A stretch of 51,246 bases of DNA from an uncultured Bacilli bacterium (GTDB lineage: Bacteria; Bacillota_I; Bacilli_A; RFN20; CAG-288): assembly GCA_944371605.1 (NCBI GenBank), contig CALVXU010000003.1, positions 1 to 51,246 on the forward strand, written 5' to 3'. Shown piece by piece: positions 1 to 51,246 of the stretch; the stretch's first letter is position 1; every line of letters starts with the position of its first letter. Below the pieces are notes generated by a model. It did not search any database. It was not told the origin of the DNA and worked only from the letters and a program-made list of their open reading frames with translations. Made by a program: the position numbers and the translations under genes.

Positions 1-2
1 AG

Positions 3-473
3 AAAGTATTCATCTCAGATTTAAAAGTAGGTGATTTAGTTGAGGATGAAGATGGACATCGCGGAGTTGTCAAAGAAATCCGAAAAAAAGAAGTTTATAT
101 CGATATGGATGGCCTGAGATTTTTGCGTCCAATAGCAGGTCTAAAACGTGCTGTGAAGACTGTTAAAGATTTAAAAGCTGAAGGCAAAATCAAAGATGTT
201 ACGACAAAGTTAAATCTGTTACCATCTAGAGGTATGGAATTAAATATAATCGGTCTACATGTTGATGAAGCGATGCAAGAAGTCGTTTCTTTTATCGGCA
301 ACGCGTCCTTAAGAAAGCTTCCATCAGTAAGGATCATTCATGGGACTGGTACTTTCGCTTTAAAAAATGCCTTGTGGAAATATTTAAACAACCATAAAGA
401 ATTGATTAAAGATTATCGCTTGGGCGGTGAAGGAGAGGGTGGTTTAGGTGCCACTATCATTCATTTAAAATGA
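3..473 (+). CDS. mutS2: MutS2 family ATPase/endonuclease, C-terminal part (partial)
   Basis: This open frame enters from the left edge and is the last ~156 residues of MutS2, the MutS paralogue that carries a C-terminal Smr nuclease domain. MutS2 is known for suppressing recombination and for rescuing collided ribosomes. The visible part begins with a small beta-rich stretch (VGDLVEDEDGHRGVVKEI) and ends with the Smr domain from about nucleotide 235. That domain shows IIGLHVDEAM, the IIHGTGTFALKNALW motif and the closing GGLGATIIHLK. The usual D-L-H/R-G start of Smr is altered to N-I-I-G-L-H. The stop overlaps the uvrC start by four bases (ATGA), so the two DNA-repair genes are translationally coupled. 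Confidence 0.93.
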   Translation, partial: KVFISDLKVGDLVEDEDGHRGVVKEIRKKEVYIDMDGLRFLRPIAGLKRAVKTVKDLKAEGKIKDVTTKLNLLPSRGMELNIIGLHVDEAMQEVVSFIGNASLRKLPSVRIIHGTGTFALKNALWKYLNNHKELIKDYRLGGEGEGGLGATIIHLK

Positions 474-2263
474 GCTATTTAGATTATCCTGTTTTAGTTC
501 AAAAAATTTCACTTTTACCAGATAAGCCTGGCTCTTATCAAATGAAAGATAAAGATGGGACTATTATTTATGTTGGAAAAGCGAAATCTCTTGTAAAAAG
601 AGTCAAACAATATTTCACGCGTCCTCAGCAAGGAAAAGTAATGCGTATGGTAATGGAAATACGCGATTTTGATATCATTGAAACAAATACTGAAAAAGAG
701 GCTTTGTTGTTAGAAATTTCATTGATTCATAAATATTATCCTAAATACAATATCATGCTGATGGATGATAGAATGTATCCATACATCGCTTTAAAAAAAT
801 CTGGAGATCCATTTTTAAAGATAAGTAGAAATGACAAAGAAAAAGGCTATTATTATTTCGGACCTTTTCCTAATAGTTCAGCCGCTTATAAAATGATAGA
901 CCTTTTAAACAAAATCTATCCGTTAAGAAAATGCAAGACTCTTCCTAATAAACCTTGCTTATACTATCATATGGGACAATGTTTAGCACCATGTATCAGA
1001 CGAATCGATCCTTTTGAGTATGAGAGCATGGTCGATGAAATAAAAAGCTTTTTGAATGGTAAAACTCAATTTCTTGAAAGCCGTTTAAAGAATCAAATGA
1101 AATATTATGCGGACAATCTAGAATTCGAACGTGCAGCTGAGTTCAAACAGCTTTTAAACACGATTGAATCGATAACTTCAAGACAAAAAATTATCTTTGA
1201 TGATCATATTGACAGAGATGTTGTTGGCTATTCTATTCGCGAGGGATATATATGTGTCGTTTTCTTATTATATAGAAAAGGTGTTTTATTAGGTAAAAAT
1301 TGCTATATTGAAGAAATCGAAGATGATTTGGAAGATATGTTGGACAATATTATCATGCAATTTTATTCCAAGCATGAAAAACCAAAAGAATTGATTTTGC
1401 CTTTCAATAATAGCTCAAAAATGCTTTCTGAAGCGCTTGATATCAAAACTTTATCACCGACAAGGGGAAAGAAAAAAGATCTTTTGGCGATGGCTTTAGC
1501 CAATGCTAAACAAATGTTAGATCAACATTTTCAAACTGCTAGATTAGATGATGATGTATTGAAGCTCTTGGAGGAATTGCAAGATAAATTAGGATTATCA
1601 AAAACTCCTTTAGATATTGAACTTTATGACAACTCTCATATTCAAGGATATGATTGCGTTGGTGCTATGGTCAAATACATAAATGGTCAAAAAGCACCAC
1701 AACTTTATCGTAAGTATCATATTCAACAAGAGAATAAGCAGGATGATTTAGCCTCTATGGAAGAAGTGTTAACTAGAAGATTCAAACGTTTAAAGGAAGA
1801 AAAACAGAAATATCCTGATCTGATCATTGTTGATGGTGGATTTAATCAATGTGCGATTGCTTTAAAAGTTAAAGAAGAAGTAGGAGTTGATATTCCTATC
1901 GCTGGTTTAGCTAAAAATGAAAAGCATGAAACAGACTCTTTGATAAATGCCGATACCGGTGAGGTCATAAAGTTGAATCGGACTTCTCCATTATTTTTCC
2001 TTTTGATGCGCATGCAAGATGAAGTACATCGCTATGCTATCACTTTTCATCGAAGTTTAAGAAATAAATCAACATTCAAGACATTATATGATGATATTGA
2101 AGGAATCGGAAAAAAACGCCGTGAGAAACTTCTGGAATTATTCCCTAGTTTAGAATCTTTAGCATTTGTTAATGTAGATGAACTATCTCAAATAGTTCCA
2201 AAAGAAATTGCAGAGCAAATAATTAAAAAAAGAGACGAATTAAATAAAGAATTTAAACAATAA
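470..2263 (+). CDS. uvrC: Excinuclease ABC subunit C
   Basis: UvrC makes the dual incisions of nucleotide excision repair after UvrAB finds the damage. The 597-residue length is normal. The N-terminal GIY-YIG nuclease domain is visible (PGSYQMKDKDG, then IIYVGKAKSLVKRVKQYF, residues about 20-50). A UvrB-binding UVR motif lies near residues 200-235 (FERAAEFKQLLNTIES). An RNase H-like nuclease domain follows, with IELYDNSHIQG and LIIVDGGFNQ. A helix-hairpin-helix end (IEGIGKKRREKLLELF) closes the protein. The ATG overlaps the mutS2 stop. The gene ends shortly before the tRNA-Pro promoter, with no strong terminator in between. Confidence 0.97.
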   Translation: MSYLDYPVLVQKISLLPDKPGSYQMKDKDGTIIYVGKAKSLVKRVKQYFTRPQQGKVMRMVMEIRDFDIIETNTEKEALLLEISLIHKYYPKYNIMLMDDRMYPYIALKKSGDPFLKISRNDKEKGYYYFGPFPNSSAAYKMIDLLNKIYPLRKCKTLPNKPCLYYHMGQCLAPCIRRIDPFEYESMVDEIKSFLNGKTQFLESRLKNQMKYYADNLEFERAAEFKQLLNTIESITSRQKIIFDDHIDRDVVGYSIREGYICVVFLLYRKGVLLGKNCYIEEIEDDLEDMLDNIIMQFYSKHEKPKELILPFNNSSKMLSEALDIKTLSPTRGKKKDLLAMALANAKQMLDQHFQTARLDDDVLKLLEELQDKLGLSKTPLDIELYDNSHIQGYDCVGAMVKYINGQKAPQLYRKYHIQQENKQDDLASMEEVLTRRFKRLKEEKQKYPDLIIVDGGFNQCAIALKVKEEVGVDIPIAGLAKNEKHETDSLINADTGEVIKLNRTSPLFFLLMRMQDEVHRYAITFHRSLRNKSTFKTLYDDIEGIGKKRREKLLELFPSLESLAFVNVDELSQIVPKEIAEQIIKKRDELNKEFKQ

Positions 2264-2276
2264 ATTAGTCAAAAAC

Positions 2277-2305
2277 TTGAAACTGTTTCTGCGACATGAT
2301 ATATT
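2277..2305 (+). promoter_or_regulatory. Promoter of the tRNA-Pro gene
   Basis: TTGAAA (2277-2282) and TATATT (2300-2305) are separated by exactly 17 bases. This places a start near 2312, about 17 bases before the mature tRNA. It is a good sigma-70 type match, and nothing else upstream would drive the tRNA separately from uvrC. Confidence 0.6.
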
Positions 2306-2328
2306 ATTTTTCGCTTTAAATCAGTACT

Positions 2329-2402
2329 CGGGACATAGCGCAGTTTGGTAGCGCACTTCCTTGGGGTGGAAGGGGTCATGAGTTCAAATCTCATTGTTCC
2401 GA
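2329..2402 (+). tRNA. tRNA-Pro (anticodon GGG)
   Basis: A full cloverleaf can be drawn. The acceptor stem is CGGGACA with TGTTCCG (one G-U pair). The D-arm has GCGC...GCGC, the anticodon stem is CTTCC/GGAAG around loop TTGGGGT, and the T-arm is ATGAG-TTCAAAT-CTCAT. The anticodon is GGG, so it reads CCC/CCU proline codons. The discriminator base is A and CCA is not encoded. The 3' half was evidently used as an attachment site, because an integrase remnant reads into it from the other strand. Confidence 0.95.
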
Positions 2403-2746
2403 TATTTAAGCGAATTATGCCCGAGAAATCGGGCTTTTTTATTTTCTGTTTGCACTTTGTTTGAACTTTTTATCAAGTTTTCTAAATTTACGACTGCTGT
2501 ATTTATCGTTTGTGGATATAAATGGCTATACACTTTCCAAGTGATTTCTGGTGATGAATGACCAACTAATTTACTGATAGTATTTACTGGTGTTCCAGCA
2601 TTGATTAAAAGTGATACATAACTGTGTCTTAGGTCATGAATCCTGATATGTGGAAGCCCTGCTAGCTTCTCTACGTAGTCTTTTACTTGATTTATGTTAG
2701 TTTTATGACTGAAAATTATGTATTTAATGTATATTTGGAAAATTGC
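2384..2746 (-). pseudogene. Tyrosine recombinase (phage/ICE integrase), C-terminal remnant
   Basis: Reading the minus strand from about 2746 downwards gives an open frame without a proper start. It contains the C-terminal half of a tyrosine recombinase catalytic domain: the HxxR box (HIRIHDLRHSYVSLL), the VGHSS box and the nucleophile region (TWKVYSHLYP). The first catalytic arginine and the whole core-binding domain are missing, and a TAA lies in frame just upstream at 2747-2749. The frame stays open through the tRNA terminator and stops inside the T-arm of tRNA-Pro (TGA at 2384-2386). Integrases whose 3' end overlaps attP at a tRNA commonly have this arrangement. It is a scar of an integrated element that is otherwise gone, or an element reduced to this fragment plus perhaps the adjacent tetR. 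Confidence 0.85.
2419..2440 (+). terminator. Rho-independent terminator of tRNA-Pro
   Basis: The stem GCCCGA-GAAA-TCGGGC is followed by six T, 17 bases after the tRNA end. It lies inside the reading frame of the opposite-strand integrase remnant. Confidence 0.85.
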
Positions 2747-2754
2747 TTATGCGA

Positions 2755-3315
2755 TCATTTTAATAGTGTATTTGCATTTTTGTTAAGATTATCAAGTAGA
2801 TTACTCAATACTAATTTAATAGTTTTTTTAATTTCTTCTAAACTGAGGTCAGTATTTATGATGCTAGTTTTTAAATAAATACCTATTATTCCAGAAGTTA
2901 TAAAACTGATTTCAGTATCATTGAGAAAAGGATATTCTGAACTCAGTTTCTTTTCAATCCATTTTGTGATCCACGAAAAACTATCGTTGATTTTTTTAAA
3001 ATTAGTATTTTTCAATAATTTTATACTTGCTTTTTTATGATAAAACAAAGTGAAAAAGCGTGAGACGGCTTCGTTAAAACTGATGTTGACTGTACCATTA
3101 AATTTTTCGTTATAATAGACTAATTGTTCGACCATTTCTGAAAAAAAGTTATCTGCTGAACTGAATAATTTATAAAAATAGCTTCTTGAAATATGTGCTT
3201 CTTTAGCTATTTCTGTCACTGTTGGCAGACTGCACTTTTGTTGAATCAAGTGCTTGGCAGCTAAGAATATTTTTTGTTTTGAGGTTAACAATTTTTTTTC
3301 TTGCTTCATTATCAA
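2755..3315 (-). CDS. TetR/AcrR family transcriptional regulator
   Basis: A 186-residue one-component repressor-type protein. Residues about 10-55 are the TetR N-terminal helix-turn-helix (KQKIFLAAKHLIQQK, then PTVTEIAKEAHISRSYFYKLF). The rest is an all-helical, divergent ligand/dimer domain that gives no clue to the inducer. Two nearby ATG codons could start it (3315 or 3309). The stop lies only a few bases from the integrase remnant, and the gene is very AT-rich, so it may have arrived with the same mobile element. It is divergent from pflB, and a palindrome sits directly upstream of it, which suggests autoregulation. Control of pflB is possible but not shown. Confidence 0.88.
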   Translation of the reverse strand: MIMKQEKKLLTSKQKIFLAAKHLIQQKCSLPTVTEIAKEAHISRSYFYKLFSSADNFFSEMVEQLVYYNEKFNGTVNISFNEAVSRFFTLFYHKKASIKLLKNTNFKKINDSFSWITKWIEKKLSSEYPFLNDTEISFITSGIIGIYLKTSIINTDLSLEEIKKTIKLVLSNLLDNLNKNANTLLK

Positions 3316-3339
3316 TCGTTTAAGTGAGTATTAATAACT

Positions 3340-3357
3340 ATTAGTTAAAAAACTAAT
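3340..3357. promoter_or_regulatory. Palindrome upstream of tetR, candidate TetR operator
   Basis: ATTAGTT-AAAA-AACTAAT is a perfect 7+7 inverted repeat, 24 bases upstream of the tetR start. A second overlapping palindrome, TAACTATTAGTTA, begins at 3335. TetR proteins often bind such sites in their own promoter. The region is very AT-rich, so chance palindromes are possible. Confidence 0.5.
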
Positions 3358-3507
3358 TAATATGTTAGCATATAATTTTTCAAAAATAGAAATTTAGAAA
3401 ACATAAACTAGTATTATTAAGATTAATATTTGATGAAAAAAATATTTATTTAACATTTAAAAATATTTATTAGAGCATTTATATAGTAATTAAAACAATA
3501 AATTATT

Positions 3508-3532
3508 TATAATATGTGAGCTTTGAAAGGAG
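3508..3532 (+). promoter_or_regulatory. Candidate -10 box and ribosome binding site of pflB
   Basis: TATAAT (3508-3513) has no convincing -35 at 17 bases. It is followed by a strong Shine-Dalgarno, GAAAGGAG, nine bases before the pflB ATG. The rest of 3358-3507 is A/T-rich and shows no gene. Confidence 0.4.
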
Positions 3533-3541
3533 AATATTAAA

Positions 3542-5782
3542 ATGAATAAAGATTTTTATCGTTCGTTCACAGGCAAGTTATGGAAAGATGAAATCAATGT
3601 TCGCGATTTTATTCAAAATAACTATAGACCTTATGATGGTGATGAGACATTTTTAGAAGGACCTACAGAGGCGACCAGCAAATTGTGGGATGAATTACAG
3701 AAACTTCAAAAAGAAGAAAGAAAAAAAGGTGGTGTTTTGGATATGGAAACCAAAGTGGTTTCATCTATCACCAGCTATGAAGCGAGCTATTTAGACAAAG
3801 AAAATGAAAAAGTGGTCGGTTTACAAACCGATAAGCCATTAAAGCGTGCGTTTATGCCTTATGGTGGTATTAAAATGGCTGAAGAATCATTATCGACTTA
3901 TGGCTATAAAGTTGATCCTGAAATCCATCATATTTTTACCACTTATCATAAGACACATAACGATGGTGTTTTCGACGCCTATACGAAAGAGATTCTCGCT
4001 TGCCGTCATAATAAAATAATAACTGGATTACCAGATACTTATGGCAGAGGAAGAATCGTCGGAGATTATCGCCGTGTCGCTTTATATGGCGTTAATAGAC
4101 TCATCGAAGAAAAGAAAAAGGACTTAAACGAATTAGTCAATATCGACATGACTGATGATGTCATCAGGTTACGTGAAGAGATTTCAATGCAAATCAAAGC
4201 TTTAAAAGAATTGATTCAACTCGGACAAAGCTATGGATTTGATATCTCGGTTCCTGCTAACGATGCTAAAGAAGCTGTTCAATGGCTGTACTTTGGCTAT
4301 TTGGCTGCTATCAAGACACAAAATGGTGCTGCTATGTCAGTCGGTCGTATTTCGACTTTCTTAGACATTTATATCCAGCGTGATTTAGATGAAGGAACTA
4401 TCACAGAGAAAGAAGCTCAAGAATTGATCGATCAATTGGTTCTTAAACTTCGCATGGTCAAATTTGCTCGTATCCCTTCCTATAATCAATTATTTAGCGG
4501 TGATCCTGTCTGGGCAACAGTCTCTTTGGCTGGTAAAGGTTTAGATGGTCGAAGCTTAGTCACTAAGACTGATTATCGTTTTTTGAAAACATTAGAGAAT
4601 ATGGGTCCAGCACCAGAACCTAACATCACTATTTTATATAGCCCGACTCTTCCTGAGAATTTTAAGAAGTATGCTAGTTACATCTCTATCAAAACCTCTT
4701 CCATCCAATATGAAAACGATGAGGCTATGAGACCATTTTGGAGTGATGATTATTCAATTTGCTGCTGTGTTTCAGCTACTCAAACCGGTAAGGAAATGCA
4801 ATTTTTCGGTGCTAGAGCTAACTTAGCTAAATGCCTTTTATATGCTATAAATGGTGGTAAAGATGAGCTCACTCATCAACAAGTCGGACCTAACTATGCC
4901 CCAATTTTAGATGAATATTTAGATTACGATAAAGTCAAAGCTAGCTTTTTAAACATGATGGAATGGTTAGCAAAAACTTATGTTAATGCTTTGAATATCA
5001 TTCACTATATGCATGATAAATATTATTATGAAGCACTAGAAATGGCATTGATAGATACTGATGTGAGAAGAACATTTGCTACTGGTATCGCTGGCTTCTC
5101 TCATGTTGTTGACTCTTTAAGTGCTATCAAATATGCGAAGGTCAAGCCTCTCCGTGACAAAGATGGTATCGCTTATGATTTCACTATCGAAGGCGATTTC
5201 CCTCGCTATGGAAATGACGATGACAGAGCTGATGAGATTGCTGTTCATGTCTTAAAAGAATTTTTATCAATGGTTAAAAAGCAACACACTTATCGTCATT
5301 CTGAAGCGACGACTTCTATCTTGACCATCACATCTAACGTCGTTTATGGTAAAGCTACTGGAACACTTCCTGATGGTAGAAAAGCTGGCGAGCCACTTTC
5401 TCCTGGAGCTAATCCATCCTATCATGCTGAACAATCAGGTTTGCTAGCCTCTTTGAATTCTGTCGCCAAATTACCATATGAATATGCTCTTGATGGTATT
5501 TCAAACACTCAGACTATGAACACTGAGGCTTTAGGACATAGCGATAAAGAGATGGTCGATAATTTAGTTCATGTCTTAGACGGATATTTTTCACAAGGTG
5601 CTCATCATCTTAATGTCAACGTTTTTGGTAAAGAAAAATTATTAGATGCTATGGAACATCCTGAAAAAGAAGAGTATCAAAACTTCACTATCAGAGTTTC
5701 GGGCTATGCGGTCAAATTCATCGACTTGACGAGAGAACAACAACTCGATGTGTTAAGCCGTACTTTCCATGATCATTTATGA
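3542..5782 (+). CDS. pflB: Formate C-acetyltransferase (pyruvate formate-lyase)
   Basis: Converts pyruvate and CoA to acetyl-CoA and formate under anaerobic conditions, using a glycyl radical. Length 746 matches genuine PFL rather than the glycerol dehydratase-like relatives. The substrate cysteines lie in [12 protein letters not shown] (C407-C409); canonical PFL has two adjacent cysteines, here there are three. [12 protein letters not shown] follows, as in PFL. The radical glycine is G721 in [13 protein letters not shown]. pflA overlaps the stop codon, so enzyme and activator are made together. AckA, encoded at the far end of the window, would turn its product chain into ATP; pta is not seen here. 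Confidence 0.98.
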
Positions 5783-6507
5783 TCGGATATTATTCTTCAT
5801 TTGAAAGTTTCGGTTCAGTGGATGGACCTGGTTTAAGATCCATCCTCTTTCTTACAGGATGCCCATTTCGTTGCTTGTATTGTCATAATCCAGAAACATG
5901 GCAGTTGAAAAATGGTAAAGAAATCACCAGTGAAGAAGCGTTTCAAAAGCTGATCAAGTATCGCCCATATTGGGGAAGTGATGGCGGAATCACTATCTCA
6001 GGTGGTGAACCATTATCACAGCTTGATTTTTTGATCGAGTTAGGAACGTTGGCCAAGCAAAATAATATCTCCTATGTTATTGATACTGCTGGTGGAACTT
6101 TTCGTATAGACGAAGCATATCTTCAAAAGTTTGATAAACTATTAGATGTGTGTACGCTATTTCTTTTGGATATCAAGACGGCTGATGAAAAGTTACATAA
6201 GAAAATCACTGGAGTCGATTTTGAGAATGTAGATAAGCTTTATCATTATCTAGCTAAAAAGAATTTTCCGATTTGGGTCAGGCATGTTTTAGTTCCAGGG
6301 TTGACCAGTGACCATGAACAATTGATAAAGACCAAAAATTACTTGAGCCAATTTCCTAATATCAAAAGGATTGAAGTATTACCCTATCATAATTTAGCTT
6401 TAGAAAAGTATCAAAAACTCGGGATTAAGTATCCGCTCATCAATACTCCGCTTCCTTCAAAAGAAGAGATTGCTTACGCTAAATCAATATTAGAAAAGAA
6501 TCTTTGA
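5779..6507 (+). CDS. pflA: Pyruvate formate-lyase activating enzyme (radical SAM)
   Basis: Installs the glycyl radical in PFL. The radical-SAM cluster motif CPFRCLYC (CxxxCxxC) lies at about residues 28-35, followed by HNPETW. The SAM-binding GGE motif is in [13 protein letters not shown]. The 242-residue length is normal for PflA without an extra ferredoxin insert. It starts with an ATGA overlap on pflB and ends before a hairpin terminator, so the two genes form a closed operon. Confidence 0.97.
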
Positions 6508-6541
6508 CACTCTTATCTCACTCGTTTACTTTTACCGACAT

Positions 6542-6584
6542 AGCTAGCTATTGAAGCGTTTTTATTCTTTAATAGCTAGCTTTT
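6542..6584 (+). terminator. Terminator of pflBA
   Basis: AGCTAGCTATT (6542-6552) pairs perfectly with AATAGCTAGCT (6571-6581) across an 18-base loop, followed by TTT. The large loop and short T run make it moderate rather than strong. Confidence 0.6.
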
Positions 6585-6633
6585 AAAATAGACTTTTAGT
6601 AATTTAATTAAGTGACGTTGAGGAGGTTTACCT

Positions 6634-8220
6634 ATGTTAAAAATCAATGATGTAAGTATGCAATTCGGAGGACGTGTTTTATTTAAAGATGTCAATATCT
6701 CTTTTACGAATAATGAATGTTACGGCATCATCGGAGCTAACGGCGCTGGTAAATCAACTTTGTTAAGGATTATCTCTGGCGAACTAGAACCGACTTCTGG
6801 AAACGTCAGTAAAGATCCTAAGGAGAGAATGTCAATACTCAAACAAGATCATAATGCTTATGATGAGGTGGAAGTTCTGAGGACTGTCCTTTTAGGATAT
6901 CCTCGTTTAGTGGAAGTTATGGATCAGAAGGATGCGTTATATTGTAAACCTGATTTTTCTGATGAAGATGGCATTTTAGCTGGTGAATTAGAAAATGAAT
7001 TCGCTGAGATGAATGGTTATGATGCTGACACCGAAGCGAGTCAGCTATTAGTCTCATTAGGAATCAAAGAAGAATATCATCATCTGAAGATGAAAGACTT
7101 AGATGCGCGATTAAAAGTAAAGGTTTTATTGGCTCAAGCGCTGTTTGGAAATCCTGATATCTTGATTTTAGACGAGCCGACTAACAATCTTGATGCGATG
7201 GCATGTAAATGGCTTGAAGAGTATTTGATAGACTTTCCTAATACGATATTAATCGTTTCACATGATCGCTATTTTTTAAATCGTGTTTGCACGAGAATCT
7301 TAGATGTCGATTACAATTCGATATCGTTGTTCGCTGGTAATTATGATTTTTGGTTTCAATCGTCACAATTGATTCAATCACAGATGAGGGATCAAAACAA
7401 AAAGAAGGAAGAGAGAATCAAAGAATTAAAAGATTTTATCGCGCGTTTCGCTGCTAATGCGGCTAAGTCTCGTCAGGCTACATCGAGAAAAAAAGCGTTA
7501 GAAAAAATAACTTTGGACGAGATCAAGCCTTCTTCGAGAAGATATCCCTTCATCTCATTTAAATCCGATTATCAGCTTGGCAATGATGTTTTAGAAGTCG
7601 AGAGTCTTTCGAAGGATGGATTTTTTAAAAATTTGAACTTTGTTCTGAGAAATACAGATAAAGTCGCTTTTTTAGCGGATAATTCTTTAGCTATAACAAA
7701 ACTATTTGATATTTTGAGCGGTGTTGATGAAGAATACGATGGTAAGTTTAAATACGGAATCACCATCCATCCGCAGTATATTCCTAGTTCTTTAAATGAG
7801 TTCGAGGCTATCGAATGCAATCTTGTAAATTATTTGAGGCCTTATTCTAAAGATGACACCGATACATATATACGTTCTTTTTTAGGCAGAATGCTCTTTT
7901 CTGGCGAGGAAGCCCTCAAGCCAGTTAAAGTTTTATCTGGCGGTGAGAAAGTTCGTCTGCGTTTTTCTAAAGTCATGTTGGATCCGGGAAATTTGATCAT
8001 GTTAGATGATCCGACTAATCATTTAGACTTAGAGAGCATCGAGGCTTTGAACAGGGCGATGAAAGACACAAAATCAGTTTTACTATTCACTTCTCACGAT
8101 CGTGAATTATTAAATACTATCGCCAATCGTATCATCTATCTAAAAGCTGATGGAAGCTATATAGACAGATATATGACTTATGATGAGTTTGAAAATTTTA
8201 TCAATGGTAACAGCTATTAA
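6634..8220 (+). CDS. ABC-F family ATPase (YkpA/YbiT-like)
   Basis: A soluble protein with two ABC domains joined by a linker, which is the ABC-F architecture; these act on ribosomes rather than in transport. In domain 1 the Walker A GANGAGKST (residues 34-42) and Walker B ILILDEPTNNLD are intact, but the signature is replaced by MKDLDARLKVKV. In domain 2 the Walker A is degenerate (ADNSLAITKLF), while the signature LSGGEKVRLRF and Walker B MLDDPTNHLD are kept. I recall similar changes in YkpA/YbiT-type members, so this is probably a subfamily trait rather than decay. A charged linker lies near residues 245-290. A strong GAGGAGG ribosome site precedes the ATG. The gene stands alone after the pfl terminator. 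Confidence 0.93.
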   Translation: MLKINDVSMQFGGRVLFKDVNISFTNNECYGIIGANGAGKSTLLRIISGELEPTSGNVSKDPKERMSILKQDHNAYDEVEVLRTVLLGYPRLVEVMDQKDALYCKPDFSDEDGILAGELENEFAEMNGYDADTEASQLLVSLGIKEEYHHLKMKDLDARLKVKVLLAQALFGNPDILILDEPTNNLDAMACKWLEEYLIDFPNTILIVSHDRYFLNRVCTRILDVDYNSISLFAGNYDFWFQSSQLIQSQMRDQNKKKEERIKELKDFIARFAANAAKSRQATSRKKALEKITLDEIKPSSRRYPFISFKSDYQLGNDVLEVESLSKDGFFKNLNFVLRNTDKVAFLADNSLAITKLFDILSGVDEEYDGKFKYGITIHPQYIPSSLNEFEAIECNLVNYLRPYSKDDTDTYIRSFLGRMLFSGEEALKPVKVLSGGEKVRLRFSKVMLDPGNLIMLDDPTNHLDLESIEALNRAMKDTKSVLLFTSHDRELLNTIANRIIYLKADGSYIDRYMTYDEFENFINGNSY

Positions 8221-8257
8221 TTTTTGGTAGAACTAAAGGATTTTAAAAATTTTTTAG

Positions 8258-8292
8258 CCGTTCAGTTTTAGGAGCTTCAAAAACTGTTTCGG
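8258..8292. terminator. Hairpin between abc-F and the lysine riboswitch
   Basis: CAGTTTT and AAAACTG (minus-strand reading) form a 7-bp stem with 10-base loop, flanked by CCG/CGG that could extend it past a mismatch. On the minus strand it sits downstream of the riboswitch aptamer and is followed by CTAAAAAATTTTT. It could be that riboswitch's terminator, or a shared convergent terminator for the ABC-F gene. The T tract is poorly placed on either strand. Confidence 0.4.
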
Positions 8293-8320
8293 AGTGTTTT
8301 CTTCACAGGTTAACCTCACC

Positions 8321-8476
8321 GATAGCGCCAATGTAGTTTCCTACAAAGAGTCTGTTGGAATCTTATTTCCACAGCCCAATCATCAAGTTTGCGGCTTGAT
8401 GTTTCGGCGGCTCAACCTTTCCTTAATCCTTTCAGGTGCCCCAGTATTAAGTACTATTTATCACCGCGCCTCTATC
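8321..8476 (-). ncRNA. Lysine riboswitch (L-box) aptamer, no gene downstream
   Basis: On the minus strand the conserved lysine aptamer elements appear in order. They are GATAGAGGCGCG (P1 start), AGTA, CCTGAAAGG, GAGCCGCCGAAA, a P3 hairpin CATCAAG...CTTGATG, and ATTGGGCTGTGG. Next come a P4 hairpin GGAAT...TTCC, a P5 hairpin TGTAG-GAAA-CTACA, and GGCGCTATC closing P1. This matches the Bacillus lysC leader pattern. Lysine riboswitches normally sit in front of lysine biosynthesis or transport genes. Here the RNA runs directly into the 3' end of the oppositely oriented ABC-F gene. A plus-strand open frame at 8294-8479 is only its shadow. Confidence 0.9.
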
Positions 8477-8498
8477 TGAATACAGAATTTTTTTAACT

Positions 8499-8526
8499 AT
8501 TTTAAAGTGAGGTTTATCGATGTCAA
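8499..8526 (-). promoter_or_regulatory. Promoter of the orphan lysine riboswitch
   Basis: On the minus strand, TTGACA (8526-8521) and TAAAAT (8504-8499) are 16 bases apart. Transcription would start near 8492, about 16 bases upstream of the aptamer. The consensus -35 argues that the riboswitch is still transcribed. Confidence 0.75.
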
Positions 8527-8586
8527 GATAAAAAATATTAAGATATGGCAAAAATAATAAAATTGGGATATTTTATGCGTTTTTTC

Positions 8587-8615
8587 TTGACACTCCGCAT
8601 AATTCAAGGTGTCAA
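8587..8615. promoter_or_regulatory. Inverted repeat upstream of the sipW operon
   Basis: TTGACAC (8587-8593) and GTGTCAA (8609-8615) are perfect inverted copies separated by 15 bases, in the region between the riboswitch promoter and the sipW-operon promoter. The half-site resembles the TTGTCA/TGACAA pair around the operon's -35, so a common regulator is possible. No regulator gene is adjacent. Confidence 0.4.
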
Positions 8616-8648
8616 AATAAATCATAAAGTATTTACTAACTACTATTG

Positions 8649-8692
8649 ATTGTCATTTTTATGTTGACAATGTTTATTGGGGGGGGTAAAAT
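8649..8692 (+). promoter_or_regulatory. sipW-operon promoter with a G8 tract in the spacer
   Basis: TTGACA (8664-8669) and TAAAAT (8687-8692) are 17 bases apart, the optimal distance. The spacer ends in eight consecutive G (8679-8686), directly touching the -10 box. Such a tract is exceptional in this AT-rich sequence. Poly-G or poly-C tracts between -35 and -10 are the known phase-variation device of Neisseria porA and opc, where slippage changes the spacing. The -35 also lies inside the inverted repeat ATTGTCA-N9-TGACAAT (8649-8671), a candidate operator. The ribosome site before the ATG at 8735 is GGGGG, a weak match. Confidence 0.75.
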
Positions 8693-8734
8693 CAAACAAA
8701 ATATTAAGACATTTTTAAAAATGGGGGTTTAAAC

Positions 8735-9460
8735 ATGTCAAAGAAAAAGTATATTGCAATTCTTCCTGGTCTTGCTATCTTATCACTTGTCGGTGCAGGT
8801 TTTTCGACTTGGTATTTCCAAACTAGCGACACTAGAATATCGAACATCGATGTTGTCGTGACTGATTATTTGGATACTGGTAGACTTGACGTCACTGGTA
8901 GTCTCAAATTAGTTTTAGATCAAACTGCTTTTGAACAAAATGGTTATGATGATCAATTAGGTCTTCATTTTGAAGGCTCTTTAACTTTGACCTATCACTT
9001 GCCAAAATGGCAGTCATTCAATGGTGACGATGCGGCTTCTGGTGATGCTCAAACTGCTGAGAATGTCATCACTGGTATCGATGACGAAAAATTGGATTGG
9101 ACGTATGATCTCACACCTTATGTCAATCCTAACCCAGGTGCTCATGAACAAGTTTCTGTCGAAGAAACATATAAGAAATATATCTCTTGGAATAAGACTC
9201 CGGCGATTTCGACCGAATCTACTCCTGCTTGGAAAGAAACACCGAATGAAGATCTTCCTAACGAGTACATCTATGTTTTGACTTTAGATGGTGCGGCTAT
9301 GAACTCTAGTGATGCTTTTGCATTCAAGTATGCTGATAGAAATCTTGAAAGCAATATCATCGGTGAGCCGAAGAGCTTAGCTGAATATGAGCAAATGGTC
9401 GCTGATTTGCAAAATACCTACATCCAATTCTACGTGGGTGTCGCTTACGCTGCTGACTGA
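8735..9460 (+). CDS. Exported protein with SipW-type signal, candidate TasA/CalY-like surface protein (241 aa)
   Basis: The N-terminus has lysines, then the hydrophobic segment ILPGLAILSLVGAGFSTWYF and QTSD. This resembles the SipW-dependent signals of TasA/camelysin-type proteins, where G-x-G is followed by small and aromatic residues. The mature part is acidic, beta-rich and cysteine-free. It ends in an amphipathic strand, YIQFYVGVAYA, recalling the last strand of TasA (inference). It is the first gene after the G8 promoter. A hairpin separates it from the signal peptidase gene, so it may be the most abundant product of the operon. No overall homologue recognised. The signal is nearly the same as in the 177-residue protein at 10657 (GGGFATWYFTTSD). 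Confidence 0.75.
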   Translation: MSKKKYIAILPGLAILSLVGAGFSTWYFQTSDTRISNIDVVVTDYLDTGRLDVTGSLKLVLDQTAFEQNGYDDQLGLHFEGSLTLTYHLPKWQSFNGDDAASGDAQTAENVITGIDDEKLDWTYDLTPYVNPNPGAHEQVSVEETYKKYISWNKTPAISTESTPAWKETPNEDLPNEYIYVLTLDGAAMNSSDAFAFKYADRNLESNIIGEPKSLAEYEQMVADLQNTYIQFYVGVAYAAD

Positions 9461-9478
9461 TCAATGATTATTTTATGT

Positions 9479-9510
9479 AGGGGCAAGGTTCTTGCCCCTG
9501 CATATTTTTT
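9479..9510 (+). terminator. Intra-operon hairpin after the first exported-protein gene
   Basis: AGGGGCAAG-GTT-CTTGCCCCT is a perfect 9-bp GC-rich stem with a 3-base loop. After GCATA a run of six T follows. It lies 82 bases before the signal peptidase ATG. It may be a leaky terminator or an mRNA 3' stabiliser that makes the upstream substrate more abundant than the downstream enzyme. Repression of the downstream genes by separate transcription cannot be excluded. Confidence 0.7.
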
Positions 9511-9542
9511 AGGCACTTCGTGATAAAAGTAGGAGGAATGAT

Positions 9543-10655
9543 ATGAATATTTCTACCATAATTGCGATATGTGTGCTTGCTTTGTTCACTATTGTTTATC
9601 TTGTTTGTTTTGGAGTGATGTTTCATTACTCATCAAAAAATTACTTATTGGCAAACAATGATGAAGAAATTGAAAAAGATATTCACGATGAATATAAAAA
9701 ATATCTAAAAAATTATGATCCTGATGAGGAGCAAACTTTTTTAGAATATGCTGCACAAAAGAAAAAGAATGCACACAATAATTCGATTGTTTTGAACATC
9801 ATCGACTGGGTGATATGTATTCTGTGTGTTGCCTTTGTCGCTTTTGCCGGTTATATGAAATCGCAAAGTCAACAAGTATTTATTGGCAATACTTCATTAT
9901 TAGTTATTGAAACAGGTTCGATGGCAACTGTCAGTGATTTCAATGACTATATCGAAGAAAATAATTTGACCGATCAAATACCTGAGTCTTCCCTTATCAC
10001 TATTAATAAAGTCAAGTCCCCTGAGGATATGGAGCTTTATAAAGTGTATGCTTTTAAAGTTGATGATCAAGTCATCGTCCATAGACTCGTTGAAATAGAT
10101 ACTTCTGGTGCTGAAACAACTTATACATTTAAAGGTGACGCGAATGCAGGATCACTAGATTTTGAGATAGATATGACATTCGATAAAGTGTTAGGTGTTT
10201 ATACAGGTTTCAATAATCAAGTGCTAGGAACTATCATCATTTATCTTCAATCCCCAGCTGGTATCATTGCTATTTGCTGCGCAGTAATCATTTTATTAGG
10301 ATATGATATTTATCACTCTAAATCTATGAAGGCTTATCGAACCCGCTATGATTTATTGGCTTTTGATGCTGAGAAAATTTATTATAAACTCGAAGATTTG
10401 AAAAACACTCGTATCGTCAACGATAAACTTATCGGCAATATGCGCAATCATAATATCAAGACTTATCGTTATGTTCAGACACTAGTTTCGAATAAAGTAT
10501 ATCCGATCGGTTCTCAAGGCATCATTTTGAAAGTTTTAGAAAAAGGCAAGAAAGTAAAAGTTCTTATCACGGATGCTAAACAACCAGACGTTTTGATTTA
10601 CAATTCATGTGATGTGACTGTCATTCCTTTCCCTTATAAAAAAGAGGTGAAGTGA
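9543..10655 (+). CDS. sipW: SipW-type (ER-type) signal peptidase I with long C-terminal domain
   Basis: A membrane signal peptidase of the Ser/His type found in archaea, the ER and Bacillus SipW. Catalytic serine S126 lies in LLVIETGSMATV. The general base is a histidine (H180 in VIVHRLVEI) instead of bacterial lysine. The conserved aspartate is D199 in TFKGDAN. Transmembrane segments lie at about 5-27, 84-104 and 235-256, so the N-terminus carries an extra segment and a charged loop. Residues 260-370 form an unusual cytoplasmic tail ending in a beta-rich, NfeD/OB-like piece (YPIGSQGIILKVLEKGKKV...). SipW of Bacillus is about half this length. It very likely processes the three neighbouring exported proteins. 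A good AGGAGG site precedes the ATG. Confidence 0.88.
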   Translation: MNISTIIAICVLALFTIVYLVCFGVMFHYSSKNYLLANNDEEIEKDIHDEYKKYLKNYDPDEEQTFLEYAAQKKKNAHNNSIVLNIIDWVICILCVAFVAFAGYMKSQSQQVFIGNTSLLVIETGSMATVSDFNDYIEENNLTDQIPESSLITINKVKSPEDMELYKVYAFKVDDQVIVHRLVEIDTSGAETTYTFKGDANAGSLDFEIDMTFDKVLGVYTGFNNQVLGTIIIYLQSPAGIIAICCAVIILLGYDIYHSKSMKAYRTRYDLLAFDAEKIYYKLEDLKNTRIVNDKLIGNMRNHNIKTYRYVQTLVSNKVYPIGSQGIILKVLEKGKKVKVLITDAKQPDVLIYNSCDVTVIPFPYKKEVK

Positions 10656-10656
10656 G

Positions 10657-11190
10657 ATGACTGGAAAGAGAATTTTGCTGGCTGGCATACCAGTTTTGGC
10701 ATTTGCTGCACTGATAGGAGGTGGCTTTGCCACTTGGTACTTCACCACTTCAGACCAAGTGTCTGAAAAGATTGGAGTCACCATCACTGATGAATCAGAA
10801 ATCGGTGAGATCACTGTTTTAAATGCTGATGACATTTTTTTATCATTAGATCAAAACGTTCATCAGTTATCAGAACCTTTGCAGGTCCGTTTTACTCCAG
10901 TTGATGAACTGGTTTCGGATGTTGCACCAGATGTTTCATCGTTTGAATTCTCTTATCATTTAGAATTTGAAAATGAAGATAGATTTCGCGAGTATCTAGA
11001 TTTCCAAAACGATGGTACTTGGAATGATGGTGAGTTTACACAGATTGATAACAAGTGGGTTTATCAAGCAGAAATCAATCCGACATTCACTCTCGTAAAA
11101 GTTTTTACTAGCGTCAGTCAATTTAATGAAGTTAAAGCCGCAGTCATTCAACCTTTCTCTTTTACTATATATGCTGAGTTAGCGGGATAA
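10657..11190 (+). CDS. Exported protein with SipW-type signal (177 aa)
   Basis: The second candidate substrate. The signal is MTGKRILLAGIPVLAFAALI followed by GGGFATWYFTTSD. It shares the GxGF-(S/A)-TWYF-x-TSD block with the 241-residue protein, although the rest of the two proteins differs. The mature region is acidic and beta-rich, lacks cysteines and ends with FSFTIYAELAG, again a terminal beta strand. It starts one base after the signal peptidase stop behind AGAGGTGA, so it is co-translated with the peptidase. A fibre minor subunit or cap is an inference. No family recognised by overall sequence. Confidence 0.75.
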   Translation: MTGKRILLAGIPVLAFAALIGGGFATWYFTTSDQVSEKIGVTITDESEIGEITVLNADDIFLSLDQNVHQLSEPLQVRFTPVDELVSDVAPDVSSFEFSYHLEFENEDRFREYLDFQNDGTWNDGEFTQIDNKWVYQAEINPTFTLVKVFTSVSQFNEVKAAVIQPFSFTIYAELAG

Positions 11191-11205
11191 GGAGGATAAT
11201 CGATT

Positions 11206-13416
11206 ATGAAAATTAAAAGTATTATCGCTTCTATCGCCATCGGTTTTCTCTTTATTTTCACATGTGTCGGCACAGGTTTAGCTTATTTTTTCTTTGAAGC
11301 ACAACCAGTAAAAACACAAAATTTTCAAACTAAATTAGATGATATCGAAGAGAATTATTCTGTCTCAGACGATTCGTTTAAAGCACAAAATTATTACGAT
11401 GTTTATTTCTTCGCTCAGTCTTATGCTGCTGATACTGCTACTCCTCGTTATAATAGCGCTAACAAATTCATTGGTGTTAACTATAGTCCTGTGACTACAA
11501 GTAATAGTTATGTTCGTTATTCATCTTATTATTCTCTTAGATGGCACGATACTTATGGAACTGTTCGCCCGCAAGAATATGGGTATTGGCCTTCAAAAAC
11601 GATAGTTTCGAATCCTGATATTGATGTCCAAAATGCAGTGAGTGATTCTGCAGGTACTGAGTATTCAAGTTATATTACCAATTATGAAGAAACTACAGCA
11701 CCATATGTCGGTTATAAACATTTGCGTGTTTATCAGTCGATAACGACAAGTCAATTTAAGAGCATCGGTAGCCCAGCATCGGCTGGAAGAGATAGACATA
11801 ATTGGCCTAATGAAGATGGTAGCAACGGTCAATTAGCTTTTTCAGGATGGACTGCTAATAGAGCTGCTGCTTTTGAATATGCTATTAAGGTTCAGTCAAG
11901 AACGTTTAAAGATACCGGCATTTTCGGTATGCCTGTTGAATCCCCATCAAAAGATGTTGTTTATGGTGGTGGACAAGGTGATTTCGACTATGTAGATGCT
12001 TTTACGTCTTTAGAAGTTTTAGACCAAAGTGATGCCGATGGCACTAACGCAGGTGATAATGTCATTTTCCTTTATCCTATTTATACTTCTGGTAAAGATT
12101 ATGAAGCTAGCGATAATAATCAAGCTAGAACAACTATGGAGTTAAATATTACTAGCACTGGTCAAAGTGAAACGAGATTTTTATCACAAACAAGAAATCC
12201 AGCTAGCGGAACTTATAATTATGATTTGTTTGAAATCACCAATATTGTTGTCGATGATGTAAAAAATACTAATTCAATGTTGAGAGCAGCTCCAGCAGAA
12301 CCTGGACATGGATGGACAGGTGGCTGGGTCGATATACCAACTCAAAATAATAGCAATGAATTATTCTTTTATAATGGTATTTATAATTTATATGTTTATT
12401 TTATAAATTATAATGAATCTGGATATAATAATTATTCATCTAACATAGAGTTAGCTGAAAATGCTGCTAATTCTTTAACAGGTGTTTTCGTCAATACATT
12501 TGAAGGTGAATGTATTCCTTCAGATGGCAGTTCAGCTTTCCATTACATCATTAAAGTAGAAAGGGTTTATGAATTCCACTTGGTCGGTGGCGCTGGCGGT
12601 ATGAATTCCTTTAATTTTGATTCTACTAGTTCAGAACACCTGTATCAATTGACTGATGAAGACACTGAAATAAATACCAATCAATTCTCTACTATCTATT
12701 TCGCTTCTAATATTTTTATCGGTGATGACTTATCTACATTTGATTCGATAAATGGTTTAGAGGGATGGGCAAAAGGTAATGTCTTTGGTGTAGCCGCTGC
12801 TAACGATTTACATCACATCGAAATAGAGCCGTTTACCACTGCTGATTCTGAATGGAATGAACATCAATATGATGACCCTAATAATCCTTATCATACAATC
12901 ACTGATGATGGTTTATTGCAGCGTGCGGTACAAAGCGAAGATTATGAATTAGTCAGAAATCCTTCTACTACTGAAGAAATGCCGGAATTGATAAAGATAA
13001 CTTCAGCTGGCTATTATGACTTCATTTTTAAGATCACTTTCAAAAAAAGTTCGACTAGTGGTTCGGAAGATTTCACAAATTATATCTCTTCCATTAAGGT
13101 CGCAACTAGAGTAGCAAATAATACTGCTTTCATCAAAATTTATCAAAATGATTTGACAAATTATGATGAAAATGGATTTATTGATCACTCAGCTTTACCA
13201 TCATATCAAGCTAATGTCGATATCGGTGCAACATTGAATGATGTGATTTTCCATTATGGCACAGGCAGTCAGTCCAGCATCGTGTTCTCTACCCTAGTTC
13301 AACAGCTGAGAAATAACAGAAATGTTGTTCTCAGAGACCATGTGACTGGTGAGATTGTTGACGGCACTATGCGCGTGATGAAGAATTACATCTTCTATAT
13401 GTCAAGTGCAACTTAA
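11206..13416 (+). CDS. Large exported surface protein (736 aa), third SipW-type substrate
   Basis: The N-terminus has a long hydrophobic segment (IIASIAIGFLFIFTCVGTGLAYFFFEAQ) with the same G-x-G-x-A-aromatic pattern as the other two, though more diverged. The mature part is rich in Ser, Thr, Asn and Tyr, with no LPXTG sorting signal and no C-terminal membrane anchor. It looks like several beta domains, for example the region around RVYEFHLVGGAGG. It may be the adhesive or tip component of a surface assembly; this is inference from operon position and composition. An AGGAGG site precedes the ATG, 15 bases after the previous stop. A terminator closes the operon. No family recognised. Confidence 0.75.
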   Translation: MKIKSIIASIAIGFLFIFTCVGTGLAYFFFEAQPVKTQNFQTKLDDIEENYSVSDDSFKAQNYYDVYFFAQSYAADTATPRYNSANKFIGVNYSPVTTSNSYVRYSSYYSLRWHDTYGTVRPQEYGYWPSKTIVSNPDIDVQNAVSDSAGTEYSSYITNYEETTAPYVGYKHLRVYQSITTSQFKSIGSPASAGRDRHNWPNEDGSNGQLAFSGWTANRAAAFEYAIKVQSRTFKDTGIFGMPVESPSKDVVYGGGQGDFDYVDAFTSLEVLDQSDADGTNAGDNVIFLYPIYTSGKDYEASDNNQARTTMELNITSTGQSETRFLSQTRNPASGTYNYDLFEITNIVVDDVKNTNSMLRAAPAEPGHGWTGGWVDIPTQNNSNELFFYNGIYNLYVYFINYNESGYNNYSSNIELAENAANSLTGVFVNTFEGECIPSDGSSAFHYIIKVERVYEFHLVGGAGGMNSFNFDSTSSEHLYQLTDEDTEINTNQFSTIYFASNIFIGDDLSTFDSINGLEGWAKGNVFGVAAANDLHHIEIEPFTTADSEWNEHQYDDPNNPYHTITDDGLLQRAVQSEDYELVRNPSTTEEMPELIKITSAGYYDFIFKITFKKSSTSGSEDFTNYISSIKVATRVANNTAFIKIYQNDLTNYDENGFIDHSALPSYQANVDIGATLNDVIFHYGTGSQSSIVFSTLVQQLRNNRNVVLRDHVTGEIVDGTMRVMKNYIFYMSSAT

Positions 13417-13444
13417 AATTGATGGTTTATAGTATATTAAAACA

Positions 13445-13473
13445 GCTAAGCAATAAAATGCTTAGCCGTTTTT
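13445..13473. terminator. Terminator of the sipW operon (convergent)
   Basis: GCTAAGCA-ATAAAA-TGCTTAGC is an 8-bp stem followed by CG and five T. It serves the sipW operon, and possibly also the minus-strand epimerase gene ending at 13476. Confidence 0.85.
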
Positions 13474-13475
13474 AA

Positions 13476-14348
13476 TTAGATAACTTCTATCGAGTATGAA
13501 TATTTAAATGTGGCATGCTTGTGTAAGATACTGATACCAGGTTTTTTCATGATATCTTTATCGCTTCCTAAAGTATCAGGATAACCGAACCAAGGTTCAA
13601 TACAGACATAATCACCGAATTGTTTATCAGACCATAATGCGAGATATGGCGCCTCATTGATATGAATGCGTAAAGAACTATTATCTTTCTTAATCAAAAG
13701 GACATTTTGAACATCTTTAGCATCTATGATAATCGTGTTTATCATATTGAACAAGCCCTTTGACAGATTGATCGGGGAATCGATTTTTGTAGTTAGACCA
13801 TTCATGAACGAAAAAGTCTTTTCCTGTAAGAGGACAGTTTTTTCTCTACATCCATCTAATGATATAGAATTGCCAGAAATATCAAATTCATCAATAGATT
13901 TAATGCCAGGTAGTTTAAAAGCCGGATGAGCACCTAACATAAAAGGCATATCGTCATCAGATTCGTTTTTCACTGTATAGCTGAGTTTGATCACATTCTT
14001 GATCAATTCGTATTTTAAATCTGCTTTAAAATCAAAAGGATAATGTTTCAAAGTTTCTTCATCTGATGAGAAGTGAGCGCTGATATTGGTTTGTGTTAAT
14101 CTACACAAGTCAGCCTTCATATACCTTAGAAGACCATGATTTTTGAGACTATAGCTTTTACCTTGATAAGAATAGGATTGGTCGATAAGTCGTGCAATAA
14201 ATGGAAAGATGAAGATATCTTGACCTTGCCAAGAATCAGGATGAGGTTGATACAATAATTCAGTCTGATGAACTTTATCATAGATTGAAGTCATTGAACC
14301 ACCTGTTTCCTGTATAGATAATTTGATAAATTCATTTTCGATAAACAT
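13476..14348 (-). CDS. Aldose 1-epimerase family protein (LacX-like)
   Basis: A 290-residue cytoplasmic protein of the galactose mutarotase superfamily, most like the LacX branch. The sugar-binding histidines appear in KNHGLLR and LGAHPAFKLPG. The early SWQGQDIFIFPFIARL and the late CIEPWFGYPD segments are also characteristic of LacX-like members. It probably interconverts anomers of an aldose or phosphosugar, but the substrate cannot be told. It stands alone, convergent to the sipW operon. A GAGG ribosome site lies nine bases before the ATG. Confidence 0.88.
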   Translation of the reverse strand: MFIENEFIKLSIQETGGSMTSIYDKVHQTELLYQPHPDSWQGQDIFIFPFIARLIDQSYSYQGKSYSLKNHGLLRYMKADLCRLTQTNISAHFSSDEETLKHYPFDFKADLKYELIKNVIKLSYTVKNESDDDMPFMLGAHPAFKLPGIKSIDEFDISGNSISLDGCREKTVLLQEKTFSFMNGLTTKIDSPINLSKGLFNMINTIIIDAKDVQNVLLIKKDNSSLRIHINEAPYLALWSDKQFGDYVCIEPWFGYPDTLGSDKDIMKKPGISILHKHATFKYSYSIEVI

Positions 14349-14650
14349 AAAATAATAACCTCAATAATATGATATAACATCAAATGAAAAAAGTTCTTAT
14401 TTTTTAATGAAATCATCAATCCTGTCAAGTCTAGTAAGTGCTTTCTTTTTATACAAAACACGCTATTTTAAATACTAAATGCGCTTAAAAATATAAGCAA
14501 GCTAAATCAAAAAGTAAAATTGGTAAATGAGATAATTTTCTTAATTTAAATAAAAATATACTTTCAAAATGTCATTTCCTAATTAAATATATGCTAAAAC
14601 AATAAAAGTCTCTTCTGAAGTTTCATAAATCTTTAAGCATTTTTATCATG

Positions 14651-14828
14651 TATAATTTCAAAGTAAGTGAACAGCTTACATATTTGAAGGAAGACACCCC
14701 GGCGCTAAGCGCAAAAAAATTAACAGAGCCTTCATGTTTTTAATTCTTAAATAGATTAAAAAGGAGGTTTTAAAGAGAACTTTTTCTGATTATGGGATGG
14801 GAAGTCAAATCAATTGAAAGGATCATAC
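14651..14828 (+). promoter_or_regulatory. -10 box and structured 5' leader of the lipoprotein gene, with an orphan Shine-Dalgarno
   Basis: TATAAT (14651-14656) has a weak -35. The leader would begin with GTAAG-TGAACAG-CTTAC. Next comes a larger element in which GAAGG (14686-14690) can pair with CCTTC (14731-14735) around GCGC-TAA-GCGC and a run of A. A perfect AAAGGAGG lies at 14760-14767 with no start codon at a suitable distance; the first ATG is 25 bases on and out of frame. The actual start at 14829 has its own GAAAGGA. I do not recognise a known riboswitch. The orphan site resembles the mRNA-stabilising STAB-SD of Bacillus cry3A. The rest of 14349-14650 shows no gene. Confidence 0.4.
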
Positions 14829-16553
14829 ATGAAAAAGAAAAAAATGTTATCAGTTCTCTTGTTCTCATCTATTTTTGCTCTCGCTTCTTGCACCAATAAT
14901 TCTTCCACTTCCTCTAATGATGTTCCGCTGTCTAGTCCTATAGATACTCCTAATTCTTCCACTATTACTGACGTTCCTGGTTCTTCTACTTCACAACCAG
15001 ATGCACCAGAATTTGATACTATCACAATCTCTGAAGCTAGAGCTTTACCGGCGAATAGTGAAGTCACTATCGAGGGTGAAGTCATCAAAGTTTTATATGC
15101 ACAGGGCGGTAGTAGAATCGCCTACGTCTATATTTATGATGGCACCGCTGGTTTAGCTTTATATCCTTCGAAAGAGAATCCTTTATCGACTGATATTACG
15201 GAAGGAAATCATATCATCGCATCAGGTTTGACTGATTTATATCAAGGAATGCCAGAATTGACGGAACCAGAAATACTTGCTAATGATAATGATGAAGAAT
15301 TAAATATTGACGAAAGCTGGATTAAAGATTCTACTATCAGTGAAGTTAATGAATTAGAGAGTGAAGATTCGTTAAACATTTATCGTGTTCCATGTATCGC
15401 GACAAATGACCCACAATATAACGTCTATAGGTTGAATGATATTCAATCCGATATATACTTACAGGCTTATTCGCAAAACCAATATGTCGAATATGAGTTT
15501 TTAGATGCTAATTTGGATAAGCCGATGTACGTAGTTTTCATGTTTTCCTTGCAGAAAAATACCAAGCATTATGCGTTGCCACTTTATTATGAAGGAGAAT
15601 ATCAAATTTCGTATGAAGATGAAATCAAAAAAGTTTTGCCTGAGATAACTAATGATTTGACCACTGTTTATTATGAGAATACTTCTTTTATCTTGCCTAA
15701 ACAATCAGTCGGTAATAAGAATGTCTCATTCACTTATAGTTCTTCTGATTTACGTGTAGTGATCACTGATCAGGGTGATGATTATCTCGTTGATATGGGC
15801 GCTGATAAAGATTTCACTATCACTGCAACTGGACATTATGGTGATAACACATCTAAAGTTGATATTAACTTTGAAATCCGTCAGAAGAGTCAAGTCGAAA
15901 ATCTCACAAAAATCAATGAATTAAGAGATAAAAACGATGGCGATCAGATCAGCTTTGAAGGTGATATCATCGGCTATAGTTTTGATGCGCCTACAGGGAA
16001 AAGATATAACTCTTATTATGTCGGTGATGAAACTGGCTCCATTCGTGTTACGCTCACTGCTGATGAAGCTGATAAAATGCTTTTGAAAAATGGTGAACAT
16101 GTCATTTTATCTGGTGAAGTAGATATCTATGCAGATGCTGGCAATACTTTAACTATTGACAATGTAGAAGTACTATATCATGATTCTAAAGACAATGGCT
16201 TACCATTTAAAAAAAAAAAAAAAACTTTTGAAGAGATGAACAATTTTGCTGTTGATTCAAATGATAATCGCGCTGGCGATGTCTTCTATATGACATTCAA
16301 ATTATTCAAAAAGAAAAATACCTATGGTTCAGATACTTTATATTATGCAGTCGCATTGGACGGAACTGAGGAAGATGTTGGCGGCCATGACAAATCAAAA
16401 GTATTCTATTCCTCTGGTGGAAGTGATCTTTCATATTTAGATGAATATGTCGGTCATACTGTCAAAGCTCTCATCGGGACTAGAGATGTCAAAGCTGGCC
16501 AATCATATTATCGTTATGATTGCTTAAACGGCCATATCGAAATCGCTGAATGA
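14829..16553 (+). CDS. Surface lipoprotein with OB-fold-like repeats and an A16 tract
   Basis: A type II signal peptide (MKKKKMLSVLLFSSIFALASC) with lipobox LASC marks it as an anchored lipoprotein; a Ser/Thr-rich linker follows. Two similar modules resemble OB-fold domains of secreted nucleases such as YhcR. The first is near residues 60-130 (SEVTIEGEVIKVLYAQGGSRI...). The second is near 360-440 (GDQISFEGDIIGY...GSIRVTLTADEAD...HVILSGEVDIY). Between them lies an Ig-like stretch. The later part has no recognised domain. The start at 14829 is preferred over 14814 because GAAAGGA sits seven bases upstream. Sixteen consecutive A encode KKKKK at 16209-16224, so slippage would truncate the last ~110 residues. 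Function unknown. Confidence 0.82.
   Translation: MKKKKMLSVLLFSSIFALASCTNNSSTSSNDVPLSSPIDTPNSSTITDVPGSSTSQPDAPEFDTITISEARALPANSEVTIEGEVIKVLYAQGGSRIAYVYIYDGTAGLALYPSKENPLSTDITEGNHIIASGLTDLYQGMPELTEPEILANDNDEELNIDESWIKDSTISEVNELESEDSLNIYRVPCIATNDPQYNVYRLNDIQSDIYLQAYSQNQYVEYEFLDANLDKPMYVVFMFSLQKNTKHYALPLYYEGEYQISYEDEIKKVLPEITNDLTTVYYENTSFILPKQSVGNKNVSFTYSSSDLRVVITDQGDDYLVDMGADKDFTITATGHYGDNTSKVDINFEIRQKSQVENLTKINELRDKNDGDQISFEGDIIGYSFDAPTGKRYNSYYVGDETGSIRVTLTADEADKMLLKNGEHVILSGEVDIYADAGNTLTIDNVEVLYHDSKDNGLPFKKKKKTFEEMNNFAVDSNDNRAGDVFYMTFKLFKKKNTYGSDTLYYAVALDGTEEDVGGHDKSKVFYSSGGSDLSYLDEYVGHTVKALIGTRDVKAGQSYYRYDCLNGHIEIAE
16209..16224 (+). repeat. A16 homopolymer inside the lipoprotein gene
   Basis: Sixteen A in a row within the coding frame, reading Phe-Lys5-Thr. 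As written, the frame is intact. A change of one base would shift it and cut off the C-terminal fifth of the protein. Nothing else of this length occurs in the window. Confidence 0.95.
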
Positions 16554-16559
16554 GTTTTT

Positions 16560-16586
16560 AGCCGAGGCTAACCCCTCGGCTTTTTT
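16560..16586 (+). terminator. Terminator of the lipoprotein gene
   Basis: AGCCGAGG-CTAACC-CCTCGGCT forms an 8-bp GC-rich stem followed by a T run, seven bases after the stop. Confidence 0.92.
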
Positions 16587-16664
16587 ATATATATTTATCA
16601 TTTTTATTAAATATTTAGATAAATTAGTTATATAATTATAAAGCTTTCTAAGGAGACTTTTTCT

Positions 16665-19271
16665 ATGCGTAAAATGACAAGTGATGAAATACGTGATACT
16701 TGGTTGAAATTTTTTGAAACTAAAGGGCATTATATAGAGCCATCTGCTTCGTTGATTCCCCATAATGATCCGACATTGTTATGGATTAACGCTGGTGTTG
16801 CCGCTTTAAAAAAATATTTTGATGGCACATTAACACCTAAACATCGTCGCATCACTAATGCTCAAAAATGTATTCGCACTAATGATATCGATAATGTCGG
16901 TCATACTGCTAGACATCATACTTTTTTTGAAATGCTCGGCAATTTTTCTATCGGTGATTATTTTCGTCATGAAGTCATACCGTGGGCTTTTGAATTGTTG
17001 ACTTCGAATCAATACTTTGGGCTTCCGGTTGAAAAATTATATGTCACATATTATCCGGATGATAAAGACACTTATGAAACTTGGATTAAAGCCGGTATGC
17101 CAGCTGATCACTTGATACCATGCAAAAATAACTTTTGGGAGATAGGTGAAGGACCTTGTGGCCCTGATACCGAAATCAATTTTGATCGCGGTGAGAAATA
17201 TGATCCTGAACACTTGGGATTAAAATTATTATCCGATGATTTAGATAATGACCGTTATATCGAGTTATGGAACATTGTTTTTTCTCAATTCAACGCTGTT
17301 CCTGGTGTACCTAGAAAAGATTACAAACAATTGCCACAGAAAAACATCGATACTGGTGCTGGTTTAGAGAGATTTGCATGCATTATGCAAGGGGCTGATA
17401 CCAATTTTGAAACGGACTTATTTTTACCATATATCAAATTCATCGAAGAAAAAGCCAAATATCCTTATGATGAAAAGCATCATTTAGCATATCGCGTCAT
17501 CGCAGATCATATACGTTCTTTGACTTTTGCTCTCGCTGATGGTGCGATTTTCTCAAATGATGGTCGCGGATATGTCTTGAAGAGATTATTAAGACGTGCT
17601 AGCAGATACGCACAAACTTTAGGTTTGGAAACTGGTACTCTCGCTGATCTCGTTCCAGTAGTTACTGAAAACATGTCACATTTCTATCCATATTTGAAAG
17701 ATCATCAAGAAAGAAGTATGAAGATGATCTTGAATGAAGAAAAGAAATTTGCCTCTACTCTTAAGACAGGTGAAAAATTATTAAACGAGTATTTATCTCA
17801 AACAGCCGATACTCTTTCTGGAGTCATCGCATTTAAACTCGCTGATACTTATGGTTTTCCTTTTGAGCTTACTAAAGAGATCACCATCGATGCTGGTAAG
17901 AAAATCGATGAAGAAGGTTATTTGAATTTGTTAAAAGAAGCAAAGGAAAAAGCTCGTATATCACGTGGTGATCGAGAGTCCTTCGCTTCACAAAGCAAAG
18001 ACTATTTGGAGTTTTTAATACCTAGCGAGTTTACATATGAAGAAGGCGATATCCAAGGAAAAGTTATCGGATTATTCAAAGATGGTAAGCGTGTTTCTTC
18101 TTTAGATGAAGAAGGAGATATCGTTTTTGATAAGACGAACTTTTATGCTGAAAGCGGAGGTCAAGTCGCTGATATTGGCACGATTAAAAATGATAGTTGT
18201 GAAGCTGAAGTCAGCTATGTTAGCAAAATCACTCACGGTCAGCATCTATTGCACGTCAAGCTTTTATATGGTGAGATTAAAGAAGAAGATATCTTTTTAG
18301 AAAAAGTCGATTGGAAGCGCCGTAATGCTATCAAGAAGAATCATTCTGCTACTCATCTTTTGCAAAAGGCATTGCAGGAACTAGTTTCTAAAGACATTAA
18401 TCAAGAAGGGGCTTATTATGATGATGAGATGCTTCGTCTCGATATATCTTATCCTGAAAAAATTTCTTCCGACTTGCTTAACCAAGTAGAAAAACGTGTA
18501 AATGAAGAAATTTTCAATGGATTGGATGTGAAAACAGAAGTACTTCCTAAAGAAGAAGCTTTAAAGAAGAATGCGATGCATCTCTTCAATGAAAAATATG
18601 GCGATTATGTCAGAGTTGTTGAAATGGGTGATTATTCGTTAGAGTTCTGTGGTGGAACTCATGTCTCTAACACCAGTGAGATATCGCTTTTTGTTATCGC
18701 ATCTGAATCTGCTATCTCCGCAGGCACGAGAAGAATCATCGCTTATACTGGTTTGAAAGCTTATGATTATTTGAAGGAAAGACAGCATAGCCTTTTAGAA
18801 GTTGCCGCTTTAGTCAAATTGAATTCTGAAAAAGGACTTCGTGAAAAAGTGATCAATCTTTTAAACCAAATCGATTCCTTAAACATCACTATCAAAAAGT
18901 TAGAAGAAGATAGTACCAATCATATGTTCAAGGATTTAGAATCTGAAATCATCGAGATTGATGGCATTCATTTCTTATCCAAAATTTTAGGGAAAATGAA
19001 CCATCAGCAAGAGGATTCACTCGCTAGAAAGTTATTAGACAAGCACAAAGATATACTTTTGATGCTCGCATTTGATAATGGAGAAAAGAAAGATATCTTG
19101 ATCGCTCGAGGAAATCAATTGACATTTAAGTCGGGTAAGTTGATGAAATTAGTCGCACCGCTTTTAAGCGGATCAGGCGGCGGTAAAGATGATCTCGCTT
19201 TTGGTGGCGTCAAGGACTTGAGCAATTTTAATAAAGCTAAAGAAGCTTTATTGAATGAAATAAAAAAATGA
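16665..19271 (+). CDS. alaS: Alanyl-tRNA synthetase
   Basis: Charges tRNA-Ala and edits mischarged Ser and Gly. Length 868 is normal. The class II catalytic core starts at once (TSDEIRDTWLKFFETKGH, motif 2 region GHTARHHTFFEMLGNFSIGDYF). The editing domain has HSATHLL and CGGTH zinc/editing motifs. The C-terminal DHHA1-type domain ends with SGSGGGKDDLAFGG. An AAGGAGA site precedes the ATG, and a TATAAT lies at 16631-16636. No T-box is seen, as the space between terminator and gene is under 80 bases. It overlaps ruvX by four bases. Confidence 0.98.
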   Translation: MRKMTSDEIRDTWLKFFETKGHYIEPSASLIPHNDPTLLWINAGVAALKKYFDGTLTPKHRRITNAQKCIRTNDIDNVGHTARHHTFFEMLGNFSIGDYFRHEVIPWAFELLTSNQYFGLPVEKLYVTYYPDDKDTYETWIKAGMPADHLIPCKNNFWEIGEGPCGPDTEINFDRGEKYDPEHLGLKLLSDDLDNDRYIELWNIVFSQFNAVPGVPRKDYKQLPQKNIDTGAGLERFACIMQGADTNFETDLFLPYIKFIEEKAKYPYDEKHHLAYRVIADHIRSLTFALADGAIFSNDGRGYVLKRLLRRASRYAQTLGLETGTLADLVPVVTENMSHFYPYLKDHQERSMKMILNEEKKFASTLKTGEKLLNEYLSQTADTLSGVIAFKLADTYGFPFELTKEITIDAGKKIDEEGYLNLLKEAKEKARISRGDRESFASQSKDYLEFLIPSEFTYEEGDIQGKVIGLFKDGKRVSSLDEEGDIVFDKTNFYAESGGQVADIGTIKNDSCEAEVSYVSKITHGQHLLHVKLLYGEIKEEDIFLEKVDWKRRNAIKKNHSATHLLQKALQELVSKDINQEGAYYDDEMLRLDISYPEKISSDLLNQVEKRVNEEIFNGLDVKTEVLPKEEALKKNAMHLFNEKYGDYVRVVEMGDYSLEFCGGTHVSNTSEISLFVIASESAISAGTRRIIAYTGLKAYDYLKERQHSLLEVAALVKLNSEKGLREKVINLLNQIDSLNITIKKLEEDSTNHMFKDLESEIIEIDGIHFLSKILGKMNHQQEDSLARKLLDKHKDILLMLAFDNGEKKDILIARGNQLTFKSGKLMKLVAPLLSGSGGGKDDLAFGGVKDLSNFNKAKEALLNEIKK

Positions 19272-19699
19272 AAAAAAATATCTTAGCTTTAGATTTAGGA
19301 AAGGCCTCTTGTGGAATCGCCATTTCTCGAAGTGGTATGTTTGTCACTCCTATCGTCAATTTAGAATATAAAATGTGGCATGTTGAAGAAGTTATTTCAT
19401 ATATCAGAAAGTTGCGCGAAAGAGAGAAAGTCGAGATGATTGTCATCGGTAGACCGCTTCTCCCATCTGGTGACAAATCAGATATGACTTTTTATGTCGA
19501 GCATTTTGTTGATAAACTGAATCAAGAATTTCCAGAACTACCTGTTGAATATCAAGATGAACAGTATTCAACTTTAGAGGCGCGTGCTATTTTAGAAGCT
19601 AATGGTACTAAAAGTCGTCAAAAACAAGACAAAATTGTTGATAGAACTGCCGCTCTAGTCATTTTAGAAAGATATCTTCGTAGAATCGGCCAATTATGA
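19268..19699 (+). CDS. ruvX: Putative Holliday junction resolvase / pre-16S rRNA nuclease RuvX (YqgF)
   Basis: A 143-residue RNase H-fold protein. The motifs are LALDLGKASCGIAIS at the N-terminus, MIVIGRPLLPSG in the middle, and YQDEQYSTLEA and DRTAALVILERYL at the end. The three acidic metal ligands are present. YqgF homologues have been described both as a Holliday junction resolvase and as the enzyme trimming the 5' end of 16S rRNA. The alaS-ruvX order is a standard Firmicutes arrangement, and the ATGA overlap couples translation. Confidence 0.93.
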   Translation: MKKNILALDLGKASCGIAISRSGMFVTPIVNLEYKMWHVEEVISYIRKLREREKVEMIVIGRPLLPSGDKSDMTFYVEHFVDKLNQEFPELPVEYQDEQYSTLEARAILEANGTKSRQKQDKIVDRTAALVILERYLRRIGQL

Positions 19700-19724
19700 T
19701 GGCCGAGATTAATAGACGTGTTGA

Positions 19725-21476
19725 TTATTTGAATTGTGAACTATATAAATCGTAATAGAAACCTTTTTTAGTCATCAGGTTTTTATGATTGCCTTTTTCG
19801 ATGATATGACCATCTTTTAATACTAATATCAAGGAGGCATTTTGAATGGTGGATAAACGATGGGCGATCACGATCGAAGTGTGATTTTCCATCATTTTGT
19901 CGAAGGCGTCAGATATCTGCTTTTCAGTACGGGTATCGATATTTGAAGTCGCCTCATCTAAGATGATGATGTTCGGCTTTGCCAGCATGACTCTAGCGAT
20001 TGTTAATAATTGTCTTTCACCTTCTGATAAACCGCTTTTGGATGATACTAATGTATTATAACCTTCTGGCAAAGTGTTTATAAATGTATCAGCATGAGCT
20101 TGCTTACATGCGCTGATCACGTCTTCATCACTGCTATCAGGTTTAGCATATCGGACATTTTCGAGTATAGTGCCGGTGAAAATCCATGTATCTTGTAAAA
20201 CCATTCCAAAATTAGAACGCAATGATTTTTTGGATATATCTTTTCCATCTATGCCGTTATAAGTTATTCTTCCATCGACTGGATCATAAAATCTCATGAG
20301 AACATTGATCAATGTCGTTTTACCGGCTCCGGTAGGACCGACGATGGCTACTTGTTCATTATTTTTGATGATCTGATTAAAATCTTCAATCAAGTGTTGA
20401 TCTTTTTCATAGGAAAATGACATATTTTCAAATGAGATTTCTTTTATCGGTTCATCTAAAATGATTTTTCCTTCATCGATATCATCTTGCAAGTTTAAGA
20501 AATTATTGATACGTTTAAAAGAAAATTGTGCAGTTTCGAATTCAGCCATCACTGATGATATCTCATTAAATGGCTTGGTATATTCGGTTGTATAGCTTAA
20601 AAAGGAAGTTAAATTTCCGATGTTCATCGCTAAAATTGGAAAACTTGCTGTGTAAAGAATCATGATGATACCAGCTATTCCAATAATCGCGTAAATTGTA
20701 TTGTTGACTAATCTGGTTGATGGATTTGTCCACGAGGCTGAAAACTGAGCGACTTTTCCCTCCTCTCGCAATTTTTCATCTTGGATTTGAAAAGCTTTGA
20801 TGCTCTCCTTTTCGTATCCTAAAGACTGGACCAAGTCAGCATCTGAGATGGCTTCTAAACTGAGAGCATTTAAATCGGACATCAGCTTAGCTTGCTTTTT
20901 AAAGTGCTTATGGGAAAAGGTAGCCACAAATTTAGAGACGAAAAAACTTAAAGGTGTCAATACGATGACACCTATCGCAAGTATCCAGTTGACTAAAAAC
21001 ATCAAGATAATTGTAATAATAATCGCTAGCAAACCTTGAATCAGCTGTTTGAACACTGAAAGAAAACCATTAGCGATGTTTTCAATATCACCGATTTCTA
21101 ACTGGACTAAGTCACCGCTTTGCATATTATCTATCGTTTTAATAGGAGCGTTATTCAGCTTATGATAGACATCATCTCTGATCGCTTTGACGATATTTTG
21201 AGACATGATATTCACTAGATATTCAAATATAAAATCAAAAAACGCTCCGATAAAACATAGTGCTGCGGCGATGGTCAGATTGATGACTATCGTGTTCAAA
21301 TCTATATCAACGATGAATTGTGTCCCATCCATCTCTCCGAATGCATTGATGCTTTTACCGACTAAATATGGTAGTAGAAGCTGAGAAATCAAAAAGATGA
21401 TGACGGAAATACTCGCGAAAAGAATATTTTTCTTTTGAGGTTTTATATAATGAAATAATCGTGTTTTAATGTCCAT
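19725..21476 (-). CDS. ABC exporter half-transporter, canonical-ATPase subunit
   Basis: A 583-residue type I exporter half: six membrane helices (residues about 15-310), then an ABC domain. It has Walker A GPTGAGKTT, Walker B IIILDEATSNID with the catalytic glutamate, and the H-loop IVIAHRLST. Its signature is LSEGERQ, not LSGGQ. The ATG at 21476 is chosen because AGAGGTGATTGAT lies directly before it. A longer frame to 21575 only overlaps the upstream gene. It begins one base after its partner's stop, so the two form a heterodimer of the BmrCD/TM287-288 kind. Drug or lipid export is likely; the substrate is unknown. Confidence 0.92.
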   Translation of the reverse strand: MDIKTRLFHYIKPQKKNILFASISVIIFLISQLLLPYLVGKSINAFGEMDGTQFIVDIDLNTIVINLTIAAALCFIGAFFDFIFEYLVNIMSQNIVKAIRDDVYHKLNNAPIKTIDNMQSGDLVQLEIGDIENIANGFLSVFKQLIQGLLAIIITIILMFLVNWILAIGVIVLTPLSFFVSKFVATFSHKHFKKQAKLMSDLNALSLEAISDADLVQSLGYEKESIKAFQIQDEKLREEGKVAQFSASWTNPSTRLVNNTIYAIIGIAGIIMILYTASFPILAMNIGNLTSFLSYTTEYTKPFNEISSVMAEFETAQFSFKRINNFLNLQDDIDEGKIILDEPIKEISFENMSFSYEKDQHLIEDFNQIIKNNEQVAIVGPTGAGKTTLINVLMRFYDPVDGRITYNGIDGKDISKKSLRSNFGMVLQDTWIFTGTILENVRYAKPDSSDEDVISACKQAHADTFINTLPEGYNTLVSSKSGLSEGERQLLTIARVMLAKPNIIILDEATSNIDTRTEKQISDAFDKMMENHTSIVIAHRLSTIQNASLILVLKDGHIIEKGNHKNLMTKKGFYYDLYSSQFK

Positions 21477-21477
21477 A

Positions 21478-23295
21478 TCAATCACCTCTTTTAGCTTGCG
21501 AAAGGTATGTTTCTTCGTAGGTTTTACATGTTTTAAGCAACTCATCATGTTTTCCCTGAGCGATGATTTTCCCACCCTCTAAAACCAATATCAAATCACA
21601 ATCAGAGATGGTGGATACACGTTGAGATACGATGATTTTTGTCAGATTTGGATAAGATTTAGATATATTGTTTCTCACCTCTTTGTCAGTGAGCAGATCC
21701 AGAGCAGATGTGGAATCGTCTAAGATCAGTAATTCCGGCTTTCTGATCAATGCTCTTGCGATCGTGAGCCTTTGTCTTTGACCACCAGAAAAATTCATAC
21801 CTTTTTCTTCGACCTCATGTTGTAAGTAGTCGTTGTAAGCTTTGACAAAATCATGAGCTTTTGCGATCTTTAAGGCCTTTTCAATCTCTTGATTAGAAGC
21901 TTCATCATCAGCCATCTTAAAATTTGAAAGTATCGTTCCTTTAAAGAGATTAGCTTTTTGAGGGACATAACCTATTTCTTTGCGTAAATCTTTTAAAGAA
22001 TAGTTTTTGATGTCCTGTCCTTTATAAAGAAGAGTGCCTTCTGTAGCATCTAAAAAGCGTTCGATTAATTTAATGATTGAACTTTTACCAGAGCCAGTAG
22101 GACCGATTATCCCTAAAGATTCTCCTTTATTCAAGGTAAAGTTTAAATCAGTCAAAGCATAATTTCCATTTTCTTTATATGAGAGGTAAACATGATTGAA
22201 AACCAAATACGGCTGTTTGAATAAATAGTTCTTATTGATATAAGTTCCATCACATTTAATCGAGCTTTCTAATTGCAACAACTGGTCACAACGTTTCATT
22301 GAAACCAATGATTTAGTAAAAATTTGAATCAGATTGGTCAATAGAACCAAAGTTTGGAAAATTTGTGTCAAATATGATACTAAAGTGATAATCGTAGAAG
22401 GCAAAAGCTGATACCCAAAAAACGAGACACCAGCATTCATCGAAAAGCCACCGATGAACACAACAGCGATAGTGGCTATAGCGACAATAGCAAATGTTAA
22501 AGGATTGATGAGACTGTTTAATCTTCCCACTCTGATAGCTTCTTTTTGATATGATGCTGTATGAGATTTAAAGCTTTTTTCTTCATATTCTTGACGATTA
22601 AAAGCTCTCACAACTCTAGTACCAGCGATATTGTCGCTAGTTTTATTTGACAAAACATCTAATTTTGATTGAATTTCTAGGTACTTTTTACTGGATTTCA
22701 TCATCACTAAGAAAACGATGGTCAAGATGATTGGTATGATAGCTAAAAATATCAAGCCTATTTGATAATCCAAAATAAATGAAATCACTAATGATCCTAA
22801 TATGATAAAAGGTGCTCTGATTCCCAATCTGATAAAAAATAAAACTCCTTGCTGAACTTGATATGAATCGGAATTTAAAATGGTGAGCATTTTGTTTTCT
22901 GTCATCATCTCTCGTTCTTTTTTGCTGAGAGAAAGTATTTTTTGATAAAGATTATCCCTTAATTCAGTTCCGACAGCGGTCGCTGTTTTGGCAGCGATAT
23001 ATTGGCAAACCATCGTAGTACAAAAGCCAGTTATACCCATGATCAGAATGATGAATCCTCCGATGATTGAGTAATTTAGCTCTGGGTTATTCGGTATCCA
23101 TGTCCCAAATGATTTGATGAATGAGCCAAGAGAATTGGTCACGATATCATTTGAAGATGAAAAACAGAGATCAATGATAGCTTTCATAAAAAGAGGGATG
23201 AGCAAATCGAAGATAGCCTCTATCATTTTTACGGCAGGTCCTATAATAAAATATGGCCAACTTTTTTTGATTATATCTTTCGTTTTTAATTTCAT
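21478..23295 (-). CDS. ABC exporter half-transporter, degenerate-ATPase subunit
   Basis: A 605-residue partner of the preceding protein: membrane domain up to about residue 325, then an ABC domain with Walker A GPTGSGKSS and signature FSGGQRQRL. Two catalytic positions are changed. Walker B reads LLILDDSTSALD (Asp for the catalytic Glu), and the H-loop histidine is glutamine (IIVSQRVST). With the partner's unusual signature this gives one degenerate and one working site, as in TM287/288. A TATACT box at 23320-23315 would give a leader of ~20 bases. No Shine-Dalgarno precedes the ATG. Confidence 0.92.
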   Translation of the reverse strand: MKLKTKDIIKKSWPYFIIGPAVKMIEAIFDLLIPLFMKAIIDLCFSSSNDIVTNSLGSFIKSFGTWIPNNPELNYSIIGGFIILIMGITGFCTTMVCQYIAAKTATAVGTELRDNLYQKILSLSKKEREMMTENKMLTILNSDSYQVQQGVLFFIRLGIRAPFIILGSLVISFILDYQIGLIFLAIIPIILTIVFLVMMKSSKKYLEIQSKLDVLSNKTSDNIAGTRVVRAFNRQEYEEKSFKSHTASYQKEAIRVGRLNSLINPLTFAIVAIATIAVVFIGGFSMNAGVSFFGYQLLPSTIITLVSYLTQIFQTLVLLTNLIQIFTKSLVSMKRCDQLLQLESSIKCDGTYINKNYLFKQPYLVFNHVYLSYKENGNYALTDLNFTLNKGESLGIIGPTGSGKSSIIKLIERFLDATEGTLLYKGQDIKNYSLKDLRKEIGYVPQKANLFKGTILSNFKMADDEASNQEIEKALKIAKAHDFVKAYNDYLQHEVEEKGMNFSGGQRQRLTIARALIRKPELLILDDSTSALDLLTDKEVRNNISKSYPNLTKIIVSQRVSTISDCDLILVLEGGKIIAQGKHDELLKTCKTYEETYLSQAKRGD

Positions 23296-23325
23296 ATTTA
23301 TTATTGTAAATTAAAGTATATATTA

Positions 23326-23355
23326 TTGACATATATTTTATAAAAAGAGTATAAT
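23326..23355 (+). promoter_or_regulatory. Promoter of the rimP-nusA-infB operon
   Basis: TTGACA (23326-23331) and TATAAT (23350-23355) are 18 bases apart, both full consensus. The start would fall near 23362. The divergent ABC exporter promoter overlaps this region. Confidence 0.8.
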
Positions 23356-23361
23356 TTACTC

Positions 23362-23438
23362 GCCTTTTAAAGGCCGGCTTTTGCTGCATTCTTAATTTGA
23401 AAATTAAGGGTGGACTTAGGTCCACTCTTTCTTTTTTA
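23362..23438 (+). promoter_or_regulatory. rimP leader with terminator-like hairpin (attenuator)
   Basis: The leader contains three hairpins. They are GCCTTT-T-AAAGGC (23362-23374), CTTAAT-N7-ATTAAG (23391-23409) and GGGTGGAC-TTAG-GTCCACTC (23409-23428). The last is followed by TTTCTTTTTT, which is a complete intrinsic terminator between promoter and rimP. The second and third share a base, so they may compete. This suggests that expression is set by readthrough. Because the operon encodes NusA, which acts at pause and termination hairpins, feedback by NusA is plausible but unproved. Confidence 0.65.
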
Positions 23439-23450
23439 CTAGGAGGTTAG

Positions 23451-23909
23451 ATGGAACAAAAATTACTAGATAAAATCACTGAATTGCTCAGTAAAGAAGC
23501 GGAAAATGAAGGAATAGAATTTATTTCTGCTAAATTTAAGAGTGATAAATTATTGGGTGATGTGTTAGAAGTGTTGATTGATAAAAACTATCAGATCACG
23601 CTTGATGAGATCAGTTCTTTTACCGAAAAAGCAAACGCCATATTAGATGGAATACCTGAATTGAGCGATAGTTATATATTAGATGTTTCATCTGGTGGAA
23701 GTGAAAGAGCAATTCCATTTGCGGATTTATCTAAACTCCTTGATCACTATTTAGATTTAGTTTTGACTGATGGTGAAAAGATCACAGCTAAATTGGTCGC
23801 GTTAAATGAAGATGAAGCAGAATTTGTCTACTTTATCAAAGGTCGTAAAAAGAAGTTAAATTTAAACTCAAAAGATATTAAGACTATACACATGGGTTAT
23901 AAAGCTTAA
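23451..23909 (+). CDS. rimP: Ribosome maturation factor RimP
   Basis: A 152-residue protein for 30S subunit assembly. The N-terminal domain shows LGDVLEVLIDKNYQITLDEISSFTEKANAILD and YILDVSSGGSERAI, the family's most conserved stretch. The C-terminal SH3-like domain follows. It is the first gene of the nusA-infB operon, with TAGGAGG seven bases before the ATG. Confidence 0.95.
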   Translation: MEQKLLDKITELLSKEAENEGIEFISAKFKSDKLLGDVLEVLIDKNYQITLDEISSFTEKANAILDGIPELSDSYILDVSSGGSERAIPFADLSKLLDHYLDLVLTDGEKITAKLVALNEDEAEFVYFIKGRKKKLNLNSKDIKTIHMGYKA

Positions 23910-23923
23910 AGGAGGAATAAGAA

Positions 23924-25777
23924 ATGCCCGAAGAAGTAGAGTTAAAAAAGCCGAGAAAAAGAGGAAGAAAAAGTTTAGAAGAACAGAAAAAAATCACTGG
24001 GTTGATGAATAGAGACGCTTTCACGTTGGCACTCAGTGATATCGAAAGAGATTCTTTAGTCAGTTCTTCGAAAGTCGCTGACATTTTAGTCAGTGCGATG
24101 AGCCAAGCATATTTAGAATGGGCTTACCCTGGTTTATTCAAGGAAAAAGATAACCTCGATCCTGCAAAACAACTCATCAAATGCAAAGTTGTCTTTTCGG
24201 ATGATATTTCCAGTTTTAAAATTTATGATACCAAAATTGTAACTGAAGAAGACGACATCGTCGATGATGCTTACCAAGTTTCTTTAGAGGATGCTAAAGA
24301 GATTAACCCTGATGCTAAGTTAGGTGATATCATCAATATTCCTTTTGATGTCACTCAGCTCAATAAATCATATGTTAGAAGAGTGAAACAATTGTTCCAG
24401 GCTAAATTAAAAGAAGCCTCTAAGCAAGCCATCACATCTGTTTATTCTAACCAGATTGGAGATTTGATTTATGGCAAAGTCATCAACATTGAAAGAGGCG
24501 AAAAGAATCATGTAACATATGAATTGTCATTCGGCAAAGCTAACGGATTTTTACATGCTAAGCAACTTATACCTGGAGATAAATTTGCTTTAGGTGAAAA
24601 CGTCTTAGTCTATCTCATCAATGTTTCTGATAAGAGCAATCCGCCTTCGTTAGCTATCACTAGAAGTTCGGAAAAATTTGTCATCAAATTATTTGAGAGA
24701 GCTGTGCCCGAACTAGCCGATGGCACAATCGAAATCAAGGGTATTGTTAGAGAAGCTGGAAAGAGAACAAAGATTTTTGTCTCTTCTAATGTTCCACATG
24801 TCGATCCTGTTGGAACATGTATCGGTCCTGAATCTTCTCGTTCTAAAACTGTTTTAAATCAGTTGAATAATGAAAAAGTTGATATCTTAAAATATCATTC
24901 TAACAAGGCGCTTCAAATCCTCGAGGCGATGAAACCTGCTCAATTGATTGGCTTGACATGTTTAGATGATTTCTTTGATCCGAATGTTCATTTCGAAGAG
25001 ATTGAAAAAGATCGTGGATATGAATATCCAGCTGTAACTGCTGTGGTTTCGACTGGAAATTCAGGTGTTGCTATCGGAACAGGTGGGGTCAACGTTCGTT
25101 TAGCTTCTAAATTAACTATGTGTAATATCTCTGTTAAGACGGCTGATGAAGCGATTAAGGAAAAACTTAAATATATGCTTACTCCTGACATCGAACGCGA
25201 GGCCAATAAGTTAGAAGGAGTTTCCGAAGCACCAGCAGTTACCGAAGTTAGTGAAGAAGTTAAAGATATTGAAACTCAAGCAGAGGAAGAAGCACCATTC
25301 TTAGAGCCTATCACTGAATTTGATAAATCTTCTGAAACTGTTCAAAAATCCGATGAAACAATGAATGTTGTCGAAGATGTTAAAGCAGATGAAAAGCCTG
25401 TTGCTGATGAAACTTCTGCTGAACAAAAACCGAATCCTACTTCAACCACTAGTGAGATCAAAACTCAATCTCAAGAGATTGAACATGTTGAGATTAAGAA
25501 TAAACCTAAGATTTCGCTGAAAGAATTAGAACAAGCGATGTCACAAAAGAAAGGACCTGCTGAAACTCGTTCATATAAGAAACATCGCCGCGATGAAGAA
25601 AAAGAAGAAACTACGTCTTTAGCTAAAAATGTTCAAGCTATGCCTATCTATACTCAAGAAGAATTAGAAGAGATCAAAGCTCAAGAGTTAGAAGATGAAG
25701 AGAATGATTATGATTATGATGATGAACTAGAAGAATATGATTCTGATAGCTATTACGATGAGGATAATGGAAAATAA
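23924..25777 (+). CDS. nusA: Transcription factor NusA with long acidic C-terminal extension
   Basis: Controls pausing, termination and antitermination on RNA polymerase. After a basic start (residues 1-25, KKPRKRGRKSLEEQKK) come the N-terminal polymerase-binding domain, the S1 domain (GDLIYGKVINIERGEKNH) and two KH domains. The first KH shows VGTCIGPESSRSKTVLNQL, the second VAIGTGGVNVRLAS. The KH part ends near residue 430. The last ~185 residues are rich in Glu and Asp and of low complexity, ending ELEEYDSDSYYDEDNGK. Firmicutes NusA usually stops at about 350-400 residues. AAAGGAGG precedes the ATG. Confidence 0.95.
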   Translation: MPEEVELKKPRKRGRKSLEEQKKITGLMNRDAFTLALSDIERDSLVSSSKVADILVSAMSQAYLEWAYPGLFKEKDNLDPAKQLIKCKVVFSDDISSFKIYDTKIVTEEDDIVDDAYQVSLEDAKEINPDAKLGDIINIPFDVTQLNKSYVRRVKQLFQAKLKEASKQAITSVYSNQIGDLIYGKVINIERGEKNHVTYELSFGKANGFLHAKQLIPGDKFALGENVLVYLINVSDKSNPPSLAITRSSEKFVIKLFERAVPELADGTIEIKGIVREAGKRTKIFVSSNVPHVDPVGTCIGPESSRSKTVLNQLNNEKVDILKYHSNKALQILEAMKPAQLIGLTCLDDFFDPNVHFEEIEKDRGYEYPAVTAVVSTGNSGVAIGTGGVNVRLASKLTMCNISVKTADEAIKEKLKYMLTPDIEREANKLEGVSEAPAVTEVSEEVKDIETQAEEEAPFLEPITEFDKSSETVQKSDETMNVVEDVKADEKPVADETSAEQKPNPTSTTSEIKTQSQEIEHVEIKNKPKISLKELEQAMSQKKGPAETRSYKKHRRDEEKEETTSLAKNVQAMPIYTQEELEEIKAQELEDEENDYDYDDELEEYDSDSYYDEDNGK

Positions 25778-26031
25778 TGTTGCCTAAACCTGAAGTTTTA
25801 AGATTGGACATCGTTTCGCATAAATCTTTTCCAAAAGATAAACTTTTTAGACTTGTAAAAGTTGACGATGTCTATGTCTTAGACGAGGGTCAAAATATGA
25901 AGAGACGTGGACTTTATGTTCTTAAAGATGAAGAGACATTAAATAAGTTATCAACAAAAAAAATTATGTCTCGGTATCGTCTAAATGAAGATGTGATCAA
26001 GAGGATGAAAGAATGCTTGGGCAAAAAGTGA
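25777..26031 (+). CDS. YlxR/RnpM-like protein
   Basis: An 84-residue basic protein in the place always held by ylxR, between nusA and ylxQ. The second half keeps the pattern KLFRLVKVDDVYVLD...KRRGLYVLKD. The usual N-terminal R-x-C-x-x-x-G motif is absent, so it is a divergent member. YlxR (RnpM) binds RNase P RNA in Bacillus. Its ATG shares a base with the nusA stop. Confidence 0.75.
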   Translation: MLPKPEVLRLDIVSHKSFPKDKLFRLVKVDDVYVLDEGQNMKRRGLYVLKDEETLNKLSTKKIMSRYRLNEDVIKRMKECLGKK

Positions 26032-26345
26032 TTTCTTATATCGGGTTTGCAAGACGAAAAAAAGCTTTTTTTATCGGCAATCAATTAGAAGAAAAAATAG
26101 TTAAAAATCAGATTTATCTCCTAGTGATATTACCATCTTGTTCAAAGCATCGTGAAGAGCATTATCAGCGCTTGCTTCGTTCGGAAGCTATTGTTATTCT
26201 AGATGAAGATATCGAACCAAATACGTTAGGTCTTAAAAAACCGATTTGTGCGTTTGGCATCAGTGATATCAATCTAGCTGGTGCTATAAAATCAACATTG
26301 TTAGATACTAAAACAGAAAGGAGGAAAAAAGATGAGCAAAGATAA
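26013..26345 (+). CDS. L7Ae/L30e-family RNA-binding protein YlxQ
   Basis: A 110-residue L7Ae-like protein: ISYIGFARRKKAFFIG at the start is the YlxQ version of the family's A-R-x-G-K-x-x-x-G element. The hydrophobic LLVILPSCSKH strand follows. It overlaps ylxR by 19 bases and infB by 14 bases. The usual glycines are partly replaced, so the fold is assigned mainly from context. Kink-turn RNA binding is likely from the family. Confidence 0.78.
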   Translation: MLGQKVISYIGFARRKKAFFIGNQLEEKIVKNQIYLLVILPSCSKHREEHYQRLLRSEAIVILDEDIEPNTLGLKKPICAFGISDINLAGAIKSTLLDTKTERRKKDEQR

Positions 26346-28125
26346 GAAAAAAAGTAGTAATCAAAAAGAGCAAAATGGTGTTCTAAAAGATGGGGTTTTT
26401 ATTTATTCTGGTCCTTTGACCTTGGATCAACTTTGTAAAAAAATTGGTATCTCTGCTACCGAAACTATTAAAAAGTTTTTAATCAGTGGTAAGTTTATTT
26501 CCTTAAATACTGTTTTATCAGATGATTTGATTGCAGATATTTGTTTAGAAAACAACTTTGATTTTAAAAAAGAAGATACTAACAGTTCTGATTTTACTAC
26601 TGCTAAAGTGTTCTCCAAAGATGATAAAGATGAGAGACCTCCTGTCGTAACAATTATGGGACATGTTGATCATGGTAAAACTACTTTGATTGATAATATT
26701 CGTCATTCTAATATCACTTCTAGTGAACATGGCGGAATCACTCAAGAAATCGGTGCCTATCAAAAAGAAATCAATGGCAAAAAAATTACTTTTATCGATA
26801 CTCCTGGTCATGAAGCCTTCACAGCTATGAGAGCTCGTGGAGCTTCAATCACTGATATCGTCGTTTTAGTCGTCGCTGCTGACGATGGCGTTAAGCCTCA
26901 AACTATCGAAGCCATTTCACATGCTAAAGCGGCTAAAGTTCCGATTATTGTTGCTATCAATAAGATCGATAAACCCGGTGTGAATGTCGAAAAAGTTAAA
27001 TCTGAATTATCAGGACAAGGATTATTAGCGGAAGAATGGGGAGGAGATACGATGATGTTCCCAGTATCCGCTAAAAAGAACATCGGGGTTGATAAATTGT
27101 TAGAAGGCATTTTGACTTTGGCGGAATTACTCGAGTTAAAAGCCGATGAAAGCAAGCCAGCGATAGGTTCAGTCATCGAGGCTAAGTTGGATAAGAAAGA
27201 GGGAGCTAAAGCCACTTTATTGGTTCAAAATGGTGCCTTGCATGTCGGAGATTTTTTAGCTGTTGGTGCTTTCTATTGCAAAGTTAGAAAAATGACTAAT
27301 GAATATGATAAATCTTTGAAAATTGCTTTACCATCAACACCTGTTTCAGTAACTGGGTTATCTGGGGTCCCAGTCGCTGGCGATCGTTTTATGGCTTTTG
27401 CAACTGAAAAAGAAGCACGCGATGCCGCTTCTTTGCGCGCACAAGCGTTATTGACACTTTCACAAGCTTCGGGAATATCTCTCGCTGATGTCGCATTGAC
27501 AGCTGCTTCTGGTAAAACAAACAGTCTAAACTTGATCATTAAAGCTGATACTCAAGGTTCGGCTGAAGCTATTAAAGCAGCGATTGAAAAAATTGATGTT
27601 CAAGGAGCTAAATGTCAAGTTTTACATTGCACTTCTGGTGACGTGACTTTAGGTGATTTGAGTCTTGCTTCTGCTTCTCATGCTATCGTTTTAGCCTTCT
27701 CAGTTAAAGTTTCTAATAGCATCAAAGATTTAGCAAAAGAACAAAAAGTTGAGATTAGACAATACAACATCATCTATAAGCTCTTAGAAGATTTAGAACT
27801 GGCATTAAGAGGTCAACTCGAGCCAGAATACGAAGAAGTCATCTATGGTCATGCGGAAGTCAGATCATTGTTTAAAGCTTCAAAAGTTGGACAAATCGCT
27901 GGCCTGTATGTCACTGATGGTAAATTGACTAACACTTCCAAAGTTCGAATTTATCGAAATAAAGAGTTGGTTCTTTCATCCAAACTTACTTCATTAAAGC
28001 GTTTTAAAGATGATGCTAAGGAAGTTTTAACCGGCTTTGAGTGCGGTGCTACTATTTCTGATAAATTCAATTTAGAAGTCGGTGATATCATCGAAGCGTA
28101 TGGTATGGAGGTGAAAAATGGCTGA
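26332..28125 (+). CDS. infB: Translation initiation factor IF-2 (short form)
   Basis: The GTPase that brings fMet-tRNA to the 30S subunit. One small IF2-N domain (LTLDQLCKKIGISATETIKKFL, residues about 29-50) is followed almost at once by the G domain. The G motifs are GHVDHGKTT (110-118), DTPGHEAF and NKIDKPG, followed by domains II to IV. At 597 residues it lacks the long charged N-terminal region of many IF-2 proteins, as is usual in reduced genomes. AGGAGG lies six bases before the ATG. Confidence 0.97.
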   Translation: MSKDKKKSSNQKEQNGVLKDGVFIYSGPLTLDQLCKKIGISATETIKKFLISGKFISLNTVLSDDLIADICLENNFDFKKEDTNSSDFTTAKVFSKDDKDERPPVVTIMGHVDHGKTTLIDNIRHSNITSSEHGGITQEIGAYQKEINGKKITFIDTPGHEAFTAMRARGASITDIVVLVVAADDGVKPQTIEAISHAKAAKVPIIVAINKIDKPGVNVEKVKSELSGQGLLAEEWGGDTMMFPVSAKKNIGVDKLLEGILTLAELLELKADESKPAIGSVIEAKLDKKEGAKATLLVQNGALHVGDFLAVGAFYCKVRKMTNEYDKSLKIALPSTPVSVTGLSGVPVAGDRFMAFATEKEARDAASLRAQALLTLSQASGISLADVALTAASGKTNSLNLIIKADTQGSAEAIKAAIEKIDVQGAKCQVLHCTSGDVTLGDLSLASASHAIVLAFSVKVSNSIKDLAKEQKVEIRQYNIIYKLLEDLELALRGQLEPEYEEVIYGHAEVRSLFKASKVGQIAGLYVTDGKLTNTSKVRIYRNKELVLSSKLTSLKRFKDDAKEVLTGFECGATISDKFNLEVGDIIEAYGMEVKNG

Positions 28126-28522
28126 TAAAAAAGGTCGTGTTCAAGAACTCATTCAAAGAAATGTGTCTGAGATTATCATTTATGATTTGAAGAATGACTT
28201 ATGCAAATTCGCCTCCATTCATGAAGTGAAAATGACGAGTGACTATTCTTTTTGCAAAATATATGTTTCACATATAGAGCCAGATAAAGCTGATGAATTG
28301 ATTGATTTTTTGAATTCTAAGGCGAAATTTATCAGATCTAAATTAGCATCGAAATTAGATATTTATAAAACTCCTGAACTTAGATTTGAAAAAGACACTC
28401 TATACGAAAATAGTCTTAAGATGGATGCTCTGATTGAAAAAGCTATCAACTCTAAGCCAAAGACATTAAAAGACTTGGATAAGAAAAAATCTCTTAAAAG
28501 AGCTGCTAAAAAAGAAAAATAA
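28118..28522 (+). CDS. rbfA: Ribosome-binding factor A
   Basis: A 134-residue KH-type factor for 16S rRNA maturation. VQELIQRNVSEIIIYDLKND is the family's N-terminus, and TSDYSFCKIYVSH and the TPELRFEKDTLYENSLKMDALIEK stretch are typical. A lysine-rich tail (DKKKSLKRAAKKEK) extends it. It overlaps infB by eight bases and ends the operon. Confidence 0.95.
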   Translation: MADKKGRVQELIQRNVSEIIIYDLKNDLCKFASIHEVKMTSDYSFCKIYVSHIEPDKADELIDFLNSKAKFIRSKLASKLDIYKTPELRFEKDTLYENSLKMDALIEKAINSKPKTLKDLDKKKSLKRAAKKEK

Positions 28523-28572
28523 GCGGTAAAAAAGTTGATTAAATAGTGATCTTCTATCATTCTAATTAAATG

Positions 28573-28597
28573 GATTCTTATTTGAGAATCGATTTTT
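28573..28597 (+). terminator. Terminator after rbfA
   Basis: GATTCT-TATTTG-AGAATC followed by GATTTTT. The 6-bp, AT-rich stem is weak. It lies at the convergent junction with ribF. Confidence 0.55.
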
Positions 28598-29489
28598 ATT
28601 TGATATTTAAAATAGATAACTTGTCTTTTTCTAATTGCTCTTTTAGCTGAATTAACGTGCTAAATTTTTGTTGTGGTCTAATATACCTATCAAAAAATAC
28701 AGTGATAGTTTTACCATAAAGGTTTTGATCAAAGTCAAATATATTGGTTTCAATGATGGACTTTGACAACTGATCAACTGTCGGATGGCATCCGACATTA
28801 GTCATTGAGAGATATAATGTATTATTGAACTTGACATGCGTTTTATATACACCATCTTTAAGGTCCACTAATGAGTTTTCTTGCTCTAAATTAGCGGTGG
28901 GAAACCCTAGTTTCGTGCCATTATGTAATCCTTCAACTACCTTATTAATGCGAAAATATTTATATCCTAAAAGTCGATTTGCTTCTTCGATTTCACCTCG
29001 GTTTAATAGAGTCCTGATATATGTAGAAGAAATTTTATCTCCATTAGGTAAAGCTAGAGGAGAGATGACTTTAACGATGTCTTTATCTTTATTAAAAAAA
29101 TCTAATAAATCTCTCACTCGCCCAGTTTTTTGATAGCCAAAAGTGAAATCTTCGCTGATAATTATATGTTCGATGTTGATGTTGCTTAAATGATTGAGAA
29201 ATAGCTCTTTTGACCACTTTCTCACTTTATCAAAATTTAATCTAAAGTAATATTTGATGCCATAGTCCTCTAGTTTTTGTTGTTTGCACTTTTCGCTCAA
29301 TAATAATTTCTGTTCTTTTAATCCTATCAAAGAAGAACTGAATGTTAATACCCCAATCGGTGAACCATATTTTTGTGCTTCCTGGATTAATTTTTGATGT
29401 CCGATGTGTACACCATCGAAAAAGCCGATTAATAAGATGAGTTTTTCGGTTTTCGGAAAAAAATCCCCGTTGAGATCAAACGCTTGCAT
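28596..29489 (-). CDS. ribF: Bifunctional riboflavin kinase / FAD synthetase
   Basis: Makes FMN and FAD from riboflavin. The N-terminal nucleotidyltransferase domain shows GFFDGVHIGHQKLIQEA and the later ISSTYIRTLL. The C-terminal kinase has KLGFPTANLE, DGVYKTHVKF and TNVGCHPTV. The start is placed at 29489 (MQAFDLNG) because a GAGG lies upstream and homologues begin here. A longer frame to 29588 would run deep into truB. The two genes overlap by 14 bases, the common truB-ribF pair. Confidence 0.95.
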   Translation of the reverse strand: MQAFDLNGDFFPKTEKLILLIGFFDGVHIGHQKLIQEAQKYGSPIGVLTFSSSLIGLKEQKLLLSEKCKQQKLEDYGIKYYFRLNFDKVRKWSKELFLNHLSNINIEHIIISEDFTFGYQKTGRVRDLLDFFNKDKDIVKVISPLALPNGDKISSTYIRTLLNRGEIEEANRLLGYKYFRINKVVEGLHNGTKLGFPTANLEQENSLVDLKDGVYKTHVKFNNTLYLSMTNVGCHPTVDQLSKSIIETNIFDFDQNLYGKTITVFFDRYIRPQQKFSTLIQLKEQLEKDKLSILNIK

Positions 29490-30330
29490 GATATAAACCT
29501 CGATAGCATTTAAATATATCATCGGATTTAAAGTAAATAGCAATAATCTGTGAATTATAAGAGACGAAACAATAGTCACTTGTGACATTATCTAATCGTA
29601 AATAAGCACCATTGACTGCTTTTTTGAACTGAACTTCAGATAATTCAATAGTGGGATATTCTTTCAAAAAAATGTTCATAGGAATGATGCTTTGCTCAGT
29701 AACTTCGTCTAAACTCTTGCATTGCTCGATATCATAAGTTCCCACTTTGATTCTTCTCAAACTTGTCAGATGACCGATAGTATTTAGTCTTGTAGCGATA
29801 TCATTACCTAAGGAACGAATATATCCCCCTCTTGAGATAGTCACACGAAAATCGATTGTCGGATACTTATATTCGAGAAGCTCTATTTCTTTGATTTCGA
29901 TGTCGATAGGTTTTAAATCAAAATCGATGCCTTCTCTGACTAAGTCAAAGGCGCGTCTTCCATTGATCCATTTAGCGGAATAAGCTGGAGGAATCTGCTT
30001 ACTCTTTCCCAGAAAAGATGATAATGTTTGGACGATTGTATCCTTTGAAAAATGTGGTGCTTGTTGTTCTTCGATTATTTTTCCATCGAGATCTAGTGTA
30101 TCAGTTGCTACACCGACCTTTAACTTAGCGATGTAAGTTTTGTAATCTTCTTTGATCAATGGCAGAAGCTTGGTCGCTTCTCCGCAGGCGATCAGTAATA
30201 AGCCAGTGGCAAAATTATCTAATGTTCCTAGATGACCGACCTTTGTCTTAAAACGCTTTTGTAATGAATTATCAATCTTTCGACAACCCATCCCCTGATT
30301 TTTATCGAGTAAAATAAATCCTGAAATCAT
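29476..30330 (-). CDS. truB: tRNA pseudouridine(55) synthase
   Basis: Makes the pseudouridine of the T-loop in tRNAs. The catalytic aspartate is in GHLGTLDNFATGLLLIACG, near residue 38. Other family features are the KxY-type LIKEDYKTYIAKLKVG, PPAYSAKWINGRRAFDLVREG and VTISRGGYIRSLGNDIA. The length of 284 is normal for the short (no PUA) type. It is transcribed away from the TtcA-like gene across a 44-base gap. Confidence 0.96.
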   Translation of the reverse strand: MISGFILLDKNQGMGCRKIDNSLQKRFKTKVGHLGTLDNFATGLLLIACGEATKLLPLIKEDYKTYIAKLKVGVATDTLDLDGKIIEEQQAPHFSKDTIVQTLSSFLGKSKQIPPAYSAKWINGRRAFDLVREGIDFDLKPIDIEIKEIELLEYKYPTIDFRVTISRGGYIRSLGNDIATRLNTIGHLTSLRRIKVGTYDIEQCKSLDEVTEQSIIPMNIFLKEYPTIELSEVQFKKAVNGAYLRLDNVTSDYCFVSYNSQIIAIYFKSDDIFKCYRGLYHASV

Positions 30331-30358
30331 TTTTATAAAAAATATATCACTAAAATAG

Positions 30359-30364
30359 TATAAT
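30359..30364 (+). promoter_or_regulatory. -10 box just upstream of the TtcA-like gene
   Basis: TATAAT lies ten bases before the ATG at 30375 and has no clear -35. Its expected start would leave a leader of only about four bases with no Shine-Dalgarno, pointing to a leaderless mRNA. Confidence 0.5.
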
Positions 30365-30374
30365 TCTCTAACGT

Positions 30375-31532
30375 ATGGATAACATCAATCAATTAAGAAA
30401 AAAATTATTAGCATCGATCAGAAACGCTGATTATCAGTATGGCTTATTCTCAGAAGGTGATAAGGTTCTTTTAGGAATTTCAGGTGGGAAAGACTCTGTA
30501 GTTATGCTTGAATTGCTAGCTACTTATCGCAAATTTCCTGGAAAAGATTTTTCGTTAACTGCTATTCACCTAGACTTTGGCTTTCCAGAAGTTGATTTCA
30601 CACCTATTAAAAAACTATCTGAACAGTTAAATATTCCATATATCACTTATGAGGCAAAAGAAGTTTATAAGATTTTGCAAGATAATAGAAATGCTGTGAC
30701 TGGATTATTACCTTGTTCCATCTGTTCACGCATGCGTAAAGCAATCATCAACAAGGCAGCACAAAACCTTGGATATAAAAAAGTAGCTTTTGCCCATCAT
30801 ATGGATGATGCGATTGAAACTTTATTTATGAATATGACCCATGGAGCAAGAATAGCAACTTTCGAACCTAAGATGTTTTTAGCAAATGCTAAAATCGAAT
30901 TTATACGGCCACTCATTAACGCTCGAGAAGAACAGATCGCTCGTTATGTTAAACTAGCTGCCTTGCCAGTCTGTAAGAACAGTTGTGGCAATGACAAGAT
31001 GACCCAAAGAACTGCTTTTAAAGATTTTCTTACAAAGTATTACAAAACTTATCCAGATAGCTATTCTAATTTTGCTTGCATGCTATCCAATTATGATTCA
31101 TTCCAATTGTTTTTTGACAAATATGGAATACATCCAGGTCATGGTTTGGAAATCAAAAAATGTTTTACAGCTAAGGACATGCTCGATGTTGCCAAAATAT
31201 CAAAGATTGATATGCAGGATGAAAATTATGATGCGGAAGGTTTTGTTTATTATTTATTAAGAAAAAATAGTATTCCTATCGCATATATGAAAATCAAAGA
31301 GGACCTTCAAAATTTTAATTTAGTGATTTGCTCACTGCATGTCGTTGATGGTATTCAAGGGACTGATATCCAAAAATTTGTCGATATCTTCGAAAAGAAT
31401 TATTCTATGAAACATGTTCCGCGTCAAATCAGCTTTGTTGGTCAAAAGCATGTGGAGTTAATAAAAGAATGCGGATATGTTTTAGAAAATGAAAAATATG
31501 TCAAATCAATAACAAAAGCGATGAAAATATAA
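30375..31532 (+). CDS. TtcA-family tRNA thiolase-like protein with extra C-terminal domain
   Basis: A PP-loop ATPase (SGGKDS, residues 36-41) of the TtcA/TtuA group that thiolates tRNA bases. Cluster-type cysteines are seen in CSIC (C114, C117) and in CKNSC (C200, C204). The metal/ATP motif HHMDDAIETL is at 141-150. TtcA proteins usually end near residue 250-310. Here about 140 more residues follow. Their strand-helix pattern, with a final FVGQKHVELIKECGYVLEN, resembles a GNAT acetyltransferase, but the acetyl-CoA loop is not evident. The extra domain is an inference. The gene has no ribosome site. Confidence 0.82.
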   Translation: MDNINQLRKKLLASIRNADYQYGLFSEGDKVLLGISGGKDSVVMLELLATYRKFPGKDFSLTAIHLDFGFPEVDFTPIKKLSEQLNIPYITYEAKEVYKILQDNRNAVTGLLPCSICSRMRKAIINKAAQNLGYKKVAFAHHMDDAIETLFMNMTHGARIATFEPKMFLANAKIEFIRPLINAREEQIARYVKLAALPVCKNSCGNDKMTQRTAFKDFLTKYYKTYPDSYSNFACMLSNYDSFQLFFDKYGIHPGHGLEIKKCFTAKDMLDVAKISKIDMQDENYDAEGFVYYLLRKNSIPIAYMKIKEDLQNFNLVICSLHVVDGIQGTDIQKFVDIFEKNYSMKHVPRQISFVGQKHVELIKECGYVLENEKYVKSITKAMKI

Positions 31533-31540
31533 AAATTCTT

Positions 31541-31653
31541 TTCTTTTGTGGTTTAGACTAGTATAATTGTATAGTCACATTCAACTGGATATAGGCTTGT
31601 TCCTCTATCACCTTATTCTGGTCGATTCGTGGAATTATATAGAGAGGTATAAA
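31541..31653 (+). promoter_or_regulatory. rpsO promoter and S15 leader
   Basis: TATAAT at 31562-31567, with a poor -35 near 31541, gives a leader of about 80 bases. CTCTAT (near 31603) can pair with ATAGAG (31637-31642), which overlaps the rpsO Shine-Dalgarno AGAGAGG. A smaller inner stem contains a G-U/G-C rich TTCTGGTCGATTCGTGGAA. S15 leaders of Bacillus-type species bind the protein and block translation in this way, so autoregulation is likely. An upstream in-frame ATG at 31567 is too close to the start site to be used. Confidence 0.6.
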
Positions 31654-31923
31654 ATGGCTTTAACTAAGGATGAAAAGACTCAGGTCATCAACTCGAGTCG
31701 TTTAAATGAGAAAGACACTGGTTCTTGTGAAGTTCAAATCGCGTTGTTAACTGAAAAAATTAAGAAGTTAACAGTTCATATGACTAATCATAAACATGAT
31801 TATTCTTCTAAAAGAGGTATGGACATCATCATTGCTAGAAGAAAGAAACTCCTCGGTTATCTTAAAGAACTTGATAGCAACAGATATGAAGCTGTTGTTA
31901 AAAAGATAAAAGAAGGTAAATAA
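31654..31923 (+). CDS. rpsO: 30S ribosomal protein S15
   Basis: An 89-residue primary 16S rRNA-binding protein. MALTKDEKTQVINSSRLNEKD begins as in other S15. The rRNA-binding parts DTGSCEVQIALLTEKI, LTVHMTNHKHDYSSKRG and ARRKKLLGYL are intact. The start at 31654 is set by AGAGAGG ten bases upstream. The gene is monocistronic, with a strong terminator. Confidence 0.97.
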   Translation: MALTKDEKTQVINSSRLNEKDTGSCEVQIALLTEKIKKLTVHMTNHKHDYSSKRGMDIIIARRKKLLGYLKELDSNRYEAVVKKIKEGK

Positions 31924-31932
31924 ACAAATAAT

Positions 31933-31963
31933 ACTATGACGAGTAGAGGCGTCATAGTTTTTT
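31933..31963 (+). terminator. Terminator of rpsO
   Basis: ACTATGACG-AGTAGAGG-CGTCATAGT is a perfect 9-bp stem followed directly by a T run. Confidence 0.93.
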
Positions 31964-31970
31964 GTTTCAA

Positions 31971-31999
31971 TTGATATTTTTATCTATCTCATCTATGAT
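31971..31999 (+). promoter_or_regulatory. Promoter of the nitroreductase operon
   Basis: TTGATA (31971-31976) and TATGAT (31994-31999) are 17 bases apart, directly after the rpsO terminator. AAGAGGTGG precedes the ATG. Confidence 0.65.
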
Positions 32000-32019
32000 A
32001 GGATAAAAAGAGGTGGGTT

Positions 32020-32520
32020 ATGGAAGTTATTGAGGCTATTAAAAAAAGACAGTCAGTCAGAAGTTTTACGGATAGAGAGGTTTCGCTTGAAGATATGAAA
32101 AAGATAGTGGAAGCTGGTGTTTTAGCTCCTACTGGTAGGAACTCTCAAAACCTTTTAGTCGTTGGCGTGCGCGATAAATCACTTATCACACAGATTATGA
32201 ATTACATCTCTGGCGGAAAAGAATACTATGGTGCGACTGCTCTCGTTTTTGTGTTTGAAAAGTTTTCTGATGATTTATCAGAACTGAATGCTGGTGCTGC
32301 AATGGAAAATATGCTGTTGAGAGCTACTGATTTACACATCGGATCTTGCTGGATACATCGTGGGAGAAAATTGTTTTCTTCTGATGCGGCTAAATTGTTT
32401 TTAAAAGAAGTTTTAAATCTTGATAAACCTTATCTTTTATTAGAAAGCATCGCATTAGGATATCAGAAAGATGTTGTTCCTTTAAAAGAAAAAAATCCAT
32501 CAAATGGCAAAGTCATTTAA
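32020..32520 (+). CDS. Nitroreductase family protein
   Basis: A 166-residue FMN-dependent oxidoreductase. The N-terminal IKKRQSVRSFTDREVSLEDMKKIVEAGVLAPTGRNSQN is the characteristic FMN-binding start. AGAAMENMLLRATDLHIGSCWI is the second typical block. Physiological substrate unknown: flavin or quinone reduction, or removal of electrophiles. Its 3' end overlaps the next flavoprotein gene by 17 bases. Confidence 0.92.
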   Translation: MEVIEAIKKRQSVRSFTDREVSLEDMKKIVEAGVLAPTGRNSQNLLVVGVRDKSLITQIMNYISGGKEYYGATALVFVFEKFSDDLSELNAGAAMENMLLRATDLHIGSCWIHRGRKLFSSDAAKLFLKEVLNLDKPYLLLESIALGYQKDVVPLKEKNPSNGKVI

Positions 32521-33607
32521 TAACGTAGTTATCGGTGGTGGGGTGGCTGGTTTGATGTATGCGGCTATCAAAAGCCAACATGAGAAAGTCACTATTTTCG
32601 AAACTCCCTCGAAAAAAAATGAACTCGGAAAACGAGTTCTTATCTCTGGAAATGGCAGATGCAATTTTTATAATACCAACTTATTAGATAAAAAGATGTT
32701 TGAAGATTTCCCTTTTGATTCGGTCAAAGACATCGTTATTTCTGGAAGTGATTTTTATTCAGAAAAGCTTTTTCACTTTTTGTTATCTAAAGGATTGGCA
32801 TACCGGACTGAAAATGATTTGATATATCCTTATTTCAATCGTGCTGAATGCTTTCATTCTTTTTTATTAAGTCTTATTAACCATGATAATTGCGAATTCA
32901 TCTTTACACATGTTAATAAAATCGACCGTGCTTCCAAAACTTTGTTCACATCTCAAGGAAATTTTAACTATCATCGATTAGTGATTTCTACGGGCGGTTT
33001 TAGTTACGACCGGACGGCTGATTATTCGCTTCTCGATTCTTTGGCAGTCAATTATTTAAAATTTAGACCTGCACTCTGTCCTGTGATCGTTAAAGAAAGA
33101 ATTCCTAAGTATCTTATCGGCAATAGATTAAAGGGGCTTATTTCTCTTTACGCTGATGATAAATGCGTCTTTAAAGAAGAAGGAGAGGTTCTTTTTAAGG
33201 AGAACGGTTTGAGTGGAATAGTTATTTTTAATGCCACAATATGGATGAATAAGTATATCGATAAAACGCTGAGGCTCACGATTGATTTCACTCACTATGG
33301 GCCTAATGCTATCGATAAAGAAGTAAGCATCTTTAATTATCCTGAATTCCTTATTCGATATCTTAAAGACAATGATTTAAAAATCAATGATAGTCTTTGT
33401 TTCACTTTTAAACAATTTTATGATTTTAAATTTTCTCAAATCAGCTATGGCGGAATTGATTTAAGTTGTATTAATCATGACAATATGACTTTGAATGTTG
33501 ATGATCATGTCCAAATCATCGGTGAAGTTTTGAATCAAAATTTCCCTTGCGGAGGCTATAATATAGGTATGGCTTTGATTGAAGGGTATAAAGCTGCTCT
33601 CTTATGA
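32504..33607 (+). CDS. BaiN/HI0933-like NAD(P)/FAD-dependent oxidoreductase
   Basis: A 367-residue flavoprotein. The dinucleotide-binding motif is GGGVAGLMYAAI near residue 10. The family signature GKRVLISGNGRCNFYNTN and a final GGYNIGMALIEGYKAA are present. The family includes BaiN of bile acid 7-alpha-dehydroxylation in Clostridium, but most members have no known substrate, and no bile-acid genes are near. At 367 residues it is shorter than the usual ~400. It overlaps the next gene by four bases. Confidence 0.88.
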   Translation: MAKSFNNVVIGGGVAGLMYAAIKSQHEKVTIFETPSKKNELGKRVLISGNGRCNFYNTNLLDKKMFEDFPFDSVKDIVISGSDFYSEKLFHFLLSKGLAYRTENDLIYPYFNRAECFHSFLLSLINHDNCEFIFTHVNKIDRASKTLFTSQGNFNYHRLVISTGGFSYDRTADYSLLDSLAVNYLKFRPALCPVIVKERIPKYLIGNRLKGLISLYADDKCVFKEEGEVLFKENGLSGIVIFNATIWMNKYIDKTLRLTIDFTHYGPNAIDKEVSIFNYPEFLIRYLKDNDLKINDSLCFTFKQFYDFKFSQISYGGIDLSCINHDNMTLNVDDHVQIIGEVLNQNFPCGGYNIGMALIEGYKAALL

Positions 33608-34731
33608 AAGATAAACAAGAACCGATACTCAAGTTGATTTCTTTAGTTTCTGATAGGATTAAAGATTTAGTTGATAAAGAAGATGAACAAGAAGTAAAAA
33701 GGATATTTTTGGTTGCTTACAATTTGTTGATTGAGCGACATGAATTTTCTGGGATTGAAAATAATCGTGATTCGTTATGGCTCATGCCATATTTTCTCGA
33801 AGCTGTTATCGGACAATGGCATTATTTTAAACTGATAAAAAGCGATGACTTTGAAAGCATTTCTACTGAAGTGATCGCTGAAAGAGCTATCGATCGGTTT
33901 TCTTTGTTTTATAAATCTCAAACTGAGACCAATATTTCAAATGATAATCTCTCATTTTATGATGCTAGAGTGTCAACTATCTCAATTGCGGAAAAATATT
34001 TAGAAAACATCAATCATCCGTTGAGTCATATCAACCCAGCATTTTCACTAATCAATGACATTTTCGAAACGATTTTTAGAAAAGTTGCCGGTTTCGCAAA
34101 TATGTTGCCACTAGGCCTTTATTCAGAGGCTTTTGTGTCGTGGAGAACTTTGCATGAATCAGAATGTATCGTCAAATTGCTCATCAATGGTGGTGATAAA
34201 ACTAGATACGCTTATATTAAGCACATCACATATAATAATGCGTATCGCAATCAAAGCTCATTTACGACTGAAGAATTGAATGATATTTTTGCTAAGATTA
34301 AATCAAATATGAAAGAACATAATTTGAAGAGTAAGGATATGAAGAAATTTATCGAATATGGTTGGTTATATGAGCACCCAAAATATGACCCAAATGATGT
34401 TACTTTTAAATTGAATTTTAGAGATGGAATTGAAAAATTGGCTGAGTTGAGTCAGTATAGTAAAATTTACGAGGGTGCTAGCGAGATAGCTCATTCTTCT
34501 TCAGCATTCTTTTATGTCAATAATAATTTCTGTCGAGATTTGTCTTTATCGATGGTTTATCGTTCGTTCATTCGCATCGCTGATTTATATTTTATCTTCA
34601 TGGATAAATACTTTAAACTGCATCCATTGGAAGCTTCAAAAGCCAAGCAATATTTAGATGATACTAAAGCGATGTCGAACTATTTAGACAAAGTTATCAA
34701 TATAAATGAGGTGATGCAAGCTGATGAGTAA
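33604..34731 (+). CDS. DUF5677-like helical protein
   Basis: A 375-residue, mostly helical cytoplasmic protein. The segment GLYSEAFVSWRTLHESECIVKLLI (around residues 170-195), and an IAHSSSAFF stretch further on, look like the DUF5677 family, whose function is unknown. No signal or membrane segment. It is coupled to its neighbours by overlaps of four and eight bases, so it is co-expressed with the flavoprotein and the rRNA methyltransferase. Family assignment is from memory of motifs and needs a profile search. Confidence 0.65.
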   Translation: MKDKQEPILKLISLVSDRIKDLVDKEDEQEVKRIFLVAYNLLIERHEFSGIENNRDSLWLMPYFLEAVIGQWHYFKLIKSDDFESISTEVIAERAIDRFSLFYKSQTETNISNDNLSFYDARVSTISIAEKYLENINHPLSHINPAFSLINDIFETIFRKVAGFANMLPLGLYSEAFVSWRTLHESECIVKLLINGGDKTRYAYIKHITYNNAYRNQSSFTTEELNDIFAKIKSNMKEHNLKSKDMKKFIEYGWLYEHPKYDPNDVTFKLNFRDGIEKLAELSQYSKIYEGASEIAHSSSAFFYVNNNFCRDLSLSMVYRSFIRIADLYFIFMDKYFKLHPLEASKAKQYLDDTKAMSNYLDKVININEVMQADE

Positions 34732-36058
34732 ACGACGATTACAAGTTAAAATTACTGGTTTGGATGACTTTGGTAGAGGAATATGTAAAACTGATGGTCA
34801 AACTTATTTCATACCAGGCTTATTAGTAGGTGAGGAAGCGATTGTAGAGACTTCTTTTAAATTTGGCAAATTAAATGATCTCAAGGTGATGGAGAGACTA
34901 AATTCTTCGCCTGATAGAACTGTGTCTATTTGTCCTTATTACCCGCAATGCGGTGGATGTCAGTTACTTCACTTGAGATATGAAAGTCAACTCGAATATA
35001 AAAGACAAAAAGTTCAAAACTTGCTTCATAAGTTCTCAGGGCTAGATATAAAAGTAGAAGAAACCATTTCATCTAATCCTCATTTTGAATTTCGAAATAA
35101 GGTTCAAAAACCTGTGCGTAAAGTCAATGGTAAACTCGAACTTGGATTTTATAAAACTGACAGTCATGAGTTGATTCCAGTGAAGAAATGCCTGATGGAA
35201 ACTCCACTATCTCAAAAGATATCTCGTGAAATACACAAATTATTGGTGAAATATCGCTATGAACCATATGATGAAGATAAAGGCACTGGCTATATCAGAC
35301 ATATTTTGATCAAGACTAGCCGCCATTATAATGAAGCATTGGTCACTATTGTATCCACGACTGACAAAATTAAAGGGAGATTACAATTCGCCAAAGAGCT
35401 GATTGGCAATGTCAAAGAAATCAAAGGAGTTGTTTTAAATATTAATCCACGACATACAAACGTAATTTTAGGCGAAAAGAACATTCCGATTTATGGCTAT
35501 ACACATATTAAAGATAGAATTTTTGATAATGATTTTCTAATTTCTACAAAGAGTTTTTACCAAACCAATCCTTATCAGATTGAAAATCTTTATGGCACGG
35601 CGATTAAAAAAGCCCAACTAAAAGCCACTGATGTTGTCTTGGACGCTTATTGCGGTACAGGAACTATCGGTATTTCTTTAGCGAAAAATGTCAAACAAGT
35701 AGTCGGAGTTGAGCTTGAAAAAGATGCGGTTAAGGATGCGATAAAAAATGCTAAACTCAATAACTTAAACAATATTTGTTTTATCAATCAAGATTGCACT
35801 GAATACATGTTAAAATCACAAAAAAGATTTGATGTGATTATTATGGATCCTCCACGAAAGGGATCGACTAATGAATTTTTGGAAGCTGTGAATCAAATCA
35901 ATCCACGCACTGTTGTTTATATCAGTTGTGAACCTAGCACTTTGGCTAGAGATTTAAAACATTTATTGAAACGATATCGAGTTATATCAGTTACTCCTGT
36001 CGATATGTTTCCAAATACTTTTAGCGTCGAAACCATCGCAGTTTTAAAAAGGAAGTAA
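34724..36058 (+). CDS. 23S rRNA (uracil-C5)-methyltransferase, RlmD/RlmCD type
   Basis: Methylates a uracil of 23S rRNA using SAM. An N-terminal TRAM domain (VKITGLDDFGRGICK) is followed by the cluster cysteines in CPYYPQCGGCQLLHL. The SAM-binding motif is DVVLDAYCGTGTIGISLA, and the catalytic region VVYISCEPSTLARDLKHLL contains the nucleophile cysteine. PPRKG lies between. The length of 444 fits. U1939 or both U747 and U1939 could be targets. A bidirectional terminator follows. Confidence 0.94.
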   Translation: MSKRRLQVKITGLDDFGRGICKTDGQTYFIPGLLVGEEAIVETSFKFGKLNDLKVMERLNSSPDRTVSICPYYPQCGGCQLLHLRYESQLEYKRQKVQNLLHKFSGLDIKVEETISSNPHFEFRNKVQKPVRKVNGKLELGFYKTDSHELIPVKKCLMETPLSQKISREIHKLLVKYRYEPYDEDKGTGYIRHILIKTSRHYNEALVTIVSTTDKIKGRLQFAKELIGNVKEIKGVVLNINPRHTNVILGEKNIPIYGYTHIKDRIFDNDFLISTKSFYQTNPYQIENLYGTAIKKAQLKATDVVLDAYCGTGTIGISLAKNVKQVVGVELEKDAVKDAIKNAKLNNLNNICFINQDCTEYMLKSQKRFDVIIMDPPRKGSTNEFLEAVNQINPRTVVYISCEPSTLARDLKHLLKRYRVISVTPVDMFPNTFSVETIAVLKRK

Positions 36059-36087
36059 AAAGCTCCTCAATCTTATGAGGAGCTTTT
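36057..36087. terminator. Bidirectional terminator between the methyltransferase and mscL
   Basis: AAAAGCTCCTCA pairs with TGAGGAGCTTTT over a 6-base loop. A run of A before and T after lets it work on both strands for the convergent genes. Confidence 0.9.
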
Positions 36088-36094
36088 GTTTTCA

Positions 36095-36754
36095 TTAGGC
36101 TTGATCAGTTTTTGTTAGATCGGCTTTTAATTCATTATTCTTTTTTAGTTCATCGCGTATTTCTTCTAATAGGAGAACTTCTGGAGATTTAACAGGAGCA
36201 GCAGGTTTTTCTTCGATAGGCTCGCCATTCCTTTTAAGCTTATATTTTTCTTCGAATTCTAAACGTTTTTTCTTGACTGTTGCAAAGATCTTAACTATGG
36301 CGAAAAGAGTGATAGCGATAATCAAGAAAGAAATGACCGCATTAATGAAGGCACCCCAATCTATGATCGCCATTTTATTATAGTAATAGGAGCCACCATG
36401 ATTGGTGTACATGTTAGATATAGTGGTCGTGAAGTCAGCTTCTTGACTGAGCGCAGCCCATTCGGTTGATGTATAAATTTGTTTTAAAGCTTCGCCGCCT
36501 ACTGTGATGCCATCTGGAACTCTTTGGCCAGCATTTGCAGCTGGTAAAACAGTGACAAGGCCTGAAAGACCACCAGGCACACCCCATGTACATAAAGAAA
36601 GAAGAATATTAGTAAAGGCAGTTACAATGGCGCCAAATGCTGAGCCCATTATAACACCGACAGCCATGTCTAGAACATTGCCTTTAGATATAAATTTTTT
36701 AAATTCTGCTAAAACACCTGAACCTTTCTTCTTAACCGATTTTTCTTTTGACAT
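36095..36754 (-). CDS. mscL: Large-conductance mechanosensitive channel with an enlarged extracellular loop
   Basis: A pressure-release channel. The N-terminal FKKFISKGNVLDMAVGVIMGSAFGAIVTAF is the standard amphipathic helix and pore helix (TM1 about 27-50). TM2 is near 133-157 (IDWGAFINAVISFLIIAITLF), with the KxxK-like cluster after it. Length 219 is far above the usual 120-150. The periplasmic loop is about 80 residues instead of ~30, and the tail carries a proline-rich linker before the C-terminal LLLEEIRDELKKN helix. It follows trxA closely on the same strand. Confidence 0.94.
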   Translation of the reverse strand: MSKEKSVKKKGSGVLAEFKKFISKGNVLDMAVGVIMGSAFGAIVTAFTNILLSLCTWGVPGGLSGLVTVLPAANAGQRVPDGITVGGEALKQIYTSTEWAALSQEADFTTTISNMYTNHGGSYYYNKMAIIDWGAFINAVISFLIIAITLFAIVKIFATVKKKRLEFEEKYKLKRNGEPIEEKPAAPVKSPEVLLLEEIRDELKKNNELKADLTKTDQA

Positions 36755-36772
36755 AAGTCCTCCACTAATGCA

Positions 36773-37114
36773 TTAAAAAGTGTTCGATAAGATATCTGAA
36801 AAATAATCTGTATCTTGTACACCTAATAATATATCATGTTTGGAGCCTGTGCTTGTAGTGAATTGAATCTGTTCACCATTTTTATATGCGACGAGAGTAG
36901 GTATTGAGACAACTCCGTGTTCAATGGCTAATTCTTGAAAGGAATCTGTATCAATTTTTAAGAAAGTGATGTCTGGAAATTTGGCTTCGATTTCCTCCAA
37001 AACTCGGCCCATAATGCGGCAAGGACCACACCAACTAGCAAAAAAATCTACGACGACATTTCCACTCGCAATCTCTTTAGTGAAATCTTTTACGTTTTCT
37101 AAATGTTTAATCAT
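36773..37114 (-). CDS. trxA: Thioredoxin
   Basis: A 113-residue thiol-disulfide reductase. The active site WCGPC lies in FFASWCGPCRIMG, and the cis-proline region is VSIPTLVAYKNG. No signal peptide is seen, so it acts in the cytosol. It is 18 bases upstream of mscL and likely shares its transcript. No thioredoxin reductase is in the window. Confidence 0.96.
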   Translation of the reverse strand: MIKHLENVKDFTKEIASGNVVVDFFASWCGPCRIMGRVLEEIEAKFPDITFLKIDTDSFQELAIEHGVVSIPTLVAYKNGEQIQFTTSTGSKHDILLGVQDTDYFSDILSNTF

Positions 37115-37198
37115 ATTATTCTTAGCACTATTCGAACTATAATGCTTTCCTCCTGCCTATAATTTATCTTATATTTAAAAGCAGTGCAATTCATATGC

Positions 37199-38068
37199 TT
37201 AAATGAATGTCGAAAGTGTACCACAAAACAAGGAAACAATACCGAGTATTAATAAATGCGTTGGATAATATAAATAGAAAGAATATTGAACAAATTTGTT
37301 TTTATAGCCTTTTTTGCCGTTATATAAGAGTATAAAAATGAATGCTAAAGTCGAATAAGTTCCGATCGGGATGAATTCCGAAGGTAAGAAACTTGAAGTG
37401 TAGTCGATGTGCCAAATCAAATTAAAAATCAGTTCCGTGATGACTAGCATCAGAGCTTCAATATACTTGTAGTATTTAAATCTTGTATTTTCTAAAATAC
37501 TTTGATCTAATTCCGAATATTCGTTTTGTTTTTTCGATAAATAGTAATCTACGATTTTTCTGCCAGCAAAGAATAAGATGAATAAAACAATAGAAAATGT
37601 TCCCCAATCAGATTTGAAAATAGATCCGTAGATTTGATCGATATTGATATCGCTTAAGATAGCTAAGGAAATTGGAATAATAGATATGAAAGAATATTTA
37701 TCTTTTCTATTTAACAAGTACACTGTTAAGACGCCTAAGAATAGATCAGTAAATACATTTCCTATCAATGGATTGGATGCAATAGTGATGTTAGCTACAG
37801 AGCTGATAATGAATCCGAAGATATCCATCAAGACTGAAACGCTTAATAACCTTAGTAAATAATTACGGATATTATGGGTGTGATACACACCTTCAACCGC
37901 TAGAAAAACAAATATAGGAAAAGCGATTTTACCGATTGAACGCATGACCTCATATGCGATGGTATCCGAAGCAAGAAATAATAAAGCTACATGGTCAATG
38001 GTCATTAAAACCAAACCGATAATTTTTAAAATCAAACTATTTAAACCGAATGTTTTAGTGTTTTTCAT
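37199..38068 (-). CDS. TraX-like integral membrane protein
   Basis: A 289-residue protein with about eight hydrophobic helices. It starts with LKIIGLVLMTIDHVALLFL and IGKIAFPIFVFLAVEGVYHT, the D-H and G-R/K-I-A-F-P-I-F motifs of the TraX family. TraX acetylates F-pilin in E. coli, but chromosomal homologues in Firmicutes are acyltransferase-like proteins of unknown role. It starts one base after the CPBP gene, so they form a unit. Nothing conjugative is nearby. Confidence 0.85.
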   Translation of the reverse strand: MKNTKTFGLNSLILKIIGLVLMTIDHVALLFLASDTIAYEVMRSIGKIAFPIFVFLAVEGVYHTHNIRNYLLRLLSVSVLMDIFGFIISSVANITIASNPLIGNVFTDLFLGVLTVYLLNRKDKYSFISIIPISLAILSDINIDQIYGSIFKSDWGTFSIVLFILFFAGRKIVDYYLSKKQNEYSELDQSILENTRFKYYKYIEALMLVITELIFNLIWHIDYTSSFLPSEFIPIGTYSTLAFIFILLYNGKKGYKNKFVQYSFYLYYPTHLLILGIVSLFCGTLSTFI

Positions 38069-38069
38069 T

Positions 38070-38915
38070 TTAAATAAATAAAATTATAAATGAGAATAGA
38101 TTATTTATCACATGGCAACAAATAGATGAAGACAATTTGCCAGATAAAAAGTAAGTTGAACATAATATTGCGCCTGAACTTATGTATATTGGTAGATTCA
38201 TCAATTCATTTAAAAAGAGTTCTAAAGCGACTTGTTTTTCTTCAGCACTAGCCATTATTAATGTCGAGATAGATGAAAAATCAAAGTGTATCAATCCAAA
38301 GACAACGGATGATAAGATTATCGCAACAATAGGTTTAGTTTTGCTGGCTATGGAATCGCCTAGTCCTACACGATAGGTTAATTCTTCTACTATAGGTGCA
38401 AAAACAACAGTTGTGAAAAAGAGAAGTGCTGGCTGTGAAAGAGTCATAGCTTCAATTCCCTCTTGATTGCTATTGCTTCCATAAATTGGAACAAAAGAAT
38501 AGATGAGACCAAATAAATAATTGATGAATATTAGAAAAGCAAAACCTATAAAGGCAAACTTATAAGCTTTGGCGTCACGAAATTCATGTAAAAACTTAAT
38601 ATAAGTTTTTCGGTGGTCAAAAATCATTAAAATACCGAATGCGATCAAAACGATAAAATAAGTGAAAAAATTTAAAAGTGATGATAATAGATTTGAGTCT
38701 TCTTGAAGAGAAGGAATGGCTAATAAAATCAGCTGAATTAAAATTGATACTAATTGAAGTCCTAAAAAGCCCATTATAAAAAAGAGAATTTTTTCCCAAA
38801 GAGGAAGGGAGAAATTCAGAACTCGGCGAGGAAAGATAGAAGATTGTTCTTCATCATCTATTGGAGGTCTATTATATGGTTCGTTTTGATTGTTTTTTTG
38901 ATTAAAAATTTCCAC
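38070..38915 (-). CDS. CPBP-family intramembrane metalloprotease
   Basis: A roughly 281-residue membrane protein with the Rce1/CAAX-type catalytic motifs. EExxxR is in PIVEELTYRVG, and FxxxH is in VFGLIHFDFSS. A soluble N-terminal tail of about 40 residues is followed by six or so membrane helices. A GTG at 38915 has GGGGTG six bases upstream. An earlier GTG at 38924 is also possible. Such proteins cleave membrane-anchored peptides; the substrate is unknown. Confidence 0.87.
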   Translation of the reverse strand: MEIFNQKNNQNEPYNRPPIDDEEQSSIFPRRVLNFSLPLWEKILFFIMGFLGLQLVSILIQLILLAIPSLQEDSNLLSSLLNFFTYFIVLIAFGILMIFDHRKTYIKFLHEFRDAKAYKFAFIGFAFLIFINYLFGLIYSFVPIYGSNSNQEGIEAMTLSQPALLFFTTVVFAPIVEELTYRVGLGDSIASKTKPIVAIILSSVVFGLIHFDFSSISTLIMASAEEKQVALELFLNELMNLPIYISSGAILCSTYFLSGKLSSSICCHVINNLFSFIILFI

Positions 38916-38932
38916 GTTTATCACCCCAAAAT

Positions 38933-38961
38933 ATTTTATGTATTTTTACTTTGTTAGTAAA
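38933..38961 (-). promoter_or_regulatory. Promoter of the CPBP-traX operon
   Basis: On the minus strand TTTACT (38961-38956) and TAAAAT (38938-38933) are 17 bases apart, giving a start near 38926. That leaves only about ten bases before the GTG at 38915. It is back-to-back with the -10 of the large CvpA-like gene. Confidence 0.6.
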
Positions 38962-38996
38962 TAAATTTAATTATAATATATTCAGGTAAATTTCAT

Positions 38997-41900
38997 ATGA
39001 TTAACACAATACTGATTGTTACTTTTGTCGCTTTGATCGCGTTTACTGTTTTGGCATTCATAGCTGGTTTAATCAAGGGTATGTATAAAACGATAGTCAA
39101 AACTATTTTAGAAGTAGTTTTAATATTAATTTTTGTTTTTTTAACTCCTACGATTGCTAACGCAGTCGGTAATATCGATTTATCAAATTTTAATGTTTAT
39201 TTTGATATCACAGTCAATGGAGTTGTACATAATCTACATTTAACAACGATTCAACAAACACTTGCTGATATTATTTCTTCAACTGGTCTTATCTCTCCTA
39301 TAAATGGAATTTCGATTTATCAAACCGCGATAGCTTTATCGACATCGATTCTTTCATATGTTCTCTTTTTTGTTGAAGTTCTTATTGTTCAATTATTTAT
39401 TTGGCTTTTTAATGCGATAATCTATAACGGAATATTTAGATGGTTTTTGCCAGTTGAAACGCGAAAAGAGGCGAAAAACAGAAAGAAGAATAAAACCTCT
39501 AGTGAGTTAGTGTCAGGATTAGTCGATGAGACTGGACATATAAATAACGAAAATAAAAACTATCATCGCTTGAAAAGACATCCGGTCATCGGTGGACTCA
39601 TCGGTGCATGTGGTGAATTTGTTTTAGTTGTCGTTCTTTTATCACCAGTGACATCATTCGCTAAAATCATTATTAAAAATAAAGAGACTTTAAGACCATT
39701 TGTTGATCTTTTGCCTGATGATGTAAATAAATATTATGATGAATTCATCGATTCCTATGATGGTAGTATAATAAAATCGATTAACGGGCTTGGTGGAATT
39801 GATGATTTGATTATGAATTCCGCTTCACAGGTAGAGATTTCTGGTGAAAAAGTTTCGCTTAATAATCTTATAAATGCCACGCTAGATATCGCTAGCCCTC
39901 TTATCAATAATGGATCTATTAAAGATATCTCGTTTGAAGATTCAACTTTAAATATCACCATAAATTATTCAATTTTGTTAAGCGACTATACGATTAATGA
40001 AATCATCACATCACTTGTTGCTAATAATGTTGTATTAGCTTTAATTCCTCCGTTTATTGATTTGGCGGTTAATAATCTTTCATCAGGTACACCTGTTTTA
40101 AGTGAACTTGATTTATCAAATATTGATTGGAAATCTGAACTGAGTATTATCAATAATTTTTATCAAGAGATATACAAGACAGGAATTGTTTCGAGTTTTA
40201 TTAAAGATGATGGTAATAGATTCGATTACTCGGATTTCGTCATTCCTACCGGAAGCATGAGCGATGAAACCATATCTTATTATGGGAACGCAGTAGAAGA
40301 ATTAGGAAAACTTGAAATCATTAAGAAGAATATGCCGACATTGTTAGCTGGAATCGGAACTTATTTAACAAGTATTGGAACTGACATCATTCCTACTGAT
40401 GAATCAGTATATCAAAATATCGATTGGTCTCATGATTTGCGTATCATTGTTGAAAATGCTCTGAAGATGTTTAGATTGTTTAATATTGATGTCACTCCTG
40501 AAATAGTTGACCTTAATTTTCAGGATATTATTCTAGAGTCTCTTAAAGATGAAAATAAACGCGATAGATTAGAGACGTATGTTTTAGGTGATGCTGCCAA
40601 CAATTCTAAAGGATTATTAGATTTAGAAATTTTAAATATTGAACAGTTTAATTTATCTTCAGTGTTTACCACGATATTAGATTCTATTACGCCTTTGCAG
40701 CCATATTTGGAAGGGATCGATTTATCAACTGTACTAGCCGGGTTTGATATACGCGATTTGAAATCTGAAGTTCAAGTTTATTTTGACGCTTGTGATAACA
40801 TCTTTGGTCCTGGCTCTTTCTTTATGGATGAAAATTTCTCATTTGAAACGCTTGACTGGGGAAATGAAGAAGTAGCCACTCAGTTTGTCGAAATTTTAAA
40901 TATCTTGGAAGAATCTAGCATATTCCAAAAATTATATGCTCCAACTTTAAAAACTTTTTTGCATAACACGAATATAGATTTAGATACATATTTATTCGGA
41001 CTTACACCTTATGATTTTAATTATGATTCGGAAGATTTTTTAAACAACTTTGAAACTCTATTAACGCTTTTACCTAATATTAAGAAGATGACTGATGCTT
41101 TGTCTAACGATTCATTGTCTAATGCCGAAAAAATCAATGCTATTGATACTAATACTTTAAGGCAATTATTAAATATTGTTGCGAATTCTGATTTCTTTAA
41201 TGCGCCTAAGAAAACTGGCGCTACTCAAAATGAAATCACCAATGCTAACATTTATACATTACTGAATAATCTGTTCAATGATGAGGCCATTAAAAACTTA
41301 GGATTTTTCACTCCTGATAAAGATGTCATAGCTAATATAGATTGGGGAAATGGCTATGATGGAAAAGAAATCGATAAGATTTGTGATGCACTGGACTATG
41401 TGAAAGTCAATACAGATTTCTTTTTAGACCCTAATTTTGATTTAGATAAATTATCTGATAGTTCTGCTATCAGCGGTTTGATTAATAGTGGTTTAGATAG
41501 TGAGATATTGAGACCATCAATCCTTCAAATTATCGACACTTCTTTGAACCGATATTTAAATGATTTGGGAATACCTTTATCACTACAAGATATGCGCGTT
41601 TCTATGTGGAAAGAGGATGCCGATGATATAGCAAAATTATTGGATCTTTTGAAAGGATTAGATTTATTACATTTAGATATTGAACAATTAGATGGCAACA
41701 GATTAAATGCTATTTTAACTATTTTAAAAAATACGAATATAGTTAATAGTAGCGGTAACAATTTTGGAAATATAGTCTATTCATTGTTAAAAAAACTTAA
41801 TTTCTTCAGTAAATTGAATTTGAATTCTATTTCTTTGATGCAATATTTTGTAAATGCTGATTGGTCATCGACGACTTCTTCTATTGAATTAGATATTAAT

Positions 41901-43763
41901 TCTCAAAAAATTACGGCTTTGGTAACTACTATTGGAGAGATAAGAACATTGTGTGAATTTATTGATATCATTAATCAGCACGGATGGATAGATTCGATTT
42001 CTCAAGGAAAACTACCATCCGATTTAATTGATGCTCTGATCAATGATGATATCTTTTTGAATTCATATCTCTTGAGGGGTTTATTTACTGATATTTTGGC
42101 TAAATCTACTTCGCAGATAAATTTTGGTTCTGAATATAACAATTTATTGAGTGTGATCGATTTCAGCTGTCTCATAGGAATGAGCGAAGAAGAATTTAAA
42201 TTTGAACTGACGCTATTCTCTAAATTGTATGAGTTATCAGTTGATGGTGGATTATCCAATATCATGGCGAATATACTCTCGTTATCTGATGAGCAATTAG
42301 TTGAGATCACATCGTTGATACAAGACTTAGGTTCTTCAAAATTATTCACAACTTTAAAAGAAGATTCGATTTTAACCCCACTCGGTGAATTATTTAAAGT
42401 CTTTTTGGAACAACATGACCTGATTGAACTAGTGACATTCAATAACGATTCTGCCCAGCAAACAAATATTCTTTATGGAATCTTGGCAAGTGTTTCTGAT
42501 TGGAATAATGAAATGTCTATATTTGCTGAGATTATCATCAATATGCAAGGCTTCGATGTTTCAGATTTAAACATTGTCACTTTAAATGATTATAAGTTAA
42601 ACAGTTTAGAAACTCTTTGTAATCTAATGAACCGATCACAAGTTTTTCATAGATTGCCGATTTCTCTTTTAGCGAATGGCTTTGAAGATTATGACATAGA
42701 GAGTTTATTGATAGACACCTCTGGAAATATCAAGCATCACATAGATTTTGATGTGCATTTATCTGTTCATGAAGATGATATATCTTATTGGGCTAATGAT
42801 ATTCATTTCAGCTTTAGATTATTCAGTTCTATCAGAGGAGTTTTGCAATCGACAAAGAGCTTTTCGAATATTGTTTTTGGCGATACTAATATGGTGTCTA
42901 CTTCAATTCTAGCTTATATAGGAAAAATGAATATTTTTATGAACTCGCGTTCATATGTGGCATATAATCTTATAAACAATACATTAACTAGTGCTCTTTC
43001 ATCAGCATATACGTTAAGCGATTTCTTAATGCCTGATGCTCTTAGGCCGATTGCTCCTTATGGTGAAGACTCTGATTCATATAGATTTGAACAGCTGGAA
43101 TATTCTAACAGTGATCTTTTAACCGATGAAGGTATATATGATTTAGAAAAAGGTCTTTTGGATTTAGAACTTTTTGACGAGTTACTAAGCGACTTAATTA
43201 ATATTTTACCTGATATTTCCGATATAAATTCATATGACAATGTCTATTTTTATCAGATGACTTCTAAAGTTTTTGAGTTGGATAATTCTTTTAAACGCTC
43301 TACTCTTTCTTCAGAACTTATGGCTTCTTTGATGAGAAAGCAACTTGAATTAATCAATCAATTTTTGACTAACTCTTCTGAAGTTGATTTTTATTCTAAC
43401 TCCTATTTCTTGACTAATCCTATCGAAGGAAAAGCTGTTGATGCTTTGCTAAATACAATCAGCAAGATACTTCAAGGTGATTCATTTTTTACAAAAGATG
43501 AAGTTTCTCATTTATTTAATGAGCTCTCTATAAAAGAGAGTTCCGATCCTCTTATAACTCATTTTATTGAAACTGATTTTTATGTTAATACGCATAACAG
43601 TCTAGTCGGAATAAGCTATTTGAAATCACTCTCTGAAATGATTTTTGTTGAAACATCAACTGGTCAAATCTCATTATCAACGTTTCTTGCTGATTATTTA
43701 GATGAATTAATTAATAATTCTATCTCAATATCCTCGATACCACTAGACGGGATTCTCAATTGA
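38997..43763 (+). CDS. Giant CvpA-like membrane protein with repeated DW modules (1588 aa)
   Basis: Residues 1-220 contain four hydrophobic segments (about 4-26, 38-56, 108-140, 197-218) and a basic loop at 155-195. This fits a CvpA/colicin V production-type membrane protein. The remaining ~1370 residues are hydrophilic, leucine-, asparagine- and serine-rich, and almost cysteine-poor. A motif of one hydrophobic residue, D-W and then a long helix recurs near residues 378, 477, 621, 783, 956 and 1169 (NIDWKSEL, NIDWSHDL, TLDWGNEE, NIDWGNGY, NADWSSTT, VSDWNNEM). It marks diverged repeats of 100-160 residues. Location of the long part (outside or inside) cannot be told. TATAAT at 38972-38977 gives a very short leader. 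Function unknown. Confidence 0.85.
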   Translation: MINTILIVTFVALIAFTVLAFIAGLIKGMYKTIVKTILEVVLILIFVFLTPTIANAVGNIDLSNFNVYFDITVNGVVHNLHLTTIQQTLADIISSTGLISPINGISIYQTAIALSTSILSYVLFFVEVLIVQLFIWLFNAIIYNGIFRWFLPVETRKEAKNRKKNKTSSELVSGLVDETGHINNENKNYHRLKRHPVIGGLIGACGEFVLVVVLLSPVTSFAKIIIKNKETLRPFVDLLPDDVNKYYDEFIDSYDGSIIKSINGLGGIDDLIMNSASQVEISGEKVSLNNLINATLDIASPLINNGSIKDISFEDSTLNITINYSILLSDYTINEIITSLVANNVVLALIPPFIDLAVNNLSSGTPVLSELDLSNIDWKSELSIINNFYQEIYKTGIVSSFIKDDGNRFDYSDFVIPTGSMSDETISYYGNAVEELGKLEIIKKNMPTLLAGIGTYLTSIGTDIIPTDESVYQNIDWSHDLRIIVENALKMFRLFNIDVTPEIVDLNFQDIILESLKDENKRDRLETYVLGDAANNSKGLLDLEILNIEQFNLSSVFTTILDSITPLQPYLEGIDLSTVLAGFDIRDLKSEVQVYFDACDNIFGPGSFFMDENFSFETLDWGNEEVATQFVEILNILEESSIFQKLYAPTLKTFLHNTNIDLDTYLFGLTPYDFNYDSEDFLNNFETLLTLLPNIKKMTDALSNDSLSNAEKINAIDTNTLRQLLNIVANSDFFNAPKKTGATQNEITNANIYTLLNNLFNDEAIKNLGFFTPDKDVIANIDWGNGYDGKEIDKICDALDYVKVNTDFFLDPNFDLDKLSDSSAISGLINSGLDSEILRPSILQIIDTSLNRYLNDLGIPLSLQDMRVSMWKEDADDIAKLLDLLKGLDLLHLDIEQLDGNRLNAILTILKNTNIVNSSGNNFGNIVYSLLKKLNFFSKLNLNSISLMQYFVNADWSSTTSSIELDINSQKITALVTTIGEIRTLCEFIDIINQHGWIDSISQGKLPSDLIDALINDDIFLNSYLLRGLFTDILAKSTSQINFGSEYNNLLSVIDFSCLIGMSEEEFKFELTLFSKLYELSVDGGLSNIMANILSLSDEQLVEITSLIQDLGSSKLFTTLKEDSILTPLGELFKVFLEQHDLIELVTFNNDSAQQTNILYGILASVSDWNNEMSIFAEIIINMQGFDVSDLNIVTLNDYKLNSLETLCNLMNRSQVFHRLPISLLANGFEDYDIESLLIDTSGNIKHHIDFDVHLSVHEDDISYWANDIHFSFRLFSSIRGVLQSTKSFSNIVFGDTNMVSTSILAYIGKMNIFMNSRSYVAYNLINNTLTSALSSAYTLSDFLMPDALRPIAPYGEDSDSYRFEQLEYSNSDLLTDEGIYDLEKGLLDLELFDELLSDLINILPDISDINSYDNVYFYQMTSKVFELDNSFKRSTLSSELMASLMRKQLELINQFLTNSSEVDFYSNSYFLTNPIEGKAVDALLNTISKILQGDSFFTKDEVSHLFNELSIKESSDPLITHFIETDFYVNTHNSLVGISYLKSLSEMIFVETSTGQISLSTFLADYLDELINNSISISSIPLDGILN

Positions 43764-43765
43764 AT

Positions 43766-44134
43766 ATGAAGCTTCTCAATTTTTATATTTATGAAGAAAA
43801 ACGCTCAAAGTTTTATTGCTATCTTTTTTCGATAAATAATAGAGAAGAGATAAAAACTGTGATGAATCAATTGAAATCTGAGCACAAAAAAGCCAAACAC
43901 ATTTTGCGCTCTTGCCGATATTCTAATGATTCTGGAGTCAGTATTCTTGAATCAAATGAAAATCAAGAACCTATCAGTTCTATGAAAAAATTGGCTTTTG
44001 TATTGGAAAAGAAAGATATAAAAAATACAGGGATTTTTATCGTCCGTTATTATGGTGGTACAAAATTAGGTGCGAGTCATCTAGATCGTTTATATTTTGA
44101 TTTAGGACTGAAAACGCTCACTAATCTGTCATAA
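43766..44134 (+). CDS. YigZ/IMPACT-family protein, short
   Basis: About 122 residues with the UPF0029 pattern: EKRSKFYCYLFSI at the start, HKKAKHILRSCRYSNDSG in the middle, and IVRYYGGTKLGASHLDRLY as the conserved end. YigZ proteins are about 200 residues long; this one lacks the second ferredoxin-like half. Family function is unsettled (eukaryotic IMPACT acts on GCN1). The ATG at 43766 or a TTG at 43760 may start it. The gene touches the stop of the giant protein and is probably co-translated. Confidence 0.82.
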   Translation: MKLLNFYIYEEKRSKFYCYLFSINNREEIKTVMNQLKSEHKKAKHILRSCRYSNDSGVSILESNENQEPISSMKKLAFVLEKKDIKNTGIFIVRYYGGTKLGASHLDRLYFDLGLKTLTNLS

Positions 44135-44137
44135 AAA

Positions 44138-44179
44138 TTGTTAAAGAGTAAGGTTTTTTATATAATTATATCGATATAA
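44138..44179 (+). promoter_or_regulatory. Promoter of the H-cluster protein operon, with a palindrome at the start site
   Basis: TTGTTA (44138-44143) and TATAAT (44161-44166) are exactly 17 bases apart. TATATCGATATA (44168-44179) is a perfect 12-base palindrome covering the expected start, a candidate operator. It does not look like a Rex site. Confidence 0.7.
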
Positions 44180-44199
44180 ATAGAAAGAATATAAATATC

Positions 44200-45336
44200 G
44201 TGGAAAACATTCAAGTTAAACCTGCTAAAAAATTAGAAGTAGGAATAGTTGAGGACTTACTTAAAGATCCTAATAAAGTAGTTATAGTGCAAACTGCACC
44301 TTCCGTGAGAGTTGCTTTAGGTGAAATGTTTGGCGCAAAACCTGGAACTAGTGTTACTGGAAAAATGGTTGCTGCCTTACGTCAATTAGGCTTTAAATAT
44401 GTATTTGACACTGATTTTGGTGCTGATATCACTGTTTGGGAAGAAGCCATGGAATTTCTCAAGCGTCTCAAAGGAGAAGGTGGACCACTACCTCAATTTA
44501 ATAGTTGCTGTATCGGGTGGCTTGCAACTGCCGAACGCACTTATAAAGATCTATTCTCACATATATCAACGGTCAAGTCTCCAATCGGTTGTTTAGGCTC
44601 AATCGCAAAAACATATTTTGCGGAAAAGATGAATATTAATCCTAATAACATAGTCGTAGTTGCTGTCGTTCCATGCATCTTAAAGAAAAATGAAAACGCA
44701 CTTCCATATAACAAGACTAACTTTATTTATGATGTCGATTATTGTTGGACTACTAAAGATTTAGGTTCTTTAATCAAGGACAATAATATTGATTTTATGA
44801 GCTTAGTTGATAGCGAATTTGATAACCCTCTTGGCGAATCTACTTCTTCTGGAACGATTTTTGGCCGTTCCGGTGGTGTTCTTGAAGCTGTGTTAAGATG
44901 TGCGATTTATTGGGATTCCCATACTGTTTATACTAATCCTATCGTGTTCACTCCTAGTTCTATTAGCCCCGATATTTTGGAAACTGAGATTACTATTGCT
45001 AATAGAAAAGTAAAAGTTTGTCATACCGGAATGGTAGGCGTGAGAAAATTAGTGGAAATGATTAGAAATAATGAGTGTCCTTATGATTTTATTGAAGTTA
45101 TGTCATGTCCGGGCGGTTGTATCATGGGAGCAGGTCAGCCTATGCATTTACCTAGTGAAGGAATCACTCCTCTTGAAGTTAGAAAAGCTCGCATCAGTGG
45201 CTTGAATGATATCGCAGATAAACAGGATCGTAAAATTTCACCTTTAAATCAATCTATAATGAAAATATATGATGCTATGTTTGATGGAACTGCTGGTTCT
45301 GAAAAAGCTGAATTAAATTTACATAGGAAGTATTGA
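44200..45336 (+). CDS. [FeFe]-hydrogenase-type H-cluster domain protein without ferredoxin domains
   Basis: A 378-residue protein with all three H-cluster motifs. L1 is FNSCCIGW (C103, C104; canonical TSCCPGW), L2 is VPCILKKNE (C159), and L3 is VMSCPGGCIMGAGQP (C303, C307; canonical CPGGCxGGGGQP). The small-subunit-like end GSEKAELNLHRKY is also present. There are no accessory [4Fe-4S] domains, so a separate ferredoxin would be needed. The changed Pro to Ile, and Gly to Ala in L3, leave catalysis open. Start is a GTG with a weak ribosome site. It is followed by an Mrp ATPase, the pairing seen for eukaryotic Nar1 with Nbp35. HydEFG maturases are not in the window. Confidence 0.88.
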   Translation: MENIQVKPAKKLEVGIVEDLLKDPNKVVIVQTAPSVRVALGEMFGAKPGTSVTGKMVAALRQLGFKYVFDTDFGADITVWEEAMEFLKRLKGEGGPLPQFNSCCIGWLATAERTYKDLFSHISTVKSPIGCLGSIAKTYFAEKMNINPNNIVVVAVVPCILKKNENALPYNKTNFIYDVDYCWTTKDLGSLIKDNNIDFMSLVDSEFDNPLGESTSSGTIFGRSGGVLEAVLRCAIYWDSHTVYTNPIVFTPSSISPDILETEITIANRKVKVCHTGMVGVRKLVEMIRNNECPYDFIEVMSCPGGCIMGAGQPMHLPSEGITPLEVRKARISGLNDIADKQDRKISPLNQSIMKIYDAMFDGTAGSEKAELNLHRKY

Positions 45337-45338
45337 TT

Positions 45339-46157
45339 ATGAATAATAGTGCAGATACGAGCAAGGCTCCTTTTATACCCAAAACTTCTCCGAACACTAA
45401 AAGCCATATCGGACATACAATCGCAGTTATTTCTGGCAAAGGTGGTGTTGGTAAATCATTTACTTCTGCTTACCTGGCAGTATTGTTAAGAAGAAGAGGA
45501 TATAAAGTCGGCATCTTAGATGCTGATATCACTGGTCCTTCAATCCCTTTTGCATTTAACATCAAGGGACCTGTTGTTGGAGATGGAACTTATTTTTATC
45601 CTATTAAAACGAAAACTGGTATTCAAGTTATATCTTCAAATCTGCTTCTTTCGGACCCAGATGATCCGATTGTTTGGCGTGGTCCAATGATTTCTACACT
45701 CATCGAACAGTTTTATTCAGAAGTTATTTGGGATGTTGATTATTTGATAATCGATATGGCTCCTGGAACTTCAGATGTCTCTTTAACGGTTTTCCAAAAG
45801 TTTAAATTGTCTGATGCAGTCATCGTTGCTTCTCCTCAAAGCTTAGTTTCAATGGTCGTTGAAAAATCGGCTAAGATGGCTGAATTATTATCGGTCCCTT
45901 TATTATCCCTTGTTGAAAACATGGCTTATGTGAAGTGCTCTAATTGTGGAAATAAAATTGAATTATTTGGAAAATCTCACCCTGAATTAGCAGCAAAACA
46001 TGGAATTCCTGTATTTGATCAAATACCGTTTGATCCACAAATAGCTGATCATATGGATAAAGGCGACATCGAGTCTTTGGATACCGATTATCTCAACGCT
46101 ACTGTCGATGCTATTTTGTCATATTCGAAGATGAGCAACGATTTAAAAAATGACTGA
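45339..46157 (+). CDS. Mrp/NBP35-family P-loop ATPase
   Basis: A 272-residue Fe-S cluster carrier-type ATPase. The deviant Walker A is SGKGGVGKS, the DADITGPS switch follows, and IIDMAPGTSDVSL is the Mrp signature. A CxxC (KCSNCG, around residue 204) can bridge a cluster in the dimer. It has no N-terminal DUF59 domain. The ATG at 45339 has AGGAAG upstream and is preferred to a TTG at 45333. Its position right after the H-cluster gene suggests delivery or repair of that protein's clusters. Confidence 0.9.
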   Translation: MNNSADTSKAPFIPKTSPNTKSHIGHTIAVISGKGGVGKSFTSAYLAVLLRRRGYKVGILDADITGPSIPFAFNIKGPVVGDGTYFYPIKTKTGIQVISSNLLLSDPDDPIVWRGPMISTLIEQFYSEVIWDVDYLIIDMAPGTSDVSLTVFQKFKLSDAVIVASPQSLVSMVVEKSAKMAELLSVPLLSLVENMAYVKCSNCGNKIELFGKSHPELAAKHGIPVFDQIPFDPQIADHMDKGDIESLDTDYLNATVDAILSYSKMSNDLKND

Positions 46158-46881
46158 TAAAGATAAGGAATTGTGTTCTCAATTTTTAACTCAATTCAAA
46201 AAATTGGAAAAGGAGCTTCTTGGTATAGCTAAACTGAGAGATGATTATGTCTCTTTTTCACGTGCATTGAATCATATTTACTATAATCGACTGAATCCAA
46301 TAATTTCTCAGAGAGACAATTACGATTTTTTGAGAACTGCTTCTGATGTGAGAAATATCCTTTCTCATGAGACTGATGTTTGTGTTCCAACTAACGACTT
46401 CATCAATAGATTTTTTAAAATCTCTCAGTCTATAATATCTCCTTATACGTGTTACCAAGTCGCGACTAAAAATATTGATACTTGCCATTATTCCGATTAT
46501 GTGTTTTCAATTTGTGAATTGATGGATGAAAAAGATTTATCGCATATTCCTGTTCTGAATAATGAAGAGACTGTCACTGGTGTTTTTTCTCGTTCGAGTT
46601 TATTTGATTATCGCCAAAAATTTAAGCATTTAAATATTACTGATGAATTTACCATCGGAGATTTACGTGAAGTTTTGGAGTTGAATTCACATTCTAATGA
46701 AGTTTTCATTTTTGTGGAAAGGAATCTAAATATTCTTTCTGCGTTTGAATTGATTCAAAAAAGAAAAGCTCATGATAAAAATGTTGCGTTACTCTTAGTG
46801 ACTGAACACGGAAAAAAGAATGAGAAACTCTTAGGTGTGATAACAATGGTAGATTTAGCTAAATATAATTTAGATTTATAA
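46150..46881 (+). CDS. HEPN-like plus CBS-pair protein
   Basis: A 243-residue cytoplasmic protein. The first ~100 residues are helical and contain SDVRNILSHE, an R-x4-H (R68, H73) like the RNase motif of HEPN domains. Residues about 105-240 look like two CBS domains (VFSICELMDEKDLSHIPVLNNEETVTGVFSRSSLF, and LLGVITMVDLAKY), which bind adenine nucleotides. It overlaps mrp by eight bases, so it belongs to the H-cluster operon. Role unknown; an energy-sensing regulator or an RNA-cleaving effector are both possible. Confidence 0.7.
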   Translation: MTDKDKELCSQFLTQFKKLEKELLGIAKLRDDYVSFSRALNHIYYNRLNPIISQRDNYDFLRTASDVRNILSHETDVCVPTNDFINRFFKISQSIISPYTCYQVATKNIDTCHYSDYVFSICELMDEKDLSHIPVLNNEETVTGVFSRSSLFDYRQKFKHLNITDEFTIGDLREVLELNSHSNEVFIFVERNLNILSAFELIQKRKAHDKNVALLLVTEHGKKNEKLLGVITMVDLAKYNLDL

Positions 46882-46926
46882 ATGCTATATGTTATATTAA
46901 TCAAATTATATTAATCACTGATAACA

Positions 46927-46958
46927 AAAAATCCTCAGCAATGAAACTGAGGATTTTT
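46927..46958. terminator. Terminator of the H-cluster operon (bidirectional)
   Basis: AAAAATCCTCAG and CTGAGGATTTTT form a 12-bp stem with an 8-base loop. It also faces the end of tRNA-Arg on the other strand. The rest of 46882-47043 is plain AT-rich DNA. Confidence 0.88.
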
Positions 46959-47043
46959 AATTTTTCTTTATATATTTCTAAATTTCTCTATATAGTTATA
47001 TAAATTCTATAACAACATAGAAGAAAAAATAATCAGCCAACCA

Positions 47044-47117
47044 TGACCCTAGAAGGATTCGAACCTTCGGCCCTCTGCTTAGAAGGCAGATGCTCTATCC
47101 AGCTGAGCTATAGGGCC
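47044..47117 (-). tRNA. tRNA-Arg (anticodon TCT)
   Basis: The minus strand gives acceptor GGCCCTA/TAGGGTC, D-arm GCTC...GAGC, anticodon stem TCTGC/GCAGA around loop CTTCTAA, and T-arm GAAGG-TTCGAAT-CCTTC. The anticodon TCT reads AGA/AGG. CCA is not encoded. It is a lone gene. Confidence 0.96.
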
Positions 47118-47134
47118 ATAAAATTAGCCTAAAT

Positions 47135-47163
47135 ATAATAGTTCATTTTATCGATATCTGCAA
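47135..47163 (-). promoter_or_regulatory. Promoter of tRNA-Arg
   Basis: On the minus strand TTGCAG (47163-47158) and TATTAT (47140-47135) are 17 bases apart, with the tRNA starting 17 bases after the -10 box. Confidence 0.6.
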
Positions 47164-47214
47164 GCTTTTTTGTTAAAATATAACATAAATTTAAATTATG
47201 AGGAGGAAACACTA

Positions 47215-48213
47215 ATGGATGCTCAATTGATTAAAGATATGCATGATGCTTTTAATAAAATGATGAAAGTTATCAAGGAAAATGATCGTTTTATCATTTA
47301 TAGACATTCCTCTCCTGATTTTGATGCGCTAGGTGCCCAAATGGGACTTGCTACATGGATCAAAGATAATTTTCCTGATAAAACTATTCACTTTGTTGGA
47401 GATGAAGATCACAATTTAATTCCACTATTGTTTCCACATATGCAGCAATTGACTGAAGCTGATTTTATGAAAGAACATGTCGCTATCACTGTTGATGTTG
47501 CTGATTCCAAACGTGTGAGTTGCAATCACTTGAATTTAGCTAAATATGTTTTGAAAATAGATCATCACAATTTCCCACCTAAAGAATTAGATTTTGGACA
47601 ATTGAAAGTCGTTTTTCCAACCAGACCTGCGGCTAGTGAAATTTTAGCTTTATTTGCTTTATCACGTCCTAAAAAATTTATTTTAAGCAAAGAGGCAGCC
47701 ACATATTTGTATATAGGAATTATCGGAGATACTAATCGATTCTTATATCAAGATACAGATAGTGCCACATTGAGAATTGCAGGTGATCTTTTAGATTGTG
47801 GTGTGGATAAAACTGAAGTTTATCATAGGATGTATCAAACAGATATGCGCCGCTTAAATTTATTGAAGTTTTGTTTAAATAATTATAAAGTCACTGATGC
47901 TGGTATAGCATATTATGTTTTTGATAAAAAAGATTTGGAAGATTTATGTATGACGACAAATGAAGGAAATTTACATATCAATGTTTTTCGCGATTTAGGA
48001 AATGTAAAGGCGGTAGCCTCGATAACATATGATAATGATAAAAAAGATTATCGTGTATCGATAAGGTCACGAAATTTAGTTGTTGATAAGGTTGCCAAGC
48101 AATTTAATGGAGGAGGGCATGACTTTGCTGCCGGTTGTCGAATATCTAATCTATCACAGCTCAGTGAATTATTATCTAAACTCGATCAATTAGCTAGTGA
48201 CGCAAATAATTGA
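47215..48213 (+). CDS. DHH/DHHA1 phosphoesterase, NrnA-like (nanoRNase / pAp phosphatase)
   Basis: A 332-residue member of the NrnA group that degrades very short RNAs, pAp or cyclic-dinucleotide products. RHSSPDFDALGAQ is the first metal motif (usually D-G-D; here D-F-D). VDVADSKR, KIDHHNF (DHH) and the end GGGHDFAAGCR (DHHA1) are all present. The start at 47215 is fixed by ATGAGGAGG nine bases upstream. Its last 28 bases overlap the 3' end of a gene on the other strand. Confidence 0.9.
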   Translation: MDAQLIKDMHDAFNKMMKVIKENDRFIIYRHSSPDFDALGAQMGLATWIKDNFPDKTIHFVGDEDHNLIPLLFPHMQQLTEADFMKEHVAITVDVADSKRVSCNHLNLAKYVLKIDHHNFPPKELDFGQLKVVFPTRPAASEILALFALSRPKKFILSKEAATYLYIGIIGDTNRFLYQDTDSATLRIAGDLLDCGVDKTEVYHRMYQTDMRRLNLLKFCLNNYKVTDAGIAYYVFDKKDLEDLCMTTNEGNLHINVFRDLGNVKAVASITYDNDKKDYRVSIRSRNLVVDKVAKQFNGGGHDFAAGCRISNLSQLSELLSKLDQLASDANN

Positions 48214-49016
48214 TGATTGAATAGTTGACCGCTTTGATATTGCAAATACGTAACTACTCCGAATTCTTCACAACCAAATAACTTTTTTAGACCAGCTATA
48301 TTTTTTGAAATATCTTTCCCGATAAATCCTAAATAATCGATTTCAAGACTTTCTATATTGTCAATTATTTCATCAGTGTTTACAATTTCGTTTTCATTGA
48401 TTAGGAGGATATTAGATGTAGAATTTAATGCTTCATTGACATGTGTGAAATAATAACCTTTTTCAGGAATTTCGTCACAAAATGAACAAAATTTATACGA
48501 TGGATAAAATAATGAATCATAACTTTCCATATATGTCGGATTTAAAATTTGGATATTAGTCATATAAGTATTGTCATTCATCATCGTCTCAAATTTATCT
48601 GGCTCAAGGGCATAATTATCAAGATTTTCTATTTTAGCAATTTTCCCATCATTATAAAAAACAAAAGATGAATTAGTTAACTTTGGCGATTCATCTAGCT
48701 GCGAAAACGTGTTCAGAAGGCAATAATTGATAACCGCATTAGTTTCTTTCAAATAGTTATCTAAAGTTATTGGGAAGAGTTCGCAAGTTCCACATCCTGG
48801 AAGATATACATATAAGCAAAAGTCACATTTTGTGTCGATCATTTGATTTAAGTCATCGAGTGATAATTGATTGCAATAATATCTTTCTTGGTCGTTGATT
48901 GACGAGACAGAAAAAGTATTTGTAAATATCGGAACTTTATTAATCTCTTCATTACTGCAAGAAATTAATGGCATTAAAAAGATTGATGACATCAACAATA
49001 AGAACACTTTATTCAT
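48186..49016 (-). CDS. Lipoprotein with thioredoxin-like CxxC sites (276 aa)
   Basis: A lipoprotein signal (VFLLLMSSIFLMPLISC, lipid cysteine C20) puts it on the outer face of the membrane. CGTC at residues 75-78 follows a beta strand (CLYVYLPGCGTC), as in a thioredoxin fold, and CSFC lies at 177-180. No cis-proline TP pattern as clear as in its neighbour. It may be a thiol-disulfide oxidoreductase for exported proteins. It overlaps the next upstream gene by four bases, and the convergent nrnA gene by 28. Confidence 0.75.
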   Translation of the reverse strand: MNKVFLLLMSSIFLMPLISCSNEEINKVPIFTNTFSVSSINDQERYYCNQLSLDDLNQMIDTKCDFCLYVYLPGCGTCELFPITLDNYLKETNAVINYCLLNTFSQLDESPKLTNSSFVFYNDGKIAKIENLDNYALEPDKFETMMNDNTYMTNIQILNPTYMESYDSLFYPSYKFCSFCDEIPEKGYYFTHVNEALNSTSNILLINENEIVNTDEIIDNIESLEIDYLGFIGKDISKNIAGLKKLFGCEEFGVVTYLQYQSGQLFNHQLFASLAN

Positions 49017-50116
49017 ATATTATTTAAAAATTCAGTGCATAAAGATATTTCAATAGGAAGCGATTGATCATTTAATTCTCTAATAGCTTTTTGATAATTG
49101 CTAGAAGTACTATCTCCTTCATCAACTTTTGTATGTGATGTCAAAGACTGGACTTCTTGGAAAAATGCAGTTTTATACTGTAAAAATCCTTCCTCGTTTC
49201 TGATGTAATCTCTTTCGTTTCTGAAGACACAGATCTCTTCATTTGCAAAGTTGACTAATGTTGGTGTAACACCACCTTTATTGTTGAAACTATCATTGAA
49301 TGAATATTTTATTAAGAAATATTTTTCAGAGAAATCATGCCAGTAAATGGATCCAATCTCTTGCTTAGTCACTTCCTCGTCATATCTAAAGTTATAATAA
49401 GGAGATGTCTCATAGTAATAAATCGTTTTAGAGGAATTTAAAATAAACGGTTCTAAAATTAATCTTTTAAACTCCTCACAATCGGTGCACTGTCTCCATG
49501 TGAATAAAACAGTGGCATCATTTTTTGACAAAAAATCATCTAGCGTTGCGGTAGAAAAAATCAAATCTGCATCTTCTTCATAATGATAAAGAGAATAATT
49601 AGAGCCACTCTTTTTAAAACTATTTAAAGAAACATAATTGATATCTACGACATAATTATTGATCATAGATTCGAAATCATCTGGAGCAATATATTCTGAG
49701 TGAATATTTTTTAAATCACCATGACGATAAAATAAAAAGGAAGGCGTGCTACTTATTTTAGGATAATGAAAAGCAAACTGTCCTATTTTATTATCCGAAT
49801 GATTATAAGCTTCAAGATAGAGATTTATATCAACTTCATAAATAATGATGTTTGTATTTGCTATATATTCTAAAATACTTGGCAACAATTCTTCACAGCT
49901 ATGGCAGCCATACTGAGATATATAAATTATTGAATCATCATAACTTGTAATTTCATTAAGATCATTGAGCGTATCAATCCGAATTGTTCCATCAATCCCA
50001 TATGATTTGTAACTTAAAATTTTATCGCCAATATCAATTTCTGGATTAGTAGATGAAGAACAACCTACGCATGTGATAGAAAAAAAGATAACTGAAATAA
50101 TTTTCAAAACTCTCAT
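49013..50116 (-). CDS. Lipoprotein with two thioredoxin-like domains (367 aa)
   Basis: Signal peptide with lipobox at C19 (ISVIFFSITCVGC). Two thioredoxin-like halves can be recognised. The first has YGCHSC (C71, C74) with a cis-proline stretch SSTPSFLFY about 55 residues later. The second has WRQCTDC (C210, C213) with GGVTPTLVNF later. A tandem Trx lipoprotein followed by another Trx-like lipoprotein implies an extracytoplasmic redox relay. No DsbD/CcdA-type membrane partner is in the window, although the thiol supply would need one. Downstream of ackA by 44 bases on the same strand. Confidence 0.78.
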   Translation of the reverse strand: MRVLKIISVIFFSITCVGCSSSTNPEIDIGDKILSYKSYGIDGTIRIDTLNDLNEITSYDDSIIYISQYGCHSCEELLPSILEYIANTNIIIYEVDINLYLEAYNHSDNKIGQFAFHYPKISSTPSFLFYRHGDLKNIHSEYIAPDDFESMINNYVVDINYVSLNSFKKSGSNYSLYHYEEDADLIFSTATLDDFLSKNDATVLFTWRQCTDCEEFKRLILEPFILNSSKTIYYYETSPYYNFRYDEEVTKQEIGSIYWHDFSEKYFLIKYSFNDSFNNKGGVTPTLVNFANEEICVFRNERDYIRNEEGFLQYKTAFFQEVQSLTSHTKVDEGDSTSSNYQKAIRELNDQSLPIEISLCTEFLNNI

Positions 50117-50160
50117 TGATTATATCCCCAATTATTATTGGTGAATAATTCAGAAAAAAA

Positions 50161-51246
50161 TTATAATTTTAAAATTCTTTGTGTATCTAAAGCGATCATC
50201 AGCTCTTCATCAGTTGGAATGACAGCGATCGGAATTCGGCTTTCTTTTGTAGAAATGATACCTTCTTTTCCAAGTCTAGTAACTTCATTGACTTTTTTGT
50301 CAATGATAGTCCCTAACAATTCTTCACAATATTTAAATGTGAGTTCACGGAAAATAGGGCCGTTCTCAAAAACACCAGCCGAACAAATTATCATATCTAC
50401 ATGACCGAGTTTACCAGCATACATGCAGATATAATCAGCGATTTTCTGACAGAAAAGCTCAGTGGATAAAATCGCACGCTTGTCTCCTCTTTCCATAGCA
50501 TCCTCGATGTCTCGAGTATCATTGGAAATTCCCGAAATACCTAATATTCCTGATTTATGATTGTAAATATCATATATTTCTTCAGCAGACTTGCCAGTGC
50601 ATGACATCAAATAAGTCATAATTGATGGGTCGATATCACCAGTTCTTGTTCCCATCATGACGCCTGCCAATGGTGTCAATCCCATTGAAGTTGCAATACA
50701 TTTTCCATTTTTAATGGCGGATACAGAAGCGCCGCTTCCGATATGTAAAGTTATCAAATTTATATCAGACTTATTTGGAAAATACTTTTCGTTAGCAATT
50801 ATGGATAAATATTTATGGCTAGTACCATGAGCACCATATCTTCTCACGGCATATTTTTCATAATATTCATACGGCAGTGGATAGATGTATTCCTTTGGCT
50901 CCATAGTTTGATGGAAAGCTGTGTCAAACACCGCGATTTGCTGCACGTTTGGTAAAACTTTTTTAAAAGCATGGAAACATGTCAAATGTGCTTGATTATG
51001 CAAAGGCGCAAGTGGAATTAATGAACGAATTTTCTCTTCGGTGTCCTCATCAAGAATAGCTGAGTCATCAAAATATTTGCCACCTTGAACTATGCGGTTT
51101 CCGATGCCAGTTATTTCATCAAGGCTTTGTATAATTCCGTTCTCAATCAGGCCGTTGAGAACAAGTTCAGCTGCCTTATCATGATCTAGAACAGGTAAGA
51201 TTTGTTTCTGCTTGCTACCATCAAGTTTTTTTATAGAAAAAATGGC
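50161..51246 (-). CDS. ackA: Acetate kinase, C-terminal part (partial)
   Basis: Makes ATP and acetate from acetyl phosphate. The frame is open to the window edge, so the N-terminus is missing. Conserved parts include FDTAFHQTMEP, RRYGAHGTSHKYL, MGLTPLAGVMMGTRTGDIDPS and the final PTDEELMIALDT. Arg of the acetate site is present in GIGNRIVQGG. Family members usually have GHRVVHGG there. HIGSGAS replaces HLGNGSS, and AGVFENG replaces AGIGENS, so several positions near the active site differ. The enzyme would complete the PFL pathway. Confidence 0.94.
   Translation of the reverse strand, partial: AIFSIKKLDGSKQKQILPVLDHDKAAELVLNGLIENGIIQSLDEITGIGNRIVQGGKYFDDSAILDEDTEEKIRSLIPLAPLHNQAHLTCFHAFKKVLPNVQQIAVFDTAFHQTMEPKEYIYPLPYEYYEKYAVRRYGAHGTSHKYLSIIANEKYFPNKSDINLITLHIGSGASVSAIKNGKCIATSMGLTPLAGVMMGTRTGDIDPSIMTYLMSCTGKSAEEIYDIYNHKSGILGISGISNDTRDIEDAMERGDKRAILSTELFCQKIADYICMYAGKLGHVDMIICSAGVFENGPIFRELTFKYCEELLGTIIDKKVNEVTRLGKEGIISTKESRIPIAVIPTDEELMIALDTQRILKL

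Follow-up and report, generated by a model that had tools for sequence, protein, structure and literature searches.

Does a run of eight G residues between the -35 and -10 boxes of a promoter act as a phase-variable switch in an uncultured member of the Bacillota? The question is raised by a stretch of 51,246 nucleotides from an uncultured Bacilli bacterium (the whole stretch analysed, called the window here), in which such a tract precedes an operon encoding a SipW-like signal peptidase and exported proteins. Slippage at G tracts is a route to phase variation known chiefly in pathogens (Neisseria, Treponema, Campylobacter) and, among commensals, in Bifidobacterium. Searches of the open-licence literature found no reports of such switches in the lineages considered here or on a SipW-type operon.

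Architecture of the tract promoter

A preliminary description of the window reported a consensus promoter with G8 at the end of a 17-base spacer, and this was confirmed both by direct reading of the sequence and by a promoter scan, in which the site, with 11 of 12 matches, was the top plus-strand promoter-like site of the region. The spacer (8670-8686) consists of ATGTTTATT followed by GGGGGGGG, and 42 bases separate TAAAAT from the first gene of the operon (Table 1). The range originally given for the switch (8649-8692) begins 15 bases ahead of the -35 box, and its functional core is confined to 8664-8692. A homopolymer of at least about seven residues thus lies between near-consensus boxes, as in the promoters of porA and tp0126. 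The tract starts nine bases past the -35 box, an arrangement distinct from the opc type, in which the homopolymer overlaps that box. An inverted repeat upstream of the promoter is a possible operator.

The tract is the single run of at least seven G in the window. It yields two overlapping G7 matches, a count equalled in five of 100 dinucleotide shuffles, and within the 51-kb window taken alone it is only mildly unusual and not decisive.

The neighbouring DNA also carries a lysine riboswitch (RF00168, 64.4 bits; 8315-8482, minus strand) with its own promoter-like site (8526-8499). It is almost unaltered in the sister species (G012) and faces the 3' end of an ABC-F gene (6634-8220, plus strand), with no same-strand gene close downstream; possibly it is an orphan that functions as an independent or antisense RNA.

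Table 1. Features of the tract promoter and its operon (window positions), and G tracts across the draft genome (contig:position).
Feature	Position	Strand	Basis or remark
-35 box, TTGACA	8664-8669	+	Sequence and scan; unaltered in sister species G012
G8 tract, last 8 of 17 spacer bases, proposed slippage site	8679-8686	+	Sequence; G9 in G012 (L101)
-10 box, TAAAAT, directly abutting the tract	8687-8692	+	Sequence and scan; G-tract/-10 junction recurs in relatives
GGGGG, ribosome-binding-site-like, 7 bases before ATG	8723-8727	+	Sequence; putative role
Inverted repeat TTTTTCTTGACAC-N15-GTGTCAAAATAAA, upstream of promoter	8581-8621	+	Arms retained in G012; putative function
Gene 1, 241-aa exported protein, SipW-type signal peptide region LVGAGFSTWYF	8735-9460	+	No family hit; orthologue in G012
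Strong terminator-like hairpin after gene 1, before sipW	9474-9504	+	Scan; putative function
SipW-like type I signal peptidase (ER/archaeal type)	9543-10655	+	NF046067, 42.6 bits (cut-off 190)
177-aa exported protein, SipW-type signal peptide region GGGFATWYF	10657-11190	+	No family hit
736-aa exported protein, probably the last gene of the operon	11206-13416	+	No family hit
Tracts abutting TAAAAT or TATAAT	window 8679-8686; C4:18025; C15:44443; C17:16668		
Tract within long promoter spacer	C15:25032		
Tract ahead of DUF2971 gene	C18:15505 (L111)		
Intergenic tract, about 100 bases before galU-like gene	C14:42847		
Lipoprotein tract, MLTGC-N-GGG-ESS	C30:153446		
Lipoprotein tract, ITSC..TTPPPTT	C30:119039		
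Lipoprotein tract, LLTSC..STPPTST	C19:73803		
Lipoprotein tract, SLTSC..GTGGG	C30:143774 (L104)	-	Frame broken

A genome-wide set of G tracts

The tract does not stand alone but belongs to a set spread over the genome. A pattern search of the 1.43-Mb draft genome recovered 11 runs of at least eight G, ten of them exactly G8. In a 451-kb sample of this AT-rich genome, deliberately drawn to include tract-bearing contigs and therefore inflated in absolute density, the numbers of G/C runs fell from 1893 (length three) through 294 (four) and 21 (five) to none at lengths six and seven, with eight at length eight and one at length nine, where a first-order Markov model predicts 0.26 runs of at least eight. 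The choice of contigs does not explain the absence of runs of six and seven. Given this gap and the nine runs beyond it, the tract belongs to a separate class of runs in excess over chance, not to the tail of the ordinary ones. There are four copies of the string GGGGGTANAAT in the genome, each with G8; the reversed control is absent.

Six of the 11 tracts are located in promoter spacers or promoter-like sites, and four lie inside lipoprotein genes, 1-12 residues past the lipobox cysteine. In one of these genes (C30:143774), the reading frame breaks exactly at G8 and the homologous region resumes in another frame; the sister species carries an interrupted run at the orthologous place. Tracts positioned just after a signal sequence fit a frame switch, not a promoter element, which points to the tracts as a class being slippage sites. 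All 11 can be considered candidate switch sites.

Tract length in the sister species and in more distant relatives

The preliminary description had pointed to related genomes as a check on the proposed switch, and among them the tract is not fixed at G8. The genes around the locus have 74-80% DNA identity with those of the sister species, and the intergenic stretch from the riboswitch to the start codon about 95%; in these nearly identical flanks the sister promoter carries G9, giving a spacing of 18 instead of 17, and the few other differences in the promoter region are substitutions outside the boxes. For eight of the 11 tracts this species has a G7-G9 run at the orthologous position, in most cases of equal length. 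Their persistence while neighbouring third codon positions diverge suggests that the tracts are maintained, and the retention of length eight by several of them suggests that slippage is not extremely fast.

The combination of a G tract with a -10 box recurs well beyond this species pair. Across 59 relatives, G6 followed by TANAAT was matched 30 times, against three matches to the reversed pattern. The pattern TTGA-N6-28-G7-TANAAT gave 38 distinct sites in 24 of the 279 genomes searched in the order (one control match), and the stricter TTGAC..G8TATAAT gave 22 sites in 11 of 247 genomes of the class (no control match). Promoter tracts range from G7 to G16 among relatives, and tract sites of all kinds from seven to 18. 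Related loci differ in length, with G7 and G10 in the aligned flanks of a lipoprotein promoter (G185 and G186), G8 and G10 in the promoter of a paralogue of the SipW operon, and G8, G11 and G18 in the first tract of a DUF2971 cassette in three genomes. Together with the G8/G9 pair, these differences support the site as a strong candidate for a phase-variable switch; length differences with conserved flanks (G8/G9 and G7/G10) are, so far as the comparison goes, differences between species, not strains.

Outside promoters, a DNA methyltransferase gene of one relative (G041, C1:59721; L021, 915-1684) is divided between two frames, with the break exactly at a G10 tract and its two halves matching opposite ends of PF01555, and is a candidate phase-variable methylase. 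Several tracts of other genomes lie within a few hundred bases of contig ends (G489:C4:83, G411:C96:31663, G028:C85:33, G033:C3:257 and G045:C22:383), where assemblies would be expected to stop if they are interrupted by mixed tract lengths or repeats.

Genes behind tract promoters tend to encode exported or membrane products. On a simple hydropathy rule applied to the product, 49 of 63 have a signal peptide, lipobox or membrane segment, compared with 117 of 341 background genes (odds ratio 6.7; Fisher p 1.6e-10), a ratio that is only indicative as the background comes from this one genome and the targets from many. The SipW-type operon is itself an instance of such a surface or exported target.

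The SipW-type operon

The view that the operon encodes exported proteins was borne out by its SipW-type signal regions and its SipW-like peptidase. This peptidase scores far under the curated cut-off of NF046067 and is therefore called SipW-like only; the catalytic residues of ER/archaeal type I signal peptidases (Ser-Met, His-Arg and Asp) are all present, and S126-M127, H180-R181 and D199 are invariant in 29 aligned homologues. The three exported proteins matched no Pfam or NCBIfam family. The two small ones share the motif G-F-S/A-T-W-Y-F, which is typical of SipW substrates. Gene 1 is probably made the most abundant product of the operon by the terminator-like hairpin that follows it, and the product of the operon is probably a cell-surface fibre or coat. 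Tracts accompany this type of operon elsewhere: at eight of 30 loci with a SipW homologue, a same-strand G8-G10 tract lies 55-910 bases upstream, each beside a -10-like box. No C-tract was found upstream of the homologues at any of the 30 loci.

Proposed mechanism and mismatch repair

The promoter architecture, the excess of tracts over chance, their recurrence, the length differences between orthologues and the frame breaks located exactly at tracts are all consistent with slippage, and the G8 tract is probably a simple-sequence contingency switch operating by slipped-strand mispairing. Mispairing at replication would add or remove G residues within a population, and their number would set the distance between the -35 and -10 boxes and, through it, transcription, which presumably begins at this promoter. 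With G8 and a spacing of 17, the assembled sequence is predicted to be in the ON state; G9 (spacing 18) would still be fairly active, and larger changes would lower expression or turn it off. The tract length of a short-read assembly is a consensus and may be off by one. The predominance of G8 (ten of 11 tracts, and several orthologues) counts against the proposal to the extent that it would fit slow as well as fast slippage.

MutS1 (904 bits) and MutL (494 bits) are encoded by this genome and by most tract-bearing families, so the rate of switching may be modest or moderate. Nearly all families other than f5 have both proteins. In the f5 genomes searched (G026, G033, G038, G043 and others; 96-100% complete), MutL was not found, nor was MutS1 at the cut-off. 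The family is mostly without tract promoters, and the longest promoter tract, G16, belongs to one of its members without the two proteins (G033). Loss of mismatch repair was considered as a cause of the tracts and rejected, given the presence of both genes here and in most tract-bearing families and the joint scarcity of repair genes and tract promoters in f5.

Spacing and alternative explanations

The spacings of 44 tract promoters bear on how such a tract might work. They range from 13 to 22, on both sides of 17, and a spacing of exactly 17 occurs in two of the 44 against 7.2 expected by reassorting tract and flank lengths (p 0.008), in a set that is phylogenetically non-independent and whose boxes were assigned by a lenient pattern. 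The control with ordinary promoters contained too few sites, and no spacing peak was visible in it. The deficit of 17 is a lead only; if real, it would mean either that the majority of these loci were sampled while weakly expressed or that the G run acts partly by other means. A tract that slips but works mainly through DNA structure, or through a regulator bound at the G run, would account for the scatter and for the paucity of 17; such mechanisms have been discussed for T. pallidum tprL and N. meningitidis opc (PMC7864442), and the inverted repeat just upstream of the promoter could be read in the same way. We consider this explanation unlikely at the present locus, where near-consensus boxes flank the tract exactly and the spacing is 17; sampling of loci in their low state could by itself produce the deficit, in a set of promoters whose limits have been given above.

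The uniformity of the tracts in this genome, ten of 11 being exactly G8, could instead mean that selection preserves the G run, without slippage, as a static promoter element or a binding site for a regulator, and the presence of mismatch repair and the constancy of several orthologous tracts at length eight agree with this. A fixed element would not be expected to scatter the spacing from 13 to 22 or to span lengths of seven to 18 among tract sites, and lipoprotein and methyltransferase genes contain identical tracts, at which two of these genes are frame-broken; a static role is accordingly judged very unlikely. Poly-G artefacts at read ends are produced by some instruments, and the nearness of several tracts in other genomes to contig ends might be taken as a sign of them. 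The tract studied here lies in mid-contig between unique flanks, and its orthologue, with nearly identical flanks, comes from an independently assembled genome. These two facts, the extreme ratios of forward to reversed-control matches and the gap in run lengths led to the rejection of chance and of sequencing or assembly artefact, which have hardly any probability left.

Possible mobility of tract promoters

Some tract promoters appear in company with DNA that is shared between genomes. C15:44443 and its counterparts in G012, G004 and G113 share their upstream DNA, which ends in AYATLTRYKLDYE or a close variant; the G113 copy resembles phage terminase large subunits (83 bits). At L138, L165, L170, L197 and L198, tract promoters are directly preceded by terminase-like remnants, and the genes behind these recurrent combinations of remnant and promoter differ between genomes. 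Promoters of the form TTGACTTTT..Gn..TAAAAT, together with shared upstream DNA, are found in different families with different surface genes downstream, and G051 and G186, which also belong to different families, have an identical 15-base promoter start, TTGACAAAAATATGC. The DUF2971 gene, which has a conserved leader and is common to different genera (G000:C18:15505, L111; G015:C7, L168; G004:C2, L144), with a second run of G5 or G9, resembles a mobile cassette.

Different cargo may thus move together with switch promoters or be captured by them. It is conceivable, as a tentative extension, that in Bacillota lineages the G-tract/-10 unit serves as a transferable module for switch promoters, a reading based on the shared upstream DNA and promoter, the identical 15-base start and the under-representation of spacing 17. 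Were it correct, cargo genes would be captured behind a ready-made stochastic switch, and uncultured Bacillota would have a repertoire of switchable surface genes on a par with those of Campylobacter and Neisseria.

Comparison with known systems

If poly-G tracts act as switches throughout such genomes, with promoter-spacer tracts as a recurrent design and SipW-type operons as repeated targets, uncultured Bacillota would randomize their surface, and a single assembled genome would show one among many expression states. In porA of Neisseria meningitidis, a poly-G tract lies within the promoter spacer of a surface-protein gene, with an optimum spacing of 17 (PMC7864442). The tract promoter shares the poly-G spacer, the spacing of 17 and the surface or exported target; unlike those of this unrelated Gram-negative bacterium, its G residues abut the -10 box, and it drives a SipW-type operon. 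In tp0126 of Treponema pallidum, poly-G is also located between the -35 and -10 boxes and transcription is best at a total spacing of 17 (PMC7864442), as shown by experiment, whereas the evidence presented here is comparative. The preliminary description had likened the tract to both porA and opc. The likeness to porA holds, being one of spacing type. That to opc is loose: the homopolymer in the opc promoter also controls an outer-membrane protein, but it is a poly-C run overlapping the -35 box, with a regulator thought to mediate its effect (PMC7864442), and tp0126 is the better precedent. The tract promoter is therefore a strong candidate for a member of the porA/tp0126 kind, here in an uncultured member of the Bacillota.

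As a genome-wide set, the tracts recall those of Campylobacter jejuni, in which G/C tracts of at least seven residues, 12-29 per genome in a likewise AT-rich species, provide the main route of phase variation (PMC4965091). The C. jejuni tracts are mostly within reading frames, whereas at least half of those described here are in promoter spacers, in a genome with both MutS1 and MutL. Among gut commensals, tracts of G9-G12 slip in Bifidobacterium breve UCC2003 and control surface pili (PMC9187656); in this actinobacterium the switch is an intragenic one that alters the frame of sortase-dependent pili, whereas the candidate switch described here lies in the promoter spacer of a SipW-type operon.
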